The position numbers and the translations under genes were made by a program. This document shows positions 1-64,000 of a stretch of DNA of 64,000 nucleotides, piece by piece. Below the pieces are notes generated by a model. It did no database searches and was not told the origin of the DNA. It saw only the letters and a program-made list of their open reading frames with translations. Positions within the stretch are counted from its first letter, which is position 1; the number at the start of each line of letters is the position of its first letter. The stretch comes from Pseudobacteriovorax antillogorgiicola (GTDB lineage Bacteria; Bdellovibrionota_B; Oligoflexia; Oligoflexales; Oligoflexaceae), in contig NZ_FWZT01000001.1 in NCBI RefSeq assembly GCF_900177345.1, positions 1 through 64,000 on the forward strand. The letters are read 5' to 3'.

Positions 1-155
1 GCCTCCAGATGACAGGATGATGATTGCTCATCATTCCTCGAAATTGACGTTTGTAATTCTTTTGCGTCTTTAGCTATTCAGTTTTCAAAGAACTTTGCCT
101 TGGTTTTTCAACCGTTTGCTGTGAGTTGTTGTTAACTCCTCATCAGTGGCGTGAG
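1..155 (-). other. rRNA operon 5' leader with boxA-like antitermination site
   Basis: On the minus strand the bases downstream of the strong promoter at 161-189 look like an rRNA leader. Positions 93-81 read GTTCTTTGAAAAC, a boxA-type NusB/NusE antitermination element as found in rRNA leaders and spacers. A small stem (GATGA/TCATC) lies near 17-34. The 16S gene itself is not in the window and would start left of position 1. The same motif also occurs in 16S-23S spacers, but a consensus promoter directly upstream argues for the leader. Confidence 0.6.
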
Positions 156-160
156 GAAGA

Positions 161-189
161 CTTATACGGACTTGCCCCCAACTCGTCAA
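161..189 (-). promoter_or_regulatory. Strong sigma70 promoter, probably rrn P1
   Basis: Read on the minus strand, TTGACG (189-184) and TATAAG (166-161) are separated by exactly 17 bases. Upstream, 190-225 is made of A and T runs resembling an UP element. The boxA-like site follows about 70 bases downstream. Near-consensus hexamers, ideal spacing, an UP element and boxA together are typical of rRNA promoters. Confidence 0.75.
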
Positions 190-279
190 CACCTAAACCC
201 TAAAAAAGAGATTTTTTTTTAAAATAAATCGCAATGTTATCTATGCCAACGTGTCGATTCACAAAAATATCAATTATAT

Positions 280-306
280 TAAAGTTTTAAGGAAATTTTC
301 CGATAT
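280..306 (+). promoter_or_regulatory. Sigma28 (FliA)-type promoter
   Basis: TAAAGTTT at 280-287 matches the FliA -35 consensus at all eight positions. It is followed by exactly 11 bases and TCCGATAT at 299-306, which matches 6 of 8 positions of GCCGATAA. The expected start site lies about 25 bases before the lipoprotein start codon at 338. FlgM, the sigma28 antagonist, is encoded in this window, so sigma28 control is expected in this organism. Confidence 0.7.
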
Positions 307-337
307 AGGACTGACGGGAAACCATGAGGACCTAAAT

Positions 338-784
338 ATGAAGTCAGTCTATTTCCTCTTAGCGGTCACAGCCACTCTTGTGGTTGGCTGTGGAATTACC
401 GGAACTCGGTACATTAATTACCAAGGCACGAGTGATGCCGGCGGTGCTGGTGGTGTAGCATTTTGTCAGGCAGCAGTGGATGCCTTAGCTCTGGGCTTCA
501 CATCAGCTGGATGCAACTGCCATTCGTCCACTGCTCCAACCCTCTCAGGAGATACAGCAACAGACCGCTTAACCTTTTTGGCTTTAGCAGACAGCAAACA
601 CCAAGGGGACCCAGACGAGTTAGTGGCATATCTAAAGACTCAGCATACAGGTAGCTCAGCGGTAACTGGTGAATTAGCGACTGGCCTCGATGATTGGGCC
701 ACAAGCGAAAAGGACACAAGCATTTGCCCCCCGGCGGAAACTGATACCACAACCGATACAGAAACAGATGCTGACGGTGCCTAA
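338..784 (+). CDS. Small lipoprotein with a cytochrome-c-like but degenerate Cys-x-Cys-His site
   Basis: This 148-residue protein starts at ATG 338 with a GAGGA ribosome site seven bases upstream. A GTG at 251 is in frame but would place extra residues before the signal peptide. The N-terminus is a lipoprotein signal (LVVGC, lipid-modified Cys near residue 18). The mature part contains GCNCHSS followed by leucine-rich and tryptophan-containing segments reminiscent of a small c-type cytochrome domain. However, only one residue separates the cysteines, so it is not a standard CxxCH haem site. The C-terminus is a Thr/Asp-rich tail. A sigma28-type promoter sits directly upstream. Function unknown; a motility-linked envelope lipoprotein is an inference from the promoter. 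Confidence 0.7.
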   Translation: MKSVYFLLAVTATLVVGCGITGTRYINYQGTSDAGGAGGVAFCQAAVDALALGFTSAGCNCHSSTAPTLSGDTATDRLTFLALADSKHQGDPDELVAYLKTQHTGSSAVTGELATGLDDWATSEKDTSICPPAETDTTTDTETDADGA

Positions 785-831
785 GTAGAATCAGACACCC
801 CTCAGGGTGCCTGTTGATCATGTATTATATG

Positions 832-1512
832 TTAAGAAGATTTTTTTAGGTCGGGAAAGTAAGTCAAAAATTCATTCTTTTCATCTTCGGTCGTATACTG
901 ACGGAAAGTGTAGTTCTTTATGTCCGTCGTAACTTTCTCAAGTTCTCCGATGTTACAACGATTGTCATAGTCGATCAGAACGTAGTTCAAGCCTGTCTGC
1001 AGTACTTTCAGTGCCATAATTACGTGATCGAGTCTTTGAGCAATAACATCCTCTGATGATAGAGCACCAATCATCCCTAACAAGAAGTTCTGTAGATCAT
1101 CATCCAGACTTTTGACATTGCGCATGTCTCGCATGAACTTACTATCGAATCGCTTGAGTCTATTCTGCAGGAGAACTTCAGGGTCGGCTGTCGTCAGAGC
1201 AGATAAATCCTCGCCCTTTTCGAACTTATCCTTCACTTCGTCGAAAAGATCATCGATCATCTTCTGGAGACCATCCACGAGAACTTGTGTTTCAGCATCA
1301 GGATTAAAGTATGCTTGTTCCAGAGCATCTTCTGCGGCTTTACGCTTCTGCTCTGTAATGCTGCTTATATTCTTGACGCCTTCCATCACAGTATCAACCG
1401 TACCTTCCATCGTTCCTCGGATGTGATTGAGCTGGTACTCCATCAGCGCCGAAAAATGTTCCAGGAAGTCGATGAGGTACGAGCTGCCACCTTTTAAGCT
1501 CTCATCGGCCAT
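832..1512 (-). CDS. CheZ-like helical protein A (paralogue of the 1938-2624 gene)
   Basis: The start is ATG 1512, preceded by GGGAG at five bases; an in-frame GTG lies two codons earlier. The 226-residue product is predicted to be almost entirely helical and has no signal peptide or membrane segment. It aligns by eye over its whole length with the product of 1938-2624. Shared blocks are an N-terminal helix (residues about 15-60), a central D-x-x-x-Q block (EDVIAQRLDHV, D155 and Q159) and a C-terminal acidic/aromatic end (FRQYTTEDEKNEF). D-x-x-x-Q is the catalytic pattern of the CheY-phosphatase CheZ (D143/Q147 in E. coli), and CheZ has a similar length. It is last in a three-gene unit with CheY. 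Function as a CheY-P phosphatase is an inference; an adaptor role is possible. Confidence 0.65.
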   Translation of the reverse strand: MADESLKGGSSYLIDFLEHFSALMEYQLNHIRGTMEGTVDTVMEGVKNISSITEQKRKAAEDALEQAYFNPDAETQVLVDGLQKMIDDLFDEVKDKFEKGEDLSALTTADPEVLLQNRLKRFDSKFMRDMRNVKSLDDDLQNFLLGMIGALSSEDVIAQRLDHVIMALKVLQTGLNYVLIDYDNRCNIGELEKVTTDIKNYTFRQYTTEDEKNEFLTYFPDLKKSS

Positions 1513-1550
1513 GAACACTCCCGAAATTTCTCAGGTTAATGCTGAATGCA

Positions 1551-1913
1551 TTAACCTGCTATTTTAGAAACCGCTGCAACTAGCTGATCAGGTTGGAATG
1601 GTTTTACCAACCATCCTTTTGCTCCAGCATCCTTTGCTCTTTGGATGAGATCTGAAGCACCTTCTGTTGTCAGCATGATAACTGGTACAGTGCTTCCCTC
1701 GCTTTTTAGTTTTTCAACCATCTCAAGACCATTCATGTTAGGCATGTTCACATCGCTGATCACCATCGCAACATCAGCGTTTGCCTTGAGCTTCTCGATA
1801 CCATCAGCACCATCTTCCGCTTCAATCACTTCGTAGCCACCTTTAGTCAATGTGAAACTCACCTGCTGACGAATCGTCTTGGAGTCATCCACGATCATCA
1901 CTTTCTTACCCAT
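1551..1913 (-). CDS. cheY: CheY-type single-domain response regulator
   Basis: A 120-residue stand-alone receiver domain. All receiver residues are present: acidic pair D9-D10, phospho-acceptor D54 (SDVNMP), switch threonines in MLTTE (82-83) and K104 (VKPF). There is no output domain, as in CheY proteins that bind the flagellar motor or act as phosphate sinks. A GGGAG ribosome site precedes ATG 1913. It lies between two paralogous CheZ-like genes with gaps of 24 and 38 bases, so all three are probably co-transcribed from the sigma28-type promoter at 2646-2672. Confidence 0.93.
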   Translation of the reverse strand: MGKKVMIVDDSKTIRQQVSFTLTKGGYEVIEAEDGADGIEKLKANADVAMVISDVNMPNMNGLEMVEKLKSEGSTVPVIMLTTEGASDLIQRAKDAGAKGWLVKPFQPDQLVAAVSKIAG

Positions 1914-1937
1914 GATACTCTCCCTAGTTAAAAAGTC

Positions 1938-2624
1938 TTAAGACACCTTCTTATTACTTACCTTTGGTTGCCCAAAAATCTTATGAAATATTTGCTTCTC
2001 TTCCTCGGCGGTATAACTTCGATACACCTCGGTTAAAATCTCATTACGCAGTTGCTTGACACTCGACTGTGTTGAAAACACACGGTGATCGTTTACAACT
2101 TTCGACAGGCCAGCTCGTAGCAAGTGGATCGACTGTGTCACGTGGCTCAGCCTTTGCGCCATGACATCATCCATAGAAACCGAGCCAACCACTTTAACAA
2201 GCAGGTCTTGCACATCAGTATCCATTGTGCTCAGGGCTTCCATATGCTTGGAGAAGACACCACCCGAGCGCCTCAATTTATTTTCTAGAGCGATTCGCCT
2301 TTGTTCGTAGGCACTTTCACTTGTTTTCGTCGCTTTTGTATCTGCCTCTTCCATTGATGCATTCATGAAGTCATCGGATTGATCGTCCTTAACTAACACC
2401 CGCGACGCTTTTTCGATCTTGTCGTCTGCTGTTGAGCTGATATGATTCACCGAAGACATAATGTCTTGCACGGTCGATTCCATTAGCTTTCGAATCGCCA
2501 TTAGCTGTTGCTCAGACAAGAAGGTAAAATCCCGAATGAAATCAACTAAGATTTTTGCAGACAAAAATGCTTCTTTGCTATCCACAGGTACCGCCTGTCC
2601 TTTTGCGAAACATATAGAACTCAT
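1938..2624 (-). CDS. CheZ-like helical protein B (paralogue of the 832-1512 gene)
   Basis: The 228-residue frame starts at ATG 2624, which has AAGGA seven bases upstream; the ATG three codons earlier overlaps that site and is less likely. The protein is helical and cytoplasmic. It shares with protein A the N-terminal helix (MESTVQDIMSSVNHIS against MEGTVDTVMEGVKNIS), the D-x-x-x-Q block (MDDVMAQRLSHV, D153 and Q157) and the C-terminal block (YRSYTAEEEKQIF). The central region, residues 75-110, differs and is Ser/Asp/Thr rich. First gene of the operon with CheY. The D-x-x-x-Q pattern is shared with CheZ and with helical bundles related to chemoreceptor signalling. Phosphatase activity is inferred, not shown. 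Confidence 0.65.
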   Translation of the reverse strand: MSSICFAKGQAVPVDSKEAFLSAKILVDFIRDFTFLSEQQLMAIRKLMESTVQDIMSSVNHISSTADDKIEKASRVLVKDDQSDDFMNASMEEADTKATKTSESAYEQRRIALENKLRRSGGVFSKHMEALSTMDTDVQDLLVKVVGSVSMDDVMAQRLSHVTQSIHLLRAGLSKVVNDHRVFSTQSSVKQLRNEILTEVYRSYTAEEEKQIFHKIFGQPKVSNKKVS

Positions 2625-2645
2625 CGCGAGCATCCTTCGAGAAAA

Positions 2646-2672
2646 GTATCGGCCCCCCTACTTGTTCCTTAA
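2646..2672 (-). promoter_or_regulatory. Sigma28 (FliA)-type promoter
   Basis: On the minus strand TTAAGGAA (2672-2665), 11 bases, then GCCGATAC (2653-2646). The -10 matches 7 of 8 positions of GCCGATAA and the spacing is exactly that of FliA promoters; the -35 is weak (4 of 8). It lies about 22 bases before the start codon of the CheZ-like/CheY operon. Confidence 0.6.
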
Positions 2673-2822
2673 ATGAGAATTTTCACCAGGGTTGTCTTTC
2701 ATGAGAGAATTCAGGCGTTTATTCAGCAAAAATAGGGTAATCTGAGATAATTTTTGCCTAAGTCCTTACTTCACGCCAAAAAAGTGACAGTGTAAATCGG
2801 ACTTTTTGGTTGTGATATACTG

Positions 2823-5666
2823 ATGCTTAGCGGCACCCATCTTGACGAGTCACCGATTGTGAAAACCGACATCCTAGACTTTTTCTACGAACATACTGCT
2901 GAGTTCGACTGGCACGAGGGCCTCGATCTATATACCACCGGTAAGGTCAAAGAAGTTCAACATATTCATGGACTTATTACTGGAAAAGTAACATCAAATA
3001 TTGGGAGAGACCTAGAAGTTCGGCTAAAAGTTCATCCCAATGGTAGGTTCATTCAATGGATCGAGTGCACTTGCCGGAAGAACCGAACTACAGGCCAATA
3101 CTGCGAGCACATCTCTGCACTCATGATCTGCTTGCAGCATGACCACGGCAAGTTCCTTGCACAGATCGATTCAAAAATGCCTGTTAAAGCTCCCACCGTG
3201 CCCCGCAAGGTGCGTTCTGCGCAGAAGAAAGAGGAGCCCGAACCTGCAAAACAGGATGGTGCAGCTCAATCTATCCTGAGCCATCTGAAGAATATTCATA
3301 GCATCAGGCTTATGGCTAAAGGGCCAACAATCCGAGTTCGTGCCGAGACTAAACCAGGAGAATTTAAAAACTACACTTTCCAGCTAGATGAGGCCGCCAA
3401 GTTTTTGGCATCGTCTCCCAAACTCAAGTCTGCGACTGACGAGGTGAAGCAGCTTAAGGTTTACCAAACACCTGTGACTTTAGGGACAAGGATCTATCAG
3501 ATTGAGGATGAAAAGATTGTTGCTGAAAAAGTCATTGCGATCAAACATACCGCAAGAACCCTAAAATCTCTCGGTCAGGTCGATACATCCATATCAAATC
3601 AAACCGGTCTTCATAAGCTCGTTAACCAAGAGAACCCTAACGGCAAAGAAGGTACATTTGAATTCATTCCGATAAAATCTGCTGGTCGCTACATTGGCAA
3701 AGAATATTTCTTCTACCCTCAGCGCGGTTATTGGAAACTGAATCTAGCAGATGTCCACGGCGACTGGCATGAGTTACCACTGAAGAAGACCTTCAAAGAT
3801 GATCAAGCTGCCGATCTCGTCGATCGCGGCTTTCAAGAATATCTAGAGTACGGCCCCATTTGGCTCGACGAAAATCTCAAGTCTCATCAAATCGATAGCA
3901 CTCCAGAGCTTTCACAGATAAAAATCCACAAGTCCACGGATGGCTGGTTCTACTTAGATCCCAGTTATGGTCAAGGGAAATCGAGTGTTTCCATGGTGGA
4001 TCTCATGGTCCAGTTTCGGAAGAACCAACGCGACTATCTGAAGAAAGGTGACAAATGGGTAAAAGTTCCTGAGTTTATCAAGGAGCATAACTGGGACCTC
4101 GATGACACTGGCAAGTATCTCAAAGTAGACTCTTTAGGTCTGCTTCGGCTGAAGGCTGCTGTGGGAGACTTCGATCAGTTTGTCGGCAGCAAAGCCATGC
4201 TAAATAAAATCCGCAGCAGCCTGGAGTTTCAGCCTGTAGGTAAGCTACCGTCGCTTAAGCATACCAACTTAGATCTTAGGGAGTACCAGGAAACTGGTCT
4301 ACAGTGGATGTGGTGGCTTTACCAAAATAATTTACACGGGCTCCTAGCTGACGAAATGGGCCTCGGCAAGACCCACCAATCGATGGCGCTTATGTCGGCG
4401 ATTCAAAAAATCAAGCCAGACGCACGATTTCTGGTGATTTGTCCGACCACGGTTTTAGATCACTGGGAAGACAAGGTTAATGACTTCTGCCCTAACCTAA
4501 AACCGATGAAACATCACGGTCCCAAACGCAGCCATAATTTTAAGATCTTTGAAAAGAACCACGCCCTTCTCATCACCAGTTATGGTGTTTTGCTACGTGA
4601 TCTAAAAAACCTAACGCAATCTGAATGGGACGCAGTCATTCTGGATGAGGCTCACTTTGTTAAGAATAATGACACCGCGACCTACCGAGCAGTTTGCAAA
4701 CTACAGGGTCGCATTAGGCTGTGCCTTACGGGGACTCCAATGGAGAACCATCTCGGTGAGCTAAAAAACATATTTGACTTTCTGGTTCCAGGATACTTGG
4801 GCTCCGACTCATATTTTAAGTCCCACTACATATCTCCTATAGAGAAAGGCAATGCATCTGAAACAGAGCTGGAGCTACAAAAGCTCATCCACCCTTTCAA
4901 AATGCGACGCAATAAGTCCAACGTTTTAAAAGATCTTCCACCCAAAGTAGAGGATATCAGGCACTGCACCTTGTCCCCTGAGCAAGTCAAGATCTATAAA
5001 AAAGTTCTTAGCATGAAGGGGCGGCCGCTGATTGAGCAGCTTAAGAACGAAAGTTCTCCAGTACCTTATCTTCATGTTTTTGCTACGTTGACATTGCTCA
5101 AGCAGGTTTGCAATCACCCAGCATTAGTAGAAAAGACTTTGGACTACAAAAGCTCAGAGTCCGGTAAGTTCGAACTCTTGAAGGAAATCCTAGAAGAAGC
5201 CATTGGTAGTGGTCACAAGGTCGTGATTTACAGTCAGTATGTCCAGATGATCAAAATCATTTCTCAGTATCTAACTGACGAAGATGTTGGCCACGTAACC
5301 CTTACTGGCTCCACACGGAATCGCGGGGCGGTTATCAATAAATTTCAAACACAGGAAGATTGTAAAGTGTTTGTTGGCTCACTCCTAGCCGGTGGCGTGG
5401 GTATCGATCTCACAGCTGCGTCGGTCGTCGTTCACTACGATCGATGGTGGAACGCGAGTAAAGAAAATCAAGCAACCGATCGCGTCTATCGAATGGGTCA
5501 AAACAAGAATGTTCAGGTATTAAAGCTTGTGAATCGTGGCACCTTAGAAGAAAAAATCGATGCTTTGATCAACTCGAAAAATGAGCTGTTTGAGAAGTTT
5601 ATGGACAAGGATGAAGAGATCTTCAAATCCTTGTCCAGAAATCAGCTTATCGACCTTCTACAATAA
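2823..5666 (+). CDS. SWIM zinc-finger SNF2-family helicase/ATPase
   Basis: A 947-residue protein. A SWIM zinc finger is visible near residues 82-96 (CTC...YCEH). The SNF2 core follows: Walker A DEMGLGKT near 510, DEAH near 606, LTGTPMEN near 638, and the C-terminal lobe with YSQY, GGVGIDLT (about 857) and the arginine-finger block ATDRVYRMGQ (about 885). The family uses ATP to translocate on double-stranded DNA and remodel protein-DNA complexes; SWIM-SNF2 proteins are common in bacteria and of uncertain role. The start is uncertain: ATG 2823 has no clear ribosome site, and GTG 2859 is an alternative. It converges with gltX, two bases between the stops. Confidence 0.92.
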   Translation: MLSGTHLDESPIVKTDILDFFYEHTAEFDWHEGLDLYTTGKVKEVQHIHGLITGKVTSNIGRDLEVRLKVHPNGRFIQWIECTCRKNRTTGQYCEHISALMICLQHDHGKFLAQIDSKMPVKAPTVPRKVRSAQKKEEPEPAKQDGAAQSILSHLKNIHSIRLMAKGPTIRVRAETKPGEFKNYTFQLDEAAKFLASSPKLKSATDEVKQLKVYQTPVTLGTRIYQIEDEKIVAEKVIAIKHTARTLKSLGQVDTSISNQTGLHKLVNQENPNGKEGTFEFIPIKSAGRYIGKEYFFYPQRGYWKLNLADVHGDWHELPLKKTFKDDQAADLVDRGFQEYLEYGPIWLDENLKSHQIDSTPELSQIKIHKSTDGWFYLDPSYGQGKSSVSMVDLMVQFRKNQRDYLKKGDKWVKVPEFIKEHNWDLDDTGKYLKVDSLGLLRLKAAVGDFDQFVGSKAMLNKIRSSLEFQPVGKLPSLKHTNLDLREYQETGLQWMWWLYQNNLHGLLADEMGLGKTHQSMALMSAIQKIKPDARFLVICPTTVLDHWEDKVNDFCPNLKPMKHHGPKRSHNFKIFEKNHALLITSYGVLLRDLKNLTQSEWDAVILDEAHFVKNNDTATYRAVCKLQGRIRLCLTGTPMENHLGELKNIFDFLVPGYLGSDSYFKSHYISPIEKGNASETELELQKLIHPFKMRRNKSNVLKDLPPKVEDIRHCTLSPEQVKIYKKVLSMKGRPLIEQLKNESSPVPYLHVFATLTLLKQVCNHPALVEKTLDYKSSESGKFELLKEILEEAIGSGHKVVIYSQYVQMIKIISQYLTDEDVGHVTLTGSTRNRGAVINKFQTQEDCKVFVGSLLAGGVGIDLTAASVVVHYDRWWNASKENQATDRVYRMGQNKNVQVLKLVNRGTLEEKIDALINSKNELFEKFMDKDEEIFKSLSRNQLIDLLQ

Positions 5667-5668
5667 GC

Positions 5669-7111
5669 CTATTTCAAGTGGCTTGATTGGATGAAGTCAC
5701 GCAATCGGAACCTCACAATCTCTCGACCTAAGACTTCTATAGTCTCGTTGAGAGGTGGAGAGTCCTTTCGACCAGTGATCATCAGTCGGATAGGCATAAA
5801 AAAGTCTTTTGGCTTCCAACCAAGCTCATCCTTGTAGGCCTTAAGACATGCTTCAATATGATCAACATCCCACTCATAAAGATCGTCTAGTTTTTCAACG
5901 AGTCCCTTCACCATCTTTTTCATCTCGCCTTTTTCTTTACCCTTGGGCACGATCGCTAAACCATCATAGTTTAAAGCACCGTTGAAAAAGAACTGATTGT
6001 TGTCGGTGAATTGCTCAAAGCGGCTCATACGCTCCAAAACAAGAGGCTTCATCTTTCTCAAGTAGTCTTCAGAGAAGATTTGCTCACGAACATAATTCAC
6101 AAACTGATCTTCGTTCATCTGATGCATGTAGTGCTGGTTCACCCAGTTAAGCTTCACTTGATCGAAGATTGGCCCCCCAAGGGACACCTTTCTGAAGTCA
6201 AAAACTTCGATCATCTGGTCTAGTGAGAAGATTTCTTGATCATCGCCATAGCTCCAACCCATGAGCGCTAGAAAATTCACCATCGCCTCTGGCAAGATCC
6301 CCGCCCGGTGATAGTAATCCAAGGATACGGGGTTCTTACGCTTAGAAATTTTCGACTTGTCTGTATTGCGAAGCAATGGCATATGGATCCAGGTCGGCTC
6401 ATCCCAGCCAAAGGCCTCGTAAAGGAGCACATGCTTGGGTGTTGATGAAATCCATTCTTCAGCGCGAATCACATGGCTAATATGCATAAGGTGGTCATCG
6501 ACCACATTGGCAAAGTGATAGGTCGGAAAGCCATCGGACTTGATGAGGACCTGGTCATCAAGCTGCTCGTTGTTAATCTCCACGGCGCCGCGTAACTCAT
6601 CATTAAACTTGGTCGTGCCATCAAGCGGCATTTTCAAACGAACAACAGACGGAACTCCGTCGGCAACAAGCTTCGCAGCTTCTTCCTGACTCATATCGCG
6701 ACACTTGCCGTCATATTTGGTTTGCTTGCCAGCAGCTTTTTGTTCCTCTCGCAAGGCCTGCAAGCGATCAGCAGTACAGAAGCACCGATAGGCTTTGCCA
6801 GAAGCAATAAGCTGCTCGTAGTGCTCTTTATAAATATCGAGTCGTTTGGATTGATGATAAGGGCCAAAGTCGCCCCCAACATCAGGACCTTCATCCCAAG
6901 ACAAGCCTAACCACTTCAGGCTACTAAGGATCTGGGCTTCACTGCTCGACTTCGCCCGGGTCTGGTCGGTGTCTTCGATGCGAAGGACAAACTTACCCCC
7001 GTTTTTCTTAGCAAAAACATAGTTGAAAAGAGCTATGTAAGCAGTTCCCACATGGGGGTCGCCGGTCGGTGATGGTGCGATGCGGACTTTTACTTCTCTA
7101 TTTCCAGACAT
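5669..7111 (-). CDS. gltX: Glutamyl-tRNA synthetase
   Basis: Charges tRNA with glutamate using ATP, in the cytoplasm. A class I synthetase: the HIGH-type motif appears as PSPTGDPHVGT at residues 13-23 and the KMSKS-type motif as KISKR near residue 255. The length (480 aa) is normal. ATG 7111 is chosen because residues after it match the family N-terminus and GGTGAAGGA lies upstream; a GTG six codons earlier has no ribosome site. Whether the enzyme also charges tRNA-Gln cannot be told from the sequence alone. It is divergent from the PTPS-like gene at 7285. Confidence 0.96.
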   Translation of the reverse strand: MSGNREVKVRIAPSPTGDPHVGTAYIALFNYVFAKKNGGKFVLRIEDTDQTRAKSSSEAQILSSLKWLGLSWDEGPDVGGDFGPYHQSKRLDIYKEHYEQLIASGKAYRCFCTADRLQALREEQKAAGKQTKYDGKCRDMSQEEAAKLVADGVPSVVRLKMPLDGTTKFNDELRGAVEINNEQLDDQVLIKSDGFPTYHFANVVDDHLMHISHVIRAEEWISSTPKHVLLYEAFGWDEPTWIHMPLLRNTDKSKISKRKNPVSLDYYHRAGILPEAMVNFLALMGWSYGDDQEIFSLDQMIEVFDFRKVSLGGPIFDQVKLNWVNQHYMHQMNEDQFVNYVREQIFSEDYLRKMKPLVLERMSRFEQFTDNNQFFFNGALNYDGLAIVPKGKEKGEMKKMVKGLVEKLDDLYEWDVDHIEACLKAYKDELGWKPKDFFMPIRLMITGRKDSPPLNETIEVLGREIVRFRLRDFIQSSHLK

Positions 7112-7284
7112 TTCTCGTTTTTCCTTCACCTTATACTTGAAACCGTCAAAAAGATCCTATATACAGTACCATTTCCTGATAGTGGGTGTACCACTTTCAC
7201 AGCGTTATAGTGGGCTGCGGCGTTCTCCGCAACCAGAGTTTCCAAAAAAATTCTTGAGATGTCGATAATTTGGCGGAGGAAGAC

Positions 7285-8220
7285 ATGGACAATACATTCA
7301 GCCAGACGGTTAATAGAGAGCCAGTCGGAACCCTTTTTATTAAAGATGTCGATAGGATAGACTGCGCGACCTTCGATCCAAGCGTCGGCGTCACAGGCAA
7401 GTCTTGGTACGTCGATGTCGAGGTAGGTGGTGCACTGGATGATAACGGCTTCGTCTACGATTTTAGCCTCCTTAAAAAGCTTGTGAAAAAGATCCTGAAG
7501 GAGACGGTAGATCACGCCCTTCTGATCCCTATCAAGTCAAGCTCGGTGGAGTTTGAGTCCGCAGGAGATAACGAGCGCTGGACCTTATCAGCAAAGACTA
7601 AACTTATCGGTAATAACTCAACTTGGACTTACGAGTGCCCCAAAGGCTCGGTTTACCCAGTTCGATCTTTGAAGATAACTCGCAACATTATCGAGCAGGA
7701 GTGTACGAAGCTCGTTCGTCATCGCTTGCCGAATACAATCCAGAAAGTCGCTGTAAAGCTCCGTAAGGAAGAAGGCGATGCTCATAGCACCTTTTTCCGC
7801 TATACCCATGGCATCACAGGCCACGAAGGCTTATGCCAACGATTGTTCCATGGCCATCGCAGCCGCGTGGAAGTGTTCGTTGCTGACGAACGACGCACTG
7901 ATCTCGAGCGATATGTTGCCCACGATTTGTTTGGCTCCATCGTTCACATCGCATCTGTAGACCAGGTGACCAGTGGTGTGTACGAACCAGGTATGCGAAT
8001 GAATCGCGATGAATCTGTGAGCTTGGCTTACACGGGGAGCTTAGGCACTTATAAAGCCGAGATCCCATTGAGTCGCACCTTCTTTGTAAAGTCGTTTACA
8101 TCGATCGAATCGATCACGACTGAGGTCGCCATGCACCTCAAAGAGCGCTTCCATATTCAAGCACCTGTACGAGTTCACTGCTACGAAGGCATCGATAAAG
8201 GGGCTATTACAGAAGTCTAG
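7285..8220 (+). CDS. Two-domain 6-pyruvoyl-tetrahydropterin synthase/QueD-like enzyme
   Basis: A 311-residue protein made of two PTPS-like halves. The first half has WYVDVEVGG and DFSLLKKLVKKIL...DHALLIP; the second carries the zinc-binding HGHRSRVEVFV segment near residues 187-197. PTPS/QueD enzymes act on 7,8-dihydroneopterin triphosphate in queuosine or pterin synthesis. The usual catalytic cysteine stands four residues before HGH (C-x3-H); here it is C-x4-H (CQRLFHGH). The substrate is therefore uncertain. ATG 7285 follows a strong GGAGGA site. It is followed at 15 bases by a convergent PabA-like gene, which may hint at folate or pterin metabolism. Confidence 0.8.
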   Translation: MDNTFSQTVNREPVGTLFIKDVDRIDCATFDPSVGVTGKSWYVDVEVGGALDDNGFVYDFSLLKKLVKKILKETVDHALLIPIKSSSVEFESAGDNERWTLSAKTKLIGNNSTWTYECPKGSVYPVRSLKITRNIIEQECTKLVRHRLPNTIQKVAVKLRKEEGDAHSTFFRYTHGITGHEGLCQRLFHGHRSRVEVFVADERRTDLERYVAHDLFGSIVHIASVDQVTSGVYEPGMRMNRDESVSLAYTGSLGTYKAEIPLSRTFFVKSFTSIESITTEVAMHLKERFHIQAPVRVHCYEGIDKGAITEV

Positions 8221-8234
8221 TCAGTTTTTTGATT

Positions 8235-8831
8235 TCAGGACTTACCAGAATAGAATTGCTGGCACTGCCTTAGCCAAAACTGAAGAAGGGGCTCCATCCC
8301 TTCACTCAGAAAAGACTCGGGATGGAATTGGACCCCTACAGCAGGGTAGTCATCATCCCAATACTCCAGTATCTCGACCTCACCCCAATCGTTAACCCCC
8401 GTAATCCAATGTTCCTTCAGCATAGACTGATCTAAAACGAGGGAGTTATAGGTAGCAACCGATAGCAACCCACCTAATGGGAAAAGCTGCGAACCTTTGG
8501 ACACATGCACATCCCGACGCGAGCCATGAAATGGACTCTTAGCCTGGATCGTTCGGCTTCCTAAAACCGCACCAAGTATCTGATGGCCGAGACAAACTCC
8601 CAGAATAGGGGCTTTCCCCATCATGTCTGCTGTTAAGGACAGACTTTGTAAGACATCACGAGGAGACTTGGGACCAGGGGAGAGCACGAGTGGCTTTCGC
8701 TGAGAAAGATCGAACTCATTCATCCGATCGAAGGGCACTCGAATCAGATCGAGTTTATGCGATCCCCTTTGCAGCCAATCTAGGAGATTGAAACTAAAAC
8801 TGTCATAATGATCTATGAATAAGACTTCCAT
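8235..8831 (-). CDS. Class I glutamine amidotransferase, PabA/TrpG type
   Basis: A 198-residue glutaminase subunit that releases ammonia from glutamine for chorismate amination (aminodeoxychorismate or anthranilate synthase). Visible are the N-terminal VLFIDHYDSFSFN, the nucleophile elbow GVCLGHQ (Cys near residue 80) and the His-Glu pair in VQFHPES near residue 173. No PabB/TrpE partner is adjacent, so PabA and TrpG cannot be told apart. ATG 8831 fits the family N-terminus; an upstream GTG is less likely. Confidence 0.88.
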   Translation of the reverse strand: MEVLFIDHYDSFSFNLLDWLQRGSHKLDLIRVPFDRMNEFDLSQRKPLVLSPGPKSPRDVLQSLSLTADMMGKAPILGVCLGHQILGAVLGSRTIQAKSPFHGSRRDVHVSKGSQLFPLGGLLSVATYNSLVLDQSMLKEHWITGVNDWGEVEILEYWDDDYPAVGVQFHPESFLSEGMEPLLQFWLRQCQQFYSGKS

Positions 8832-8886
8832 ACAATCCACTAGATAGCCGTCAGGCTGGTATTTAGCAATAGGAGAAACTCAAGTT

Positions 8887-9618
8887 ATGATGGGAATCTC
8901 GTATCTATTTTTATTAACTACTATTTTCATCATGATTAGCGAAGTGTGTTTTGCTGGGGACCCTTCCCCATCGAGGCAGCTGGTGGACTTCAATCAGTAT
9001 AACCCGCTGGAACCTGCCTTCTCCCGTGGTTCTTTAGGGCTAAAGGTTGGGATCGGCCTTGAGGAACACCAGTGGCGCGAAGCACCAAGCTTGAATCGCC
9101 AGATCTATGCTCAACCTAACTCCGAAACTGGTCGCTTGGAACTCGTCAATGTCTACCTGCATAAAGGTACCCCGTGGCCTATCGATCTGGGAATTGTTCT
9201 TTCCCAAGCGATTGATTCTGAAGTATCCAGGCTAGGCAGCCACCTCCAGTGGACATTCTTTGAAGGTTTCAAACTCCCTTCATTTGGTCTTCGGGTGGCC
9301 CACAGCCGCATCTATGGATTAAACTCTACGGAAGTGAGAAGCTTTCAAGGTGACATGGTCGCAGACTACTCTATATTCAGCTACTTCACACTCTTCGCAA
9401 AATATAGTCTCGGTCAGCATAAGATTGATCAAAACTTCGAGACGCAACCAAGCCTTAGACTTGATAATGATGAGACATTCCAAAGTGAATTTCAAGATTC
9501 TAGCAGCCTTATTGGTCTGCAAGTCCGCGCCTGGCCAGGAGTTGGTGATTTAACCTTCGCCCGCACCAGCAGTATTGTGGGAGCCCGATACCTGTTTAAG
9601 GCGAGCTTTGGGATGTAG
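8887..9618 (+). CDS. Secreted probable outer-membrane barrel protein, unknown function
   Basis: 243 residues beginning with a signal peptide (hydrophobic to residue 20, cleavage near CFAG-D). The mature protein alternates short hydrophobic and polar stretches with many aromatic residues and ends in KASFGM, consistent with a small beta-barrel. No family was recognised. AGGAG lies upstream of ATG 8887. It is divergent from the PabA-like gene and its stop abuts the convergent murG stop. Confidence 0.65.
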   Translation: MMGISYLFLLTTIFIMISEVCFAGDPSPSRQLVDFNQYNPLEPAFSRGSLGLKVGIGLEEHQWREAPSLNRQIYAQPNSETGRLELVNVYLHKGTPWPIDLGIVLSQAIDSEVSRLGSHLQWTFFEGFKLPSFGLRVAHSRIYGLNSTEVRSFQGDMVADYSIFSYFTLFAKYSLGQHKIDQNFETQPSLRLDNDETFQSEFQDSSSLIGLQVRAWPGVGDLTFARTSSIVGARYLFKASFGM

Positions 9619-10701
9619 TCACTGCGCCGCCACGCCGAGTCTTGGACCAAAAGCATGATGAATCAAACCTTCCGCATCCGATGGCACGAAAGAGTCGGTC
9701 ATCGCCTTAGTCATTTGACTGCGACCCTGATCCAAGCTCTCTATCGCTTGTTTGAGTGCCGGGCCAGATAGTTCCGTTTCCCGTAGAACTCTGGCCACTC
9801 CATGTTTGGCAAAGCACTTGGCATTGTCGACCTGATCTCCCCTGCTCCCGATTTCTAAGGGGATCAGTAGCATAGGCTTCTTGAGGGCTAAAAACTCGAA
9901 GATAGAGTTGGCACCTGCACGACTGACCACAAAATCCGACAAAGCAAAGATATCTTTCAATTCGGGGCCGACGAACTCAAAACTCTTGTACTTCGGATGT
10001 TGAAAGTTTAACCCTTTACCCTGACCCGTGATATGAATGACCTGAAATCGAATCACCAGATCTGGCAAAATTTCTTCCAGTGCCTCATTAATTCGCTGGG
10101 CACCGAGACTTCCTCCCATGACCAAAACAGTCGGCTCCTGATCGCTCAAACCACAGAAAACCGCTCCCCTATGTGCGTCACCTTTTTTCAAATCTTCCCG
10201 AATCGGCAAACCGACCAACCGAGACTTCGAGGGATCGAGATACTTTTTTGTATCTGGGAAGCTATAGAAGATCATCTGAGCGAAAGGTTTGATAATCTTA
10301 TTTGCCAGGCCTGGAGTTAGGTCGCTTTCATGGGAATAAACTGGAATTCGCAGCAACCAAGCGGAGACGGCAACGGGAACACTAACAAAGCCACCCTTGC
10401 TAAAAACGAGCTGGGGTCGAATCATGGCCAGGATAAAAAATGACTGTATCGTTCCCCAAGCGACCTTAAAAACATCAATAAGATTTTGAAGGGAAATATA
10501 ACGCCTTAGCTTGCCGGCGGAAATTTGATGAAATACGACCCTCTCATGGGAGGACATAAGTTTTTTTTCGATTCCTTTTGAGCCGATATAATGAACTTCA
10601 ATTCCTTGCTTTGCATATCGCGGTAACATGGCTATGTGAGGCATTACATGACCAGCTGTGCCTCCTCCAGTAAGAACTATCTTCTTTTTTAGGCTCGTCA
10701 T
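9619..10701 (-). CDS. murG: MurG: UDP-GlcNAc:undecaprenyl-PP-MurNAc-pentapeptide GlcNAc transferase
   Basis: A GT28 enzyme that converts lipid I to lipid II at the inner face of the cytoplasmic membrane. The 360 residues include the N-terminal GGGTAGHVMPHIAM loop, SAGKLRRYISL, FSKGGFVSVPV and HESDLTPGLANKI, and the donor-site VMGGSLGAQRINEAL. These blocks resemble staphylococcal/lactobacillal MurG more than the usual proteobacterial form (HEQN...GLTNK). It is last in the envelope operon, outside any division-cell-wall cluster. Its ATG overlaps the stop of the preceding gene by four bases (ATGA), suggesting coupled translation. Confidence 0.92.
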   Translation of the reverse strand: MTSLKKKIVLTGGGTAGHVMPHIAMLPRYAKQGIEVHYIGSKGIEKKLMSSHERVVFHQISAGKLRRYISLQNLIDVFKVAWGTIQSFFILAMIRPQLVFSKGGFVSVPVAVSAWLLRIPVYSHESDLTPGLANKIIKPFAQMIFYSFPDTKKYLDPSKSRLVGLPIREDLKKGDAHRGAVFCGLSDQEPTVLVMGGSLGAQRINEALEEILPDLVIRFQVIHITGQGKGLNFQHPKYKSFEFVGPELKDIFALSDFVVSRAGANSIFEFLALKKPMLLIPLEIGSRGDQVDNAKCFAKHGVARVLRETELSGPALKQAIESLDQGRSQMTKAMTDSFVPSDAEGLIHHAFGPRLGVAAQ

Positions 10702-11198
10702 GACGTCTCCGTATCACTTTTGTCGAATACTAGGCTGGGCAGCTGGCTTACGATCGGATAGAACCTTAGGGTTGCATCCAGAATTCTCGACTTTTCGTGG
10801 ATACTATATTGATATGCTCCTAAGGTATCCCTAAGAAACGCCTCTAGATCAACCATTGTTGGATCACTAATCACGACCTTAAATTCATCCTTCCTGGGGT
10901 CAGTTCCGAGCGGAAAAATAGCTAGACGTCGCGCGTCGTGAAAGCTAATAGCTTCGAAAGCGTCGTCTTTAATATCGTTAGCTGCAATCGCATAGACACG
11001 AGTTACTCGAAAGTAATCAGCTAGAATATCTGCAACTTGTCGCTCTGTTAGCAGATGGGTCTCGACGATCGCATCGTAGGTCGATACTCCCCATTGTTCT
11101 TTGAACTTGGCAATCAACTGCAAGTTGGTCGGGGAAAGTGCCTGCTTCTCTTCCAACAGTGACGACAAGGACACTAGATTGATGTTTTTTCCACCCAC
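10698..11198 (-). CDS. Stand-alone MshEN/GspE N-terminal-like domain protein
   Basis: 166 residues resembling the N-terminal domain of type II secretion/type IV pilus ATPases. A helical part contains LTERQVADILADYFRV, followed by an alpha/beta part (ARRLAIFPLG...FKVVISDPTMVDLEAFLRDTLG) but no ATPase domain. Some MshEN domains bind cyclic di-GMP, but the RLGxxLV-type ligand motif is not obvious here. The start is GTG 11198 with AAGGAG ten bases upstream; it overlaps the preceding gene by 25 bases. Its place inside an envelope operon is the main clue; function unknown. Confidence 0.7.
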   Translation of the reverse strand: MGGKNINLVSLSSLLEEKQALSPTNLQLIAKFKEQWGVSTYDAIVETHLLTERQVADILADYFRVTRVYAIAANDIKDDAFEAISFHDARRLAIFPLGTDPRKDEFKVVISDPTMVDLEAFLRDTLGAYQYSIHEKSRILDATLRFYPIVSQLPSLVFDKSDTETS

Positions 11199-11857
11199 TT
11201 GATCGTTACTCCTTGGCCGTATTTAATCAGGGAACTCGCAGGGTCTTTACCCAAAAAGCAGTGTTCAAACTGATGATTCACAAAACCCATATATTCAGAC
11301 CATTGATAATCAGCACAAAATGAGGGTCGTACCTTAGCAAGATCATTTAAGATAAGGCTAATATTGCGGTTGCCATGATGAAAAGCGAGCTTGGCTCCTT
11401 TCTGGGTTTCCTCATAGCTGGTGATATTGGCTTGCCACGACTTAGGTATTCTACCAGTGAGTAGACAGGGGATTTCATCAAGTTTGATGCCGATATAGTG
11501 ACCTTGAATGTAAATACTTTTATTCTCGTCCACCGAAACTTGCCCAGCATCGATCGCTGGCAGCGACAGCAGCAAACCTGGCTTTTGCAAATCACCATGA
11601 ACTCGCCCAACAGTTTGGCCAAAGGAGTTATACGCCTCTAAACTCCAAGCTTGGCTACCGTTTGCGACCCAGTCCATCTCTGTACCAAATAAGTACTGTC
11701 CTTGATCTCGAACAGAAAGAAAAACATTGCCCTCTCCTTGACTGCATGTAGAAAATAATCGCTCCACAGCAATGGGAAGTTTTGGTTCAATATAGGACGT
11801 AGTTTGACAAGCACTCACAAAAGCAAGAAGGGGTAACGAAAGAGCCCACTTAGGCAT
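11174..11857 (-). CDS. LolB-like/DUF4292-type outer-membrane lipoprotein
   Basis: A 227-residue lipoprotein starting at ATG 11857, which overlaps the stop of the TPR lipoprotein gene by eight bases. The signal ends in a lipobox (FVSAC, Cys near 17). The mature part consists of amphipathic strands with G-x-V-H-G and LLTGRIPKSW elements resembling LolB, the outer-membrane receptor that inserts lipoproteins delivered by LolA. Similarity is by pattern only, so a different lipid-binding role is possible. Coupled to a TPR lipoprotein, a pairing known from delta-type bacteria. Confidence 0.6.
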   Translation of the reverse strand: MPKWALSLPLLAFVSACQTTSYIEPKLPIAVERLFSTCSQGEGNVFLSVRDQGQYLFGTEMDWVANGSQAWSLEAYNSFGQTVGRVHGDLQKPGLLLSLPAIDAGQVSVDENKSIYIQGHYIGIKLDEIPCLLTGRIPKSWQANITSYEETQKGAKLAFHHGNRNISLILNDLAKVRPSFCADYQWSEYMGFVNHQFEHCFLGKDPASSLIKYGQGVTIKWVEKTSI

Positions 11858-13604
11858 TCCTGCCTTTGAACTCCTCATATTTTTTAAGTATGCGATCACG
11901 ATCTCTTGGGTCCATACGAGCCTTACTGGCTTTCTCATAGTAGCTATAGGCTTTATCCATCTGGTCCATTGCACGATATACGTCTCCAATATGCTCAAGA
12001 ATGACACCTTCGTTGGGGGCATACTTATTGGCTTCAAGTAAAATTTCAAGAGCTTCCTTGTACTGCTTTTTCTGATAGTAAACCCAGCCTAAAGAATCGA
12101 GATAGTAGCCATCGTTAGGCTTGATCTTGAGTGCTGTTTTAATCAGCATCTCTGCCTCATCCAGGTTATCTCCTCGCTCAGCATACAAGTATCCTAGATA
12201 GTTGTATGCGCCTGCGTGCTGGGGATCAATTTTTATTAGATGTTTCATCGTTTCAATGCAGTCATCCACATCTCCCTGACGCTCTTGATTGATCCCTAGT
12301 AGAAACCATATATCAGTCCGTTCTGGGTACTCTTGGCTTGCCTTAATCAAAACTTCTACAGCGGAGTCATATTTTTTCTGATCGCCATATAGGTTGGCTA
12401 TCAATAGGTAGAAGTCGGGAGCCCGTTCATGCTTACTGGAAACGATTGACTTGCCGATACCGATCGCAATATCAAATTGTTTTAGTTCGCGATGGACAAG
12501 TATTTCCCGATACTTTGCATGTATGTAGAACTGAGAGCTTTCGTCAATATTCTGGTAAAGCTCAGCAGCTCTTTCTGGTCGTCCCATCTTTTCTGCACCA
12601 AGGGCTGTCATATACGAGATGCGACTATTGTCGGGAAAGTCTCGATTAAGCTCTTCGAGCAGGCTGGCAGCCTTCTCATAATTTTTGAGTTCCCAGTAAA
12701 GAAAGACTATCTGAAGCTTCACAGGAATGGAAACCTTCTGGCTATTACGATCCACCTCTTCCAAAAGAGATAACGCCTCTTCTAGGCTTCCGATTTGCTT
12801 GTAAAGGTTCACCATCCGAGCAATGAGATCATCATTATTCGGGTTCATTTGAAAGATCGTCTCATAAAGCTCCACTGCTCTCTTTGACTGGCCATTAAAT
12901 TCCAGGGTTATAGCATAGAGGTGAATATACTCAGGGTTGTTACTCCGCAGGGTGTAGGCTCGCTCTGCGGCCTTCTTGGCCTTTTTAAGTTTCTTATCAC
13001 TTAGGTACATCTTGGCAAGGAGAGCCCAACCATCCGCAAAGTTTGGATCAGCCTTGACCATCTCCTCGGCGATAATCACAGCTTTTTCAGGCTTGCCCAT
13101 GGCGCGATAGGCCTGTATCAAGCCGATATATGCATCCAAGCGCTCGGAGTCGATGGTAAGAACTCGATTGAATTGCTTCACAGCGGATTGCAATTGCCCT
13201 TTAGCCAACTGAAATTGGCCCAGCAGGACATTGATTTCTGGATCTTTCGGATAAAGGAGTACCATGCGCTTGATTTGGGTAAAAGCTTCTTCAGGCTTGA
13301 GGTAGGCCTTGGAAGCTATCAGCTTCGCGGCAAGGTAAGAACTCGGATCTAAATTGTAGGCGAGCTCGTAGAGCTTGAGCGCAGTTTCTCGATCTTGGGC
13401 CAAAAGTCGATCTTCGGCGAGCAAAAAGTAGTAGTTGGCATTTGCACGTCGCTGCTCAGGAGACCATAGGTCTGACGACAAAGATTCTTGCTTTTCGAGG
13501 TCAAGAGGGTCTTCTGGGAGTGGTGGAAAATCTGACTTCGTTTGACAGGAGCTAAGGGCTAATCCAACACTGGTGAGGATTCCAAAACAAAGCTTATGGA
13601 ACAT
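11850..13604 (-). CDS. TPR-repeat lipoprotein
   Basis: 584 residues with a lipoprotein signal (LALSSCQ, Cys near residue 20) followed by about a dozen tetratricopeptide repeats. Clear repeats include YLAAKL, AYIGLIQAYRAMGKPEKA, GAYNYLGYLYAERGDNLDEA and YLDSLGWVYYQKKQYKEAL. TPR solenoids mediate protein-protein contacts; an outer-membrane or periplasmic scaffold is likely. GAGGGC precedes ATG 13604. It is translationally coupled to the LolB-like lipoprotein downstream, suggesting they act together. Confidence 0.88.
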   Translation of the reverse strand: MFHKLCFGILTSVGLALSSCQTKSDFPPLPEDPLDLEKQESLSSDLWSPEQRRANANYYFLLAEDRLLAQDRETALKLYELAYNLDPSSYLAAKLIASKAYLKPEEAFTQIKRMVLLYPKDPEINVLLGQFQLAKGQLQSAVKQFNRVLTIDSERLDAYIGLIQAYRAMGKPEKAVIIAEEMVKADPNFADGWALLAKMYLSDKKLKKAKKAAERAYTLRSNNPEYIHLYAITLEFNGQSKRAVELYETIFQMNPNNDDLIARMVNLYKQIGSLEEALSLLEEVDRNSQKVSIPVKLQIVFLYWELKNYEKAASLLEELNRDFPDNSRISYMTALGAEKMGRPERAAELYQNIDESSQFYIHAKYREILVHRELKQFDIAIGIGKSIVSSKHERAPDFYLLIANLYGDQKKYDSAVEVLIKASQEYPERTDIWFLLGINQERQGDVDDCIETMKHLIKIDPQHAGAYNYLGYLYAERGDNLDEAEMLIKTALKIKPNDGYYLDSLGWVYYQKKQYKEALEILLEANKYAPNEGVILEHIGDVYRAMDQMDKAYSYYEKASKARMDPRDRDRILKKYEEFKGRNA

Positions 13605-13675
13605 ATAATGCCCTCTAATCCGTGATGATCGCTATCTCTCTAGAGTATCAAAAAGGCAAGGCTTGGGAAAGCAGT

Positions 13676-14473
13676 CTAGATGAGGCGAAACCCCAGAGAC
13701 TCTTCGCATAAAAAGCCCAGGTCAACCTTCTCAGGTGGCTGGTCATAGAAGACCTTCACAAGGCTCAAACCTGCCGCTGGCGCGGTTCTGCCAGCCGCCT
13801 TGCGATCTTGGGCACCAACGATTGCTGGAATAGCATCAGCTGGCAGTTTTCCTAAGCCAATCTCGACTAGGGTACCGACCATATTTCGGACCATTTGCTT
13901 CAGGAAACCTTCGCCAAGGACATAGATTTCGAGGCATCTGGGGTGGCTTTCGAAGTGAATGTCCAAGACTCGTCGCACAAAAGTTTTAGCCGATGAGTCT
14001 GTGGCACAAAAGCTTTTGAAGTTATGCTCACCGATAAAATCCTGCGCAGCACGACGAAGAAGGTCATCATTCAAATTATGAACGTGCCAAGAAAATTCCC
14101 GCAGAAATGGACTCGGAACCGGATGGGTCCAGATCCGATAGCGATAGAGCTTTGCTGTCGCCGAAAGGATCGGATGAAAGTTGGGGTCAACTGCTTGAAT
14201 CGCCTGCACCGAAACCTCATTAGGCAACATAGCATTGACTCCCTTGAGGAGCCGATGTGTATTGAAGTCTGCTTTGCTTCGGAATGTCGCAACCTGCTGC
14301 TCCGCATGCACGCCACTGTCGGTCCTTGAGGAGCCTATGACCGTGACATCTTCCCTAAGGAAGACACCGAGGCATTTTTCAAGATGATCCTGGATTGAGT
14401 TACCCGATGGCTGAGACTGCCAACCATGAAAGGGGGTGCCCACATAGGCGAGTTCTAGTCGATATTGGGTCAT
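13676..14473 (-). CDS. truA: tRNA pseudouridine(38-40) synthase TruA
   Basis: Isomerises uridine to pseudouridine at positions 38-40 of the tRNA anticodon stem-loop. The 265-residue frame begins with the family signature YVGTPFHGWQSQP and contains the catalytic aspartate D52 in SSRTDSGVHA. Length is normal. It lies five bases after a barrel protein gene in the long envelope operon. The ribosome site is weak, so translation may depend on coupling. Confidence 0.95.
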   Translation of the reverse strand: MTQYRLELAYVGTPFHGWQSQPSGNSIQDHLEKCLGVFLREDVTVIGSSRTDSGVHAEQQVATFRSKADFNTHRLLKGVNAMLPNEVSVQAIQAVDPNFHPILSATAKLYRYRIWTHPVPSPFLREFSWHVHNLNDDLLRRAAQDFIGEHNFKSFCATDSSAKTFVRRVLDIHFESHPRCLEIYVLGEGFLKQMVRNMVGTLVEIGLGKLPADAIPAIVGAQDRKAAGRTAPAAGLSLVKVFYDQPPEKVDLGFLCEESLGFRLI

Positions 14474-14478
14474 ATTAC

Positions 14479-15267
14479 TTAGGTGCCTGTAGCCTCGAAG
14501 CTGAACATCACTCCTAAAGTGGTTCGGTCGTAAACCCCAACTTCGTTACTGACAGTTGTCACCGTTTGAAAGAAGGGCGTCAAAAATATTCCGCTGATTC
14601 CATAGACCTTGAGCGAATATGCTGCACGAGGATCAATTTTACTGACATCAAACGACAGAGAAGCCCCTACGACTTGCTCGACGTTAAATCCAGAATTGAC
14701 AAACGGAACCACTTCAGATTGGTCTACCGATGAATCAAGATTCGCTTGAGTCGTATTTTCAACATAGGTATAGGACAGGCCACCCCAGACGCTAGCCACG
14801 AGAAAACGACTCGAAAATGGGGCGTAGCTGAGGCTCAGAGATGTTTGCAATGGGATTAGAGTTAGCTGACTCTTCTGGGTAGCATCAACATCCGAATCCG
14901 ACAGATCTTGTTCCAAGCCGCCATCGGGCACATCGATATTACCTGCACTCTTTCCTGAGTCCTGATAAAGACCAGTACGAAACGATACACCTAAATCAAA
15001 ACCACCCCCAAGGGTCAAAAATGAATACTCGCCCCAGATTTCTGGGTAGGCACTACCGCTACCAAATAGCTTTTCGTAGTGATTGTAGTCATTGCCAATG
15101 GACATTGGTCGCGCCACACCTATACCAAAATGATAGGTCCGGTGCCGCCTTGTTGGGCTGGAGTTTTCTATTTCATTTTGTCCTAGCTCTTCGTCCTGGG
15201 CCATGCCCTGGCTGCTTCCGAAAGCCCCTAGACTAAGAACCAGAATTATCGTTTTTATCGGCTTCAC
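14479..15267 (-). CDS. Probable outer-membrane beta-barrel protein, unknown function
   Basis: 262 residues from GTG 15267, eight bases after GAGG. This start gives a clean signal peptide (KTIILVLSLGAFG, cleavage near GMAQ-D). Earlier in-frame starts would put it inside pssA with no signal. The mature protein shows strand-like segments with aromatic girdle residues (YHFGIGVARP, LGGGFDLGVSFRTG, TTLGVMFSFE). The start overlaps the pssA end by 35 bases. No family recognised. Confidence 0.65.
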   Translation of the reverse strand: MKPIKTIILVLSLGAFGSSQGMAQDEELGQNEIENSSPTRRHRTYHFGIGVARPMSIGNDYNHYEKLFGSGSAYPEIWGEYSFLTLGGGFDLGVSFRTGLYQDSGKSAGNIDVPDGGLEQDLSDSDVDATQKSQLTLIPLQTSLSLSYAPFSSRFLVASVWGGLSYTYVENTTQANLDSSVDQSEVVPFVNSGFNVEQVVGASLSFDVSKIDPRAAYSLKVYGISGIFLTPFFQTVTTVSNEVGVYDRTTLGVMFSFEATGT

Positions 15268-16120
15268 TGGGGTAACCTCGCTCTCCTGCGGTTTCCAAAA
15301 CGTTTCCAGACCCTGGTTCGAAAATATCATCGTCATCAACGGCTTTCGTCCAACCGAACATCCACTCAAGGGGACCACTTACAGCATAGCCAGCAAAGAG
15401 AAGAAAGCCAAATAGCTCAGGTTGGTAGGCTACAAGGCCTGTTAGTGCGACACCAAGCACCAGGATGCGGAAAGGTTTTATACCCTTGATGTTGAGAGTT
15501 TTATGAGACCGGTATGGAATATTGGTCACCATAGCTAATGCCAACCCAACACCTGCGACACAGAAGAATGCGATCCGAAAGTCGTTGGCATTTAGCAAGC
15601 TATGGACCCACTTAACAATCGTAAAGTCATTGGGGCCAACTTCAAAGCCGCTCCAAACAGCGACGAAGCAGGCAATCACTCCAGCGGCCATTGGAATTGG
15701 TAAGCCAACAAAATCTCCAGAAGCCTGACCTATAGAGGACTGCACGTTGAATCGTGCCAAGCGCAAGGCCCCGCAGGCCATGAACATAAAACAGATGATC
15801 CAACCTAAACGTCCTAAACCATCAAGGCCAGCCATGTACATGATAAACGCCGGAGCCACACCAAAGGACACCAGGTCACATAACGAGTCATATTGAACTC
15901 CAAACTCACTGGTACCACCAGTGAGTCGAGCCACACGCCCATCCAACATATCAAAAACTGCGGCCAGTAGAATCGCTCCCGAAGCCCACATGAAGTCTTC
16001 TTGAAGGCACTTTATGATCGCGAAAAAACCAAAAAAGAGGTTTCCTGTGGTAAATAAGTTAGGGAGTATATAGACAGCGCCGCCCAAAGGTTTCTTGCGT
16101 CGTGCACCTTTAAATTTCAT
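15233..16120 (-). CDS. pssA: CDP-diacylglycerol-serine O-phosphatidyltransferase
   Basis: Makes phosphatidylserine, precursor of phosphatidylethanolamine, in the inner membrane. The CDP-alcohol phosphotransferase signature D-G-x2-A-R-x8-G-x3-D-x3-D is complete (D60, G61, A64, R65, G74, D78, D82). Several hydrophobic segments are visible. The C-terminal tail (after about residue 255) is Asp/Glu/Gly rich and hydrophilic. It lies two bases after tsaB and near cdsA, which makes its CDP-diacylglycerol substrate. Confidence 0.93.
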   Translation of the reverse strand: MKFKGARRKKPLGGAVYILPNLFTTGNLFFGFFAIIKCLQEDFMWASGAILLAAVFDMLDGRVARLTGGTSEFGVQYDSLCDLVSFGVAPAFIMYMAGLDGLGRLGWIICFMFMACGALRLARFNVQSSIGQASGDFVGLPIPMAAGVIACFVAVWSGFEVGPNDFTIVKWVHSLLNANDFRIAFFCVAGVGLALAMVTNIPYRSHKTLNIKGIKPFRILVLGVALTGLVAYQPELFGFLLFAGYAVSGPLEWMFGWTKAVDDDDIFEPGSGNVLETAGERGYPSEADKNDNSGS

Positions 16121-16122
16121 CC

Positions 16123-16839
16123 TTATCCTTTCTTTTGGAGAAGCTCTTCCGGAGCCGATTTTCGAACGTAACGAGGCACAAGCTCGTCCGACCGCACCAG
16201 TTGCCCGTTTGTGAGAAGCCCGGTCACGGCATCAAAGCACAGGGCCGTCGCAACCGGAAGCGATGTTCGTTGATAGCCAAGGCCTTTCTGCTCAAGCACC
16301 GCTTCAAGTTTGTCCCAGGGCAGAAGGAGTTTGATCTCTCGGCCCCCAAGAACATCGACAGAAGTATCCTGGCGATCGCCCTCCCTAGCAAGCAATAGCT
16401 CCCCATCTTTTACATCAACCACATACATGGTTGCTCGATCATCAATGTCACTTAGGCACAAATAGCCTTGTGTTTTTGTTGCTGGAAGAAACCAAGCTAT
16501 TTTCCCTTGCCACTTTGCCAGGCATTCGAGAGGAGATACGCCGATGATTTCCAAGTTCTCCTGGGTCGACCCAAGTGCAGACACGAAACTAAGGCCTACC
16601 TTGATGCCCGTAAACGAGCCCGGCCCTTGGCTAACAAGGATAGTATCAACCTCACTCAAGCTCCACTCGTGTAACTGAAGGAAATTCTTTAAAAGGCTAG
16701 GCAGCTTCGCCGCGGCGATGTGGTTTGAAAAGAAACTTTCCCAGGCAAGACATTCAAATCCATCTCCTGCCTGAAGGCCTAAACCAAGAGACACCCCCTT
16801 AAGGGAGGTGTCGATGATGATTGTTTTCTTTTGATTCAT
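16123..16839 (-). CDS. tsaB: TsaB, partner in tRNA threonylcarbamoyladenosine synthesis
   Basis: TsaB (YeaZ) is the regulatory partner of TsaD in making t6A at position 37 of ANN-decoding tRNAs. The ASKHA-type N-terminus (TIIIDTSLKGVSLGL) and SQGPGSFTGIKVGL (residues 70-82) are diagnostic. The 238-residue length is typical. ATG 16839 follows AGAAGAG; the region upstream of it in frame overlaps rseP and is not family-like. It sits in an envelope operon rather than with tsaD. Confidence 0.9.
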   Translation of the reverse strand: MNQKKTIIIDTSLKGVSLGLGLQAGDGFECLAWESFFSNHIAAAKLPSLLKNFLQLHEWSLSEVDTILVSQGPGSFTGIKVGLSFVSALGSTQENLEIIGVSPLECLAKWQGKIAWFLPATKTQGYLCLSDIDDRATMYVVDVKDGELLLAREGDRQDTSVDVLGGREIKLLLPWDKLEAVLEQKGLGYQRTSLPVATALCFDAVTGLLTNGQLVRSDELVPRYVRKSAPEELLQKKG

Positions 16840-16849
16840 GAACACTCTT

Positions 16850-18520
16850 CTAAAATAAGGACGAAGCACCCTTCATCATGGATGCCCAGAAACGCCCCAA
16901 GTCATTGTAAGTTGCCATTGCAATCAGCGCGAGCACCATCACAAAGCCAATCTTCTGATAACCTTCAATAGCAGCATCGGGCAATGGTTTTCGAGCGACA
17001 CCTTCTGCGCCAATAAGCAAAAGTTGCCCACCGTCTAATACTGGAATGGGAATCAAGTTGAGCAAGCCCAGGTTAATGCTAATCATGGCGAGCAAGTGCA
17101 GAAACGCAATGAGACCCATTTTTACGGAGTCTGAAGCTACTTTAGCAATAGCGATGGGTCCACCCAGGGCCTGAAGAGGCATGTCTCCGGTAAATAGACC
17201 GACCACCGCTCCCGCGATGGTTTTTGTTAGGGTATAGGTTTCCTGAAAGCCATAGCCTAGGGCCTCGATAGGGTTGCTATAGACCTCTTCCACAAACTCG
17301 GCCTGTTCCATGGAGCCCCAGAACATTACCGGTAGAGTGTAGAGGGTCAACTTACCGGCGGCTCTTTGAACGTCTACAGGTTTCAGAGCGACTTCCTGTA
17401 CTAGTGACTCACCGTTCCTTAGAACCGTCAAGGCCACTTTGGGTGTGGTATTTTCCGAGATTATTTCGCTCAGGGCAAAGGCATTATCCACGCTCTGATC
17501 ATTCCAAGCCAAGATTGCGTCGCCAGGTTGTAATGATTCAACCTCCTCAAGAAGAACGCCAATAGTTAGCTGACTATCGCGAACACCCAAATTCTCGGGA
17601 GTAAGGGATTCGACCTGACTGACATCAATCTCAATAGACTGAAGGGCACGCTCTTCATCATCTCGCTCGCGCGGATCTTGTTTAGCCCTAAAACCCATAA
17701 GTGTCATAGTTTGGGCACCGTCAGCAGCGAACCACAACTTCTTTAGCTGGCGCCAGTACTTTGCATCCATTTCAGGACCATCGTCAAACCGAACCTTCTC
17801 CACTCTAAATCCTGTTTGAACACCAGCCATAGCTATAGGTTTGTTCGAGTCAGTCACTGTGAGGGTAGATGGTACGAAGGTCGGGGAAATACCAATCCGA
17901 CCCTTTGACCGCGCTAGCTCCTTGTCCTCGATCTCTTCAGGAACTAATGAAATTTCCTGCTGTGCACCGTCACGCTCAATCACGAAGGTAAGTTTTTCTC
18001 CTGGATTATCAGCCACAATTCGTTGGAGATCTTTCCAGGTTTTTACGTCCTCGCCATTGATTTCCTTGATTTGATCGTTGAAAGAAAGTCCGGCTCGGTC
18101 CGCTGGACTCCCCTTCATAATTTCACCCACAACTGCTGGTGGAAGCTTGACCCCATGAAGACCGATTATAGTGAATACGACTATGGCAAGTAGGAAGTTG
18201 GCGATGGGTCCTGCGGCGACTGTAGCAAGCCGGGCCCATATCGGGGCTCGATAAAACTCAGTTCCCTTGAGTTCTTCAGGAACATCTTCGGTTCGAACAG
18301 AGCCAAAAAACTTGACATACCCGCCGAGAGGTATAGCACTGATGCGATAGCTCGTTTCTTTACGTTGAAAGCTGATCAGGGTAGGGCCAAAGCCAATAGA
18401 AAAGACCTCAACAGAAATACCGCACCACTTACCGACTAAAAAGTGACCAGCCTCGTGAACGAAAACCAGTATCCCTAAAAAGAGTATGGTTGCTACTACA
18501 GGGTTAGAAAGAGCTTCCAT
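16850..18520 (-). CDS. rseP: RseP-type site-2 intramembrane metalloprotease
   Basis: An inner-membrane zinc protease that cleaves anti-sigma factors or signal-peptide remnants within the membrane. The zinc motif HEAGH is at residues 22-26 in the first membrane segment, and the third ligand motif LNLIPIPVLDGGQL near residue 500. Two PDZ-type regions lie between. At 556 residues it is about 100 longer than E. coli RseP; the extra length is in the periplasmic part. The neighbours uppS and cdsA are conventional, but dxr, often found between cdsA and rseP, is absent. Confidence 0.95.
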   Translation of the reverse strand: MEALSNPVVATILFLGILVFVHEAGHFLVGKWCGISVEVFSIGFGPTLISFQRKETSYRISAIPLGGYVKFFGSVRTEDVPEELKGTEFYRAPIWARLATVAAGPIANFLLAIVVFTIIGLHGVKLPPAVVGEIMKGSPADRAGLSFNDQIKEINGEDVKTWKDLQRIVADNPGEKLTFVIERDGAQQEISLVPEEIEDKELARSKGRIGISPTFVPSTLTVTDSNKPIAMAGVQTGFRVEKVRFDDGPEMDAKYWRQLKKLWFAADGAQTMTLMGFRAKQDPRERDDEERALQSIEIDVSQVESLTPENLGVRDSQLTIGVLLEEVESLQPGDAILAWNDQSVDNAFALSEIISENTTPKVALTVLRNGESLVQEVALKPVDVQRAAGKLTLYTLPVMFWGSMEQAEFVEEVYSNPIEALGYGFQETYTLTKTIAGAVVGLFTGDMPLQALGGPIAIAKVASDSVKMGLIAFLHLLAMISINLGLLNLIPIPVLDGGQLLLIGAEGVARKPLPDAAIEGYQKIGFVMVLALIAMATYNDLGRFWASMMKGASSLF

Positions 18521-18536
18521 CAAAAGCCTCGCTTAG

Positions 18537-19379
18537 TCATTTACCCAAATTATACAAAATAAACCAAATGACGGGGGCGGCAAATAGTAGGCCATCGACA
18601 CGGTCTAAAAAGCCCCCATGGCCAGGGAAGACGACTCCTGAGTCTTTGACCCCAGAAAAACGCTTGAAAGTTGATTCCACTAGGTCTCCCATTTGACCAA
18701 ATGCCCCTCCGACGAGGCTTGCCAAGCCGATAACCAACCATGGACCCAATTGCCCTTGGTAAACGGCGTTGCAAATAAGCCCCCCTGCTACACTGGCAAT
18801 CAGCCCCGCAATGGAGCCCTCCCAAGTCTTTTTTGGAGACATGCGAGGTGCTAGCTTGTGCTTGCCAAATTGTTTCCCGCCAAAATAAGCACCAGTGTCA
18901 CCTGCCCAAACGACAGTACAAAGATACAAGACGTAACGAGAGCCCTCCCCCATAAGAAACAAGTCCCACGTAGCAAGCCATGGGAAAGAACCATAGACGA
19001 TTGATACTAACAAAGCGACTGTTCTCGCAAATGCTGTCTCATTATCGGGCGCGAAAAACGAACCTATGAGAATCCCGCCCAGCATTCCCGCCAGAACCAT
19101 GCCTCGACCACCATCCGCGGAGTAGACTGAAGAGCCGAGAAATATTAAGCATGCAAAGCCTACTGCAGTGGGCACAATCCAAAGCGGCGGTTTAGACTGC
19201 TGCGATGCTGGATTGAAAGCATTTTCGAGGCGAGGTACGAGCATCGAAGCCATCTCGAAGGTCCCTAAGCCAACAAGGCACATAAAGAAAGGGATAAGAA
19301 CCCATTTAGGAGCTAAGATGAGAAGGGCGAGAAACAGAGGGAGGGCTAGCAGGACTGTGAGCACTCTTTGCTTAAGCAT
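18537..19379 (-). CDS. cdsA: Phosphatidate cytidylyltransferase
   Basis: Forms CDP-diacylglycerol from CTP and phosphatidic acid, the branch point for phospholipid synthesis. The 280-residue polytopic membrane protein carries the family signature near its C-terminus: SPKKTWEGSIAG, then GDLVESTFKR and VKDSGVVFPGHGGFLDRVDG. It sits between uppS and rseP in the usual order, and its product feeds PssA in the same operon. Confidence 0.95.
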   Translation of the reverse strand: MLKQRVLTVLLALPLFLALLILAPKWVLIPFFMCLVGLGTFEMASMLVPRLENAFNPASQQSKPPLWIVPTAVGFACLIFLGSSVYSADGGRGMVLAGMLGGILIGSFFAPDNETAFARTVALLVSIVYGSFPWLATWDLFLMGEGSRYVLYLCTVVWAGDTGAYFGGKQFGKHKLAPRMSPKKTWEGSIAGLIASVAGGLICNAVYQGQLGPWLVIGLASLVGGAFGQMGDLVESTFKRFSGVKDSGVVFPGHGGFLDRVDGLLFAAPVIWFILYNLGK

Positions 19380-19397
19380 AAATAGAATCTTTCTTAT

Positions 19398-20159
19398 CTA
19401 AATTTTCGCACTGATTTGCTTACTGGACATGAATAAGCCTTTTGGCACACGACCGAATCGACGATCGCGAGCAGCATAGGCTTCCAAGGCTGCAGCAAAG
19501 TCCTTTTTGCCAAACTCGGGCCAATGTTTAGGAGTGAAGTACATTTCCGAATAAGAAATTTCCCATAAGAGGAAGTTGGACACCCGCTGCTCACCACTGG
19601 TGCGTATAAGTAGGTCAGGGTCAGGAATATCGGCTGTGCTCAAAGACTGAGCCACCATCTTTTCCGTAATATCTTCCGGCTCAAGCTCGCCACGCTTGAT
19701 AAGGCTCGCAAGACGCTTCATTCCTTGAACTAAGTCGCTCCGTGAGCCGTAGCTTAGGGCTAGGACCAGCTGTAGGCCGTCGTTGCCAGCTGTCGATTTT
19801 TCGGCTTTTTCAAGGAGGTCCTGGCAATCCCTCGGCAGACGGTCTCGCTCACCAATGCTTCGCAAGCGCACATTGTTTTCATTCAAATGGGCCAGCTCGT
19901 CGCGGAGATAACTCGACAAGAGCCGGAATAGCCCTTTTACTTCGTCCACTGGACGGTTCCAATTTTCTTCACTGAACGCGTAAAGCGTCAAATACTTAAC
20001 ACCTTGCTCACCCGCTGCCTCAACCACATCGCGGACCCGTTTGGCACCATTTCGATGCCCAAATATCCTTGGCTGCAGACGCCCCTGGGCCCAGCGGCCA
20101 TTTCCGTCCATGATGATAGCAACGTGCCTTGGGATTCTTTTTGCCTTATGAATGTCCAT
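19398..20159 (-). CDS. uppS: Undecaprenyl diphosphate synthase
   Basis: A cis-prenyltransferase that builds the C55 lipid carrier from isopentenyl diphosphate. HVAIIMDGNGRWA (catalytic D18) and the C-terminal DLLIRTSGEQRVSNFLLW block are diagnostic. ATG 20159 gives the normal N-terminus and a 253-residue protein; longer in-frame starts add unrelated sequence. It is first of the envelope operon, whose last gene, murG, uses the lipid carrier made here. Confidence 0.95.
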   Translation of the reverse strand: MDIHKAKRIPRHVAIIMDGNGRWAQGRLQPRIFGHRNGAKRVRDVVEAAGEQGVKYLTLYAFSEENWNRPVDEVKGLFRLLSSYLRDELAHLNENNVRLRSIGERDRLPRDCQDLLEKAEKSTAGNDGLQLVLALSYGSRSDLVQGMKRLASLIKRGELEPEDITEKMVAQSLSTADIPDPDLLIRTSGEQRVSNFLLWEISYSEMYFTPKHWPEFGKKDFAAALEAYAARDRRFGRVPKGLFMSSKQISAKI

Positions 20160-20417
20160 ATACCCTGTCGTTTCTGTCCGTAACAAAGTGTCAAACAGAC
20201 GCAATTTTAATGATGCGACCCCGATCCTCCTGTTTCTCATCCAGTGTGGTAAGCGACCTCGGACCAGCACTTTCTAAGTCGGAAGGAATTTGATAGTAAA
20301 ACAGCTTCTTGGGCTTGATCACATACCATATTATGACAAGTTACCCAAGATAATACATTTCCTGTCTTGCTTAGGAAAGGCAAGTACTTTCACTTCCATT
20401 CGCCTTTGAGGACCCTT

Positions 20418-21143
20418 ATGAGCGACGCTAAACCGAATGCCAGAGGAACCCTTATCCTGGCTTCTAACTGCCTGGGATTACCAGACGATATCCCTCAACG
20501 CAGCCTGACGGCACTTCGGGAGTCTGATCTTTTAGTTTTTGAAGAAGACCGCCCGGCCCGACAAGCCCTCAAGGCAGCTGGAATCCATCGAGACTACCTG
20601 AAGTTCACCGAGCATAATGAAGCCTCGACAAGGGAAGATGTTAAGCAAGCCCTCAAGAGTGGCCAAACGGTTTGCTACATGAGCGACCAAGGCGTTCCAA
20701 CCCTTGCCGATCCAGGCTCAGAGCTTTTAAAAATTGCCTATTCCTTGGATGCTCCTGTTCGAGTAATTCCTGGACCAAGCTCGGTGACAGCGGCTTTGGC
20801 TGCCTGTCCATTTCTAGAATCTCGTTTCTTGTACTATGGTTTCTTACCTCGGGAGCCGGATAAGCGCAGCATCGCGATCGCGGAACTAGCTCAAAATCCG
20901 CATCCTATCGTTTTTCTGGACACGCCCTATAGACGTAAAGCGCTTCTTGAGGCCTTATCTCAAGGTTTCGGAGGCGACCGCAAAGCCCTTCTTGCCGTAG
21001 ATATTTCGGGGGATCAGGAAGGTTTTTATCACAGGAGCTTGGACGCTCTCGCTGATCTTACTTTAGATAAGTTGAATTTTGTTATTGTCGTCCAAGGAGC
21101 TGCAACGAAAAGTCGCCCGAAGAAGAAGCGTCGCCCTCACTGA
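20418..21143 (+). CDS. RsmI-like tetrapyrrole-methylase family methyltransferase
   Basis: RsmI methylates the 2'-O of C1402 in 16S rRNA using S-adenosylmethionine. This 241-residue protein keeps the fold pattern: GTLILASNCLG near the start, DLLVFEEDRPAR, and CYMSDQGVPTLADPGSELL, which mirrors the RsmI substrate loop. It departs from consensus at key places, for example CLGLPDD instead of the usual PIGNLxD. It ends in a basic tail (KSRPKKKRRPH). It may be a diverged RsmI or a related methylase with another target. ATG 20418 follows GAGGA. Confidence 0.75.
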   Translation: MSDAKPNARGTLILASNCLGLPDDIPQRSLTALRESDLLVFEEDRPARQALKAAGIHRDYLKFTEHNEASTREDVKQALKSGQTVCYMSDQGVPTLADPGSELLKIAYSLDAPVRVIPGPSSVTAALAACPFLESRFLYYGFLPREPDKRSIAIAELAQNPHPIVFLDTPYRRKALLEALSQGFGGDRKALLAVDISGDQEGFYHRSLDALADLTLDKLNFVIVVQGAATKSRPKKKRRPH

Positions 21144-21154
21144 ATTGGCAGAGC

Positions 21155-22249
21155 CTATTCAGTCTCGCCTTTGAAAAAAGGCGAGTTCCGATAGTAAGGT
21201 AAGGCCATCTGCAAGCCACTGACTATAATGGCAACAGTCGGTACCGCGAGAATGATCCCTAAGATTCCAAACCAATCACCAAAGGCAATGACCGAGGCGA
21301 TGACCACCACAGGATGAATGCCTGCGCGATCACCAATGATTCTAGGAGTCACAATCATGCCATCGAGCAATTGCACCAATGTGATGACAACTGCCACAGC
21401 CATGACCATCCCAAGGCTACCACCCTGACCAATGATCACCACAACACTCAACATCGACCCCACAAGGACATCAAGATAGGGTACGATGCGGCAAATCCCA
21501 GCCACCGCCCCTATGGCGATGCCAGATTGCAGGCCAATCACCGAGAAGCCAAACATATAGAGAAACGACAGGATCAGAGCTACCAGAAGCTGGCCCTTCA
21601 CAACACCCCAAAGGATAATATCCATCTTGCGAATATTGTATTGGGCTAATGACTGGATATCCTTGGGAACGATGCTCTGAATAAAGAGCCGTATATTACT
21701 CATATTATTTAGGAAAAACCAAGTCATCAAGGGAATAAGAACGGTATTTAAGGCTCCTCCCAAGACTTGAGGGGTACTCGACCACACTTTCTGAATGGCA
21801 TCGGTTGTGGTGGTTGTCACCTTCCTCATGAGATCGAGGTCAAGAATGATTTTGTCGAAAGCTTCGTAGCTAATAAAGCCCCGACTCACCATAAAATCTC
21901 GAATCGGAATGATCTTTTGATTTACGTAAACCACCGCCCGCGGAATCTGTTTTAGGATCTCGACCAGCTCGGTATAGATAGTGGGAACAATAGCTGCAGC
22001 CCCACTAATGAAACCACCGAAAAATAAAATTGAAACCCCTAATACGATCCAGTTACGACCGACTTTGCCACTGTAGCTAAGCTTGGAGACCGCGGGGCTC
22101 AAAATATAAGTAAAAATAAGGCTGATCGCGACCGAGACGATGAGGCTGCGATAGACTAGGGCAGACAGCCCCAGGCCAAGTGAGAAGAAAGCGATGAATC
22201 TCATGAAACGCTTGAACAAGTGCCAATCGTAAACAGAAGCTTTGGACAT
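21155..22249 (-). CDS. AI-2E family (PerM-type) membrane transporter
   Basis: 364 residues with about seven or eight hydrophobic segments and the family's C-terminal half: GVVKGQLLVALILSFLYM, then GICRIVPYLDVLVGS and VITLVQLLDGMIVTPRIIGD. Family members are reported as autoinducer-2 exporters, proton-driven antiporters or permeases; the substrate here is unknown. It follows prmC by seven bases. The last codons contain a perfect 9-bp inverted repeat (21164-21185). Confidence 0.85.
   Translation of the reverse strand: MSKASVYDWHLFKRFMRFIAFFSLGLGLSALVYRSLIVSVAISLIFTYILSPAVSKLSYSGKVGRNWIVLGVSILFFGGFISGAAAIVPTIYTELVEILKQIPRAVVYVNQKIIPIRDFMVSRGFISYEAFDKIILDLDLMRKVTTTTTDAIQKVWSSTPQVLGGALNTVLIPLMTWFFLNNMSNIRLFIQSIVPKDIQSLAQYNIRKMDIILWGVVKGQLLVALILSFLYMFGFSVIGLQSGIAIGAVAGICRIVPYLDVLVGSMLSVVVIIGQGGSLGMVMAVAVVITLVQLLDGMIVTPRIIGDRAGIHPVVVIASVIAFGDWFGILGIILAVPTVAIIVSGLQMALPYYRNSPFFKGETE
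21164..21185. terminator. Perfect 9-bp stem with GAAA tetraloop between convergent gene ends
   Basis: CTCGCCTTT, GAAA, AAAGGCGAG forms a perfect stem-loop. On the plus strand it lies 20 bases after the rsmI-like stop; on the minus strand it is inside the last codons of the transporter gene. No T-run follows on either strand, so it may act as an mRNA 3' stabiliser or a Rho-assisted end rather than a true intrinsic terminator. Confidence 0.35.
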
Positions 22250-22256
22250 GCACCAC

Positions 22257-23126
22257 CTATACTTTGGGAGCCAGGGCCTTCACGATGCGAGGTAAATTGG
22301 CTAGATCGCGAATCACGGTCACACTTCTCCAGCCATGGTCTTCTAGAATACTAACGACTTTTTCCCCCTGCGTCGCGCCTATTTCTAGGACAAGATGACC
22401 ATCAGGGGTGAGAGCCCGTTGGGCAAGCCTTGCCAGCGCCTTGTAGAAGGCAAAGCCTCCATCTTCAGCAAAGAGCGCGACATGAGGTTCGAAGTTTAGA
22501 ACCGAAGCGCCCATGATGCCTTTTTCATGTTCGCCAATATAAGGAGGATTCGAGCAAATCAAATCAAAAGGTTCCGCGATATCGAGCCAAGTATCTTCCT
22601 TTAGAGCATCGCGAACCTTAAACTCAACAACTTGCTCCCATCGAGTAGCGTTTGTCTGCGCTAGCGCTAAGGCTTTCTCAGACACATCCCAGGCTTCAAC
22701 ATGAGCCCCTGGAACCTCTTTGCCAAGGGTTACGGCAATAGCTCCAGAACCTGTACCAACATCAAGAATCGACTTGAAGTCGTAAGTTTTATGAAGCTCA
22801 AGCACCGCCTCGATGAGGTGTTCAGTTTCGGGTCTAGGGATAAGCACATCGGAGGAAACGGAGAACTCTCTGCCATAGAATTCACGCTGCCCGAGAATAT
22901 AAGCGACTGGCTCCCCAGCGGCCCGCCGTTGTAAATAGCTACGAATCGTAGCTTTTTCTTCCTGGTCGACCGGCTTATCGTAGTGACAGTATAGGTCAAT
23001 CCGCTGGCAACCGAGAGCTTGACTCATCAAAAGTTCAGCGTCTAGCCTTGCTGTGTCGATGTCCTTACTTTTTAAGAAATTCGACGACCACAGCAGAATA
23101 TCGCGGATGGTCCACACCTCAACCAT
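22257..23126 (-). CDS. prmC: Peptide chain release factor N5-glutamine methyltransferase
   Basis: Methylates the GGQ glutamine of release factors. The SAM-binding ILDVGTGSGAIAVTL and catalytic NPPY (in LICSNPPYIGEHE) motifs are present, after the N-terminal substrate-recognition helices. The 289-residue length is normal. ATG 23126 shares a base with the prfA stop (TGATG), so the two are translationally coupled; the GTG one codon earlier is also possible. Its substrate, RF1, is encoded directly upstream. Confidence 0.95.
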   Translation of the reverse strand: MVEVWTIRDILLWSSNFLKSKDIDTARLDAELLMSQALGCQRIDLYCHYDKPVDQEEKATIRSYLQRRAAGEPVAYILGQREFYGREFSVSSDVLIPRPETEHLIEAVLELHKTYDFKSILDVGTGSGAIAVTLGKEVPGAHVEAWDVSEKALALAQTNATRWEQVVEFKVRDALKEDTWLDIAEPFDLICSNPPYIGEHEKGIMGASVLNFEPHVALFAEDGGFAFYKALARLAQRALTPDGHLVLEIGATQGEKVVSILEDHGWRSVTVIRDLANLPRIVKALAPKV

Positions 23127-24199
23127 CACACATTTCCTTCTAAAGACTGCTTCAATAACTCTGTTTGGTGATGAGCGCCGAGAGAATCTAAGACTTCACC
23201 AATATCCCCCTCCATAACGCCGTCTAGCTTATAGAGAGTTAGGTTGATGCGGTGATCCGTAAGTCGCCCCTGAGGAAAGTTATAAGTACGAATCCTCTCA
23301 CTACGGTCGCCACTTCCCACCTGACTCTTGCGATCAGCACTGATAGCATCAGCCTGCTCACGTTGCATCTTTTCCAAAAGGCGGGCTTTTAGGACTTTCA
23401 TAGCCTTATCCCGGTTCTTGATCTGCGATCGTTCATCCTGACACTCAACAACAATGCCCGACGGTTTGTGAACGATTCGAACAGCTGAGTCTGTGGTATT
23501 TACGTGCTGGCCACCAGCTCCCGATGACCGGAATGTGCCGATATCCAGATCTTTTTGATCAATGGGAACCTCATCGACATCATCCGCCTCAGGCAGAATC
23601 GCAACGGTGCAGGCACTGGTATGAACACGACCTTGGGTTTCTGTTTGTGGTACACGTTGCACGCGATGAACACCACTTTCAAATTTCAGACGACTGAAAA
23701 CACGCTCACCTTTTATGAGCACGACAGCTTCCTTATATCCCCCGGATGCCGACTCTGTGGAGGACATCATCTCGACCTTCCAACCACTTTTTTCTGCATG
23801 GCGGGTGTACATCCGCAGCAAATCGGCAGCAAAGAGCGAGGCTTCCTCCCCACCAGTACCAGCACGAACTTCGAGGATGACGTTCTTTTCATCATTGGGG
23901 TCGCGAGGCAAGGTTAGAATCTGAAGGTTACTTTCAGATTCTTCGATGGCCGCTTCAAGGCTTGATAACTCTTCCTTAGCCATTGCCCGCATATCCGGAT
24001 CATCTTCTTTTAACATCTCTTTCGCAGCATCACGCTCTTCTTTTTGCTGCTTATAAACGCGGTAGGCCTCGACAATATCGACGATGGTGGCCCGTTCTTT
24101 AGAAAGCCGCGTTAGCTCCTTGCCATCGATATCGCCTCGCGACATCTGGCTTTCAATTTCATTGAAACGGAGTTCAATGGTTTCTAGTTTATCAAACAT
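23126..24199 (-). CDS. prfA: Peptide chain release factor 1
   Basis: Recognises UAA and UAG at the ribosomal A site and triggers peptide release. The GGQ tripeptide is at residues 229-231 ([10 protein letters not shown]) and the P-x-T codon-recognition element at 184-186 (PQT), which marks RF1 rather than RF2. 357 residues, usual length. ATG 24199 lies 14 bases downstream of the terminator hairpin at 24213-24248, so prfA probably depends on readthrough or its own promoter. Confidence 0.96.
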
Positions 24200-24212
24200 A
24201 GACTTTTCTCTT

Positions 24213-24248
24213 AAAAAACAACCCATAGCTCGATTCCGAACTATGGGT
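24213..24248 (-). terminator. Intrinsic terminator downstream of rho
   Basis: On the minus strand ACCCATAG ... CTATGGGT forms an 8-bp stem (24248-24241 with 24228-24221), with part of the loop also pairing. It is followed by TGTTTTTT. This is a classic Rho-independent terminator ending the rho transcript before prfA. Confidence 0.8.
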
Positions 24249-24259
24249 ACTGTTGTATT

Positions 24260-24364
24260 TCAATTAAATGGGCGCTTTTTGGGAACCTGCCTGAAAAGTC
24301 GTTCGCCATAACCTGGCCTTAGGCATTTCAGACGGGTTCTTAGGTTTCGGTCGAATACTTTCAT
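24260..24364 (-). CDS. Possible 34-residue basic microprotein between rho and prfA
   Basis: ATG 24364 opens a 34-codon frame with AGG nearby and a stop 12 bases before the terminator. The product has 11 Lys/Arg residues in 34 and one cysteine (MKVFDRNLRTRLKCLRPGYG at the N-terminal end). Many bacteria carry rpmE (bL31) at this place; this peptide is too short and lacks its motifs. It does not match bL34 or bL36. It could be a chance frame in a leader or trailer. Confidence 0.3.
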   Translation of the reverse strand: MKVFDRNLRTRLKCLRPGYGERLFRQVPKKRPFN

Positions 24365-24458
24365 GACATACCTAAAATCAGCAGCCCAAAAATTTTCGAA
24401 TCTCCGACCATGAGTCAAGCCCCCAAGCATGCTGCAAAACCCAGACTACTCTACAGAG

Positions 24459-25799
24459 TTAGCCATTCATTGAGTTCAAGAAGTCAGCATTGCTGTCTGT
24501 CTTTTCCATCTTGTTCAACAAGAACTCCATGGCGTCGACAGTATTAAGCGGTTGCAGCAGCTTTCTCAAAATCCACATACGATTGAGAACTTCTTTCGGA
24601 AGGAGAAGCTCTTCTTTTCGCGTACCGGACTTGTTGATATCCATTGCTGGGAACACACGCTTTTCAGACAACTTGCGATCAAGAACCAGTTCCATGTTAC
24701 CGGTACCCTTGAATTCTTCGAAAATCACTTCGTCCATACGGGAGCCGGTGTCGATCAGAGCAGTCGCGATGATCGTGAGTGATCCACCATCCTCGATGTT
24801 ACGAGCTGCACCGAAGAACCTCTTCGGCTTGTGAAGCGCGTTGGAGTCGACACCACCAGAAAGAATCTTTCCAGAAGGCGGAACGACTGAGTTATAGGCT
24901 CGTGCGAGACGAGTGATGGAGTCCAAAAGGATAACCACATCGTTGCGGTGTTCCACCAGTCGCTTAGCCTTTTCGATAACCATTTCAGCAACCTGAACGT
25001 GGCGCTGAGCTGGCTCGTCGAAAGTCGAGCTGATCACTTCACCCTTAACAGAGCGCTCCATGTCCGTAACCTCTTCCGGACGTTCGTCGATCAGAAGCAC
25101 GATCAAAATGGCTTCAGGATGATTTTTCTCAATGGAGTGAGCAATATTCTGCAATAATACAGTTTTACCCGTTCGTGGAGGCGCCACAACCAAAGCCCGC
25201 TGCCCCTTACCGATCGGACACATGATGTCGATGATCCGTGTCGAGTAGTTGCTGGACGCCACTTCCATCTTGAACTTTTCCATGGGGTAAAGAGGCGTAA
25301 GGTTGTCGAATAGAATCTTATCGAAACCCGGATCGGGTGGCGCACTGTTGACCTTCTCTACTTTCAACAAAGCGAAGTAGCGCTCTGTGTCCTTTGGAGG
25401 TCTGATTTGCCCAGAAACGGTGTCACCCGTACGAAGGTTGAACCTTCGAATCTGTGATGGTGATACGTATATATCATCGGGCCCCGGTAGGTAATTGTAG
25501 TCCGGCGCGCGCAAGAAACCGAAACCATCGGGAAGAGTTTCAAGAACCCCCTCACCGTAAATCACACCACCCTGCTCGGATTGTGCTTGAAGCAGAGCAA
25601 AGATGAGGTCCTGCTTACGCATGCTGCTTGAACCTTCAACACCGAGTTCTCGGGCGAGTTTGTTCAAGTCAGAGATCTTTCTCTCTTTCAGTTCCTTAAG
25701 ATTAATTTCTTGATTGCTTTCGGCACCAGCTTCCTTAGCTTTTGCACTAGTCTTTCTTGACGTTTTAGGCTTGTCTGTTGACTTGTCCTTTTCAGTCAT
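24459..25799 (-). CDS. rho: Transcription termination factor Rho
   Basis: A hexameric RNA helicase that ends transcription. In order: a Lys/Thr/Ser-rich N-terminal tail (residues 1-30), the Rho N-terminal helical domain, the cold-shock-like RNA-binding domain ([14 protein letters not shown]) and the ATPase core. The core has Walker A APPRTGKT, Walker [17 protein letters not shown] and the Q/R-loop region ([18 protein letters not shown]). 446 residues, slightly longer than E. coli Rho because of the tail. The leader from the proposed promoter is about 165 bases, compatible with autoregulation. Confidence 0.97.
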
Positions 25800-26161
25800 A
25801 GGTTAGCTCTCTTCATAAAGGTAGGTAGAAATATCAATACTGGATGGAAGTCTCAAAATCGAGAAATCCTAGTTCGTAAATAAAGTGATTAGTTGACTCT
25901 TTGCGAAGATCCTTGGTGGAAAATGGCAGGCTGATTTAATGTTACGCTCAAAAGCCTCTTCCTCCAAACACGAATATTCCATTCATTAATGTTTGTCAAT
26001 TCTATTCTTTTCTTCATGGGAGCCACTTTGTAGACAAACGCCGCCAAGATGCATTGTCATGAGCCTCTAAATCGGCGATAATATCAAAATGACAGTCGTA
26101 ACTTCTGTGATTTAGGGTACATGATTACATTTGATTTTTCATTATTTTTGATAGGCACACA
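25800..26161. other. Intergenic region between rho and the 26162 gene
   Basis: 362 bases holding the rho leader and promoter on the minus strand and the upstream region of the small secreted-protein gene on the plus strand. No frame, tRNA or repeat was seen. No confident plus-strand promoter could be assigned. Confidence 0.5.
25971..25999 (-). promoter_or_regulatory. Candidate sigma70 promoter of rho
   Basis: On the minus strand a perfect TTGACA (25999-25994), 17 bases, then TATTCG (25976-25971). The -35 and spacing are ideal but the -10 matches only three positions. Confidence 0.45.
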
Positions 26162-26542
26162 ATGAAAAAAATCATGTTGGCTTTGAGTTTAGTGGAAATA
26201 TTGATTTCTGGGGCTGCATCCGCTCAGGTGACCAACTCCCAGGAGCGCTTCCAGGACTTTTTTGCTACCGCTGGCTATGGCACCGCTTTTGGAGCAGCCT
26301 TAGGAGCAGCAACCCTTCCCTTCCAAGAAAATCCGGAAAAACACCTACGCTCTGTCGCCATTGGTGCTTCCATCGGCTTCTTCGCAGGAAGCCTGCTCGG
26401 GAGTTACGTGATTTTTATGCCGTCAGTTGCCGAGTCGACTCCAGAAAGTCATTCCCCCAAACTTACTGTGACTCCCTTGTTTGACCGAAAAGGCGAACGA
26501 ATTCAGGGAATTCAAAGCTCCTGGCAAATTGCTCAATTTTAG
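26162..26542 (+). CDS. Small secreted protein with glycine-zipper-like segment
   Basis: 126 residues with a signal peptide (MKKIMLALSLVEILISG, cleavage near ASAQ-V). Two Gly/Ala-rich hydrophobic stretches follow (GYGTAFGAALGAA about 38-50 and SVAIGASIGFFAGSLLGSY about 64-82), typical of glycine-zipper envelope proteins. The C-terminus is polar. The gene overlaps the convergent AhpD-like gene by four bases. No precise family recognised. Confidence 0.65.
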   Translation: MKKIMLALSLVEILISGAASAQVTNSQERFQDFFATAGYGTAFGAALGAATLPFQENPEKHLRSVAIGASIGFFAGSLLGSYVIFMPSVAESTPESHSPKLTVTPLFDRKGERIQGIQSSWQIAQF

Positions 26543-26940
26543 GCGTAAAGCTCACCCAATAACATGTAGGCTCGCCGAAGGTGTGGCACGACTATCGTAC
26601 CCCCGACCACTGTCGCAATGTTGATTGATTCCTCTTGCTCCGCTCGGCTGGCTCCCAAGCGATAGCTTTGGATGATGTGGTAGTTGATGCAATCGTCGCA
26701 ACGTAAGGCAGCTGATGCTACCAGCCCCATCAACTCCTTAGTTCTTGCGGCTAAGGCTCCACCTTCAAGGTAGGCGTTATGATCTACGTTATAGATACGT
26801 TTCAAAAGCTTATTGTTAGCCTCATCAACCGCTTTATTTTGAACCTCTCTCTGCTCTAGAAATGAACGAGCGATCGGGCTCTTTTCTCGGACTTGTTCAT
26901 CAGTATAGAGAAATACTGGCTCTCGTGATGACTTTTGCAT
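26539..26940 (-). CDS. AhpD/carboxymuconolactone decarboxylase-like protein
   Basis: 133 residues with the AhpD-like core ELMGLVASAALRCDDCINYH. The C-x-x-C pair followed by a histidine three residues later is the redox/proton-relay site of peroxidase-related AhpD-fold proteins. Likely a thiol-dependent antioxidant or decarboxylase-fold protein; the true substrate is unknown. It lies 18 bases after rimO on the same strand. Confidence 0.8.
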   Translation of the reverse strand: MQKSSREPVFLYTDEQVREKSPIARSFLEQREVQNKAVDEANNKLLKRIYNVDHNAYLEGGALAARTKELMGLVASAALRCDDCINYHIIQSYRLGASRAEQEESINIATVVGGTIVVPHLRRAYMLLGELYA

Positions 26941-26958
26941 GTATTTAAGACTCCATTT

Positions 26959-28308
26959 TTAGGAAAGGGGCACTACTTTGCCCACAAGATCGTAATCATG
27001 AGACTCTGTGATATATACCCGTTGAATCTCGCCGACTTTGACATCACCATCGTTGATATACACAATTCCATCGACCTCAGGAGCTTGAGTGCTAAGTCGA
27101 CCTTCCATAAGAAGATCCGTTTCTTCTGACGTCCCTACCACTAGGACGTCCTGGTAGGTTCCCACATACTTTTCAAGGTTCTCTGCCGAAATATCTTTTT
27201 GTACTTCCATAATTTCAGCCTGACGTTGTGCCTTTAGGTCTTCGTCAATCTGATTCTTCATACGGCCAGCAACCGTACCTTCTTCCTGAGAGTAAGAGAA
27301 GCAACCCAGGTGGTCGAATCGTTGCTCCTTAACAAAAGCTTTTAATTCTTGAAAGTCCTCGTCTGTTTCACCAGGAAACCCAACCATCACAGACGTTCGA
27401 ATCGCGATTTCTGGAATCGCCCGTCGTAACTTTGCCACCGTTGAGGCAATTTCTTCTTTGGTTACCTCGCGGTTCATCGACCGCAACATGCCATTGCTTG
27501 CATGCTGAACAGGAATATCTAAGTACTTTACAATCTTGTCATTGTTAGCGAGGAACTCAACAAACTCGTCCGAAATGTTCTCAGGGTAAACGTAAAGCAA
27601 GCGAATCCAACGGATGCCTTCCACTTCAACCATTTGCTTCAATAGATCGAGAAGGTCTGAGCTGCCCCAGTCCCGACCATAAGCAGCCAAGTCCTGTGCA
27701 ATCAGATTGATTTCTTGAACCCCTTCCGCTGCCAGCTTCTCCACTTCTTTCATAACATTTGGGATAGGGCGCGATCGGAGTTCACCGCGGATGGCTGGAA
27801 TAATACAAAAAGCACAGTTATGTTGGCATCCTTCAGCGACTTTCACGTAAGCCGACCACCGGGACAGGGTATTCTGCTTAGGCAAGCTACCATCGTATAG
27901 GTAGTGAGTTCGTTTTGCATTGATCGTTCCCTGGGGCAAATCCTGACTTAAAAAGTCGCCAATTTTTGGAAATTCATCCGTTCCAACGAAGAGGTCGACC
28001 TCTGGTAAGCCATCGACTAGCTTAGTTTTGTAGCGCTGGGTAAGGCATCCCGCGACCACAACTTTCATATTGGGGTTCTTCTCTTTAAGCTGAGACGCTT
28101 CGAGGATGGTGTTAACGCTTTCCTCTTTTGCTGGCCCAATAAAACCGCAAGTATTGATAATCACAGCGTCTGCATCATCAGCATCCTGGGTTACCGTCCA
28201 ATCTTGCTCCATCAATGTGCCCAACATCACCTCGGAGTCCACTCGGTTGCGAGCACACCCTAACGATATTAAATGGACTTTACGATTCTGTGAGGCTGTG
28301 GCATCCAT
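26959..28308 (-). CDS. rimO: Ribosomal protein uS12 methylthiotransferase RimO
   Basis: A radical-SAM enzyme adding a methylthio group to the conserved Asp of ribosomal protein S12. The N-terminal UPF0004 domain (SLGCARNRVDSEVMLG, NTCGFI) carries cysteines for the auxiliary cluster. The radical-SAM C-x3-C-x2-C is in AEGCQHNCAFCIIPAIRG near residue 155, and a TRAM-like domain ends the protein. ATG 28308 follows GGAG by six bases; an in-frame TTG lies four codons earlier. 449 residues. RimO rather than MiaB, judged from the N-terminal wording. Confidence 0.93.
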   Translation of the reverse strand: MDATASQNRKVHLISLGCARNRVDSEVMLGTLMEQDWTVTQDADDADAVIINTCGFIGPAKEESVNTILEASQLKEKNPNMKVVVAGCLTQRYKTKLVDGLPEVDLFVGTDEFPKIGDFLSQDLPQGTINAKRTHYLYDGSLPKQNTLSRWSAYVKVAEGCQHNCAFCIIPAIRGELRSRPIPNVMKEVEKLAAEGVQEINLIAQDLAAYGRDWGSSDLLDLLKQMVEVEGIRWIRLLYVYPENISDEFVEFLANNDKIVKYLDIPVQHASNGMLRSMNREVTKEEIASTVAKLRRAIPEIAIRTSVMVGFPGETDEDFQELKAFVKEQRFDHLGCFSYSQEEGTVAGRMKNQIDEDLKAQRQAEIMEVQKDISAENLEKYVGTYQDVLVVGTSEETDLLMEGRLSTQAPEVDGIVYINDGDVKVGEIQRVYITESHDYDLVGKVVPLS

Positions 28309-28406
28309 AATTAACTCCAATGGAATGGTTCAGTGGGCAACTAAGCCATAATTACACAAGACCTGACTTGATATCATTTAATCCCGAACTCAGCAAGGAA
28401 ATTTCT

Positions 28407-29315
28407 ATGGAAGGGTTCATCTCGGTCAATGGCCAAATCAGCAGCCCCGAAGACGCACAAATCCCTGTTTTAGACAGAGGTTTTCTATTTGGTGACAATA
28501 TATTTGAAGTGTTCGTGGCGTTCGGAAACACGGTGCTCGATCTCAAACCCCATTTAGACAGGCTACGTCGGTCTGCGGAGATGCACCGGATTCCTATTCC
28601 TTGGAGCGATGAAGAACTAAGCTTTGAAATTCAATCTCTTATCGAAACCACCAACCATCCGAAAAAATACATCCGGCTCGTGATCACCCGAGGTGAAGGC
28701 ATTGCCCTGTACCAGCCAGAAGAGCCATCCCCCAATAAGGTGATTTTTTGCTTACCAGCCCGTCAAGAATCAGAAGAGATTTTAAGCAAAGGCATCAAGC
28801 TCAAAAGACGTCAGGCCAATTTCGTGGAGCGGGGAGCCACGGCTAAAACGGGCAACTACATCCGCTCCATCACAGCCCTGGAACAAGCCAAGCAAGAAGG
28901 TTTTGACGACGTGTTGTGGACCAACGGTGATCAGGAACTTACAGAAGCAACTACATCCAATATTTTCCTGATAGGCCGTGAAGGCGATTTAATTGAAATC
29001 GCGACACCACCAGCAAATAGTGGCTTGCTATTGGGGATCACACGCTCTCGGATTATTGACTTGCTTACAAACGCCAAAATCCCTGTTACAGAACGTGTGA
29101 TCAGCACCGATGAAATAGCAAGATTCGACGAAGGTTTTCTTTGTAGCACGGTTCGGGGCTTGGTGCCGATTCAGCAGATCGACAAGCATCGACTGCACTC
29201 CACGCGGACGAACGCAGTTTTCAAACATATTCAAAGGCTATTTAGCACCTGGGTTGCAACAGAAGTCGGGTACCGAGTAAATTGGAATACTGGTGAAAAA
29301 GTCGAAGATATATAG
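28407..29315 (+). CDS. Class IV PLP-dependent aminotransferase
   Basis: 302 residues with the fold type IV pattern. VLDRGFLFGDNIFEVF (residues 21-36) is the substrate-side signature, K147 in AKTGNY is the PLP lysine, and ELTEATTSNIF (E180) anchors the cofactor ring. Candidates are branched-chain aminotransferase, D-amino-acid aminotransferase or aminodeoxychorismate lyase. The sequence does not decide; a lyase would pair with the PabA-like gene at 8235. ATG 28407 follows AAGGA. It converges with fliW at seven bases. Confidence 0.88.
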   Translation: MEGFISVNGQISSPEDAQIPVLDRGFLFGDNIFEVFVAFGNTVLDLKPHLDRLRRSAEMHRIPIPWSDEELSFEIQSLIETTNHPKKYIRLVITRGEGIALYQPEEPSPNKVIFCLPARQESEEILSKGIKLKRRQANFVERGATAKTGNYIRSITALEQAKQEGFDDVLWTNGDQELTEATTSNIFLIGREGDLIEIATPPANSGLLLGITRSRIIDLLTNAKIPVTERVISTDEIARFDEGFLCSTVRGLVPIQQIDKHRLHSTRTNAVFKHIQRLFSTWVATEVGYRVNWNTGEKVEDI

Positions 29316-29322
29316 GTCTTTA

Positions 29323-29853
29323 TCAATCTTGGCCCTCGGCCTTGTGGCTCGCCTGACTCGCCCTCTTTGCCTGGCCAATCATTTCTTGCATTTCTTGGTT
29401 CTGGCCGGACTCGGAGCGTTTCTTCACTTCTTCCATAATATTGTGCCTGGTGGTGTACTCAGAATTATTGAGAATCACCTGGCGCCCTTTTCTATTTTTA
29501 AGATTGAATACTAGTGGCGCCTTTAGATTCGCTGTCATCTTCTGCGGATCACTTGGCATTGTGATGATCACTGAAATCACTGCATCCTCTTCGTTATCCA
29601 GATCCAAATCAGCAACCTCAGCCTCGTTCACCTCGACTGTGTAATCAGGCTTAAAAAGAAGAGGATTGATCAAGACAAAGGCTATGGCACCGTCAGATAG
29701 GGATTGTAACCATTTGAAAGGGGAGTTTTTATCGTGGTCTAGAAGAACATATTTCTTAAGCTCTGGAAACCCAATGAGACCAGCAGGAAGCTCGATGACA
29801 TCTTTTTCATCGACTTCTATCTCACTAAACCGAGTTGTCTTAACCTTTATCAC
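29323..29853 (-). CDS. fliW: FliW flagellar assembly factor (CsrA antagonist)
   Basis: FliW binds either flagellin or CsrA; when flagellin is exported, free FliW blocks CsrA and allows flagellin mRNA translation. The family start FSEIEV..DVIELPAGLIGFPELKKYVLL and FKWLQSLSDGAIAFVLINP are clear. At 176 residues it is longer than usual (about 130-150) because of a hydrophilic C-terminal tail after about residue 140. The start is GTG with a strong GGAGGGG site. It is last gene of the flagellar operon, after csrA. Confidence 0.93.
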   Translation of the reverse strand: MIKVKTTRFSEIEVDEKDVIELPAGLIGFPELKKYVLLDHDKNSPFKWLQSLSDGAIAFVLINPLLFKPDYTVEVNEAEVADLDLDNEEDAVISVIITMPSDPQKMTANLKAPLVFNLKNRKGRQVILNNSEYTTRHNIMEEVKKRSESGQNQEMQEMIGQAKRASQASHKAEGQD

Positions 29854-29941
29854 AGAGTCACCCCTCCGCTCATACTGGTTTCCGAATTTGATATGGAGTC
29901 TCTTTCCAGTCTAACTTACCTGGCATTCTCCGAGCAACTTC

Positions 29942-30241
29942 CTAGGAGTCCTGGGTGGGCTTTTTATGACTGGGGCCTTTCTTTTTGAGTTTCGCAGACT
30001 CTTCAATCTTGTCTTTTTCATCAAACATTTCTGAAGCTTGATCAACGGTTTGCTTGTCTGGTTGGGACGCCGATCGATTTTCATCTTGAATGCGCTGATA
30101 AACCTCTTCTCTATGAACAACAGTACTGGGAGAAGCCTTTATTCCCAATCGAACTTGTTTGCCCTTGATTTGCATGACGATGATTTTTACATCATCACCT
30201 ATAGCGATCCCTTCGCCTACTTTTCGAGTTAAAACGAGCAC
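29942..30241 (-). CDS. csrA: Carbon storage regulator CsrA with extended C-terminus
   Basis: An RNA-binding dimer that represses translation by covering GGA motifs at ribosome sites. [20 protein letters not shown] and [22 protein letters not shown] are classic. The normal CsrA ends near residue 60; here about 38 further residues, Lys/Glu/Ser rich, follow. The start is GTG with GGGAGG eight bases upstream. Placement between flgL and fliW indicates the FliW-CsrA-flagellin circuit. Confidence 0.95.
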
Positions 30242-30276
30242 CCCTAAACCCTCCCTGGTTATAGGTACTAATAAAA

Positions 30277-31176
30277 TTACTGCATAAAGTTCAGAAGAGA
30301 TGGCTGGAGCAACTTGTTAGACGCCATCAACGTGCTCTGCAAGATATCTTCTGTTTTTTTGAAGTCGGAGATTGCTTTAAACGTATCCGCATCTTCAATA
30401 TTTGAAACCTCTTGAGTTGTAATCTCTGAGGATATTTCAAGCCGCCTTAAAGTGTTGTTCACCCCGTTGTGAATACTGCCCATTTTTGCCATGAAAGTTG
30501 TCGTCTTATCGATTTGATGGTCCAGTTCTTCCATTGCCGTTCTAACTCCAGGCACATCATTACCTTCAAGGGAGTCTCTTAGTATTTCCAGCGACTGAAT
30601 CATTCCGAAGTGTCCCTGAGAGCGCTCTGCAGGCCCTGCCTCGAATAGCTCCCTTGGCTGAAGATTAATCTGCTCAAAACCACCGTGATCCACTTGTAGA
30701 AATATAGCGCCATCATCTCCTAGAAATACACCGTCCCGGCTCAATGGAGGAGTTAGGGTTCGAAAACCACCAAAGACATAGCGATTGCCATATTGGGCAT
30801 TGGCTTGCGCAACAACACCTTGGATAATCTGCCCAACTTCCTTCGCTGCTGCAGCTCGACTATCGGGGCCATAAGTATCATTAGCAAGGGACACCGCTAA
30901 CTCCTTGGCACGGATCAAAAAATCCGAGATCCCACGCAGTGATGCTTCAGATCGCTCGATAAAGCCCTTAGTAAACTCAATATTTTTTTGGAACTGCTCA
31001 TTGTCCTTGAGGCTAGCCTTATACTTGATCGTCCGCCCCAAACCAATAGGGTCGTCAGAAACTCGGTTCAGCTTTCTCTGTGTGGAAATCTGCTCCGTCA
31101 TCTTCGAGTTACCAGCCTTAGCATGATTCACACGATTTTGTGACTGGCGGTAGCGCTGATTATCAGAGACCCTCAT
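30277..31176 (-). CDS. flgL: Flagellar hook-filament junction protein FlgL
   Basis: The second junction protein (HAP3) between hook and filament. The N-terminal flagellin-like helix [20 protein letters not shown], the [14 protein letters not shown] element and the C-terminal [27 protein letters not shown] block are conserved. 299 residues, normal for FlgL. It lies 17 bases after flgK. Confidence 0.93.
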
Positions 31177-31193
31177 GGTTTCTCACTTCTCTC

Positions 31194-32621
31194 TTATCTT
31201 TTTAACGAGAGTACAGTTTCAAACATTTCATCTATTGTTGTTATAACACGGGACGATGCGGTAAAGTTTGCCTGCCATTTCATAAGATTGATCGCTTCTT
31301 CATCCATGGAAACACCTTTTAAAGCATCGTGTCGTGTGAGGAGATCGTTATTGAGCGTGGTATCAGCCTCTTTAATGTGTTCTGCCCTTACTAGATCTAA
31401 TCCGAACAGCCCCACAGTGCTTGCATAGTACTCATCAAAAGTTGCATCGCCATTCGACATCATTCGCACCTCTTTAAGACGAAGCATTTCATTGACGTTG
31501 ATGTTATCGCCAGGGGCGGATGGCGTTAATGCTGCAGCGATTGCAGCTTGATCTTCACGGATCAGCCAATCTACATCGATGGTTTCTACTGCACGATTCA
31601 GGTCATCACTAAGAGTGAAAAAATCTCTATTTGTAGATTCCTTAAACTCTCCAACACCGTAACCACGACGATGGACAGCGTTTAAGGAGTGCCCTAAAAC
31701 GAAGGCCAGTTCGTTATTTTTTTTAATAAGATCAGGAATGATATTGTCGCGGACATCAATCAGCCCAGCAAGTCTACCCTTTTTATTAATATTCATAATA
31801 CTAATAGGTTTGTACGCTGAACCTTTATCAATGATGACGTCGTACATTCCCTCAGGGCTGTTGACATCTTTCGTCACCTGGACATTGGCTGCATGACCAC
31901 GTTCTACCAATAGAGTTTCCTGTGGGCCCCGGACCACAACCATACCACGATCGCCACGATAGTAATTGATATCAATCTTCTTCGTGAGTTTGCGGAGCAA
32001 GAGATCTTGTTGATCCAGCAGGTCGCTTGCCTCGCGGGTATCACCTGCTTCCAGGGTTTGAATTGCGGTGTTAAGCTTAGCGATATCCTTTATCATCGTA
32101 GAGATTTCAACTGTCTCCCCTTCGATACGATCGTTTAGATCATTCCGAAATCTCTTCAAGGAGTTCTCAACACGTTTAAATGTGTGCACGAGGCTATCAG
32201 CACGTTCTAGTACATTCGATCGCACGATCGTCTCTTCAGGAAAACTTGAAAGCTCTTGCAACGCAAGGAAAAATGCACCAATTTCTTCTGAAACAGAGGC
32301 ATTCAACTGGGGGGAATAAATCTCTTCTAGTGGCTTCATAGATTCAAGTTTAGCTTCGCTTCGCCCTAGGTCCTGGTTGGACATGTTGAGTTGTTTTTCA
32401 AGGTATTTATCATGGGCTCTAGTGATATTCTTAACAAATACCCCATTACCAATAATCACATTGCGAGTCTCTGAAGGGATTCGCTGCTCTAGATTGATTC
32501 TCTGACGGGAAAAGCCTTCGGTGTTGGCATTGGCAATGTTATGACCCGCAGTATCCACACCCTGCCTGGTTGCATACAGGGACTCGGCCCCGATATTTAG
32601 AGTGTGCTTAAGTCCACCCAT
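31194..32621 (-). CDS. flgK: Flagellar hook-associated protein FlgK
   Basis: The first hook-filament junction protein (HAP1). The N-terminus has LYATRQGVDTAGHNIANANTEGFSRQ, the rod/hook signature. The C-terminus has VSMDEEAINLMKWQANFTASSRVI, the FlgK terminal helix. At 475 residues it is on the short side of the family, so the central variable domain is reduced. Confidence 0.94.
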   Translation of the reverse strand: MGGLKHTLNIGAESLYATRQGVDTAGHNIANANTEGFSRQRINLEQRIPSETRNVIIGNGVFVKNITRAHDKYLEKQLNMSNQDLGRSEAKLESMKPLEEIYSPQLNASVSEEIGAFFLALQELSSFPEETIVRSNVLERADSLVHTFKRVENSLKRFRNDLNDRIEGETVEISTMIKDIAKLNTAIQTLEAGDTREASDLLDQQDLLLRKLTKKIDINYYRGDRGMVVVRGPQETLLVERGHAANVQVTKDVNSPEGMYDVIIDKGSAYKPISIMNINKKGRLAGLIDVRDNIIPDLIKKNNELAFVLGHSLNAVHRRGYGVGEFKESTNRDFFTLSDDLNRAVETIDVDWLIREDQAAIAAALTPSAPGDNINVNEMLRLKEVRMMSNGDATFDEYYASTVGLFGLDLVRAEHIKEADTTLNNDLLTRHDALKGVSMDEEAINLMKWQANFTASSRVITTIDEMFETVLSLKR

Positions 32622-32630
32622 GGTAACCCT

Positions 32631-33212
32631 TTAAGTACGGACCCGCAAAGTTGCTTGAGCAGGCCCTGGTTTGGCAACACCCTTAGAGCCATAAGTTGCT
32701 TCTGATTCAGCAGCAATGCTTTGCCAGAAGCGAAAGGTCTCCTGATGATGATAGAGTAGTTTTTGAATCAGGTACCGATTCATCTCAATCTTCGGCTGAA
32801 ACCGTTTCTGCAAATCCTGATATTTCTCGTAGACCTTTAAGGTTTTCACACATTCATGCCGCAAGACTCGCTCTTCAATAGAATCGCCAAAAGTATGGTC
32901 CGCAAGCAAACTCAGAAACAGACCCAAGTCAATAGCATGTGAATAACCACGATGCTCAAGAATACTAGCCAAACATGGGTAGCCTTTGACTTTGGCGAAG
33001 CCGTCACCAATGCGATCTGTAACGGTTTTTAATTCCTCTGCCAAAGATTGCTTTGCTTTGACGGTTTCTCCAATCGCCTTGAGATCACTTGATTGAATCG
33101 ATTGATGCTCAGTATCTATGAGGCTCAGCGTCCTTTGATAAAGCTCTGACAAACTCTCAATGAATTCTCTTAGGCGACTAATATCTGCAATGATTTCGCC
33201 GTAGGGAGCCAT
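32631..33212 (-). CDS. flgN: FlgN-type flagellar export chaperone
   Basis: A 193-residue, mostly helical protein between flgM and flgK. FlgN is the export chaperone of FlgK and FlgL and usually lies exactly here. Similarity is by helical heptad pattern (LREFIESLSELYQRTLSLID) and context, since FlgN sequences are poorly conserved. The C-terminal Ser/Gly/Pro-rich tail is flexible. Confidence 0.75.
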   Translation of the reverse strand: MAPYGEIIADISRLREFIESLSELYQRTLSLIDTEHQSIQSSDLKAIGETVKAKQSLAEELKTVTDRIGDGFAKVKGYPCLASILEHRGYSHAIDLGLFLSLLADHTFGDSIEERVLRHECVKTLKVYEKYQDLQKRFQPKIEMNRYLIQKLLYHHQETFRFWQSIAAESEATYGSKGVAKPGPAQATLRVRT

Positions 33213-33215
33213 GAT

Positions 33216-33572
33216 TTATGCCTCAGGGTTCTTCGCCAATTCATCACGAATTGCTTCTTTTAATATACCATCGGCAATTTTCCCGGGGTCAAGCTCATAG
33301 GTGCCATTCTTGATCCTTTCCCGAAGGCTAGCAACGAGATCCTCTCGAATGGGTGAAGTATTCTTGGCGAGATTGAGCGCCGTCTGCCGAGCTTCCATCA
33401 TTTCTTGGGCGCGATCAGACAATGACACTTTAAAGTCATCCCGTGCTTGGGTCGCCGTACCCTGAGCTTGCGACTCGTTGGCATTTTCTGCCTTATCCGA
33501 TTTTTTCACCCGACTCGATGTAACACCTGTATGAATGCTTGGGCCGTTTGTGCCAATGCTCTTAGTGTCCAT
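33216..33572 (-). CDS. flgM: Anti-sigma28 factor FlgM
   Basis: Binds and holds sigma28 until the hook is finished, then is exported. The 118 residues have a disordered Ser/Thr/Lys-rich N-terminal half. The conserved C-terminal sigma-binding helices follow: VSLSDRAQEMMEARQTAL, then PIREDLVASLRERIKNGTY. This supports the sigma28-type promoters identified at 280-306 and 2646-2672. Confidence 0.88.
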   Translation of the reverse strand: MDTKSIGTNGPSIHTGVTSSRVKKSDKAENANESQAQGTATQARDDFKVSLSDRAQEMMEARQTALNLAKNTSPIREDLVASLRERIKNGTYELDPGKIADGILKEAIRDELAKNPEA

Positions 33573-33584
33573 ACTTGGTCCTCC

Positions 33585-33989
33585 TTAACGAGGTTTGCCA
33601 CCACCTGACTGGTAGTGTTGTAGCCCCATATTTTTATTTGTAACTTCAAATTGTCCTGTCGTTTGCCGCATCAGTCCGAGTAGGTGATTTTCAATAGATT
33701 CGGCAAGTCCGGTAGTGCGCTGGGAAGCCAGTGATTTAGCATACTCAGTATCTAGCATGCTACGAAAAATCTCTTCGCCATTCCCCTTTTTTATAAAGCC
33801 TGAATTAGGGACAGACTTACGCATTGATTTTAACACAATTCCTAGAAAAATGGACTCAAACTGCTCCGATAATCTTTTGATCTCTCCTTGATCCTTTTGA
33901 TTTTCGGTGCTTAAGGCCTGTTTTTGGGCGACAAGTTGCGACTCCCCCTGCGCCAAGCTCAGCCGATTTGTGATAAAGCTCGCGTCCAT
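33585..33989 (-). CDS. flgJ: FlgJ-type rod-binding protein without muramidase domain
   Basis: 134 residues corresponding to the N-terminal rod-binding domain of FlgJ: EIKRLSEQFESIFLGIVLKSMRKSVP, then GEEIFRSMLDTEYAKSLA. The C-terminal peptidoglycan hydrolase domain of enteric FlgJ is absent, as in many delta- and epsilon-type bacteria. A separate hydrolase must open the cell wall for the rod. It lies seven bases after flgI. Confidence 0.9.
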   Translation of the reverse strand: MDASFITNRLSLAQGESQLVAQKQALSTENQKDQGEIKRLSEQFESIFLGIVLKSMRKSVPNSGFIKKGNGEEIFRSMLDTEYAKSLASQRTTGLAESIENHLLGLMRQTTGQFEVTNKNMGLQHYQSGGGKPR

Positions 33990-33996
33990 GTTCCCC

Positions 33997-34998
33997 TCAA
34001 AGATACCTTAGTTCCGCTCGGAGAGCGCCAGATGCATGAATTGACTGAAGAATACTGACCAAGTCAGACGGCTGAACCCCCATTGCATTGAGGCTTTTCA
34101 CTAAATCCCCCACGGTGCTGCCCTTCAGCTCCACCATAGTTTCAGCTCCTTGCCCCTCGCCAACCTCGATACTCAAGCCTTTGTGAGATAAAACGATGGG
34201 TGAGATCTTCACTTCCGCACCCATCACAACTGTTCCAGTTCTTTCGTTAAGTACCACGATAGCCTTTTGGTCAACTTCAACAGATAATCTTTCCAATTGA
34301 GAAATAAACTCCACGATTTTGTCTTTATAACGTGAAGGGATACGCACTTGGACGAGCGACGCATCAGTAGACTGAGCGATGAACTCACGAAAGAAGGTAT
34401 TGATAGCTTTGGTAATTCGGCTACTTGTTGTGAAGTCTGGTGTCTGAAGGCTTAAGTCTAGCTTACCCTGTCGAACAATATTAGGAATAAAGTCCCGCTC
34501 AATCTGTCCGCCGTTAGGAATGTGTGCCACAGTCAGGCTTTCCACTCCTTCACCATTGGCTGGCCCAATAATAATTGGGCCGCGAGCGATCGCATAGACA
34601 TTGCCATCACCAGCCTTCAGCGGAGTCATGAGCAATGTACCTCCTGCAAGACTGGTGGCATCTCCTATGACGGAAAGCTTAACATCAAGCTGATCACCGT
34701 TTCGAGCAAATGGCGGCAGCTGCGCTGTAACGACAACTGCGGCTGACGCTTGGGTGATAACAGCATTGTCACCAGGGTCCATACCAAGTCGATTGAGAAG
34801 TGTCCTCATCGCGTCGCTGGTGGTCGTAGAGGCTGGTGAATCTCCTGTAGCATTCAAGCCAACGACCAAGCCGATTCCCATCAGTTCATTGGTCCGATTG
34901 CCCTTAATCATAACCAGATCCTTGATTCGCGACTCTTGACCTAAGGACAACTCTCCCCGCCAGACAAGGAATAATAGTATAAGCAACCTAACCTGCAT
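33997..34998 (-). CDS. flgI: Flagellar P-ring protein FlgI
   Basis: Forms the P-ring in the peptidoglycan layer. From ATG 34998 (AGGGG upstream), 333 residues with a signal peptide. Family blocks are RIKDLVMIKGNRTNELMGIG, GLVVGLNATGDS, the SDAMRTLLNRLG stretch and the C-terminal STVGDLVKSLNAMGVQPSDLV. An in-frame ATG 13 codons earlier would spoil the signal. It overlaps flgH by 11 bases. Confidence 0.95.
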   Translation of the reverse strand: MQVRLLILLFLVWRGELSLGQESRIKDLVMIKGNRTNELMGIGLVVGLNATGDSPASTTTSDAMRTLLNRLGMDPGDNAVITQASAAVVVTAQLPPFARNGDQLDVKLSVIGDATSLAGGTLLMTPLKAGDGNVYAIARGPIIIGPANGEGVESLTVAHIPNGGQIERDFIPNIVRQGKLDLSLQTPDFTTSSRITKAINTFFREFIAQSTDASLVQVRIPSRYKDKIVEFISQLERLSVEVDQKAIVVLNERTGTVVMGAEVKISPIVLSHKGLSIEVGEGQGAETMVELKGSTVGDLVKSLNAMGVQPSDLVSILQSIHASGALRAELRYL

Positions 34999-36016
34999 CG
35001 GCCGCCCCTCTCTCATCGCCAGGACTTTCGGTCTCATTTTGGAGCTGATCTAGCATGTCCTGCTGTCTTTTAATGATAGACTTTTGCTCTTCGATCGTAT
35101 TGTTTTGTTCACTTATTTTGTTGTCGTACTCCTGGATTGTATCCGATAGCTTTTTCTTTTCTTGATCCAGCTTCTGTCGAGATTGCGCAAACTGCCGCCG
35201 TTCTTTGCCGAGGCTGTTAATCCGATCCCGTAGTCGATCTCGAACCTTCTTGAGGTCTTCACGCTTAGTTTCTAGCTGCTGTGCCATCTTCGATTTTGCT
35301 TCATCGAAACCACTCATCCGCAAGGTATATTCGTCTTGCCAAGACAGAGAATCTCTCTCTATCACTTCACCATCTTTTCGTTGATACCAATCGACGTCAA
35401 GTAGGTCTTCTGTTGTGATGTCTTTCTTCGCCATAAGCGTGGCACGCTCTATTCTCGCTTTGACCCGAATCGTACTCGATTGAGTTTCATTTTTGGATGT
35501 TCTGTATGTTGAAACGATCAAATCTCCATTCGGTAGGCGCCTATCAACTTTAAACTTAATGGAAGTTAGTGGCAGGATATTGGATTCGTCATCCCTTGGG
35601 GTAAACTCCGGTAATGCAGCCAATAACTCGTCTTTAATCTGACCTGCTTCCAACTCTCCTTGAGCACCACCACCTCCTGCTGCTCCTCCCTCGGCCTGAT
35701 TCACACGAACAAGAATGGGAATCATATCACCGACCTCTCCCCGGGGTTTATCGTAGAAAAGATAGTTTTCCGGATTATCACTGGAGAATAGTGAACCATT
35801 ATTATCAGTCTTTGACACAGGCTTGATTCGAATACTTTTCTTCTTCATAAAAATCTGAGGCGGGTCTTTGCGACCATCCTGAATCTTTCGACCTTTTTTA
35901 TAGATCTCCGCCCCCGAACTTTGATTCACATAATCCCTCTTTGAAATAGGAACGACACGGGTTTGACAACCTGTCACAAGAAAAGAGCTTAGTATGATGA
36001 CAACTTGCAGCTTCAT
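34988..36016 (-). CDS. flgH: Divergent L-ring protein FlgH with C-terminal coiled coil
   Basis: A 342-residue lipoprotein (lipobox LVTGC, Cys near 17) in the exact flgH position between flgA and flgI. Residues 73-110 keep the FlgH core (NGSLFSSDNPENYLF, then RGEVGDMIPILV), and LPNGDLIVSTYRT near 165 matches the FlgH strand block. Instead of the usual C-terminus, residues about 240-335 form a long Lys/Glu/Gln-rich heptad coiled coil. A Gly-rich linker (GGAAGGGG) lies near 110. At about 342 residues it is much longer than typical FlgH (about 230). Coupled to flgI. Confidence 0.75.
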   Translation of the reverse strand: MKLQVVIILSSFLVTGCQTRVVPISKRDYVNQSSGAEIYKKGRKIQDGRKDPPQIFMKKKSIRIKPVSKTDNNGSLFSSDNPENYLFYDKPRGEVGDMIPILVRVNQAEGGAAGGGGAQGELEAGQIKDELLAALPEFTPRDDESNILPLTSIKFKVDRRLPNGDLIVSTYRTSKNETQSSTIRVKARIERATLMAKKDITTEDLLDVDWYQRKDGEVIERDSLSWQDEYTLRMSGFDEAKSKMAQQLETKREDLKKVRDRLRDRINSLGKERRQFAQSRQKLDQEKKKLSDTIQEYDNKISEQNNTIEEQKSIIKRQQDMLDQLQNETESPGDERGAADAG

Positions 36017-37065
36017 TGCATCACCTCGACCGTTCGTCCTTGGCTGACGCGACCCTCAACAGTTTTTTTCGAATGAGCCAAGCGAATATTAATGAGATCA
36101 CCTTTTCGGCCTGACTTCAGAGCTTTCCCTTTGGTTCGAACTGCTAGAGTACCTTGATTCATGAGAACATCCACTAGTTGACCACGTCTGACCAAGTAGG
36201 GAATTTCGACAAACTGAGCACGCATGGTTTCTCCCTGAGACACAGCTCGCCTGACTCGCTTTCCTAAAAGCCCCTCCAAATCCTTGATGACATGCCTTCC
36301 CGTTGGCACCCATTGAAATTCGAAATCTGTTTCCTTAAGTACCATGCCAGGCACTAACGGCCTAGAAGCCACTGGAACGAGCTGTTGAAATTCAAAGCGC
36401 GGCATCACTCTTATTGACTGCCGGGAGGTTTGTCCATCTTTTGAAATTGTCGCCAGGGCGAGCAGTTGTTTTGACAATTGACGGTAGAGTTCACCAGACT
36501 GGACAGCTTTAGGGATTTCTTCTATTCCTTGAAAATCCCAGGCGATGAATCCTGGGCGAAGTTTTATGTCGTTGCGATATCGCAAGCTTTGCACCGTAGC
36601 TCTGACATTTAATGATTCTAGCTTTTGATTGATCTGTGCTTCTAGAGATCCTTGCAAGTCCTCATTCTTAAGATCCTGAAAAGCAGCCTGAACTTTGACA
36701 TGATCCTGACCGCCTTGCAGCATGATAAGCTGATCGGGGAACTCACTCTCTAAGGCGCTTCGGATCGTTGCCCAATCGATAGTTTGATGAAACCCGGGCT
36801 TTGGTGAAGATGTAATGAGAATGGAGGCTGCATCCTGGCAAAGCTGCTGGTATCCTCGGCACCCAGCAACATCGCCAAGGTAGATATAGTCAGAGTTCAC
36901 TTCTGTTACAGCTTTTAGCTGAATATTGATAGGCACTCTCACTTGAGGAGCCGTATTCTCGTACACCACCGAGACTGGTTTCGCTTCATACAAGTCAGCG
37001 ATATTCTGCCCGTAGCAAATTACAGGCATCCCTAGAAGAATCACGGCTAGCTTAGCAAAGTTCAT
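36013..37065 (-). CDS. flgA: Flagellar basal-body P-ring chaperone FlgA
   Basis: A periplasmic chaperone for P-ring assembly. It has a signal peptide (LAVILLGMPVICYG), an extended N-terminal part, and a C-terminal SAF/ChapFlgA domain (RPLVPGMVLKETDFEF, then GLLGKRVRRAVSQGETMR and RRGQLVDVLMNQGTLAVRTKGKA). 350 residues, longer than enteric FlgA but common in delta-type bacteria. ATGA overlap with flgH. Confidence 0.92.
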   Translation of the reverse strand: MNFAKLAVILLGMPVICYGQNIADLYEAKPVSVVYENTAPQVRVPINIQLKAVTEVNSDYIYLGDVAGCRGYQQLCQDAASILITSSPKPGFHQTIDWATIRSALESEFPDQLIMLQGGQDHVKVQAAFQDLKNEDLQGSLEAQINQKLESLNVRATVQSLRYRNDIKLRPGFIAWDFQGIEEIPKAVQSGELYRQLSKQLLALATISKDGQTSRQSIRVMPRFEFQQLVPVASRPLVPGMVLKETDFEFQWVPTGRHVIKDLEGLLGKRVRRAVSQGETMRAQFVEIPYLVRRGQLVDVLMNQGTLAVRTKGKALKSGRKGDLINIRLAHSKKTVEGRVSQGRTVEVMQ

Positions 37066-37070
37066 AAGGC

Positions 37071-37856
37071 TTACCTTATATTGTTGGTCTGCTGAAGCAT
37101 TTGATCACCTGTTTGAATGACTTTTGAGTTGATCTCATAGGCTCTTTGCCCCGAAATCATATTCACCATTTCTTCAACAATGTTCACGTTCGAGCCTTCC
37201 AACTCCCCTTGACCAATGCGCCCAAAACCTTGGGTATTTGGCTCGGCAACGATTGGAGCCCCACTGGCCGGTGTGGCCCCAAATAAGTTGCGTCCCTGAG
37301 CATCTAAGCCTGTAGGATTCACAAAGTTAGCGAGAAGAATTTGCCCGAGTTCTTCTGTTTGATCTGCTATTCGTGCACTCACGTTACCATCCATTCCGAT
37401 GTGAATTTTATTATGAGGAACTCTCTCTGGAACAGTTATGACGGGAACGAGCGGAAATCCATCGGATGTTACAATGCGGCCTGTATTGTCGATGCGAAAG
37501 CTACCGTCACGGGTATAGGCAATACTACCATCGTCTTTTTGGATTCTGAAAAAGCCTTCTCCCTCAATCATTAAATCTGTTGGCTTGTTAGTGATGCGAA
37601 TTGCACCCTCGTTAAACATCTTTTCAACTGATGAGACTTTCGATCCTGCACCAATTTGAATTCCGCTTGGAACTACTGTACCAGCTGTTGAGCTTTGCCC
37701 CGGAGCTCTTAGAGTTTGGTAAAGTAGGTCATGAAAATTTGCTCGTGAACGCTTGAACGCTGTCGTGTTCACGTTTGCTAAGTTATTGGAAATAGTATCG
37801 ATGGTAATCTGCTGTGATTCCATTCCCGTCGCCGCTGTAAATAATGATCGCATCAT
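37071..37856 (-). CDS. flgG: Flagellar distal rod protein FlgG
   Basis: Forms the distal rod. The 261 residues have the rod N-terminus FTAATGMESQQITIDTISNN followed by LANVNTTAFKRSRANFHDL, a sequence pattern specific to FlgG. The C-terminal VNIVEEMVNMISGQRAYEIN and DQMLQQTNNIR are the matching terminal helix. Two adjacent ATG codons are possible starts. Confidence 0.96.
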   Translation of the reverse strand: MMRSLFTAATGMESQQITIDTISNNLANVNTTAFKRSRANFHDLLYQTLRAPGQSSTAGTVVPSGIQIGAGSKVSSVEKMFNEGAIRITNKPTDLMIEGEGFFRIQKDDGSIAYTRDGSFRIDNTGRIVTSDGFPLVPVITVPERVPHNKIHIGMDGNVSARIADQTEELGQILLANFVNPTGLDAQGRNLFGATPASGAPIVAEPNTQGFGRIGQGELEGSNVNIVEEMVNMISGQRAYEINSKVIQTGDQMLQQTNNIR

Positions 37857-37868
37857 AGCTGGGTACCC

Positions 37869-38657
37869 TTATGCTCTTACTTCGCCAAGTGAATTAGAGG
37901 TTTTATCCATCATCTGATCGTAGTTTGAGACGGCCTTTTGGTAGGCTTCGTAGGATCGATGACTAACAATTAACGCTGTTAAATTCTTGATTGGATTCAC
38001 ATTCGAACCCTCCAAAAAGCCTTGTTTTAGGGTTGCAGTCTCGCTTTGGCTCACATCATCCGCTGGCCCTCCGTAGAAGTAGTAGTTGTTACCAACTCTC
38101 TCCAACGCTTCAGGGCTTTTGAATTGATAGATCTGAATTCGGTCGATAAATTCACCGTCCTGATAGACCTCTCCCAGACGATTTACATGAAACTGGTTCG
38201 AACGAAGATAAACGACTCCCTTTTCGCCAAGTATCGGATCTCCCGCTTTGGATGCCAAAGCACCTTCTTGATTCAGGGTTAGGTCACCTGCCCGCTGAAA
38301 CCGAATGCCTTCATTGGTCTGTACAGAAAACATGCCCTGACCTTCGATCATCAGATCCAGTTTGTTGTGAGTATTAATCGCTGGACCCTGAGTGAAGTCG
38401 GTTTCAATACCGGCAATACCCACATAGGATAGATCATTACCTTTCAGCGGCCCGACCTTATTCAGATCGACCTTAAAGTTTGCTGGTGGTAGCGGCGTCG
38501 GGTAATTTTTAAACGGCTCTGGATCTTGAAGCGTGAATGTTACATTATCGCCCTTAAAGCCAACTGTATTGACGTTGGCTAAGTTGTTCGACAATGTTTC
38601 CAACGCTCGTTCCTGAGCGATCGCCCCCGCTAATGGCGTGTATATATTCTTGAGCAT
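37869..38657 (-). CDS. flgF: Flagellar proximal rod protein FlgF
   Basis: A rod protein next to FlgG, 262 residues. The N-terminus has IYTPLAGAIAQERALETLSN then NLANVNTVGFKGDNVTF; the C-terminus has LEGSNVNPIKNLTALIVSHR. FlgF is distinguished from FlgG by the degenerate N-terminal block and gene order. AGGGAG precedes ATG 38657. First gene of the flagellar operon, behind a sigma54-type promoter. Confidence 0.9.
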   Translation of the reverse strand: MLKNIYTPLAGAIAQERALETLSNNLANVNTVGFKGDNVTFTLQDPEPFKNYPTPLPPANFKVDLNKVGPLKGNDLSYVGIAGIETDFTQGPAINTHNKLDLMIEGQGMFSVQTNEGIRFQRAGDLTLNQEGALASKAGDPILGEKGVVYLRSNQFHVNRLGEVYQDGEFIDRIQIYQFKSPEALERVGNNYYFYGGPADDVSQSETATLKQGFLEGSNVNPIKNLTALIVSHRSYEAYQKAVSNYDQMMDKTSNSLGEVRA

Positions 38658-38694
38658 CGTACTCCCTTGCGTCTTCCTACTTCAGCAGTAAAGT

Positions 38695-38710
38695 AGCAAG
38701 GAGTAGACCA
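38695..38710 (-). promoter_or_regulatory. Sigma54 (RpoN)-type promoter of the flgF operon
   Basis: On the minus strand TGGTCTACTCCTTGCT carries the invariant GG and GC separated by exactly 10 bases, with a full TTGCT -12 element. The variable part of the -24 element is not consensus. It lies 38 bases before flgF. Sigma54 control of rod, ring and hook genes is well known in other flagellated bacteria. Confidence 0.6.
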
Positions 38711-38773
38711 CCCACTGGATGAGTCATCTAAGTTATTTGATTAAAAAAGAGTTTTGCTAGAATTAATCGTCAG

Positions 38774-38813
38774 GACTCTGGCTGAAGCTAGGCAAGAAGA
38801 GCTTCCTAGAGTC
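38774..38813 (-). terminator. Two-step inverted repeat after the beta-ketoacyl synthase gene
   Basis: GACTCT/AGAGTC encloses GAAGCT/AGCTTC, giving two stacked 6-bp helices with small internal loops. It starts 26 bases after the stop at 38839. The nearest T-run (TTTTTT on the minus strand) is about 30 bases further, so it is at best an atypical terminator. Confidence 0.35.
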
Positions 38814-38838
38814 AAAGACTTAACGAAATTCGTCAAGC

Positions 38839-39981
38839 CTATGGCTCCAAGCGACTGATCACCAACGCTCCAGCATTGCCGCCGAAGCCAAGTGAAAGCA
38901 CAAGTGCATGCCTGAAGTCAGCTTGGAGCGGCAGGCTAGATTTTAGGTAGGGAAGTCGCGGCAGCTCTCCATGATGAAGGTGTTCTGACGCTAGAACGAC
39001 CGAAGAGCCAGCGCTTGCCCCTAGCATATGGCCCGTAAGCCACTTATGAAATGTGATTGCTGGAGGACGATTGCCAAAAACGTGACGGATCGCATTCATC
39101 TCAGCTGCATCGCCTTTTTTTGTGCTCGCACCGTGACCAGCAATAAAATCAATGTCTTCGATCGAAAGATTCGCACTCACAAGTGCCCGCGTCATAGCCT
39201 TCTGCAAACCAGTCGCATTCTCTGATACCCCTGCAAGGCTTGCATGATCTGTTGCAGCACCATAGCCGGAGATTTTAGCAATAGCTCTCTGAGGCGAAGC
39301 CGTCAGCACCAGACATGCTGCACCACTGCTGAGAACCATTCCAGATCGATCCTCGCTCATCGGCCTATGAGGATAAGGGCACTCGGTAGATTTAGCCAAA
39401 ACACGGGCACGACTCAATATTTCTTTAGTAAAGGGAGTCGTTGCATACTCCACTCCACCACAAACAGCCTCTGGCACTTGCCCACTCTTTATAAGCGCAT
39501 AGGCAAGCCCGATCGCATGAAGGCTCGTGGAGCAGGCGGCAGACGTATAGAAATGCAAGCCATCCAGGCCAAACCATTTCGCAATGCATGAGGGAATCGA
39601 ATTGGGTGTGGTGATTGGACTCGTATAAGCTGGCACTTGGTGACCCTGCCTGAATTCGTCAATGGCACTTTCCCATGATTCTGTAGGACCACGAGATGAA
39701 CCCAAAACCACCGCAGAGGACGCATCCAAGCCGGCAGCTTCTTCAGCAGCCTCTTGGCAGCATAGGAGGGCGAGGACCGCAGTGGTATCCATGTGTCTCA
39801 CCTGGCGGTGATCCCGTCTCATTTGCAAGAGGCGTTCTTCTGCTAAAGTTGGCAGTAGACCTAAACCATCGCGAAGGCTTTCTCTGAGCAGGTCTTGCCC
39901 TTCCAGCAACGCGTGCATGTGATTTGATAAATTTAGGCCGCCTGGCGAGATTAGCCCACGTCCTCTGATGAATACGTCCAT
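38839..39981 (-). CDS. Beta-ketoacyl-ACP synthase-like condensing enzyme
   Basis: A 380-residue thiolase-fold protein of the FabF/KAS II type. The catalytic set is complete: C150 (TSAACSTSLHAIG), H283 (AGHGASTKKGD), K313 and H318 (TFHKWLTGHMLGASAG). It would condense acyl chains with malonyl-ACP. No acyl carrier protein or other fatty-acid gene is adjacent; it sits between flagellin and the flagellar rod/hook operon. ATG 39981 follows GGGAG; a longer in-frame start overlaps nothing family-like. It could serve lipid synthesis or a special acylation. Confidence 0.87.
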   Translation of the reverse strand: MDVFIRGRGLISPGGLNLSNHMHALLEGQDLLRESLRDGLGLLPTLAEERLLQMRRDHRQVRHMDTTAVLALLCCQEAAEEAAGLDASSAVVLGSSRGPTESWESAIDEFRQGHQVPAYTSPITTPNSIPSCIAKWFGLDGLHFYTSAACSTSLHAIGLAYALIKSGQVPEAVCGGVEYATTPFTKEILSRARVLAKSTECPYPHRPMSEDRSGMVLSSGAACLVLTASPQRAIAKISGYGAATDHASLAGVSENATGLQKAMTRALVSANLSIEDIDFIAGHGASTKKGDAAEMNAIRHVFGNRPPAITFHKWLTGHMLGASAGSSVVLASEHLHHGELPRLPYLKSSLPLQADFRHALVLSLGFGGNAGALVISRLEP

Positions 39982-40040
39982 AGTGCTCTCCCGCTCCCAA
40001 CTTAGCGAAAGACTCGGGATTCGCAAACAGCTTTCTAAGG

Positions 40041-40973
40041 CTAGAGACTTCGTACAAGTTCAAGAGCGGCATTGGGGAACTGATTAGCCTGAGTCAAAAC
40101 AGCGGTACCCGCCTGAAGCAGTATATTGGCTTTTGTGAAGCCAGCAGTTTCCATAGCAAAATCAGCGTCTTTAATTCTTGAGTTGGCTGCCGATAGGTTT
40201 TCAATCTGGACGCCGAGATTTCGTTCCGCTGAAGTAAGCCTATTTTGCACAGAGCCGATGGTGGAACGGTAAGACGCAACTTTTACCAAGGCCCGATCGA
40301 GCCTGGCCATTGATTGCTGGGCATCTTCTTTAGAATCGATCCTGGCACCATCTTCATTGGTGGCCGAGCCCAAATCAAGGCCTCGCTCTCCTTCAGTCCG
40401 CGCATCGATCTTACCGAAGTCAATTTTAATAATGTTTACTGGGTTGCGGGCATCGATATGGTCCGGTGGTTCGATATAGTCCTTGCCAACTTGCATCTCC
40501 AGCGGGGGGTAGTTGTGTTCTTGAAGTAGCTCTTGGTGAACCTCATCTCCTTGACCAATCAAAAGCCGTGTACCATTGAACTCTGTGGCCAAGACGATTC
40601 GATCCACTTCATCCTTCAAAGCCATGAATTCTTCATTCAGAAATGCACGCTCTTGATTACCAATGGTATCCGATGCCGACTGAACAGATAGCTCCTTAAG
40701 CCTGACAATGATGCTCGTAACCTCATCTAGGGTACCTTCCGCAACTTGAAGCATGGATACAGCATCGTTTGCATTACGTTTAGACTGGTACAAGGACCTG
40801 ATATCAGCCCTCAAGTTCTCGGAAATCGCCATGCCAGCAACGTCATCGGCAGCCTTATTGATCCGTTTTCCTGACGCCAATTTTTGGGCGTGCTGCTCCA
40901 ACGCTCGCCTCGACTGACCTAGATGCCGTTGAGCGGTTAAAGACTGAACGTTTGTTCGTATGCGTAAACCCAT
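40041..40973 (-). CDS. fliC: Flagellin
   Basis: 310 residues from ATG 40973 (AGGTGA upstream), giving the normal flagellin start MGLRIRTNVQSLTAQRHLGQ. The N-terminal D0/D1 domain includes LASGKRINKAADDVAGMAIS; the C-terminal D0 has KDADFAMETAGFTKANILLQ and ends LTQANQFPNAALELVRSL. The hypervariable centre is short (about residues 145-220). This is a compact flagellin like those of many predatory or marine bacteria. Whether other flagellin genes exist outside the window is unknown. Confidence 0.94.
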   Translation of the reverse strand: MGLRIRTNVQSLTAQRHLGQSRRALEQHAQKLASGKRINKAADDVAGMAISENLRADIRSLYQSKRNANDAVSMLQVAEGTLDEVTSIIVRLKELSVQSASDTIGNQERAFLNEEFMALKDEVDRIVLATEFNGTRLLIGQGDEVHQELLQEHNYPPLEMQVGKDYIEPPDHIDARNPVNIIKIDFGKIDARTEGERGLDLGSATNEDGARIDSKEDAQQSMARLDRALVKVASYRSTIGSVQNRLTSAERNLGVQIENLSAANSRIKDADFAMETAGFTKANILLQAGTAVLTQANQFPNAALELVRSL

Positions 40974-41030
40974 CCAATCACCTATAGTGGCCGGACCTGT
41001 ATGGAAGTGGTATCCGCAGAATCCATCGCT
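40971..41030 (-). promoter_or_regulatory. Flagellin leader with GGA motifs (possible CsrA sites)
   Basis: On the minus strand, GGA triplets occur at 41024-41022 (ATGGAT), 41015-41013 (CGGATA) and overlapping the start codon at 40975-40973 (TTGGATG). The AGGTGA ribosome site lies between the last two. CsrA typically binds A-N-GGA motifs around ribosome sites. With csrA and fliW encoded nearby, repression of flagellin translation is a reasonable inference; only one triplet fits the full A-N-GGA pattern. Confidence 0.4.
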
Positions 41031-41240
41031 GGCTTCACATGCCAAGCTGTCAAATCTAAGAAGTTCCGGGGCTGACTGCGCACAGATTCGTCGAGGCTGG
41101 AGGCAAAGGAACTAACTCACCGTAACACTTATTCCTTGGCATTATCTTCGTCGCGCCCTCGTCACTGTACCTTGGTACTATCTCCTTAGCTGCTCATTGA
41201 TACCTTGCCAAATAATCATGCTATGGTGTGCAATGGCCCT

Positions 41241-41864
41241 TTATTTTTGGACTGCATATCTTAAGAATACAAAATTTTCGATTACTTGAGAAGTGAGCAG
41301 CCTCAAGGTGACACCATCATGAAGCTGAGGTTCTACCAGAAATGGAGTTCCCTCCTGGCCCACAATCTTAGGAGCTAGAGTTAAAACTAGTTCATCAACG
41401 AGCTTCTCGTTGTAGAACCAACGGTTGATAACCCCGCCTCCGAAGAGAAGAGTTCGCTGACAGCCATCAGCCTTTGCCTGCTGATAGGCAAATTGCGCTG
41501 GGTCCCCTTTGATCATACGGAGTTCGACCTCAGGGTCGTGGATAGGAATTTTTTTAGGGGATAACAAAACCCGCTTGATATCATGCTGCTGCCAGAACTG
41601 GTAGCTTTCTGGCATGGGACTTGTCGTAAAAATATACCAGGTTGGAGGCAAACCTTGACGCCCTGGATGGTGCAAACATTCGCCGTTAGCTCGAATTGAT
41701 GAAGCCCCAACGATAATGGCATCAGCCTGGGAAATTTCCTGCCTAAGGTGGCTCTGATCAGCATCTGAAGAGAGGCCACCCTCTTGGCGAGCCATATCAC
41801 CTTCGATCGACTGATTTCCAATGCGACCATCAATGCTGGCAGCCATAACATTCGTTAGGATCAT
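41241..41864 (-). CDS. RibD C-terminal/dihydrofolate-reductase-fold protein
   Basis: 207 residues matching the reductase half of RibD: MAASIDGRIGNQ at the start, ADAIIVGASSIRANGE, and LLFGGGVINRWFYNEKLVDELVLTLAPKIVG. The fold uses NADPH to reduce pyrimidine or pterin substrates. The deaminase domain of bifunctional RibD is missing. Related stand-alone proteins act in riboflavin synthesis or remain uncharacterised. GGTGA precedes ATG 41864. It lies directly after a strong terminator. Confidence 0.85.
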   Translation of the reverse strand: MILTNVMAASIDGRIGNQSIEGDMARQEGGLSSDADQSHLRQEISQADAIIVGASSIRANGECLHHPGRQGLPPTWYIFTTSPMPESYQFWQQHDIKRVLLSPKKIPIHDPEVELRMIKGDPAQFAYQQAKADGCQRTLLFGGGVINRWFYNEKLVDELVLTLAPKIVGQEGTPFLVEPQLHDGVTLRLLTSQVIENFVFLRYAVQK

Positions 41865-41873
41865 ATTTTCACC

Positions 41874-41907
41874 ATAAAAAAAGAAAGCTCTTGGCTTTCT
41901 TTTTTTT
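41874..41907. terminator. Bidirectional intrinsic terminator
   Basis: AGAAAGC (41882-41888) pairs with GCTTTCT (41894-41900) around loop TCTTG. It is flanked by an A-run on the left and a T-run on the right, so it has a U-tract on both strands. It ends the carD transcript on the minus strand. Confidence 0.85.
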
Positions 41908-41945
41908 CTGTTCTCGACCTTAGACTCTCAGACAGCACCTCAAGG

Positions 41946-42425
41946 TTAGCTGACTTTGGTCTCATCGATCAAGCCTGAGATCTCATCATCACTGACAGAC
42001 CGAGCCGCAGCGATTTCAGATACGAGGCGGGCCTTAGCCTTCTCCATCATTTCCTTCTCGCCAAAAGATAGCTCTTTGCCATCAGTTTTATTCTTGAGAT
42101 CTCGGTAAACCTCCGCAATCTCAAAAATCGAACCTGAATTGATCTTCTCGTTAAATTCTTTCTTGCGTCGATTCCAAACCATGGAGTATGACTTCGCCGG
42201 GCTTGAAATAATTTCGAATATCTTGTTTATCTCAAGTTCGGAAACGAGGCTACGAACGATTTGTTGCGAAGACTGCTTCGGAAAGCGAACCTTCAAACCC
42301 GTCGAAATTATTTTTAGAATGTAGTAGTCCTGCTGGTGTCCACCAAGCTCTAGGATTTCGGTGCCTTGGATCTCTCCTACACCGTGAGTCTTATGAACCA
42401 CTTTGTGACCGCATTCAAATACCAT
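41946..42425 (-). CDS. carD: CarD/CdnL-family RNA-polymerase-binding regulator
   Basis: 159 residues. The N-terminal RNA-polymerase-interaction Tudor-like domain (FECGHKVVHKTHGVGEIQGTE, ILKIISTGLKVRFPK) is followed by a helical DNA-contacting domain (WNRRKKEFNEKINSGSIFEI). CarD/CdnL stabilises open complexes at rRNA and other promoters in actinobacteria, myxobacteria and relatives. Monocistronic: own strong promoter at 42540-42567 and terminator at 41874-41907. Confidence 0.92.
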   Translation of the reverse strand: MVFECGHKVVHKTHGVGEIQGTEILELGGHQQDYYILKIISTGLKVRFPKQSSQQIVRSLVSELEINKIFEIISSPAKSYSMVWNRRKKEFNEKINSGSIFEIAEVYRDLKNKTDGKELSFGEKEMMEKAKARLVSEIAAARSVSDDEISGLIDETKVS

Positions 42426-42806
42426 TTTAGATCCTCTTTAGAAGTGATGGTGTACTGCGTAGTGTCACTGCTTATCTGGTGTGCCTGAACTGGTATGTCT
42501 AACAAGGTGCGTCAGCTATAACCACGCTATCGTGACCTAATAATACTGATTCTTCGATTTTTGTCAATTTTTTAAAAAAAAATTTAGGTATTATATAAAG
42601 ATAGACTATATTTGAGTCCATTCTCAAGCCTGGATTCATATCAAAAAAACATGGGACATTTAAAGCAGGACTTGCATTGTGAATCAATTTTAGATAGTTT
42701 GCCTCCCTGCATTGGACACAAGATTATCCAACAGCAACGAAAATTGCACATAACAACCTGAAACTAAAGCATTATTTCAAATACCTGAGATCAGGAAAGG
42801 GTACAA
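42426..42806. other. Divergent intergenic region carD-rpsO
   Basis: 381 A/T-rich bases. They hold the carD leader (about 110 bases) and promoter on the minus strand, an A/T-tract at 42568-42600 acting as a possible UP element, and the rpsO upstream region. No convincing plus-strand promoter pair was found, and no gene is supported. Confidence 0.5.
42540..42567 (-). promoter_or_regulatory. Sigma70 promoter of carD
   Basis: On the minus strand perfect TTGACA (42567-42562), 16 bases, then TATTAT (42545-42540). A run of T and A bases lies just upstream. Confidence 0.7.
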
Positions 42807-43076
42807 ATGGCTCTTGCAAAAGCTAAAACAGCTGAAATCATTGAGAAGTTTGCAACAAAATCAGGAGACACAGCATCTCCTCAAGTTCAAATCGCGCTTT
42901 TGACGCACAGACTTCACCAACTGAACGATCACTTCAAAACGCACAAGAAAGATCATCATTCGCGTCTTGGCCTTCTCAAGCTCGTAGGTCGTCGCAGAAG
43001 ACTTCTTAAATATCTTAGAAACAAAGACAGCGATGCGTACAGGACTCTAATCGGTCAATTAGGTATTCGTAAATAA
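42807..43076 (+). CDS. rpsO: 30S ribosomal protein uS15
   Basis: Binds 16S rRNA early in assembly of the 30S platform. 89 residues with [20 protein letters not shown] and [20 protein letters not shown], the uS15 signature. A GGAAAGGG ribosome site precedes the ATG. It lies upstream of pnp as in many proteobacteria. Confidence 0.98.
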
Positions 43077-43086
43077 TTATTGTCTC

Positions 43087-43124
43087 AGATAAAGCGTCTT
43101 TATCTCTAGCCGGTATCTTGATAC
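43087..43124 (+). promoter_or_regulatory. Double stem-loop between rpsO and pnp (possible processing site)
   Basis: AGATAAAG-CGT-CTTTATCT (43087-43105) is a perfect 8-bp stem. A second hairpin GTATC-TT-GATAC (43113-43124) follows. No U-tract follows either. In E. coli the same interval is cut by RNase III and mediates pnp autoregulation; the arrangement here is compatible with that, by inference. Confidence 0.5.
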
Positions 43125-43187
43125 TGTTGGCAAGTGTAAAGGCGTTTTTCTAATTAGGGCAGGATGGCCAGCTTAGACGGAGTAAGT

Positions 43188-45272
43188 ATGTCGGTAGTTA
43201 AAGAAGTCGTTGTCGGTGACAAGACCATTAAGTTTGAGTTTAATAAATTTGCCAAACAAGCCAACGGTTCGGTTATGGTCAGCTGCGGCGATACCCAGGT
43301 TCTCGTTACGGTTTGCGCCGCTGATGAGGCCAGAGACGGGCAAGACTTCTTCCCGCTAAGTGTGGATTACATCGAGAAGTTTTATGCGGTTGGCCGCATT
43401 CCAGGTGGCTTCATCAAGCGTGAAACCAAGCCCAGCGAACTCGAAACACTCACTTCCAGAGTGATCGATCGCCCGCTGCGACCCAGTTTTCCGAAAGAGT
43501 ATATGGCGGAAACACAGGTCATCTGTACTGTAATGTCAGCTGACCTTGAGAATCACCCTGCAACACTTGCTCTGATGGGCGCAAGTACTGCTTTGATGAT
43601 CAGCGACATCCCGTTCAACGGCCCGGTAGCATCGCTCCGCGTTGGTAAAAAAGACGGACAGTTAGTTCTCGATCCTGTCTTTGGAGACGAGGGCGAGATC
43701 GATCTCAACATTGCGGCGAATCCTGATGCCGTTCTGATGGTGGAGGCGGCAGCCCAGTTCCAGTCAGAAGAAGCTATGCTCGAAGCCATCAACTTTGCAC
43801 ACGAGAGCATGAAGCCGATTTTCGATATGCAAATCGAAGTACAAAAAGAGATCGGCAAACCGAAGCGAGAGGTGATTCCTGCTGAATCGGACGACAGCAT
43901 CTACCAGGAAGTTTCTGGTTTTAAAGATAACTTGCTAGAAGCTCTTGCTGTGAAAGAAAAGCAAGCCCGAGGTCGCGCACTTAAGGACTTGAAGAAGAAG
44001 CTCAAGGCTGATCTTAATTCCGATGGTGAAGACGGTCGTGATAGCGCTATTTCAGCAGCTTTCGACAAGTTGCTTTACAATACTACACGGTCCATGATTT
44101 TGGATGATAAGCGCCGCATCGATGGCCGTTCATTCACTGACATCCGACCAATCGCCTGCGAAACCAGGCTTATCAAACGATCTCATGGATCGGCTCTGTT
44201 TACACGAGGCGAAACCCAAGCCCTCGGCGTGGTAACTTTAGGTTCTGGGGAAGACGAGCAACGTCTCGATACCATTCTACAGCCAGACGCATCCAAGCGC
44301 TTCCTGCTGCACTACAACTTTCCACCGTACTCCGTTGGCGAAGCCCGCTTCCTAAAGGCGCCAGGAAGACGTGAGATTGGCCACGGCACTCTTGCTGAGA
44401 AAGCTCTCACTCCTGTACTACCCAAGAAAGAAGACTTTAATTACACGGTACGATTGGTGTCTGAAGTTTTAGAGTCAAACGGTTCGTCCTCAATGGCAAC
44501 TGTCTGTGCAGGAACCATGGCGATGCTTGATGCGGGTGTTCCTCTCAAGGCTCCAGTAGCGGGAATTGCAATGGGGCTTGTGAAAGAAGGCGACAAGTAC
44601 GCTGTCCTATCAGATATTCTTGGTGACGAAGACCACCTCGGTGATATGGACTTTAAAGTTACAGGCACCAAGGATGGAATTACAGCTCTCCAAATGGACA
44701 TCAAGATCGATGGCCTATCGAAGGAAATCCTTCAAGAAGCACTCGAACAAGCAAAGCAGGGTCGCCAGCATATCCTCGACAAATTGGTTACAGCAATCTC
44801 CACTCCTGGTGAGTTGAGTGAGCATGCACCACGCATCTTCCAAGTAAAGATCAAAGAGGACAAGATTCGCGATCTGATCGGCCCAGGTGGTAAAACGATC
44901 AAGCGTGTGATCAGCGAAACTGGAGTTAAGATCGACATTGACGACTCTGGCTTGGTAAACATTATTGCTCCAACCAGTGAAAGTGCAGAAAATGCAAAGC
45001 AGTATATCCGCACTCTTACCTCCGACCCTGAAGTCGGTGCCATCTACATGGGCACGGTTAAGAAGGTTGTAGACTTTGGAGCATTCGTTGAAATCCGACC
45101 TGGGCTCGAAGGCCTTCTTCATATTTCCCAGCTAGACACTAAGCGTGTCCAGAAAGTGGAAGATGTTGTGAAGGAAAAAGAGCAAGTCCTAGTGAAGATC
45201 ATCGATGTGGATCGTCAGGGTAAGATTAAGCTTAGCCGCAAGGAAGCTCTTGGCCAAAAACCAACAGCCTAG
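43188..45272 (+). CDS. pnp: Polyribonucleotide nucleotidyltransferase (PNPase)
   Basis: A trimeric 3'-5' phosphorolytic exoribonuclease of the degradosome. It has two RNase PH domains (GRIPGGFIKRETKPSELETL in the first, HYNFPPYSVGEARFLKAPGR in the second), then a KH domain (DLIGPGGKTIKRVISETG) and an S1 domain (YMGTVKKVVDFGAFVEIRPG). ATG 43188 has GGAG five bases upstream and fits the family length (694 aa). An ATG at 43164 is in frame but has a ribosome site too close. Confidence 0.97.
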   Translation: MSVVKEVVVGDKTIKFEFNKFAKQANGSVMVSCGDTQVLVTVCAADEARDGQDFFPLSVDYIEKFYAVGRIPGGFIKRETKPSELETLTSRVIDRPLRPSFPKEYMAETQVICTVMSADLENHPATLALMGASTALMISDIPFNGPVASLRVGKKDGQLVLDPVFGDEGEIDLNIAANPDAVLMVEAAAQFQSEEAMLEAINFAHESMKPIFDMQIEVQKEIGKPKREVIPAESDDSIYQEVSGFKDNLLEALAVKEKQARGRALKDLKKKLKADLNSDGEDGRDSAISAAFDKLLYNTTRSMILDDKRRIDGRSFTDIRPIACETRLIKRSHGSALFTRGETQALGVVTLGSGEDEQRLDTILQPDASKRFLLHYNFPPYSVGEARFLKAPGRREIGHGTLAEKALTPVLPKKEDFNYTVRLVSEVLESNGSSSMATVCAGTMAMLDAGVPLKAPVAGIAMGLVKEGDKYAVLSDILGDEDHLGDMDFKVTGTKDGITALQMDIKIDGLSKEILQEALEQAKQGRQHILDKLVTAISTPGELSEHAPRIFQVKIKEDKIRDLIGPGGKTIKRVISETGVKIDIDDSGLVNIIAPTSESAENAKQYIRTLTSDPEVGAIYMGTVKKVVDFGAFVEIRPGLEGLLHISQLDTKRVQKVEDVVKEKEQVLVKIIDVDRQGKIKLSRKEALGQKPTA

Positions 45273-45287
45273 GCGGGAGGTTTTAAC

Positions 45288-45716
45288 ATGATCAAGCTTC
45301 GCTGCGACGAAAAGTACCAGCCGAAATATATGACAGCCCACAGTGCTGCCTGCGACCTTTATGCGCGAGAGGGGGCCATCATTGAGCCCCAACAAGTCAT
45401 CCGAGTTCCGGTTGGAGTTTGGATCGACTCAGTGGATTGGAACCAGGTTCCAGAGGACTGCATTCCCGAACTTCAGGTTCGGGCTCGGTCAGGGCTTTCA
45501 TTCAAAAATAGCATCATGCTAGCTAATGGTGTCGGTACGGTAGATGCCGACTACCCCGATGAGATTGGCGTGCTGCTATATAATGGTGGTCTTCAGTCTT
45601 TTGAAGTTACCGAAGGCATGAGAATCGCTCAGATTGCATTAAACCTTGTCCACCGAATTCCTCACTTAGACGTTGGCGGAGTTCGTACTGGCGGGTTTGG
45701 TTCGACCAAGGTCTGA
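45288..45716 (+). CDS. dut: Deoxyuridine 5'-triphosphate nucleotidohydrolase
   Basis: Hydrolyses dUTP to dUMP, keeping uracil out of DNA and feeding thymidylate synthesis. All five trimeric dUTPase motifs are seen: HSAACDLYA, RARSGLS, GVGTVDADYPDEIGV, RIAQIAL and GGFGST. 142 residues. A GGGAGG ribosome site lies in the 15-base gap after pnp, so it is probably co-transcribed. Confidence 0.96.
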   Translation: MIKLRCDEKYQPKYMTAHSAACDLYAREGAIIEPQQVIRVPVGVWIDSVDWNQVPEDCIPELQVRARSGLSFKNSIMLANGVGTVDADYPDEIGVLLYNGGLQSFEVTEGMRIAQIALNLVHRIPHLDVGGVRTGGFGSTKV

Positions 45717-45736
45717 TTTCGTTTCTCAGATATATT

Positions 45737-47485
45737 CTAAGTTTTATCGAGGCTCGCCGATTCCAAAGCGCGGGCCACCATTTCTTTTCCTTCTTCAATT
45801 TTACCAGCATTCAGATACAAACGACCTAATGCCATAACCAGGCACTGGCGCTCTCCAAAACTGTCTCTCATGGACTCTAGTATATGAATCGGCTCTTCCC
45901 ACTCTTCGCATTCTAGCGCTGCCTGGGTTAGTTTAAACAAGAGTTTCTCATTGGTCATATCTAGGCATAGTGCCCGGTGAAACCAGTAAAGTGAATCTTC
46001 AGCCATTCCTAGCATGCGGTGAACTGTTCCCACACCAGCCAGGGCCTCAGCCTGATTAGGCTTGTAAGCCAAGACTTTCTTAAAGAACATCAAGGCGTCT
46101 TCTTCGGTATGAGATCGTAGAGAAACTTTACCTAGCCCCAAATACGCTTCCCAATTGCGATCGTTCAACTGAACTGCAATGTCATAAGCTTCCATAGCCA
46201 ATTCAACAGCTCCCCACCGAAGGTGAGCGTCACCTTTGATCCGATAGGCTTCACTCTTCTTGATGAAGTCTTGCCCCGCAAGGCTCATCATCAGACTCAA
46301 GCCATCAAGGACACTATCCCTATGCCCCAGACTCAGGTTCTGCTCGACCAGAATTCTTTGGGACTCATAGTCAACCTGGACATTTCTCGACTCCATACCG
46401 TAACCTTTCATCACCTGTGACATAACATTTAAAAAAAGCTCTCTGTGACTCTTCTGACCTTGATGACGCCTTACCTGGCCCGCTATCTTGCCCGCTTCTC
46501 TACCTTGATACTTAAACAGCCCAACAGCCTCCTCAAGAGCTTCGCTGAGCCCCAGATAGGAGCCATCACTTGCAACGATTCCAAAATTTTCTAGATAGTC
46601 TGAGTCGCCGCTTGAGCCTAAAATCGGCAGAACATCACAGGCAGCAGCCTCTCTCAGCCAGGGACTCATCCAGCCTTGCACCATACTATCGAGGTCCACA
46701 GCGATATCCATTGCTGAACAAAGGTCATGAAAGAACGGCCTTGTGTCTTGGTTTATAAACATCAGTTGACTACCGATGCCCAAGTCGGACGCCAAATACT
46801 TCAGCCCGTCCGTATCTTCTTCTGACGCAATCATCAGCTTGATGTGTTTGCATTGAGTCGGTTTGCGGCGCAAGAAGAATCGCAGAGCACGAAGTAAGCT
46901 CGCAATTCTTTCTGTGTGGTTTGAATGTGTAAAAAGTAGGGTCGTATTCATATCGAGTTGAACGTAACGCCGAAACTTTGTTCTCAGTCTTGAGTCAAAG
47001 CGCAGCTGCTCCGACACCTCAGGATGAGTCACAGAAATCTTCTCTGTCTGAACCCCCTCTGTTAATAAGTACTCTCGGACTCTTTCATTTGTTGCGAAGA
47101 TGAAATCAGCAGCACGCATGAGCTGCATCGTTGTTCGAAAGTCCTCTGAGGTTTCATCGATAAACGGACAAGAGTCTATGGTTTGCAGTAAGATCAAGGG
47201 CTTGTTTAGTTTACATGCCGCACTAAGACTTTGAAATGAAGAACGGTAATGGGGATCGACAACGACGACAATGTCGCAGTGTTTTAGTTGATTAGATAGG
47301 CCTCTAAAATACTGCGGCATATCATCGACTGGATCAAAAAGCTTAATCGGATAGTCGAACAGGCTAGCTGGTAGACCCACGTGGTTATTCAGGAGCAGAA
47401 CCTCTAGTTCAATCTCCTTATATCCTTTAAAGAGTTCTACCAGATGCAGATCCTTGCGGTCTGCCATGACAATCGAGATCTTCAC
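45737..47485 (-). CDS. Glycosyltransferase (GT4-like) fused to TPR repeats
   Basis: 582 residues. Residues 1-340 look like a GT-B glycosyltransferase: FTHSNHTERIASLLRALRFF and LYLASDLGIG-type elements, then MSPWLREAAACDVLPILGSS as the donor-binding loop. Residues about 380-570 are tetratricopeptide repeats (LRWGAVELAMEAYDIAVQLN, then AYLGLGKVSLRSHTEEDALM). Such fusions glycosylate proteins or envelope glycans; the acceptor is unknown. The start is GTG with AAGGA seven bases upstream. It lies 32 bases after the S41 protease gene. Confidence 0.75.
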   Translation of the reverse strand: MKISIVMADRKDLHLVELFKGYKEIELEVLLLNNHVGLPASLFDYPIKLFDPVDDMPQYFRGLSNQLKHCDIVVVVDPHYRSSFQSLSAACKLNKPLILLQTIDSCPFIDETSEDFRTTMQLMRAADFIFATNERVREYLLTEGVQTEKISVTHPEVSEQLRFDSRLRTKFRRYVQLDMNTTLLFTHSNHTERIASLLRALRFFLRRKPTQCKHIKLMIASEEDTDGLKYLASDLGIGSQLMFINQDTRPFFHDLCSAMDIAVDLDSMVQGWMSPWLREAAACDVLPILGSSGDSDYLENFGIVASDGSYLGLSEALEEAVGLFKYQGREAGKIAGQVRRHQGQKSHRELFLNVMSQVMKGYGMESRNVQVDYESQRILVEQNLSLGHRDSVLDGLSLMMSLAGQDFIKKSEAYRIKGDAHLRWGAVELAMEAYDIAVQLNDRNWEAYLGLGKVSLRSHTEEDALMFFKKVLAYKPNQAEALAGVGTVHRMLGMAEDSLYWFHRALCLDMTNEKLLFKLTQAALECEEWEEPIHILESMRDSFGERQCLVMALGRLYLNAGKIEEGKEMVARALESASLDKT

Positions 47486-47517
47486 ACATCCATCCTTGGA
47501 CTAGTTCTTAACTATTT

Positions 47518-49989
47518 TTATCGTCTCTTTGGTATCGCCTTTAGCAAATGATCCCTCTTCAATGGTACCAAGTATTCTTCAGCATCAATGGTCAAGCCAA
47601 AGTGGAGATCATTTGAAATCAGTTCTTCAGACACGGAGATAGGAAACCTAACAACGACGTTTTTCCCTGTGCCTAAAGTTTGGATGGTCTCGCTAACTTT
47701 TTCTGGAATTTCAACTTGCTTACCCGATAGATTCGCCAGACTAGCCTTGACGTCATGGGCTTCGATATCTGACTCGTTCAGTAATGACACTTCTAAAATT
47801 GCTTTTTCACCGGGCTCTAGAATCCCATCTTCGTGACCACCCTGCTCATCAACTAGGGATATATCAAACGAAAGCTGGGGCTTGTGAGACGTTTTCACTA
47901 GGACACGAAGCTCTTTTTGCTGCTTCATGACTGGCCAGCCTTCGATGGAGGATCCAAGAAATAGACTGTAGGGAGAAGGATTAGCCGGTAACTCCAAGTC
48001 CAAAATCATCTCACCCCGAATAGTTTGTCCTGATTTCAGGGTACCCAGTAGTTGCTCCTGAGTCGGAATCTCTAAGTTTTCGGAGCGTAGGAATACCGAG
48101 ACGCGATCAACTGCGTGATCTCCTAAGTTAGAAACCTCCCATTCCACAGTGAGGGGACGTCCTTCAAGTACCGAAACTAGAGAGTCACTTTTTAGCTTGG
48201 TTACAATTGCTAGAGGTTCTACTACTGGATGTCTCGTATCAACCCAATTTACCCGATGCTTTGTCTGGAGATAACGCTCGACTTCATCCTCACGCACCCG
48301 ATTTTCTTGGTTAACGTAACCCGATGCGCTAGCAAGCCAGTAGGTGGCTCGCTGTTTTTCTTCAGTCAACGGCACCTCATTCTTGGCAAAAAGCTCATGA
48401 AAAACCCCTAAGGCGAGCTGCTTTTCATAATCCCCGGAAATAGATTGACGCTGGTAGAAAAATTTGTAACGAGGTGTCGGAACCTCTTGATAGCCAGCCC
48501 CTGAAAGGGTATTTGCCAAAAACCTTTCAGATGCATAGCGTCCAGGCCCAAGCAGATTAAGGTTGCGATCGGCAGCGAAAATAGGCTGCACCCAAACATC
48601 CGGCATGATGCCCATGTTTTGAATTGTTTTGCCGCTGGGTGAGTAGTAGCGTGCAATGGTCAGCTTCAGAGCCTGATTCGATGGAAGTTCGAATACCGTT
48701 TGGACAGACCCTTTGCCGAACGTTGGTTGGCCAATTACAATCGCACGATTGTTATCCTGAAGAGCCCCAGCAAGGATCTCGCTAGCCGATGCAGTTTCTC
48801 CATCGACAAGGATAACCACGGGAAGGTCGAATTCATCCTTATCATCGTATGCAACTTCCACTTCAGGTCTTCGGCCCGAAGTAGACACAATTCGCCCTCG
48901 GTGTAGAAATAAATCAGCAGCCTTCACAGCTTGGTCTAAAAGACCTCCAGGATTGCCTCGCAAATCTAGAGTAATTCCTTTGATCCCTTGCTCTCTCGAA
49001 TAGAAACTAATTGCTTCTTTGATCTCTTCAGAGGTTCTGGAAGAAAAACTATCCACCGTAAGATAAAGAACGGGGTAATCACCCGCTTTTAGCACTTCAG
49101 CGTTTATAGAATCTACTTGAATGACTTCCCGCCGGATTTTGATTTTTCTAGGAGCATTTTCTCCGGCACGAAGCAGCGATAAATGGACTTCGGTACCTGG
49201 AGCACCGCGCATATGATGGACCAGATTTTGAAGACTGGTTCCAAACGTACTTTTGTCATTGATGAATGTGATCTGATCCCGACCGTTGATACCAGCTTTT
49301 TCCGCTGGGCTATGAGGTAGGGGCTTGATAACAGTTAGAACATCGTTTTGAATCCCAACCACGACTCCAAGTCCACCGAAAGAACCTTCCGTGCCTTGCT
49401 TAAGTTCACGATACTCTTCCTGATCAAGCAAACCACTGTGTGGATCTAATGAATGCAGGAGAGCATTCAGATAGATAAAAGCTCCGATATTACTGGATTG
49501 GCTGGATGCAAACATCTCGTTCTTGGCGAGATCAGACTTGCCAATAAAGGAGGCAAGATGAATGCTATCTTCGAGCAAACGCTGAAAGGTGTAGTCTGAT
49601 TCGAGAGAAAACTCCGTCACCATCTTACCTATCTGCACTCTTCGATGTCCCTCATCGACATCGCTAACGCTCACCTCACGATAGTGGTTAAGCTCTAATA
49701 AAGCACCTTCGATCAAACTCTGATTATCCAATGCTCGATCAGGGTCGACATAATAATTCTGAATGATAGTAAGAATTGAGTCCACCAGTATGGCATTAGC
49801 AATGCGATCCTGACTAAAATCGGCATCAGACGGCTGCTTAAGACCTGATAAAGGCTCGGTGCCCAAAGCAGACAGCTTCATCTGCTTGTCGAGCAGATGG
49901 TGTTCCAGCACTTTTGTCGATATCAGGGAGACCAAGACTCCGAGAAGGACACCGGTAAGAAGCGTAGCTATTTTGGCAACTAATTTCAT
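47518..49989 (-). CDS. S41-family C-terminal processing protease with extra C-terminal domains
   Basis: 823 residues from ATG 49989. An N-terminal membrane anchor (KLVAKIATLLTGVLLGVLVS), a PDZ domain (GGLGVVVGIQNDVLTVIKPL) and the S41 catalytic core follow. The serine lies in VDGETASASEILAG near residue 400 and the lysine in TFGKGSVQT near 425. After about residue 560 there are two beta-sandwich-like regions (EWEVSNLGDHAVDRVSVFLR; ILEPGEKAILEVSLLNESDI) that ordinary CtpA/Prc proteins lack. It acts in the periplasm, presumably trimming proteins or controlling peptidoglycan hydrolases. Confidence 0.9.
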   Translation of the reverse strand: MKLVAKIATLLTGVLLGVLVSLISTKVLEHHLLDKQMKLSALGTEPLSGLKQPSDADFSQDRIANAILVDSILTIIQNYYVDPDRALDNQSLIEGALLELNHYREVSVSDVDEGHRRVQIGKMVTEFSLESDYTFQRLLEDSIHLASFIGKSDLAKNEMFASSQSSNIGAFIYLNALLHSLDPHSGLLDQEEYRELKQGTEGSFGGLGVVVGIQNDVLTVIKPLPHSPAEKAGINGRDQITFINDKSTFGTSLQNLVHHMRGAPGTEVHLSLLRAGENAPRKIKIRREVIQVDSINAEVLKAGDYPVLYLTVDSFSSRTSEEIKEAISFYSREQGIKGITLDLRGNPGGLLDQAVKAADLFLHRGRIVSTSGRRPEVEVAYDDKDEFDLPVVILVDGETASASEILAGALQDNNRAIVIGQPTFGKGSVQTVFELPSNQALKLTIARYYSPSGKTIQNMGIMPDVWVQPIFAADRNLNLLGPGRYASERFLANTLSGAGYQEVPTPRYKFFYQRQSISGDYEKQLALGVFHELFAKNEVPLTEEKQRATYWLASASGYVNQENRVREDEVERYLQTKHRVNWVDTRHPVVEPLAIVTKLKSDSLVSVLEGRPLTVEWEVSNLGDHAVDRVSVFLRSENLEIPTQEQLLGTLKSGQTIRGEMILDLELPANPSPYSLFLGSSIEGWPVMKQQKELRVLVKTSHKPQLSFDISLVDEQGGHEDGILEPGEKAILEVSLLNESDIEAHDVKASLANLSGKQVEIPEKVSETIQTLGTGKNVVVRFPISVSEELISNDLHFGLTIDAEEYLVPLKRDHLLKAIPKRR

Positions 49990-50243
49990 TCGCGTTACTC
50001 TCCTACGCTGTCTATCGTCCCAAACTGAAAATTTATTAATCGCGTTTGCTATCATTCAGCGAGACAGCGCTAGAGTGCAGCTGCGAAGGCCTTCTGAAGC
50101 CCTACCCACTCCTTCATGGCAAGTAGCTAAAAATAATCGATAAAGATATTTTTTTTAATTTTTTCAGATATTTCCTAATGGTATGGCGAGAAATACCGAA
50201 TAAATAGGGTGAAGGTTGAAATTATTGAGCTTTTGGACAATTC

Positions 50244-51809
50244 ATGACGAGACCACAAAAACGGCCAAAGAAATTACTTGTAAGCAGCAAAGCGGCCAAG
50301 CCCCTCGCTCAAGATCCTACGTTCTGCATTCTCTCTATCTTCCTGTTCCTCCTGATAGCATTCGCTTGGACAGCGCAAGCCAGCCCTGTTGATACCTCGA
50401 TCGAAAGGCTTCGAAGCCTTGAAAAGGACATCTGGACCAGCCACGATCGCGACATTCATGATCTTCAATTCCAAGTGACTCAACTGATTCAGCTCCAACC
50501 AGACTCTGCATTTGCACACTATCTGTTAGGGCAGCTGTACATCCGACAATTCGTTAAATCACCCTACGAAATGCATCTACTTCGCCAAGCAGCCGAGCTA
50601 GGACAGCAGGCGATAGACCTGAAGCCTGATCGTGATTTCGGCTATGTAGTGGCCAGTCAGGTGCTTGATATGATGGGTTACACAAGCAACGCTAGCAAGC
50701 TTATCAATCCAGAGCGGAACACAAAGATTTCGAATACCTGGAGAACCTTATTCCTCCAAGCAAAATTTAATGCCGCGCAAAACAGCTATAAGAAATCCTT
50801 GGCCATTCTCAAGGAATCTTTGAGCCGTGAGGACACTCAGTCTGAGATAATTATTCCTCATGCTCTCGCTATCATCGAGTCTAATCTTGAAGGTCGTGAA
50901 TTACTGAAAGAGCTTCGCGTTTGGAATAATGACTTCAGCAATGAAACAGTCTCTTTGAACCTGGCCATTGCGTTAAGCCAACAAAAAAAATATGAAGAAG
51001 CTCATAAGATTTACGGGAAGATGATAAAGACGAATCCCAAGGCCTTAGAGGCTAGGATCAATGACGGGATCATACTCTACCAGCATCTCGATCGACGACA
51101 GGATGGCAAGGAGCGCTTAGCCTCGATTCTCGATCATTTTTCCGATCGACTGACCCTAGAACAAAAGGGAATCGTGAAAAGCCACCTCGCTCGAATTTTT
51201 CTCAGGAACCGTGATTTCAGCGAAGCCGAGTCTTTGTTTTTATCGATCATTCGTGAGAGTCAGGAACCTCTAGAATGGATCGCACTTAGCCATGCGACTT
51301 ATAAAGAAAAGAAACTCTATAAAGAGTTTTCTAAGCTGATGCGCAAGGTGAAAGAAGAGCTTCCCGGGTCGGGTCCAATTTATGCCCTCCATGGTGAAGT
51401 ACTTTCCGAACATTTAAAAAAACACAGTGATGCCATAGATTCTTACGAAGGCGCAATTTTACTCGAACCAAGTCGCAGTGAATTCTACAATGGCCTTGGA
51501 CTAGCCTACTACAGACAAAAGAATATGGTGAAGGCGTTAAATCTATTCGTCCAGGCAACTCAGGTTGACCCGAATGATGCCACTGCTCGTTATAATGAAG
51601 CCTGCGTCTTAGCAATTCTAGGACGCCCCCAAGAGGCGTTGGGGTCCCTTAAAGAAGCCATAACATTAGATCCACGGCTTCAGAACACAGCGCAACAGGA
51701 TTCCGACTTCAAGAGCATTCGTGACTCAGATCAGTTTCGCGCCCTCATAGGTAGCGGACATAATATCAGTGAGGTCACCAGGCCTCAGCAAACAGCCCAA
51801 CAACCCTAG
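50244..51809 (+). CDS. Secreted or membrane-anchored TPR protein
   Basis: 521 residues. A basic N-terminus and a hydrophobic segment (FCILSIFLFLLIAFAWTAQA, residues 28-47) form a long signal peptide or anchor. About eight TPR-type repeats follow, the clearest near the C-terminus (EFYNGLGLAYYRQKNMVKAL; ATARYNEACVLAILGRPQEA). The ribosome site is weak. Probably a periplasmic scaffold. The stop lies in a small inverted repeat shared with the convergent namZ end (51805-51827). Confidence 0.8.
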   Translation: MTRPQKRPKKLLVSSKAAKPLAQDPTFCILSIFLFLLIAFAWTAQASPVDTSIERLRSLEKDIWTSHDRDIHDLQFQVTQLIQLQPDSAFAHYLLGQLYIRQFVKSPYEMHLLRQAAELGQQAIDLKPDRDFGYVVASQVLDMMGYTSNASKLINPERNTKISNTWRTLFLQAKFNAAQNSYKKSLAILKESLSREDTQSEIIIPHALAIIESNLEGRELLKELRVWNNDFSNETVSLNLAIALSQQKKYEEAHKIYGKMIKTNPKALEARINDGIILYQHLDRRQDGKERLASILDHFSDRLTLEQKGIVKSHLARIFLRNRDFSEAESLFLSIIRESQEPLEWIALSHATYKEKKLYKEFSKLMRKVKEELPGSGPIYALHGEVLSEHLKKHSDAIDSYEGAILLEPSRSEFYNGLGLAYYRQKNMVKALNLFVQATQVDPNDATARYNEACVLAILGRPQEALGSLKEAITLDPRLQNTAQQDSDFKSIRDSDQFRALIGSGHNISEVTRPQQTAQQP

Positions 51810-51822
51810 CCCTCTTTGTGAG

Positions 51823-53007
51823 CTAGGCTTGCATATCGCGCTCGTAGAGCAAAATCTTTTGAATCTTTTCGAGATACTGATCAAGCCCAGACCGCCAATG
51901 GCCACTCATGGTTCCATCGAAATCTCGGCACCACTGATCAGCATTCAAATGACCCAAGATGAGATTAATCGGCAAATTACTATAGTCGTACTCGTAGGGT
52001 GGCTGTGACCACTGAAACTTGTCACCACCGACATCAATAGCAGCTTTTACGAGACTAAGCCCCAATCGAAAGGTATCGATATGAAGCGGGTCCAGAACGT
52101 GGATCTGCAAGCCAGAACAAGGAGTGCCAGCCCATTTTTGAGATGTGGGCTGGAAGTCCGCTGGCCGCAAATAAACTCCCCGGCTATCAGCATAAAGTTC
52201 CTGCGCCCTCTTGGTGAATGAGTCACGATCCAGAAAAGGAGCGCCAATAAACTGAAACGGTAGCCCTGTGCCACGCCCCTCTGATACGTTGGTGCCCTCA
52301 AACATCACCGTCGCAGGATATACGTACAATGACTCTGTCGTAGGAAGATTTGGTGACGTCAAGACCCATCGGAAGGGGTTTTGTTGCCATATGCTATCCG
52401 GGCGCCACCCATCCATAGCAATCACCTCCAGATCAGCACCAATGCCCAAGTTGAACAATTGAGCTGCTTCACCAGGTGTGAGACCGTGGCGTAAGGGAAT
52501 CTCGAATTCTCCCACGAACGACTTCGCGCTCAGATCGAGTACATTTCCTTCAACTTGCACCCCACCCAAGGGATTTGATCGATCCAAAACAACCACCCGC
52601 TTACCGTGCTTTTTGGCAGCACGGAGGCAGCCTGCAATCGTATACTTGAAAGTATAGACCCGACAGCCAACGATCTGAATATCGATGACGATGGTATCCA
52701 GGCCCGCCAGCATTTCAGCGGTTGGCTCCCTTGTCTCGGAATATAGAGAGTACACTGGCAAGCCATAGGGCCCTGTGCCGTGATTGCTTTCAATCATATT
52801 GTCCTGGAGAGTGGCGTGAAAGCCATGCTGTGGTCCGAAAAATGCTACCAAGCGATCACCTAGCATGTCTCGTAACACGTCCCAGGAGGCTTTAAAATCT
52901 CTCGTCACAGACGCCTGGTTACAAAGAAGCGCACAACGCCCCCATTGATCTGCAAGCTGAGGTTGGTCTCTCAGCTTTTCTAGTCCAATTTTCAATGAGC
53001 GCTCCAT
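51823..53007 (-). CDS. NamZ-type (DUF1343) exo-beta-N-acetylmuramidase-like protein
   Basis: 394 residues with the DUF1343 pattern: ALLCNQASVT, AFFGPQHGFHATLQ, LDTIVIDIQIVGCRVYTFKY, VVVLDRSNPLGGVQVEGN and LRHGLTPGEAAQLF. Family members such as Bacillus NamZ release MurNAc from peptidoglycan fragments during cell-wall recycling. No signal peptide is evident, so a cytoplasmic recycling role or non-classical export is possible. Its ATG directly abuts the stop of the 77-residue gene upstream (TAAATG). Confidence 0.88.
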   Translation of the reverse strand: MERSLKIGLEKLRDQPQLADQWGRCALLCNQASVTRDFKASWDVLRDMLGDRLVAFFGPQHGFHATLQDNMIESNHGTGPYGLPVYSLYSETREPTAEMLAGLDTIVIDIQIVGCRVYTFKYTIAGCLRAAKKHGKRVVVLDRSNPLGGVQVEGNVLDLSAKSFVGEFEIPLRHGLTPGEAAQLFNLGIGADLEVIAMDGWRPDSIWQQNPFRWVLTSPNLPTTESLYVYPATVMFEGTNVSEGRGTGLPFQFIGAPFLDRDSFTKRAQELYADSRGVYLRPADFQPTSQKWAGTPCSGLQIHVLDPLHIDTFRLGLSLVKAAIDVGGDKFQWSQPPYEYDYSNLPINLILGHLNADQWCRDFDGTMSGHWRSGLDQYLEKIQKILLYERDMQA

Positions 53008-53241
53008 TTACCCGCGGCTATTGATACTCGAAATCAATTGGTTGAGACAATCCTCAACTGACTTGCCATTAACGGAAGGGATGACACTATTTTTATCGGT
53101 AGCATGCTCTCCATGACCAATCCAAGATGAGCCATCTTCGTTGATTTCAAGGAGATAGTTCACACCACTATGCATGTAGGTAAATTTATGAATGCGATAA
53201 AGCTTACTGCCTTCGGGGACCTTAACAACATTCCAGTCCAT
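53008..53241 (-). CDS. Conserved-looking 77-residue protein of unknown function
   Basis: ATG 53239-53241 has GAGG at a good distance. The product is acidic-neutral with aromatic residues (KLYRIHKFTYMHSGVNYLLE) and no signal or membrane segment. Immediate coupling to the NamZ-like gene (stop and start adjacent, no gap) suggests that the two are made in a fixed ratio. No family recognised. Confidence 0.6.
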   Translation of the reverse strand: MDWNVVKVPEGSKLYRIHKFTYMHSGVNYLLEINEDGSSWIGHGEHATDKNSVIPSVNGKSVEDCLNQLISSINSRG

Positions 53242-53353
53242 GGAAACCTCGCGGAGGAAGGTTAAATGACGATAACATATCTTAAAGGTAATAGAAATTA
53301 GGCGGCTCGTCTAGAGCCCTATGGCTGGACCTCGATCTAAAAACTAGCAAAAA

Positions 53354-53578
53354 CTACTGTTTTTTCGCGCTTTTTCGAGCCTGAGTCTGCTTTCGCGTCC
53401 ATGTCTCGTCATGAACGAGTTTTTGTAACTGTCGCACACGCAAATCGCTCGCAGCCTTGTCATAAAGCGTGCTGTGGGTAAACGCGGTCTCGACGTTGTG
53501 CTTCTTATGATCTAGCTTCTCGACGGCAAAGCCTTGGCTAGAAAGAGTGAGTAGACTGGCTAAAAATAGAAAACGCAT
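53354..53578 (-). CDS. Small secreted basic protein
   Basis: 74 residues. A clear signal peptide (MRFLFLASLLTLSSQGFA, cleavage near residue 18) is followed by a 55-residue Lys/Arg/His-rich mature chain ending KQTQARKSAKKQ. GGGGGAG precedes the start at a proper distance. Function unknown. Confidence 0.6.
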   Translation of the reverse strand: MRFLFLASLLTLSSQGFAVEKLDHKKHNVETAFTHSTLYDKAASDLRVRQLQKLVHDETWTRKQTQARKSAKKQ

Positions 53579-53681
53579 AGAGGGCTCCCCCTGGAAGTTT
53601 CCTCTATGCGCCAGTCCTTAACTCTTCGGAACTTTCAGAAAATATTCCATTATTTCCTGAAATACTCGTTATAATAGATAG

Positions 53682-54068
53682 TTATGCGACAATATTTGAT
53701 CCATCAGGATCTGTGTTATCTTGGACGAACTTTAGGAGTAAGTCCTCATTTTCTTTATCAATTTGAACGATTCGGATCGCAATCCCTGACTCATGGCCTG
53801 ATTCCGTGGGATGAACCACCCTCGCCATCTTTCCGTTGAAGAAGATCGATTGGGAATCACCCAAATCCATCCAAACTTCCATGATAGAGGACTGGTTGAA
53901 GGGGAAGCGACCAGGGCTGTCAAATTCCAAGAAAAACCCTGTGTTAGAAACATTTCTGGTGGTCAGCTCGTACTTGACTTCAGCTCCTATGGAACAAAGG
54001 ATCACTCTCAGTGGTTCTTCGAGGAGAATTCGCTGAACTTTCCGATTTTCTCTTAGGCTGGTGGACAT
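53682..54068 (-). CDS. PilZ-domain protein (putative c-di-GMP receptor)
   Basis: 128 residues with both PilZ signature elements: an R-x3-R stretch at the N-terminus (RKVQR, residues 9-13) and N-x-S-x-x-G (NVSNTGFFLE) about 25 residues later. Stand-alone PilZ proteins bind cyclic di-GMP and often modulate flagella or envelope functions. A possible sigma28-type site lies upstream (54108-54135). Confidence 0.87.
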   Translation of the reverse strand: MSTSLRENRKVQRILLEEPLRVILCSIGAEVKYELTTRNVSNTGFFLEFDSPGRFPFNQSSIMEVWMDLGDSQSIFFNGKMARVVHPTESGHESGIAIRIVQIDKENEDLLLKFVQDNTDPDGSNIVA

Positions 54069-54107
54069 GTAACCCCCGAACTCTCGATGTCTATCCGCAC
54101 AGCGAAG

Positions 54108-54135
54108 CTATCGGCAGAATCGGGTTCGGGATTTA
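54108..54135 (-). promoter_or_regulatory. Possible sigma28-type promoter of the PilZ gene
   Basis: On the minus strand TAAA (54135-54132), 16 bases, then GCCGATAG (54115-54108). The -10 matches 7 of 8 positions. The spacing from the TAAA core is one base longer than the usual 15. It lies 39 bases before the PilZ ATG. Confidence 0.4.
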
Positions 54136-54144
54136 GCTCAAAGC

Positions 54145-55200
54145 TTAGCTACGTCCTTTTTTGGCAAGCTCTTCTTCGAAGATTCTCTTAAACTCACGGT
54201 ACGGCAGGGCACCTGAAAGGCGGCGGCCATTCACGAAGAAAGCTGGTGTTCCTGTAACGCCAAGCTCCTCACCCATTCGGTAGTTAGCTTCAACGTCAGC
54301 CATTTTTTCCTGTGATGAGTAGCATTTTTCAAACTTACCCATGTCCAGACCAATGTTTTTCGCATACTTTTTCAGATCGTCATCTTCAAGCTTGCGCTGG
54401 TTTTTGAATAGCTCTTCGTACATTTCCCAGTACTTGTTCTGATCTTTGGCACAGTGTGCGGCCATCGCAGCAGGTCGCGCTCTTTTATGGAATCCGAGAG
54501 GGAAGTCACGGACGATCCAACGAACCTTACCTTTGTACTCGGTCATCAGCTGACGGACAGTTGGGAGAACCTTTTCACAGAATGGACACTGAAACTCAGA
54601 ATACTCAATGACGGTGATTGCACAATCATCTTTGCAACCCATTGGCTTGGTATCACTTGGTTTAGGGCCATACTTAACAGGATCACGACTGGTCACAGTG
54701 AGTTTGTAAACTGGCTCTTCTGGCTTAGGGTAACTAACAACCAGTTTCTTTGTACGGATCGCATCCTGAACGATCTGCTCAATTTCTGTACGAGTCTTCA
54801 TTGATTGCAAATAGTCCGTAATCTGCCGTTTTTTCTCTGCGTCACTAAGCTCTTTCAGCTGAGGATGGTCTTTAAATTTGCCAAGAGTACTTTTGATGTC
54901 AGACTCAGTAACTTTAGTTTTGCTATCCAAATAGTCTTTTTGAGCTTGCTCGCTCGATACACCTTTCTTTTTTGCTAGCTCTTCCCAGTAAGCGTCTAGG
55001 TATTTCTGCTGAGCCAAACGTTCGATCAACTCGAACTTCTGCTTTTCTAACTCATAGAATTTGTCCTGATTATCTTTATAGAGCTCTTTTACTGAGACGG
55101 ACTTGCCGTTTATCTTAAATGCTGTCTCAGCGATGGCTGGTGCCGAAACAATTGCCATGCTGGCACACAACAGGATTGACTTTGCTAGACTAATTGCCAT
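54145..55200 (-). CDS. Periplasmic DsbA-family thiol oxidoreductase with N-terminal chaperone-like domain
   Basis: 351 residues. A signal peptide (cleavage near AIAE) is followed by a charged helical region (about 30-155) like the SurA/PrsA N-terminal chaperone domain. A DsbA-type thioredoxin domain has active site C205-P-F-C208 (SEFQCPFCEKVLP) and the cis-proline loop VTGTPAFFVNG. An extra cysteine pair (C189, C193) precedes the active site. It probably forms or isomerises disulfides in exported proteins. No DsbB partner is adjacent. Confidence 0.88.
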   Translation of the reverse strand: MAISLAKSILLCASMAIVSAPAIAETAFKINGKSVSVKELYKDNQDKFYELEKQKFELIERLAQQKYLDAYWEELAKKKGVSSEQAQKDYLDSKTKVTESDIKSTLGKFKDHPQLKELSDAEKKRQITDYLQSMKTRTEIEQIVQDAIRTKKLVVSYPKPEEPVYKLTVTSRDPVKYGPKPSDTKPMGCKDDCAITVIEYSEFQCPFCEKVLPTVRQLMTEYKGKVRWIVRDFPLGFHKRARPAAMAAHCAKDQNKYWEMYEELFKNQRKLEDDDLKKYAKNIGLDMGKFEKCYSSQEKMADVEANYRMGEELGVTGTPAFFVNGRRLSGALPYREFKRIFEEELAKKGRS

Positions 55201-55211
55201 GAAATTCTTGA

Positions 55212-55265
55212 ACTCCTAAATCGAATGTTATCTAGACTCCTAAATGGTACTATCAGGCATACCAT
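55212..55265 (-). repeat. Direct and inverted repeats upstream of the DsbA-like gene
   Basis: The 10-mer ACTCCTAAAT occurs at 55212-55221 and 55236-55245 (period 24). Next to the second copy, ATGGTA and TACCAT form an inverted repeat with a 10-base centre (about 55244-55265). The arrangement could be a regulator site, or chance. Confidence 0.35.
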
Positions 55266-55423
55266 CTTGAACATGATAAATTCATGAATCAATGGAAAAA
55301 TTATATCTTTCCATTGAACCCAAAAGGCCATCATGGGATCACTATGATTGACACCTGATGAAGCTCTTTGAGCAAACAAAGAGCACTTGCCGCTAAAGAA
55401 ATCACGAGAAGGAATCCCTGTTC

Positions 55424-55990
55424 ATGGCACCCACAATAGATAGCCACAACCTCGTTTGGATTGACATGGAAATGTCGGGACTAGACCCAGACACCGATGT
55501 CATCCTTGAGGTCGCCACCATTATAACCGATAAAGACCTCAACATACTTGCCGAAGGGCCTGTTCTTCCCATAAAGCAGAAACCCGAGCTGTTCCACACT
55601 ATGGACGAATGGAACCGCACTCATCACACGAAGTCTGGCCTTTGGCAAAAAGTAGTAGACTCAGAAATTACCTTAGAACAGGCTGAAAACGAAACCCTAG
55701 CATTTATTGAATCTTATACCGAGCCGAAAACCAGCCCTTTATGTGGCAATTCAATTGCACAGGATCGCCTCTTCATTATGAAGTACATGCCTTTGATTAA
55801 CAACCACCTCCACTATCGCATGATTGATGTCAGCACCATTAAAGAACTTGCAAAGCGCTGGTATCCAGATGCTCCGAAATCCCCGGAAAAACAGAATAAA
55901 CACCGAGCTTTGGATGACATCCGAGAAAGTATCGAGGAGCTTCGCTTCTATCGCCAATGCTTGTTTGTCGAAAAAACAGGCCCGAATTGA
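55424..55990 (+). CDS. orn: Oligoribonuclease
   Basis: A DEDDh 3'-5' exonuclease that degrades short RNAs and pGpG, the end product of c-di-GMP turnover. VWIDMEMSGLD carries the first D-x-E (D14, E16) and HRALDDIRESIEEL the H...D of the last motif. 188 residues, normal. AAGGA precedes the start. It is the only RNA-decay gene here apart from pnp. Confidence 0.96.
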   Translation: MAPTIDSHNLVWIDMEMSGLDPDTDVILEVATIITDKDLNILAEGPVLPIKQKPELFHTMDEWNRTHHTKSGLWQKVVDSEITLEQAENETLAFIESYTEPKTSPLCGNSIAQDRLFIMKYMPLINNHLHYRMIDVSTIKELAKRWYPDAPKSPEKQNKHRALDDIRESIEELRFYRQCLFVEKTGPN

Positions 55991-56006
55991 GAAGATTATT
56001 TTTCCT

Positions 56007-56035
56007 TTCGGAACTCAGTTTTTTAGTGCTAGAAT
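56007..56035 (+). promoter_or_regulatory. Extended -10 promoter of the structured RNA
   Basis: TAGAAT at 56030-56035 (5 of 6 to TATAAT) is preceded by TG one base upstream, an extended -10. TTCGGA, a weak -35, lies 17 bases upstream at 56007-56012. Predicted start near 56042, just before the first helices. Confidence 0.5.
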
Positions 56036-56041
56036 TTTTCT

Positions 56042-56245
56042 TAGGACCCTCTCTTGGCTGGACGAACCAGCATGTAAGGTCCAATAGGCTAGATGCCTAG
56101 GAAAGGAGGTGGTGCTGTAGTGTGTAACAATTGCACTAGTAGCATGGAGGTGATGGCTTCTTAGCCATTGTCTCCGGGTCTACGCAGCCGGCCCTACTTC
56201 CTAAAGGGTAGGCCGGTCCCCTTTAGAGCTGACCAGCTTTTAGAC
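56042..56245 (+). ncRNA. Structured RNA of unknown family with two perfect anti-anti-SD segments
   Basis: Consecutive helices can be drawn. GCTGG/CCAGC closes 56057-56071 and TAGGC/GCCTA closes 56085-56099. TGCT+TAGTG pairs with CACTA+AGCA over 56113-56144. A continuous 13-pair stem (three G-U pairs) spans 56146-56175 around loop TCTT. CCGGCCCTAC pairs with GTAGGCCGG, one bulge, at 56188-56216. AAAGGAGGTG (56102-56111), perfectly complementary to the 16S 3' end, lies unpaired between two helices; GGAGGTGAT (56146-56154) is buried in the 13-pair stem. The G-U pairs support transcription from the plus strand. A weak hairpin and T-runs near 56225-56255 may end it. No known family (tmRNA, 6S, SRP, RNase P) was recognised. 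Confidence 0.65.
56093..56164 (+). CDS. Possible 23-residue Cys-x-x-Cys peptide within the structured RNA
   Basis: ATG 56093 opens 23 codons ending at TAG. The peptide begins MPRKGGGAVVCNNCTSS and holds one C-x-x-C pair, like a minimal zinc or redox knuckle. The perfect ribosome-binding sequence at 56102-56111 lies inside the frame, ahead of an in-frame GTG at 56120. A shorter 14-residue product beginning at that GTG is therefore also possible. It might be a translated small protein, a leader peptide, or an accidental frame in a structured RNA. Confidence 0.35.
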   Translation: MPRKGGGAVVCNNCTSSMEVMAS

Positions 56246-56343
56246 AGGCCTTTTCTGTATTTCATCGTAAATTCAGCATCATAAGCATGGACACTATTTT
56301 GCAATGTACTCTTTAGAGTTTCCCTCACTCTTCGGAGATACTT

Positions 56344-57258
56344 GTGAATCGTCTTCTTGCATTTACATTGCTGATTTTGCCTATTGCCTCAGCCTTGAGC
56401 CAAACACGGGTAACAATCAAGCAATCGACTGTTTCCGAACTCACCGGAAAGCAGTCAAAATCAGTGCAAGGACGAAATATCGATGTTTTCACAGCGAAAA
56501 TTCCAGGAAATGAACGAACACCTTATCGCTTCTTCCTTCAGGCGGGTCTACACGGTAATGAGAGCCTCACAACGGATTTCGTCCATTGGCTAATAGGTAG
56601 GTTACGGTCTGGAGTCAGCCCTCTCTCAAAGCTCCCTGCAGGATCAGAAATCGACCTCATTCCTGAGGCAAACCCTGACTCAAGCAAGCGTTATAGAAAC
56701 AATGCAAATAATGTGAATCTAAACCGAAACTTCAGCATTCTCTGGGGGGTTTCAAAAGAGCCTATGGGCGACAAGCCTTTCAGTGAACCCGAAACGCAAG
56801 CTATAAAGAGATTGTTTGGCAAACGAAAGTATATTTCTGCCATTGATATTCATGGTTATCTGAACTGGGTCATCCTTCCCTCAGACATAGGCAAATCAGT
56901 CAAACAAAGCCCCTTGAACTACGACCGTTGGAGTTCAGCTGCCGAAACGCACTCTGAGGAGCTGCCTGGCTACTTCTTAAAAAAAGCAGGTGAGCTAGGA
57001 GATGGTGGTGCCTTTGAGGATTGGGCCTATTGGGATCAAAACGTTTATGCTTTATGCCTTGAGATGCGCTACCCTTTTCGTCACTTCAGATACCGCCATC
57101 ATCAGAACTTTGACTCTTTTGCCAGCTACGAAACATATATCTTCAAGATGTTTGAAACTTCGATCAAGCTGCAGCCCAACCCGCTGCAATATGCTTTCGA
57201 TGTTATTCCTTCGGATCCATGGTCAAACGTCTCGCCCACAGAGATACCTGCGCACTGA
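56344..57258 (+). CDS. Secreted M14-type zinc carboxypeptidase-like protein
   Basis: 304 residues from GTG 56344 (GGAG upstream) with a signal peptide. The M14 zinc ligands are visible: H70-x-x-E73 in AGLHGNES and H170 in DIHGYLNW. The Asn-Arg substrate element (NLNRNF, about 126-130) and the catalytic Glu in LCLEMRYPF (E240) are also present. M14 enzymes remove C-terminal residues or trim peptidoglycan peptides; the periplasmic location favours cell-wall peptides or nutrient peptides. It converges with speE at six bases. Confidence 0.85.
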   Translation: MNRLLAFTLLILPIASALSQTRVTIKQSTVSELTGKQSKSVQGRNIDVFTAKIPGNERTPYRFFLQAGLHGNESLTTDFVHWLIGRLRSGVSPLSKLPAGSEIDLIPEANPDSSKRYRNNANNVNLNRNFSILWGVSKEPMGDKPFSEPETQAIKRLFGKRKYISAIDIHGYLNWVILPSDIGKSVKQSPLNYDRWSSAAETHSEELPGYFLKKAGELGDGGAFEDWAYWDQNVYALCLEMRYPFRHFRYRHHQNFDSFASYETYIFKMFETSIKLQPNPLQYAFDVIPSDPWSNVSPTEIPAH

Positions 57259-57264
57259 TGATGC

Positions 57265-58113
57265 CTACTTTAAACCAAGTTTACGCTTAAAAAAGTTTGG
57301 TAAGGCAAAACAGGCCAACATAAGAGCTTCATTAAGGTATTGAAAATCTTCGGTAGGAAGCTTATTGAAGCGCTCACAGCTATAATTCTCAGGATTAATT
57401 TCATATTGTGCGGCCATCGTCCAGGACCAAAGCCCACGTGGATATGTTGGAACACAGCCGACATAAGGCTTCGTATGAGCGAAGCCAGCTGACAAGTTGT
57501 TTTGGATTCGTTGATGAATATTCTCTTCATACCATGGAGATTCAGATTGGCAAACCATGAGACCATCTGACTTTAGGGCTCGGGCAACGGACTTATAGAA
57601 ATCTTTTGTAAATAAACCCTCTCCAGGCCCAATAGGATCGGTAGAGTCTATGATTACCAGATCAAGAGAATCCGGTTGATGATCTTTAAGGTAAGCAATC
57701 CCATCGGCAATTTTAACCGAAACTCTCGGATCGCTTAGACACGCTGCTGTTTGAGGAAAATATTTCTTAGCGGTATCGACAACGAGCCCATCAATCTCAC
57801 ATAGCACGACTTCTTTAATCTCAGGGTGCTTGAGAAGCTCTCGCACAGTACCACCATCGCCACCTCCAATGACAACCACTTTTTCTGGCTTATTATGGAG
57901 CAGCGCTGGGACATGAGCAATCATTTCGTGATAAACAAACTCGTCTCTCTCGGTGATCATCACTAGACCATCGATTAAAAGCATCCGTCCGTATGCTTCC
58001 GTTTCGATCACATCGACGGTTTGAAACTCTGATTGTCCTCTAAAAAGAACATCGCTGACACGATATCCAAAACGCAACGAGGAGTCATCCTCCTCCTGAA
58101 ACCACAAATGCAT
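57265..58113 (-). CDS. speE: Spermidine synthase
   Basis: Transfers the aminopropyl group of decarboxylated SAM to putrescine. 282 residues: LWFQEEDD near the start, VVVIGGGDGGTVRELLKHP for the nucleotide site, the catalytic aspartate in DLVIIDSTDPIGPGEGLF, and YPRGLWSWTMA near the end. No speD or ornithine decarboxylase gene lies nearby. Confidence 0.95.
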   Translation of the reverse strand: MHLWFQEEDDSSLRFGYRVSDVLFRGQSEFQTVDVIETEAYGRMLLIDGLVMITERDEFVYHEMIAHVPALLHNKPEKVVVIGGGDGGTVRELLKHPEIKEVVLCEIDGLVVDTAKKYFPQTAACLSDPRVSVKIADGIAYLKDHQPDSLDLVIIDSTDPIGPGEGLFTKDFYKSVARALKSDGLMVCQSESPWYEENIHQRIQNNLSAGFAHTKPYVGCVPTYPRGLWSWTMAAQYEINPENYSCERFNKLPTEDFQYLNEALMLACFALPNFFKRKLGLK

Positions 58114-58151
58114 GGAGCATGATCCCTTAAGAACTAATATATCTGATGAGG

Positions 58152-58808
58152 CTATCGACGAGATCGTTCCTGGTTTCGAACGTACTCTAGAAAGGTTGCT
58201 TTATCGTCCATAATCGACTGATAGCGACCGTGGCTCATCCGCCCCTTGCGTCCATTGCGATTGTTACCTGAGGTGGAATTTCCAGAACGATTATTCACGT
58301 TTTGCGATGGCGTAGAACGCATTTGATTTTTACGCTCAACAATTTCCCATGCACGAAGAACAACGCTTTCTGCAAGCAGTTCGCTTACAAAGTCCTCAAG
58401 GCTGATACCTTCTTCAACCGCCTGCTTATTTAGTTTCTTCATAAGCGCACTAGACAAATTTACTTGAAGCAAGTTTTCGTCGCGCTCCAACTTAGGCTCG
58501 ACGATCTCTTCGACCTTTTTTTCTTCCAAACTCAACTCTTCTTTCACTTCGGGGGTAGCGTTAAAAAACTTCTCTTCTAGTGGAGGATTTGCATCGACAG
58601 CAACCACATTCTCTTCTGATTTTACTTTGCTCGAAGAATTCTTGGTAGCTTTCTTTTTGCTAGCTTTCTTCACAGCAGATTTTTTTGCGGTTTTTTTCTT
58701 ACTCGCAGCTTTCTTTTTAGCTGTGCTCGCAGCTTTCTTCTTGGCGGTAGTCTTAGCTTTTTTCTTAGCCGCAGACTTAGCTTTCTTTACCTTTGCCTTT
58801 CCGGACAT
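58152..58808 (-). CDS. Histone H1-like Lys/Ala-rich protein with ribbon-helix-helix-like domain
   Basis: 218 residues. The first 60 are almost only Lys, Ala, Ser and Thr in KKA/AKKK repeats, like histone H1 tails and AlgP-type bacterial proteins. An acidic linker (about 65-110) follows. Then LLQVNLSSALMKKLNKQAVE and EGISLEDFVSELLAESVVLR show the strand-helix-helix pattern of ribbon-helix-helix proteins. The end is Asn/Gly/Arg rich. Likely binds DNA non-specifically or as an oligomer; the exact role is unknown. Confidence 0.75.
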   Translation of the reverse strand: MSGKAKVKKAKSAAKKKAKTTAKKKAASTAKKKAASKKKTAKKSAVKKASKKKATKNSSSKVKSEENVVAVDANPPLEEKFFNATPEVKEELSLEEKKVEEIVEPKLERDENLLQVNLSSALMKKLNKQAVEEGISLEDFVSELLAESVVLRAWEIVERKNQMRSTPSQNVNNRSGNSTSGNNRNGRKGRMSHGRYQSIMDDKATFLEYVRNQERSRR

Positions 58809-59140
58809 AACAACTCCAAAAAAAGTTTGGAAAACATCTGATCTCTGCCATCAGGGGATGATAAGATCACCAATTTAGGAAACGAATCGTTCTCTTATTA
58901 AACTAGGCTGGAGCGGGAGCTGGCCTATAGATCTTGGGACAAGAATAGTACCTCTATACCCTATCATGTGCCTCAATTTGCCAGCCTAAGTCAAGAACTA
59001 AAAGTAAAAATACCCGGATTTGACAAAAGAGTTTTGTAAGCAATCCTATCCCCTTACCTAAGCAGCTTAACCTTGCTTGAAGGTAAAATCTCTATAAAAT
59101 ATAGGAATTGCACCTTGCTCACCCTTAGCCGAGGTATTCC
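58809..59140. other. Intergenic region upstream of the peptide transporter operon
   Basis: 332 bases. They contain the leader of the histone-like gene on the minus strand and the transporter promoter region on the plus strand. A perfect TTGACA at 59020-59025 overlaps the inverted repeat ACAAAA-GAG-TTTTGT but has no matching -10. No gene is supported. Confidence 0.5.
59073..59100 (+). promoter_or_regulatory. Candidate promoter of the peptide transporter operon
   Basis: TTGCTT (59073-59078), 16 bases, then TAAAAT (59095-59100), which matches the -10 consensus at five positions. It lies 40 bases before the binding-protein ATG. Confidence 0.4.
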
Positions 59141-60670
59141 ATGAAGCTCACAACGGTCACTTTGATAACTTTCCTGTCTGCTCTTGCTCCCAGTTTCGGA
59201 AACTTGCAGGCAAGCAGTATAAATAACAGTAATTCTATCTACTTAGGCCTAGAAAGCCAAGTTCGGTCGTTCGACCCTAGAAACAACGTCGATGCCAACA
59301 GCCAGTATCTGGAAAGCCTAGTTCACTGCTCATTGATTGATTTTGACCCTGGTGGAACTACCATGCCGTCACTAGCAATTGACACACCAAGTTGGAGTAA
59401 AGATGGCTTAACCATGAAAGTTAAAATTAAAGATGCCGTGAAATTTAGTGATGGGACCACCGTCACTGCAAAAGATGTCGCTGCAACCTACCAGTCTCTG
59501 ATTTCGGAAAACTTGGCCCGCTCAGGAGCTTTTCGTGGAGTAAAAAGTGTTTCTGCTGAAGGACCGTATACTGTTGCCTTCCAACTCAACGAACCTGACG
59601 CAACATTTGAATCAAATTTAGTGGTCGGGATTCTCCCAGAAAAATTCGTTAAGTCAAAAAAAACAGCAGACAAGGACACTCCTGGATGTGGCGCGTACGT
59701 CATCGCTGAACAGCAAATCGGTGAACTTACACTAAAGAGAAATTCACAGTACTCCCTAGGCCCCAAGGCTAAGATGGAGCATATTCTGATCAAAGTCGTC
59801 AAAAGTGAAAAAACCAGATTTGCGAAGTTAAGAACAGGCGAACTCGATATTGTTCAGAATACGATCAACCGCGATCTCGTCAAAAAAGTGGAAAGGGAGT
59901 ACCCGCAGCTCACGGTACTACGTCGCCCCGCCTTGAAGACCACCTATCTTGGCTTCAATATGCGCGATTCGATAACGGGCAACCCAAAGGTTCGACAAGC
60001 GATTGCAAAGGCCGTGGAAAGACAGCCTATCATCCAGCATATATTGGGAGGTCTCGCGACTCCAGCCCAAACCATGCTGCCACCAGACTCCCCTTTCTAC
60101 TTTGATGGTCTCAGCAAATCCACCTTAGACCTTGCAGGGGCAAACAAATTACTGGACAAAGCCGGGTTTAAGAAAAAAGGCCGATATCGCTTCACTCTGA
60201 GCTACAAGACCACGACAAATGCAACTCGGATCAATATTGCTAGAGCCATTGCTAGTCAGTTGAAGAAGATCGGTATCAAAGTTAAGGTTGAACCCATGGA
60301 GTGGGGGCGGTTTAAACAAGATGTAGAAAAAGGCCGCGTACAACTCTGGGGGCTGACTTGGGTAGGCTTCAAAGACCCAGACATCTATCGCTACGCATTC
60401 GCCAGCGATAGCACGCCACCGAACGGAGGCAACCGCGGCTGGTACTCTAACCCTACTTTGGACAAGCTACTAGCAGAGGGGCGTCAGACGTTTAACCCAG
60501 AGGAACGCCGTGCGACCTATCACAAGGTACAGAAGATTCTAGATGAAGATAAACCTTATATATTCCTCTGGCATGAAGAAAATTTCGCTATTGTTAACAA
60601 AAAGGTCAAAGGCTTTGAAATCTATGCTGATGGCCGCTTCAACGCCCTAACTAAAGCTAGCAAGCAATAA
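59141..60670 (+). CDS. Periplasmic peptide-binding protein of an ABC transporter (SBP family 5)
   Basis: 509 residues with a cleavable signal peptide (cleavage near LQAS) and no lipobox, so it is periplasmic. The family 5 pattern is present: RSFDPRNNVDANSQYL near the N-terminus, VKFSDGTTVTAKDV, GAYVIAEQ, NPKVRQAIAKAVERQPI and WGLTWVGFKDPD. Such proteins bind di- and oligopeptides, nickel or other solutes and deliver them to DppBC-type permeases, which follow. Confidence 0.93.
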   Translation: MKLTTVTLITFLSALAPSFGNLQASSINNSNSIYLGLESQVRSFDPRNNVDANSQYLESLVHCSLIDFDPGGTTMPSLAIDTPSWSKDGLTMKVKIKDAVKFSDGTTVTAKDVAATYQSLISENLARSGAFRGVKSVSAEGPYTVAFQLNEPDATFESNLVVGILPEKFVKSKKTADKDTPGCGAYVIAEQQIGELTLKRNSQYSLGPKAKMEHILIKVVKSEKTRFAKLRTGELDIVQNTINRDLVKKVEREYPQLTVLRRPALKTTYLGFNMRDSITGNPKVRQAIAKAVERQPIIQHILGGLATPAQTMLPPDSPFYFDGLSKSTLDLAGANKLLDKAGFKKKGRYRFTLSYKTTTNATRINIARAIASQLKKIGIKVKVEPMEWGRFKQDVEKGRVQLWGLTWVGFKDPDIYRYAFASDSTPPNGGNRGWYSNPTLDKLLAEGRQTFNPEERRATYHKVQKILDEDKPYIFLWHEENFAIVNKKVKGFEIYADGRFNALTKASKQ

Positions 60671-60688
60671 AATGAATAATGAGGCTCT

Positions 60689-61612
60689 ATGCTCGCCTAC
60701 TCAATAAAACGAATCTTGAGCCTAATTCCGGTCACTCTCGGAGTTGTTATAATCATTTCCGTGATGACCCACCTCGTGCCCGGTGATCCCGTGGACGCGA
60801 TTCTTGGTGACTATGCGACCCAAGAGGATAAAGATGCTCTCAGATCCAAACTCGGCTTGGATCAACCCATCCCACAACAGATTAGTGGCTATATCGGGAA
60901 GCTGCTTCAGGGTGATCTAGGCACCAGTCACATCTATAGCAGGCCAGTTGCTGACATGATCACTGAACGACTGCCAGCCACAGTTGAACTAGCTCTCAGC
61001 TCGCTCCTAGTCGCTCTCTTAATTGCTATACCGGCTGGAACCATCAGTGCCATGCGTAAAGGCACCCTTACAGACCTAACGGCCATGAGCTTTGCTATCG
61101 CCGGGGTAGCAATGCCAAACTTTTGGCTCGGACCTTTGCTCGTCTTGCTTTTTTCAGTAGAGCTTGGCTGGCTCCCCGTATCCGAGAAAAGCGATTGGAG
61201 CAGCTATATTCTACCTTCCCTAACTATGGGAACCGCCCTGGCGGCGGCTTTGAGTCGCATCACTCGAAATTCATTACTCGATACTCTAGGAGAGGATTTT
61301 GTAAGAACCGCAAGGGCCAAAGGTTGCAGCAACAAGCAAACCCTAGTGAACCATGTCTTCCGCAATGCTTCACTCCCTCTCGTCACCGTTGTTGGTTTGC
61401 AATTTGGCGTGTTATTAACTGGCGCTGTAATCACTGAAAAAATATTCGATTGGCCGGGTGTCGGCAGCCTACTTTTGGAGGGCATTCAAACAAGGGACTA
61501 CCCCATCATCCAGGGTTGTGTATTGATTTTCTCTAGCTCTTATCTTTTTGTTAACTTTGCAACTGATATTCTTTACGGCCTTGTCGATCCTAGAATATCT
61601 CTAAGAAAGTAG
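60689..61612 (+). CDS. Peptide ABC transporter permease, DppB type
   Basis: 307 residues, about six membrane segments. N-terminal LAYSIKRILSLIPVTLGVVI and THLVPGDPVDAILG are typical of DppB/OppB. The coupling-helix loop (EAA motif) appears as DFVRTARAKGCSNKQTLVNH. It lies 18 bases after the binding protein and three bases before the second permease, whose partner it must be. Confidence 0.93.
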   Translation: MLAYSIKRILSLIPVTLGVVIIISVMTHLVPGDPVDAILGDYATQEDKDALRSKLGLDQPIPQQISGYIGKLLQGDLGTSHIYSRPVADMITERLPATVELALSSLLVALLIAIPAGTISAMRKGTLTDLTAMSFAIAGVAMPNFWLGPLLVLLFSVELGWLPVSEKSDWSSYILPSLTMGTALAAALSRITRNSLLDTLGEDFVRTARAKGCSNKQTLVNHVFRNASLPLVTVVGLQFGVLLTGAVITEKIFDWPGVGSLLLEGIQTRDYPIIQGCVLIFSSSYLFVNFATDILYGLVDPRISLRK

Positions 61613-61615
61613 GTT

Positions 61616-62476
61616 ATGTCGGAACCTTCTCCTCAAAAGCAGCGTTGGGGCATCCTGTTTGGGAATCCTCGTTTTTTGCTAGGCATTTCCTTCGTGATTC
61701 TGACTCTAGTTATGGCACTTCTGGCCCCCTACATTAGCCCCTACGAAATCGATGATGGCGATTTCACCAATCGATTGTGCGCTCCTAGTGGGGATCATTG
61801 GTTAGGCTGTGATGTCAATGGCGCTGATATACTCACCATCATGCTATGGGGGGCTAGAACTTCGCTTTACGTGGGATTCTTAACCGTAGCCCTGTCTGTA
61901 TTTGTCGGTGTAGGAGTTGGCCTGGTGAGCGGCTACTACGGGGGGGCTATCGATGGCATTCTCATGAGAATCGTTGATATATTTATGGCTTTCCCAGGCA
62001 TCCTACTTGCTATGTGCCTGACCGCACTGCTAGGGCCCAGCTTAAATACGGTAATCTTTGCTATTTCTGCAACCGGTTGGACGAGCGCTGCAAGGCTTGT
62101 TCGCGGCCAAGTACTCTCCATTCGCGAACGAGAATTTGTGCTCGCCAGCCAAGCTTTTGGTGCACAAGCAACACGGTTAATGCTCAAGCATATTCTACCC
62201 CATACACTAACTCCCCTGATCGTTCATGGAACGTTCTCCCTATCAGGCGTGATTATCGTTGAGGCTGGACTCAGTTATCTTGGCCTCGGAGCCCAAGACT
62301 CGACCCTTACCTGGGGTGCCTTGCTTGGCCAAAGTAGCGAGATCGAGCTGAGCCAAGGCCTCCATTTAACTTTGATTCCCGGAGCCGCGATTTTCATGCT
62401 CGTGATGTCTCTCAACTTTATCGGCGATGCTCTGCGAGATGTTTTGGACCCCAAGTCTTTGCGAGAACTCAACTGA
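61616..62476 (+). CDS. Peptide ABC transporter permease, DppC type
   Basis: 286 residues: LLAPYISPYEIDDGDF and HWLGCDVNGADILTIMLWGA mark the DppC N-terminus. The EAA loop reads EFVLASQAFGAQATRLMLKH. About six membrane segments. No ATP-binding DppD/DppF gene follows in this window, so the ATPase must be supplied from elsewhere. Confidence 0.92.
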   Translation: MSEPSPQKQRWGILFGNPRFLLGISFVILTLVMALLAPYISPYEIDDGDFTNRLCAPSGDHWLGCDVNGADILTIMLWGARTSLYVGFLTVALSVFVGVGVGLVSGYYGGAIDGILMRIVDIFMAFPGILLAMCLTALLGPSLNTVIFAISATGWTSAARLVRGQVLSIREREFVLASQAFGAQATRLMLKHILPHTLTPLIVHGTFSLSGVIIVEAGLSYLGLGAQDSTLTWGALLGQSSEIELSQGLHLTLIPGAAIFMLVMSLNFIGDALRDVLDPKSLRELN

Positions 62477-62543
62477 TTAAAACTGGAGCCCCTGGCTTGG
62501 ATTCTGTACAATAAGTCTAATGATGGAAAAACTGGGAGCAACC

Positions 62544-62921
62544 ATGAACGGTAAAATCCTTGTGGTCGACGATTCTATGACTGCTCGCAAACTTGTTGTC
62601 GACTGCCTTGTCGAGCAAGGCTGTGACGTGATTGAGGCCGTTGATGGCAAAGACGGCTTGGCCAAAATTCAGGAAAATACAGATATTAATCTAATTTTTA
62701 GTGATATCAACATGCCTTGGCTATCAGGGCTAGAGATGGTGTCAGAAATCAAGAAGCTGCCTAATCTCGCTCAAATTCCCATCTGCATGCTGACTACCGA
62801 AAGTGGTACTGAGTCTGTTGCAGAGGCGAAGAAACTTGGTGTCGATGCTTTTCTAGTGAAGCCTGTTCAAAAAGAACAGCTCATCATGGTCTTAGAAGGT
62901 TACCTTAAGGCTGCTGGTTAG
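62544..62921 (+). CDS. CheY-type single-domain response regulator (second copy)
   Basis: 125 residues from ATG 62544 (GGGAG upstream); an in-frame ATG at 62520 has no ribosome site. All receiver residues are present: D9-D10, D54 (SDINMP), T84/T85 (MLTTE) and K107 (VKP). Similar in length to the CheY at 1551-1913, but clearly a different protein. Its 3' end overlaps the convergent gene by 17 bases. Confidence 0.9.
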   Translation: MNGKILVVDDSMTARKLVVDCLVEQGCDVIEAVDGKDGLAKIQENTDINLIFSDINMPWLSGLEMVSEIKKLPNLAQIPICMLTTESGTESVAEAKKLGVDAFLVKPVQKEQLIMVLEGYLKAAG

Positions 62922-64000
62922 CAGCTGTGGGCAACCATGACTCCGGATTTTCTACCATGTACTTAACCAGGCTGTTTCTAAGGTGATCATCGAAGGTTTT
63001 AGGCTGGAGGCGGTCCATAACTTCAACGATGATTTTCTTTTTCTCTGGATCGAGCGTATTGATGTAAGCGTTCTTCAGTGCCACATACTTTTCCGGTACC
63101 TGCTTTCTAAGCCTCGCCAGCTCTTCAGTTGCTGCCTTCTTTAAATTACTTGGGTATCGCGCTGGCCCACTATCCTGCACTGGTTGCTCAGCGGGCTTGC
63201 TCGTTGGTGGCTGAACTGTCGGTGTTTTTCGCTCCACTACTGGAATCGTTGGCTGGCCTAAACTTTGTAGCTCAGCAAAATATCGATAGACTTCGCTGGT
63301 GCTCTGCGTCTTAGGGCTCACTAGCGTGAGGCCACTTACATCTTCAAGGTCTCTGAGAAAGTTATCATCTTCACGAACAAGATTACAAAACTGCTCGAAT
63401 CTCTCTGATACTGACTGGGATTCACTAGTCACAGCAAGCTTGATATAGTCCCGATCAGCATGGGATGCCGGGATTGGAAAACCATGGCCAGGTAATTGAC
63501 GGATGACCCACTCAAAAAACAGGCAAGACAGCATCACAGGCAAGTTCCCATGGATAAGTCCACGGTAGTCTTGCATCCCGTTCACACCTTGTAGTTCGCG
63601 CCATACCTTGCCAAGCTCTTCCGCGAGTTCAGCTTTAAAAATGGGCCCTAGCAAGACTCTCGTAATGTTGGGTAGGTTCTGCTCAAATATCGCGTCCCTC
63701 AAGTAGACTCCAACTTTGCTTTGATAGCTGCTAGCATCAATCTGATTTAGATACTCTGGCCCAGCTTGCCAAACGAGAGCAAAGTCATCCTGATCAGGGC
63801 CTAAAGCAAGGTACTCGTCATCAAGATCGAAGCTCAGAAGACCGTGTTCCATCAACTTACGGCCAAGCCGCTCTAAAACTCTCTGGCGAATGCGATGCGC
63901 AGACCATTGACTGCTCTTACCACGGGCCTTAGGTAGCTCTAGGTCTTTGAACAGTTCTGGAATGCTGTTGCCAAATACACCATCGAGACGGAGCCAACGA
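62905..64000 (-). CDS. Uncharacterised protein, start beyond the right window edge
   Basis: The frame stays open from its stop at 62905 to the window end. The 48 codons right of the first available start (63855) read as ordinary coding sequence (SAHRIRQRVLERLGRKL), so the true start lies outside. At least 364 residues. It is helical at both ends, with a Pro/Thr/Gln-rich linker about 110 residues before the stop (TPTVQPPTSKPAEQP). No family recognised. It overlaps the 3' end of the second CheY gene. Confidence 0.75.
   Translation of the reverse strand, partial: RWLRLDGVFGNSIPELFKDLELPKARGKSSQWSAHRIRQRVLERLGRKLMEHGLLSFDLDDEYLALGPDQDDFALVWQAGPEYLNQIDASSYQSKVGVYLRDAIFEQNLPNITRVLLGPIFKAELAEELGKVWRELQGVNGMQDYRGLIHGNLPVMLSCLFFEWVIRQLPGHGFPIPASHADRDYIKLAVTSESQSVSERFEQFCNLVREDDNFLRDLEDVSGLTLVSPKTQSTSEVYRYFAELQSLGQPTIPVVERKTPTVQPPTSKPAEQPVQDSGPARYPSNLKKAATEELARLRKQVPEKYVALKNAYINTLDPEKKKIIVEVMDRLQPKTFDDHLRNSLVKYMVENPESWLPTAANQQP

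Follow-up and report, generated by a model that had tools for sequence, protein, structure and literature searches.

What is the RNA encoded at 56007–56245, and what are its two sequences complementary to the 3′ end of 16S rRNA for? The window is the whole stretch of DNA analysed, the first 64,000 nt of contig NZ_FWZT01000001.1 of Pseudobacteriovorax antillogorgiicola. The initial annotation had reported here a highly structured RNA behind an extended −10 promoter, with one exposed and one sequestered ribosome-binding sequence. On inspection of the sequence, every feature claimed is in place, base counts included. As read from sequence comparison, the anatomy of a stand-alone, structured, probably translated small RNA is well supported. 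A putative function, docking of the 30S subunit at the first site (SD1) and retention of the terminating ribosome at the stop codon by the second (SD2), is credible though short of probable.

Features of the locus

The genome's own 16S gene (L083) ends in ...GGCTGGATCACCTCCTTTCT, also given as ...GGATCACCTCCTTTCT. The perfect 10-base complement of this tail at 56102–56111, AAAGGAGGTG, pairs base for base with CACCTCCTTT and is part of an 11-nt match (56101–56111). The second complement, GGAGGTGAT at 56146–56154, exactly matches ATCACCTCC and begins the 5′ arm of a stem of 13 pairs, three of them G–U, formed in the fold by 56146–56158 with 56163–56175. The extended −10 sequence is confirmed. 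The parts are as follows.

56027..56035, plus strand: extended −10 promoter-like box TGCTAGAAT, a consensus match; predicted transcript start at about 56042–56044.
56044..56082, plus strand: 5′ hairpin, GGACC 56044–56048 with GGTCC 56078–56082 (fold).
56057..56061 with 56067..56071, plus strand: inner pairing of the 5′ hairpin, GCTGG with CCAGC (fold).
56085..56099, plus strand: hairpin H1, TAGGC 56085–56089 with GCCTA 56095–56099; conserved loop TANAN.
56101..56111, plus strand: SD1, GAAAGGAGGTG, complementary to the 16S tail over 11 nt without a mismatch; several relatives reach 13 nt.
56112..56145, plus strand: stem-loop S2, holding the predicted start codon; 56112–56124 with 56132–56138 and 56140–56145 (fold).
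56120..56164, plus strand: small ORF, MCNNCTSSMEVMAS (14 aa); GTG start at 56120, TAG stop at 56162–56164.
56146..56154, plus strand: SD2, GGAGGTGAT; the stop codon comes 11 nt after the end of its GGAGG.
56146..56175, plus strand: SD2 hairpin of 13 pairs, 56146–56158 with 56163–56175; the stop codon straddles the loop and the 3′ arm.
56188..56216, plus strand: hairpin in terminator position, CCGGCCCTAC...GTAGGCCGG (sequence).

Both transcript ends are predictions. A U-run is present at the terminator-position hairpin in other lineages, but not clearly in the window's family. A simple terminator scan reports no site at 56188..56216.

Distribution and novelty

A nucleotide search gives matches in 23 of 56 genomes. 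A covariance model built on an 86-nt core detects 29 copies in 28 of the 43 Oligoflexales genomes, in 13 genera, at 49–99 bits, with the order of helices fixed. There is one copy per genome, except for two in the window's own genome. No copy is detected by the model in the remaining 15 Oligoflexales genomes or in the phylum's 15 other genomes. Nearly all homologues of stated origin come from metagenome-assembled genomes.

A pattern scan of 84,980 species gives 20 loci, mostly labelled Oligoflexales, Oligoflexia, Oligoflexus or Pseudobacteriovorax; the rest are unplaced metagenome-assembled genomes and one labelled Bdellovibrio. Across these approximately 85,000 species none is found outside Oligoflexales by this pattern, which is strict, so that distant relatives would be missed. 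The same scan of viral contigs gives nothing, and a viral origin is rejected on this ground.

The family might, according to the initial annotation, already have been catalogued. It is not in Rfam 15: the window has no match for it at the gathering threshold, and at E up to 10 only chance-level matches fall in the stretch. Identity with tmRNA or 6S RNA is ruled out, as both families score above the cut-off elsewhere in the genome. No description of the RNA is found in literature searches. It is a new RNA family, restricted to Oligoflexales as far as searched, and adds to the known RNAs of a little-studied part of Bdellovibrionota a family that Rfam lacks.

The second copy in the window's own genome (L053/L024; G000:C18:72450-72532, minus strand, 77.6 bits) is diverged. 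It has an ATG start and the peptide MTSFDNSSMEVRTS, and is adjoined by unrelated genes.

Secondary structure

The predicted folding energy of the 224-nt strand is −87.8 kcal/mol; shuffled versions average −74.6 (z −2.8), and 2 of 200 of them reach as low a value. The minus strand is nearly as unusual (z −2.6); the fold of a single sequence is therefore weak evidence, and comparison is needed. Energies are from standard models at 37 °C. Values for 14 lineages refer to the 13 genera and the second copy of the window's genome.

Covariation is present in H1: compensatory changes occur at 4 of 5 pairs, all cells are paired, and none of 500 shuffles reaches the covariation score. The 5′ hairpin persists in relatives although its sequence differs (mean z −2.6, Stouffer −9.7). 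In S2 (helix 2) 95.5% of cells of the consensus pairs are paired, with one-sided changes only. The SD2 hairpin has a mean z of −3.4 (Stouffer −12.7, 14 lineages) and many pair types at variable positions. Whole transcripts have a mean z of −4.0 in the 14 lineages. With 29 copies, a covarying helix and a Stouffer z of −15 for whole transcripts, the predicted structure is beyond chance. A TGNTA-type extended −10 box, identified by consensus match only, precedes 27 of the 29 copies and in 26 lies shortly upstream of the 5′ hairpin.

SD1 was correctly described as exposed where the local fold is concerned (unpaired 0.99). When the full length is folded, the site is unpaired at 0.31 and paired to the 3′ part at 0.57, so that its exposure varies with the RNA's state. 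The window copy forms this pairing despite having no mimic of the 16S tail. Such a mimic, 8–13 nt identical to the tail and able to pair with SD1, lies in the terminator arm of f3g5, f7 and f8g10, reaching TCACCTCCTTTCT; a 16S-tail-like stretch is also present in the 3′ hairpin of one f8g16 copy. It is absent from f1, f9, f10 and the window's family, and is thus lineage-limited. Pairing of SD1 with the terminator is significant in f3g5, f7, most f8g10, f10g17 and one f1g3 copy, and not in others. In L043 the terminator arm has TCACCTCCTTTCT, which matches the 16S 3′ end over 13 nt, 33 nt past the stop of the small ORF; f7 and f8g10 have shorter versions.

A GCUAC/GCUGC motif is observed between the SD2 hairpin and the terminator in L025, L026, L031, L035 and L048–L052. 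It is complementary to GUAGC of S2; L050 and L051 are altered in the S2 arm, yet the pairing is kept. An AGUAGC/GCUAC helix competing with S2 is suggestive in f2, f7g22, most f8 and f1g2; the permutation P is 0.24 and the helix is not claimed.

Small ORF

In each of the 29 copies a TAA or TAG follows the GG[AG]GGTN of SD2 at exactly 9 nt, and an in-frame ATG, GTG or TTG is present 6–12 nt past the GGAGG of SD1 with no intervening stop. The distance from SD1 to SD2 is 33–47 nt and takes every residue modulo 3. The frame that ends at the conserved stop is open with a start in 29/29, the other two in 1/29 and 2/29. When the segment from SD1 to the conserved stretch before SD2 is shuffled, an open frame with a start arises in 10–23% of trials per lineage. 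The product over the 14 lineages is 10^−12 with lineages treated as independent; they share history, so this value is descriptive only. The stop alternates between TAA and TAG, and by lineage falls in either the loop or the stem of a hairpin, which makes a codon-level constraint the simpler reading.

By these patterns the RNA is very probably translated. A conserved short ORF, with start and stop in every copy, would place it among peptide-encoding small RNAs. The predicted peptides have 14–18 residues, with a variable first half and a C-terminal end near SS(T/A/M)EVx(V/A)(S/C/F). Some of the conserved residues lie on RNA-constrained stretches (S2 arm, SD2). Changes between close copies are in part synonymous and in part non-synonymous.

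Two or three cysteines occur in many of the peptides (L027, L028, L029, L026, L048, L044, L052), not in all lineages. Their patterns are CNNC, CSNC, GCC, GCC, CWDC and CTTC.

Ribosome sites

The duplex of SD1 with the 16S tail is near-maximal, approximately −25 kcal/mol in all 14 lineages. The best upstream duplex of the 53 long ORFs of the window is weaker (−18.2 kcal/mol). The start codon lies in or beside S2 and is unpaired at 0.04 in the window, at 0.00–0.36 in 12 lineages, and at 0.51 and 0.59 in two. In full-length folds SD2 is mostly paired to downstream sequence. SD1 is often partly paired in the full-length folds of the copies, and docking would be weakened by this.

The initial annotation had considered a switch in which opening of the stem frees the second site. 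SD2 stands at a fixed distance before a stop without a conserved start behind it, so the opened stem creates no ordinary second initiation site. No ATG, GTG or TTG occupies a conserved place near the stop; 12 of the 29 copies lack such a codon within 20 nt, and in the others the frames begun there vary in place and length. The GGAGG of SD2 ends 11 nt ahead of the stop; when the stop codon occupies the A site of a ribosome, the P-site codon is therefore 8 nt past GGAGG. A distance of 8 nt from GGAGG to the P-site codon is an initiation-like spacing. Such spacing at the stop suggests that SD2 may pair with the 16S tail and hold the ribosome. The combination proposed for a ribosome-docking RNA, a near-maximal SD with a stop-proximal SD at fixed spacing, is found in the predicted sites.

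The annotation had also offered a ribosome-binding regulatory RNA or an anti-SD sponge. The RNA is indeed structured and uncatalogued, with one strong, locally free site and a second sealed in a hairpin. Of the outcomes that the annotation had named as refuting, lack of covariation and a match to a known RNA family are contradicted by the changes in H1 and by the Rfam search. The conserved, probably translated small ORF between the two sites argues against a purely non-coding sponge or switch. 'Ribosome-binding regulatory RNA' is the best general description of this putative function.

Genomic context

The RNA follows orn (oligoribonuclease; PF00929) in many genomes. A functional tie to orn is not adopted: the relation is synteny only, some copies have no orn upstream, and the gene is also found in genomes that lack the RNA. 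A gene for an M14 peptidase is downstream in several lineages, on the same strand in f1g1, f2, f7g9 and most f8g10. In f1g2, f1g3, f3 and one f8g10 copy the gene that follows is encoded on the other strand; in f8g16, f9 and f10 it is unrelated. The promoter-like box, the covarying helices and the changing neighbours point to a stand-alone unit, not the leader of one gene.

Proposed mechanism

A free 30S subunit would dock on SD1. Initiation would be infrequent, owing to the mostly non-AUG, structured start codon. An initiating ribosome would melt S2 and then the SD2 hairpin. Through pairing of SD2 with the 16S tail, the RNA would retain the ribosome that terminates there or the 30S subunit that remains after recycling. 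In some lineages the 16S-tail mimic in the terminator arm may occupy SD1 when the ribosome is absent. The function would be ribosome occupancy and not the peptide: occupancy would titrate or report free ribosomes and determine how the RNA itself is folded.

The proposal is favoured by an SD1 duplex that surpasses that of any long ORF of the window, by the number of copies and genomes, by a start codon that is mostly paired, by a frame kept in every copy despite the variable SD1–SD2 length, by the invariant distance from SD2 to TAA or TAG, by the strength of the SD2 hairpin with no conserved start after it, by the variable N-terminal half of the peptide, and by the downstream genes, which in several genera are different ones or lie on the other strand. 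Against it stand the partly conserved C-terminal residues, the limitation of the mimic to lineages other than the window's family, and the 15 genomes of the order without a detectable copy. In its full form, a dedicated RNA that captures the 30S subunit, parks the ribosome on SD2 after token translation of 14–18 codons and so senses or buffers free ribosomes, the proposal is doubtful. We know of no bacterial RNA dedicated to ribosome docking. Two parts of the anatomy are complementary to the 16S tail, and a mini-ORF conserved in frame lies between them. If parking is true, the RNA would be a natural device that measures or stores ribosomes. The effect on a terminating ribosome of an SD just before the stop codon is made testable.

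Comparison with known systems

Anti-SD small RNAs of the CCUCCUCCC type are known (NfeR1). The feature shared with them is CCUCCUUUC in the 3′ hairpin of some Oligoflexales lineages; it is not universal, and the conserved elements of the Oligoflexales RNA are SD-like, not anti-SD. CsrA sponges of the CsrB/RsmZ type carry several GGA motifs in a small structured RNA. The Oligoflexales RNA shares several GGA motifs with these and differs in that they are few and not in loops, that its distribution does not match that of csrA, and that conservation spans the whole SD. SgrS/SgrT, SR1/SR1P and RNAIII are dual-function or peptide-encoding small RNAs. Small RNAs that encode peptides have been surveyed (PMC5521070). 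Like these, the Oligoflexales RNA would be an independent short transcript whose small ORF is under selection; unlike them, it has two 16S-complementary sites that bracket the ORF, an invariant SD-to-stop spacing, a variable peptide and no known target.

Leader-peptide attenuators and uORFs with an extended SD, such as the rbf uORF of S. aureus (PMC13009471), share the short ORF, its strong SD, the hairpins at both of its ends and the terminator-like hairpin of many lineages. They differ from the Oligoflexales RNA, which has no conserved downstream gene and is often followed by convergent genes. In coupled gene pairs an SD lies in the 3′ part of the upstream gene, where local structure is proposed to block de novo initiation (PMC6728339). 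Such termination–reinitiation sites resemble the Oligoflexales RNA in having an SD where an ORF ends, covered by a hairpin that the translating ribosome would unfold; a conserved second start codon is lacking in the Oligoflexales RNA. The merRNA and APsRNAs of Bdellovibrio are small RNAs of the same wider phylum, one of them a proposed sponge. They are reported without homologues outside Bdellovibrio, and merRNA is a c-di-GMP riboswitch RNA (PMC3627812).

Alternative explanations

A dual-function small RNA that acts mainly by pairing with mRNAs in trans, its ORF, SDs and hairpins only setting stability or exposing a seed, is somewhat unlikely. It agrees with the stand-alone unit, the promoter-like box and the terminator of many lineages, and the 8–13 nt 16S-tail-like stretches of the 3′ hairpin in f3g5, f7, f8g10 and one f8g16 copy offer a candidate seed, e.g. 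CCUCCUUUC in the terminator arm, for pairing with the SDs of mRNAs. Besides the SDs, H1 and S2, however, no seed is conserved family-wide, and f1, f9 and f10 do not have the mimic. Conservation of all 29 frames with ATG, GTG or TTG starts would also be expected of the mRNA of a functional peptide of 14–18 residues whose structured leader merely tunes expression, and the C-terminal pattern and the synonymous changes among close copies are consistent with it. This reading is nevertheless unlikely: the N-terminal half is not conserved, the conserved residues fall on the RNA-constrained S2 arm and SD2, other changes between close pairs are non-synonymous, and the peptides inspected have no hydrophobic stretch like that of type I toxins. 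A cis-acting leader-peptide attenuator of the downstream gene is improbable. The same-strand M14 peptidase gene would suit it where present, as would pairing of SD1 with the terminator arm in f7 and f8g10; the opposite-strand or unrelated downstream genes of the other lineages do not, and with no conserved co-directional gene attenuation is disfavoured as the general function.

Sequestration of CsrA by conserved GGA motifs is very improbable, although each core has 3–6 GGA motifs, SD2 is in a CAYGGAGG context in many copies, and csrA is found in 49 of 58 genomes. SD2 reads GCGCGGAGG in many f7 and f8g10 copies. Families f5, f11 and f12 have csrA without the RNA, G008 has the RNA without detected csrA, and the frame, the stop spacing and the extended 16S complementarity are left unexplained. 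A CsrA sponge is rejected on the position of the SD2 GGA in a stem and not a loop, the small number of motifs and the loose co-occurrence with csrA. Service of SD2 to a second ORF after the stop is the least probable reading, to be given hardly any weight: the precedent of coupled gene pairs (PMC6728339) favours it, but reinitiation is rejected on the missing conserved second start near the stop.

The single csrA of the genome is at 30086–30238 of the window on the minus strand, approximately 26 kb from the RNA. The same spacing is observed in several relatives and is probably plain local synteny.
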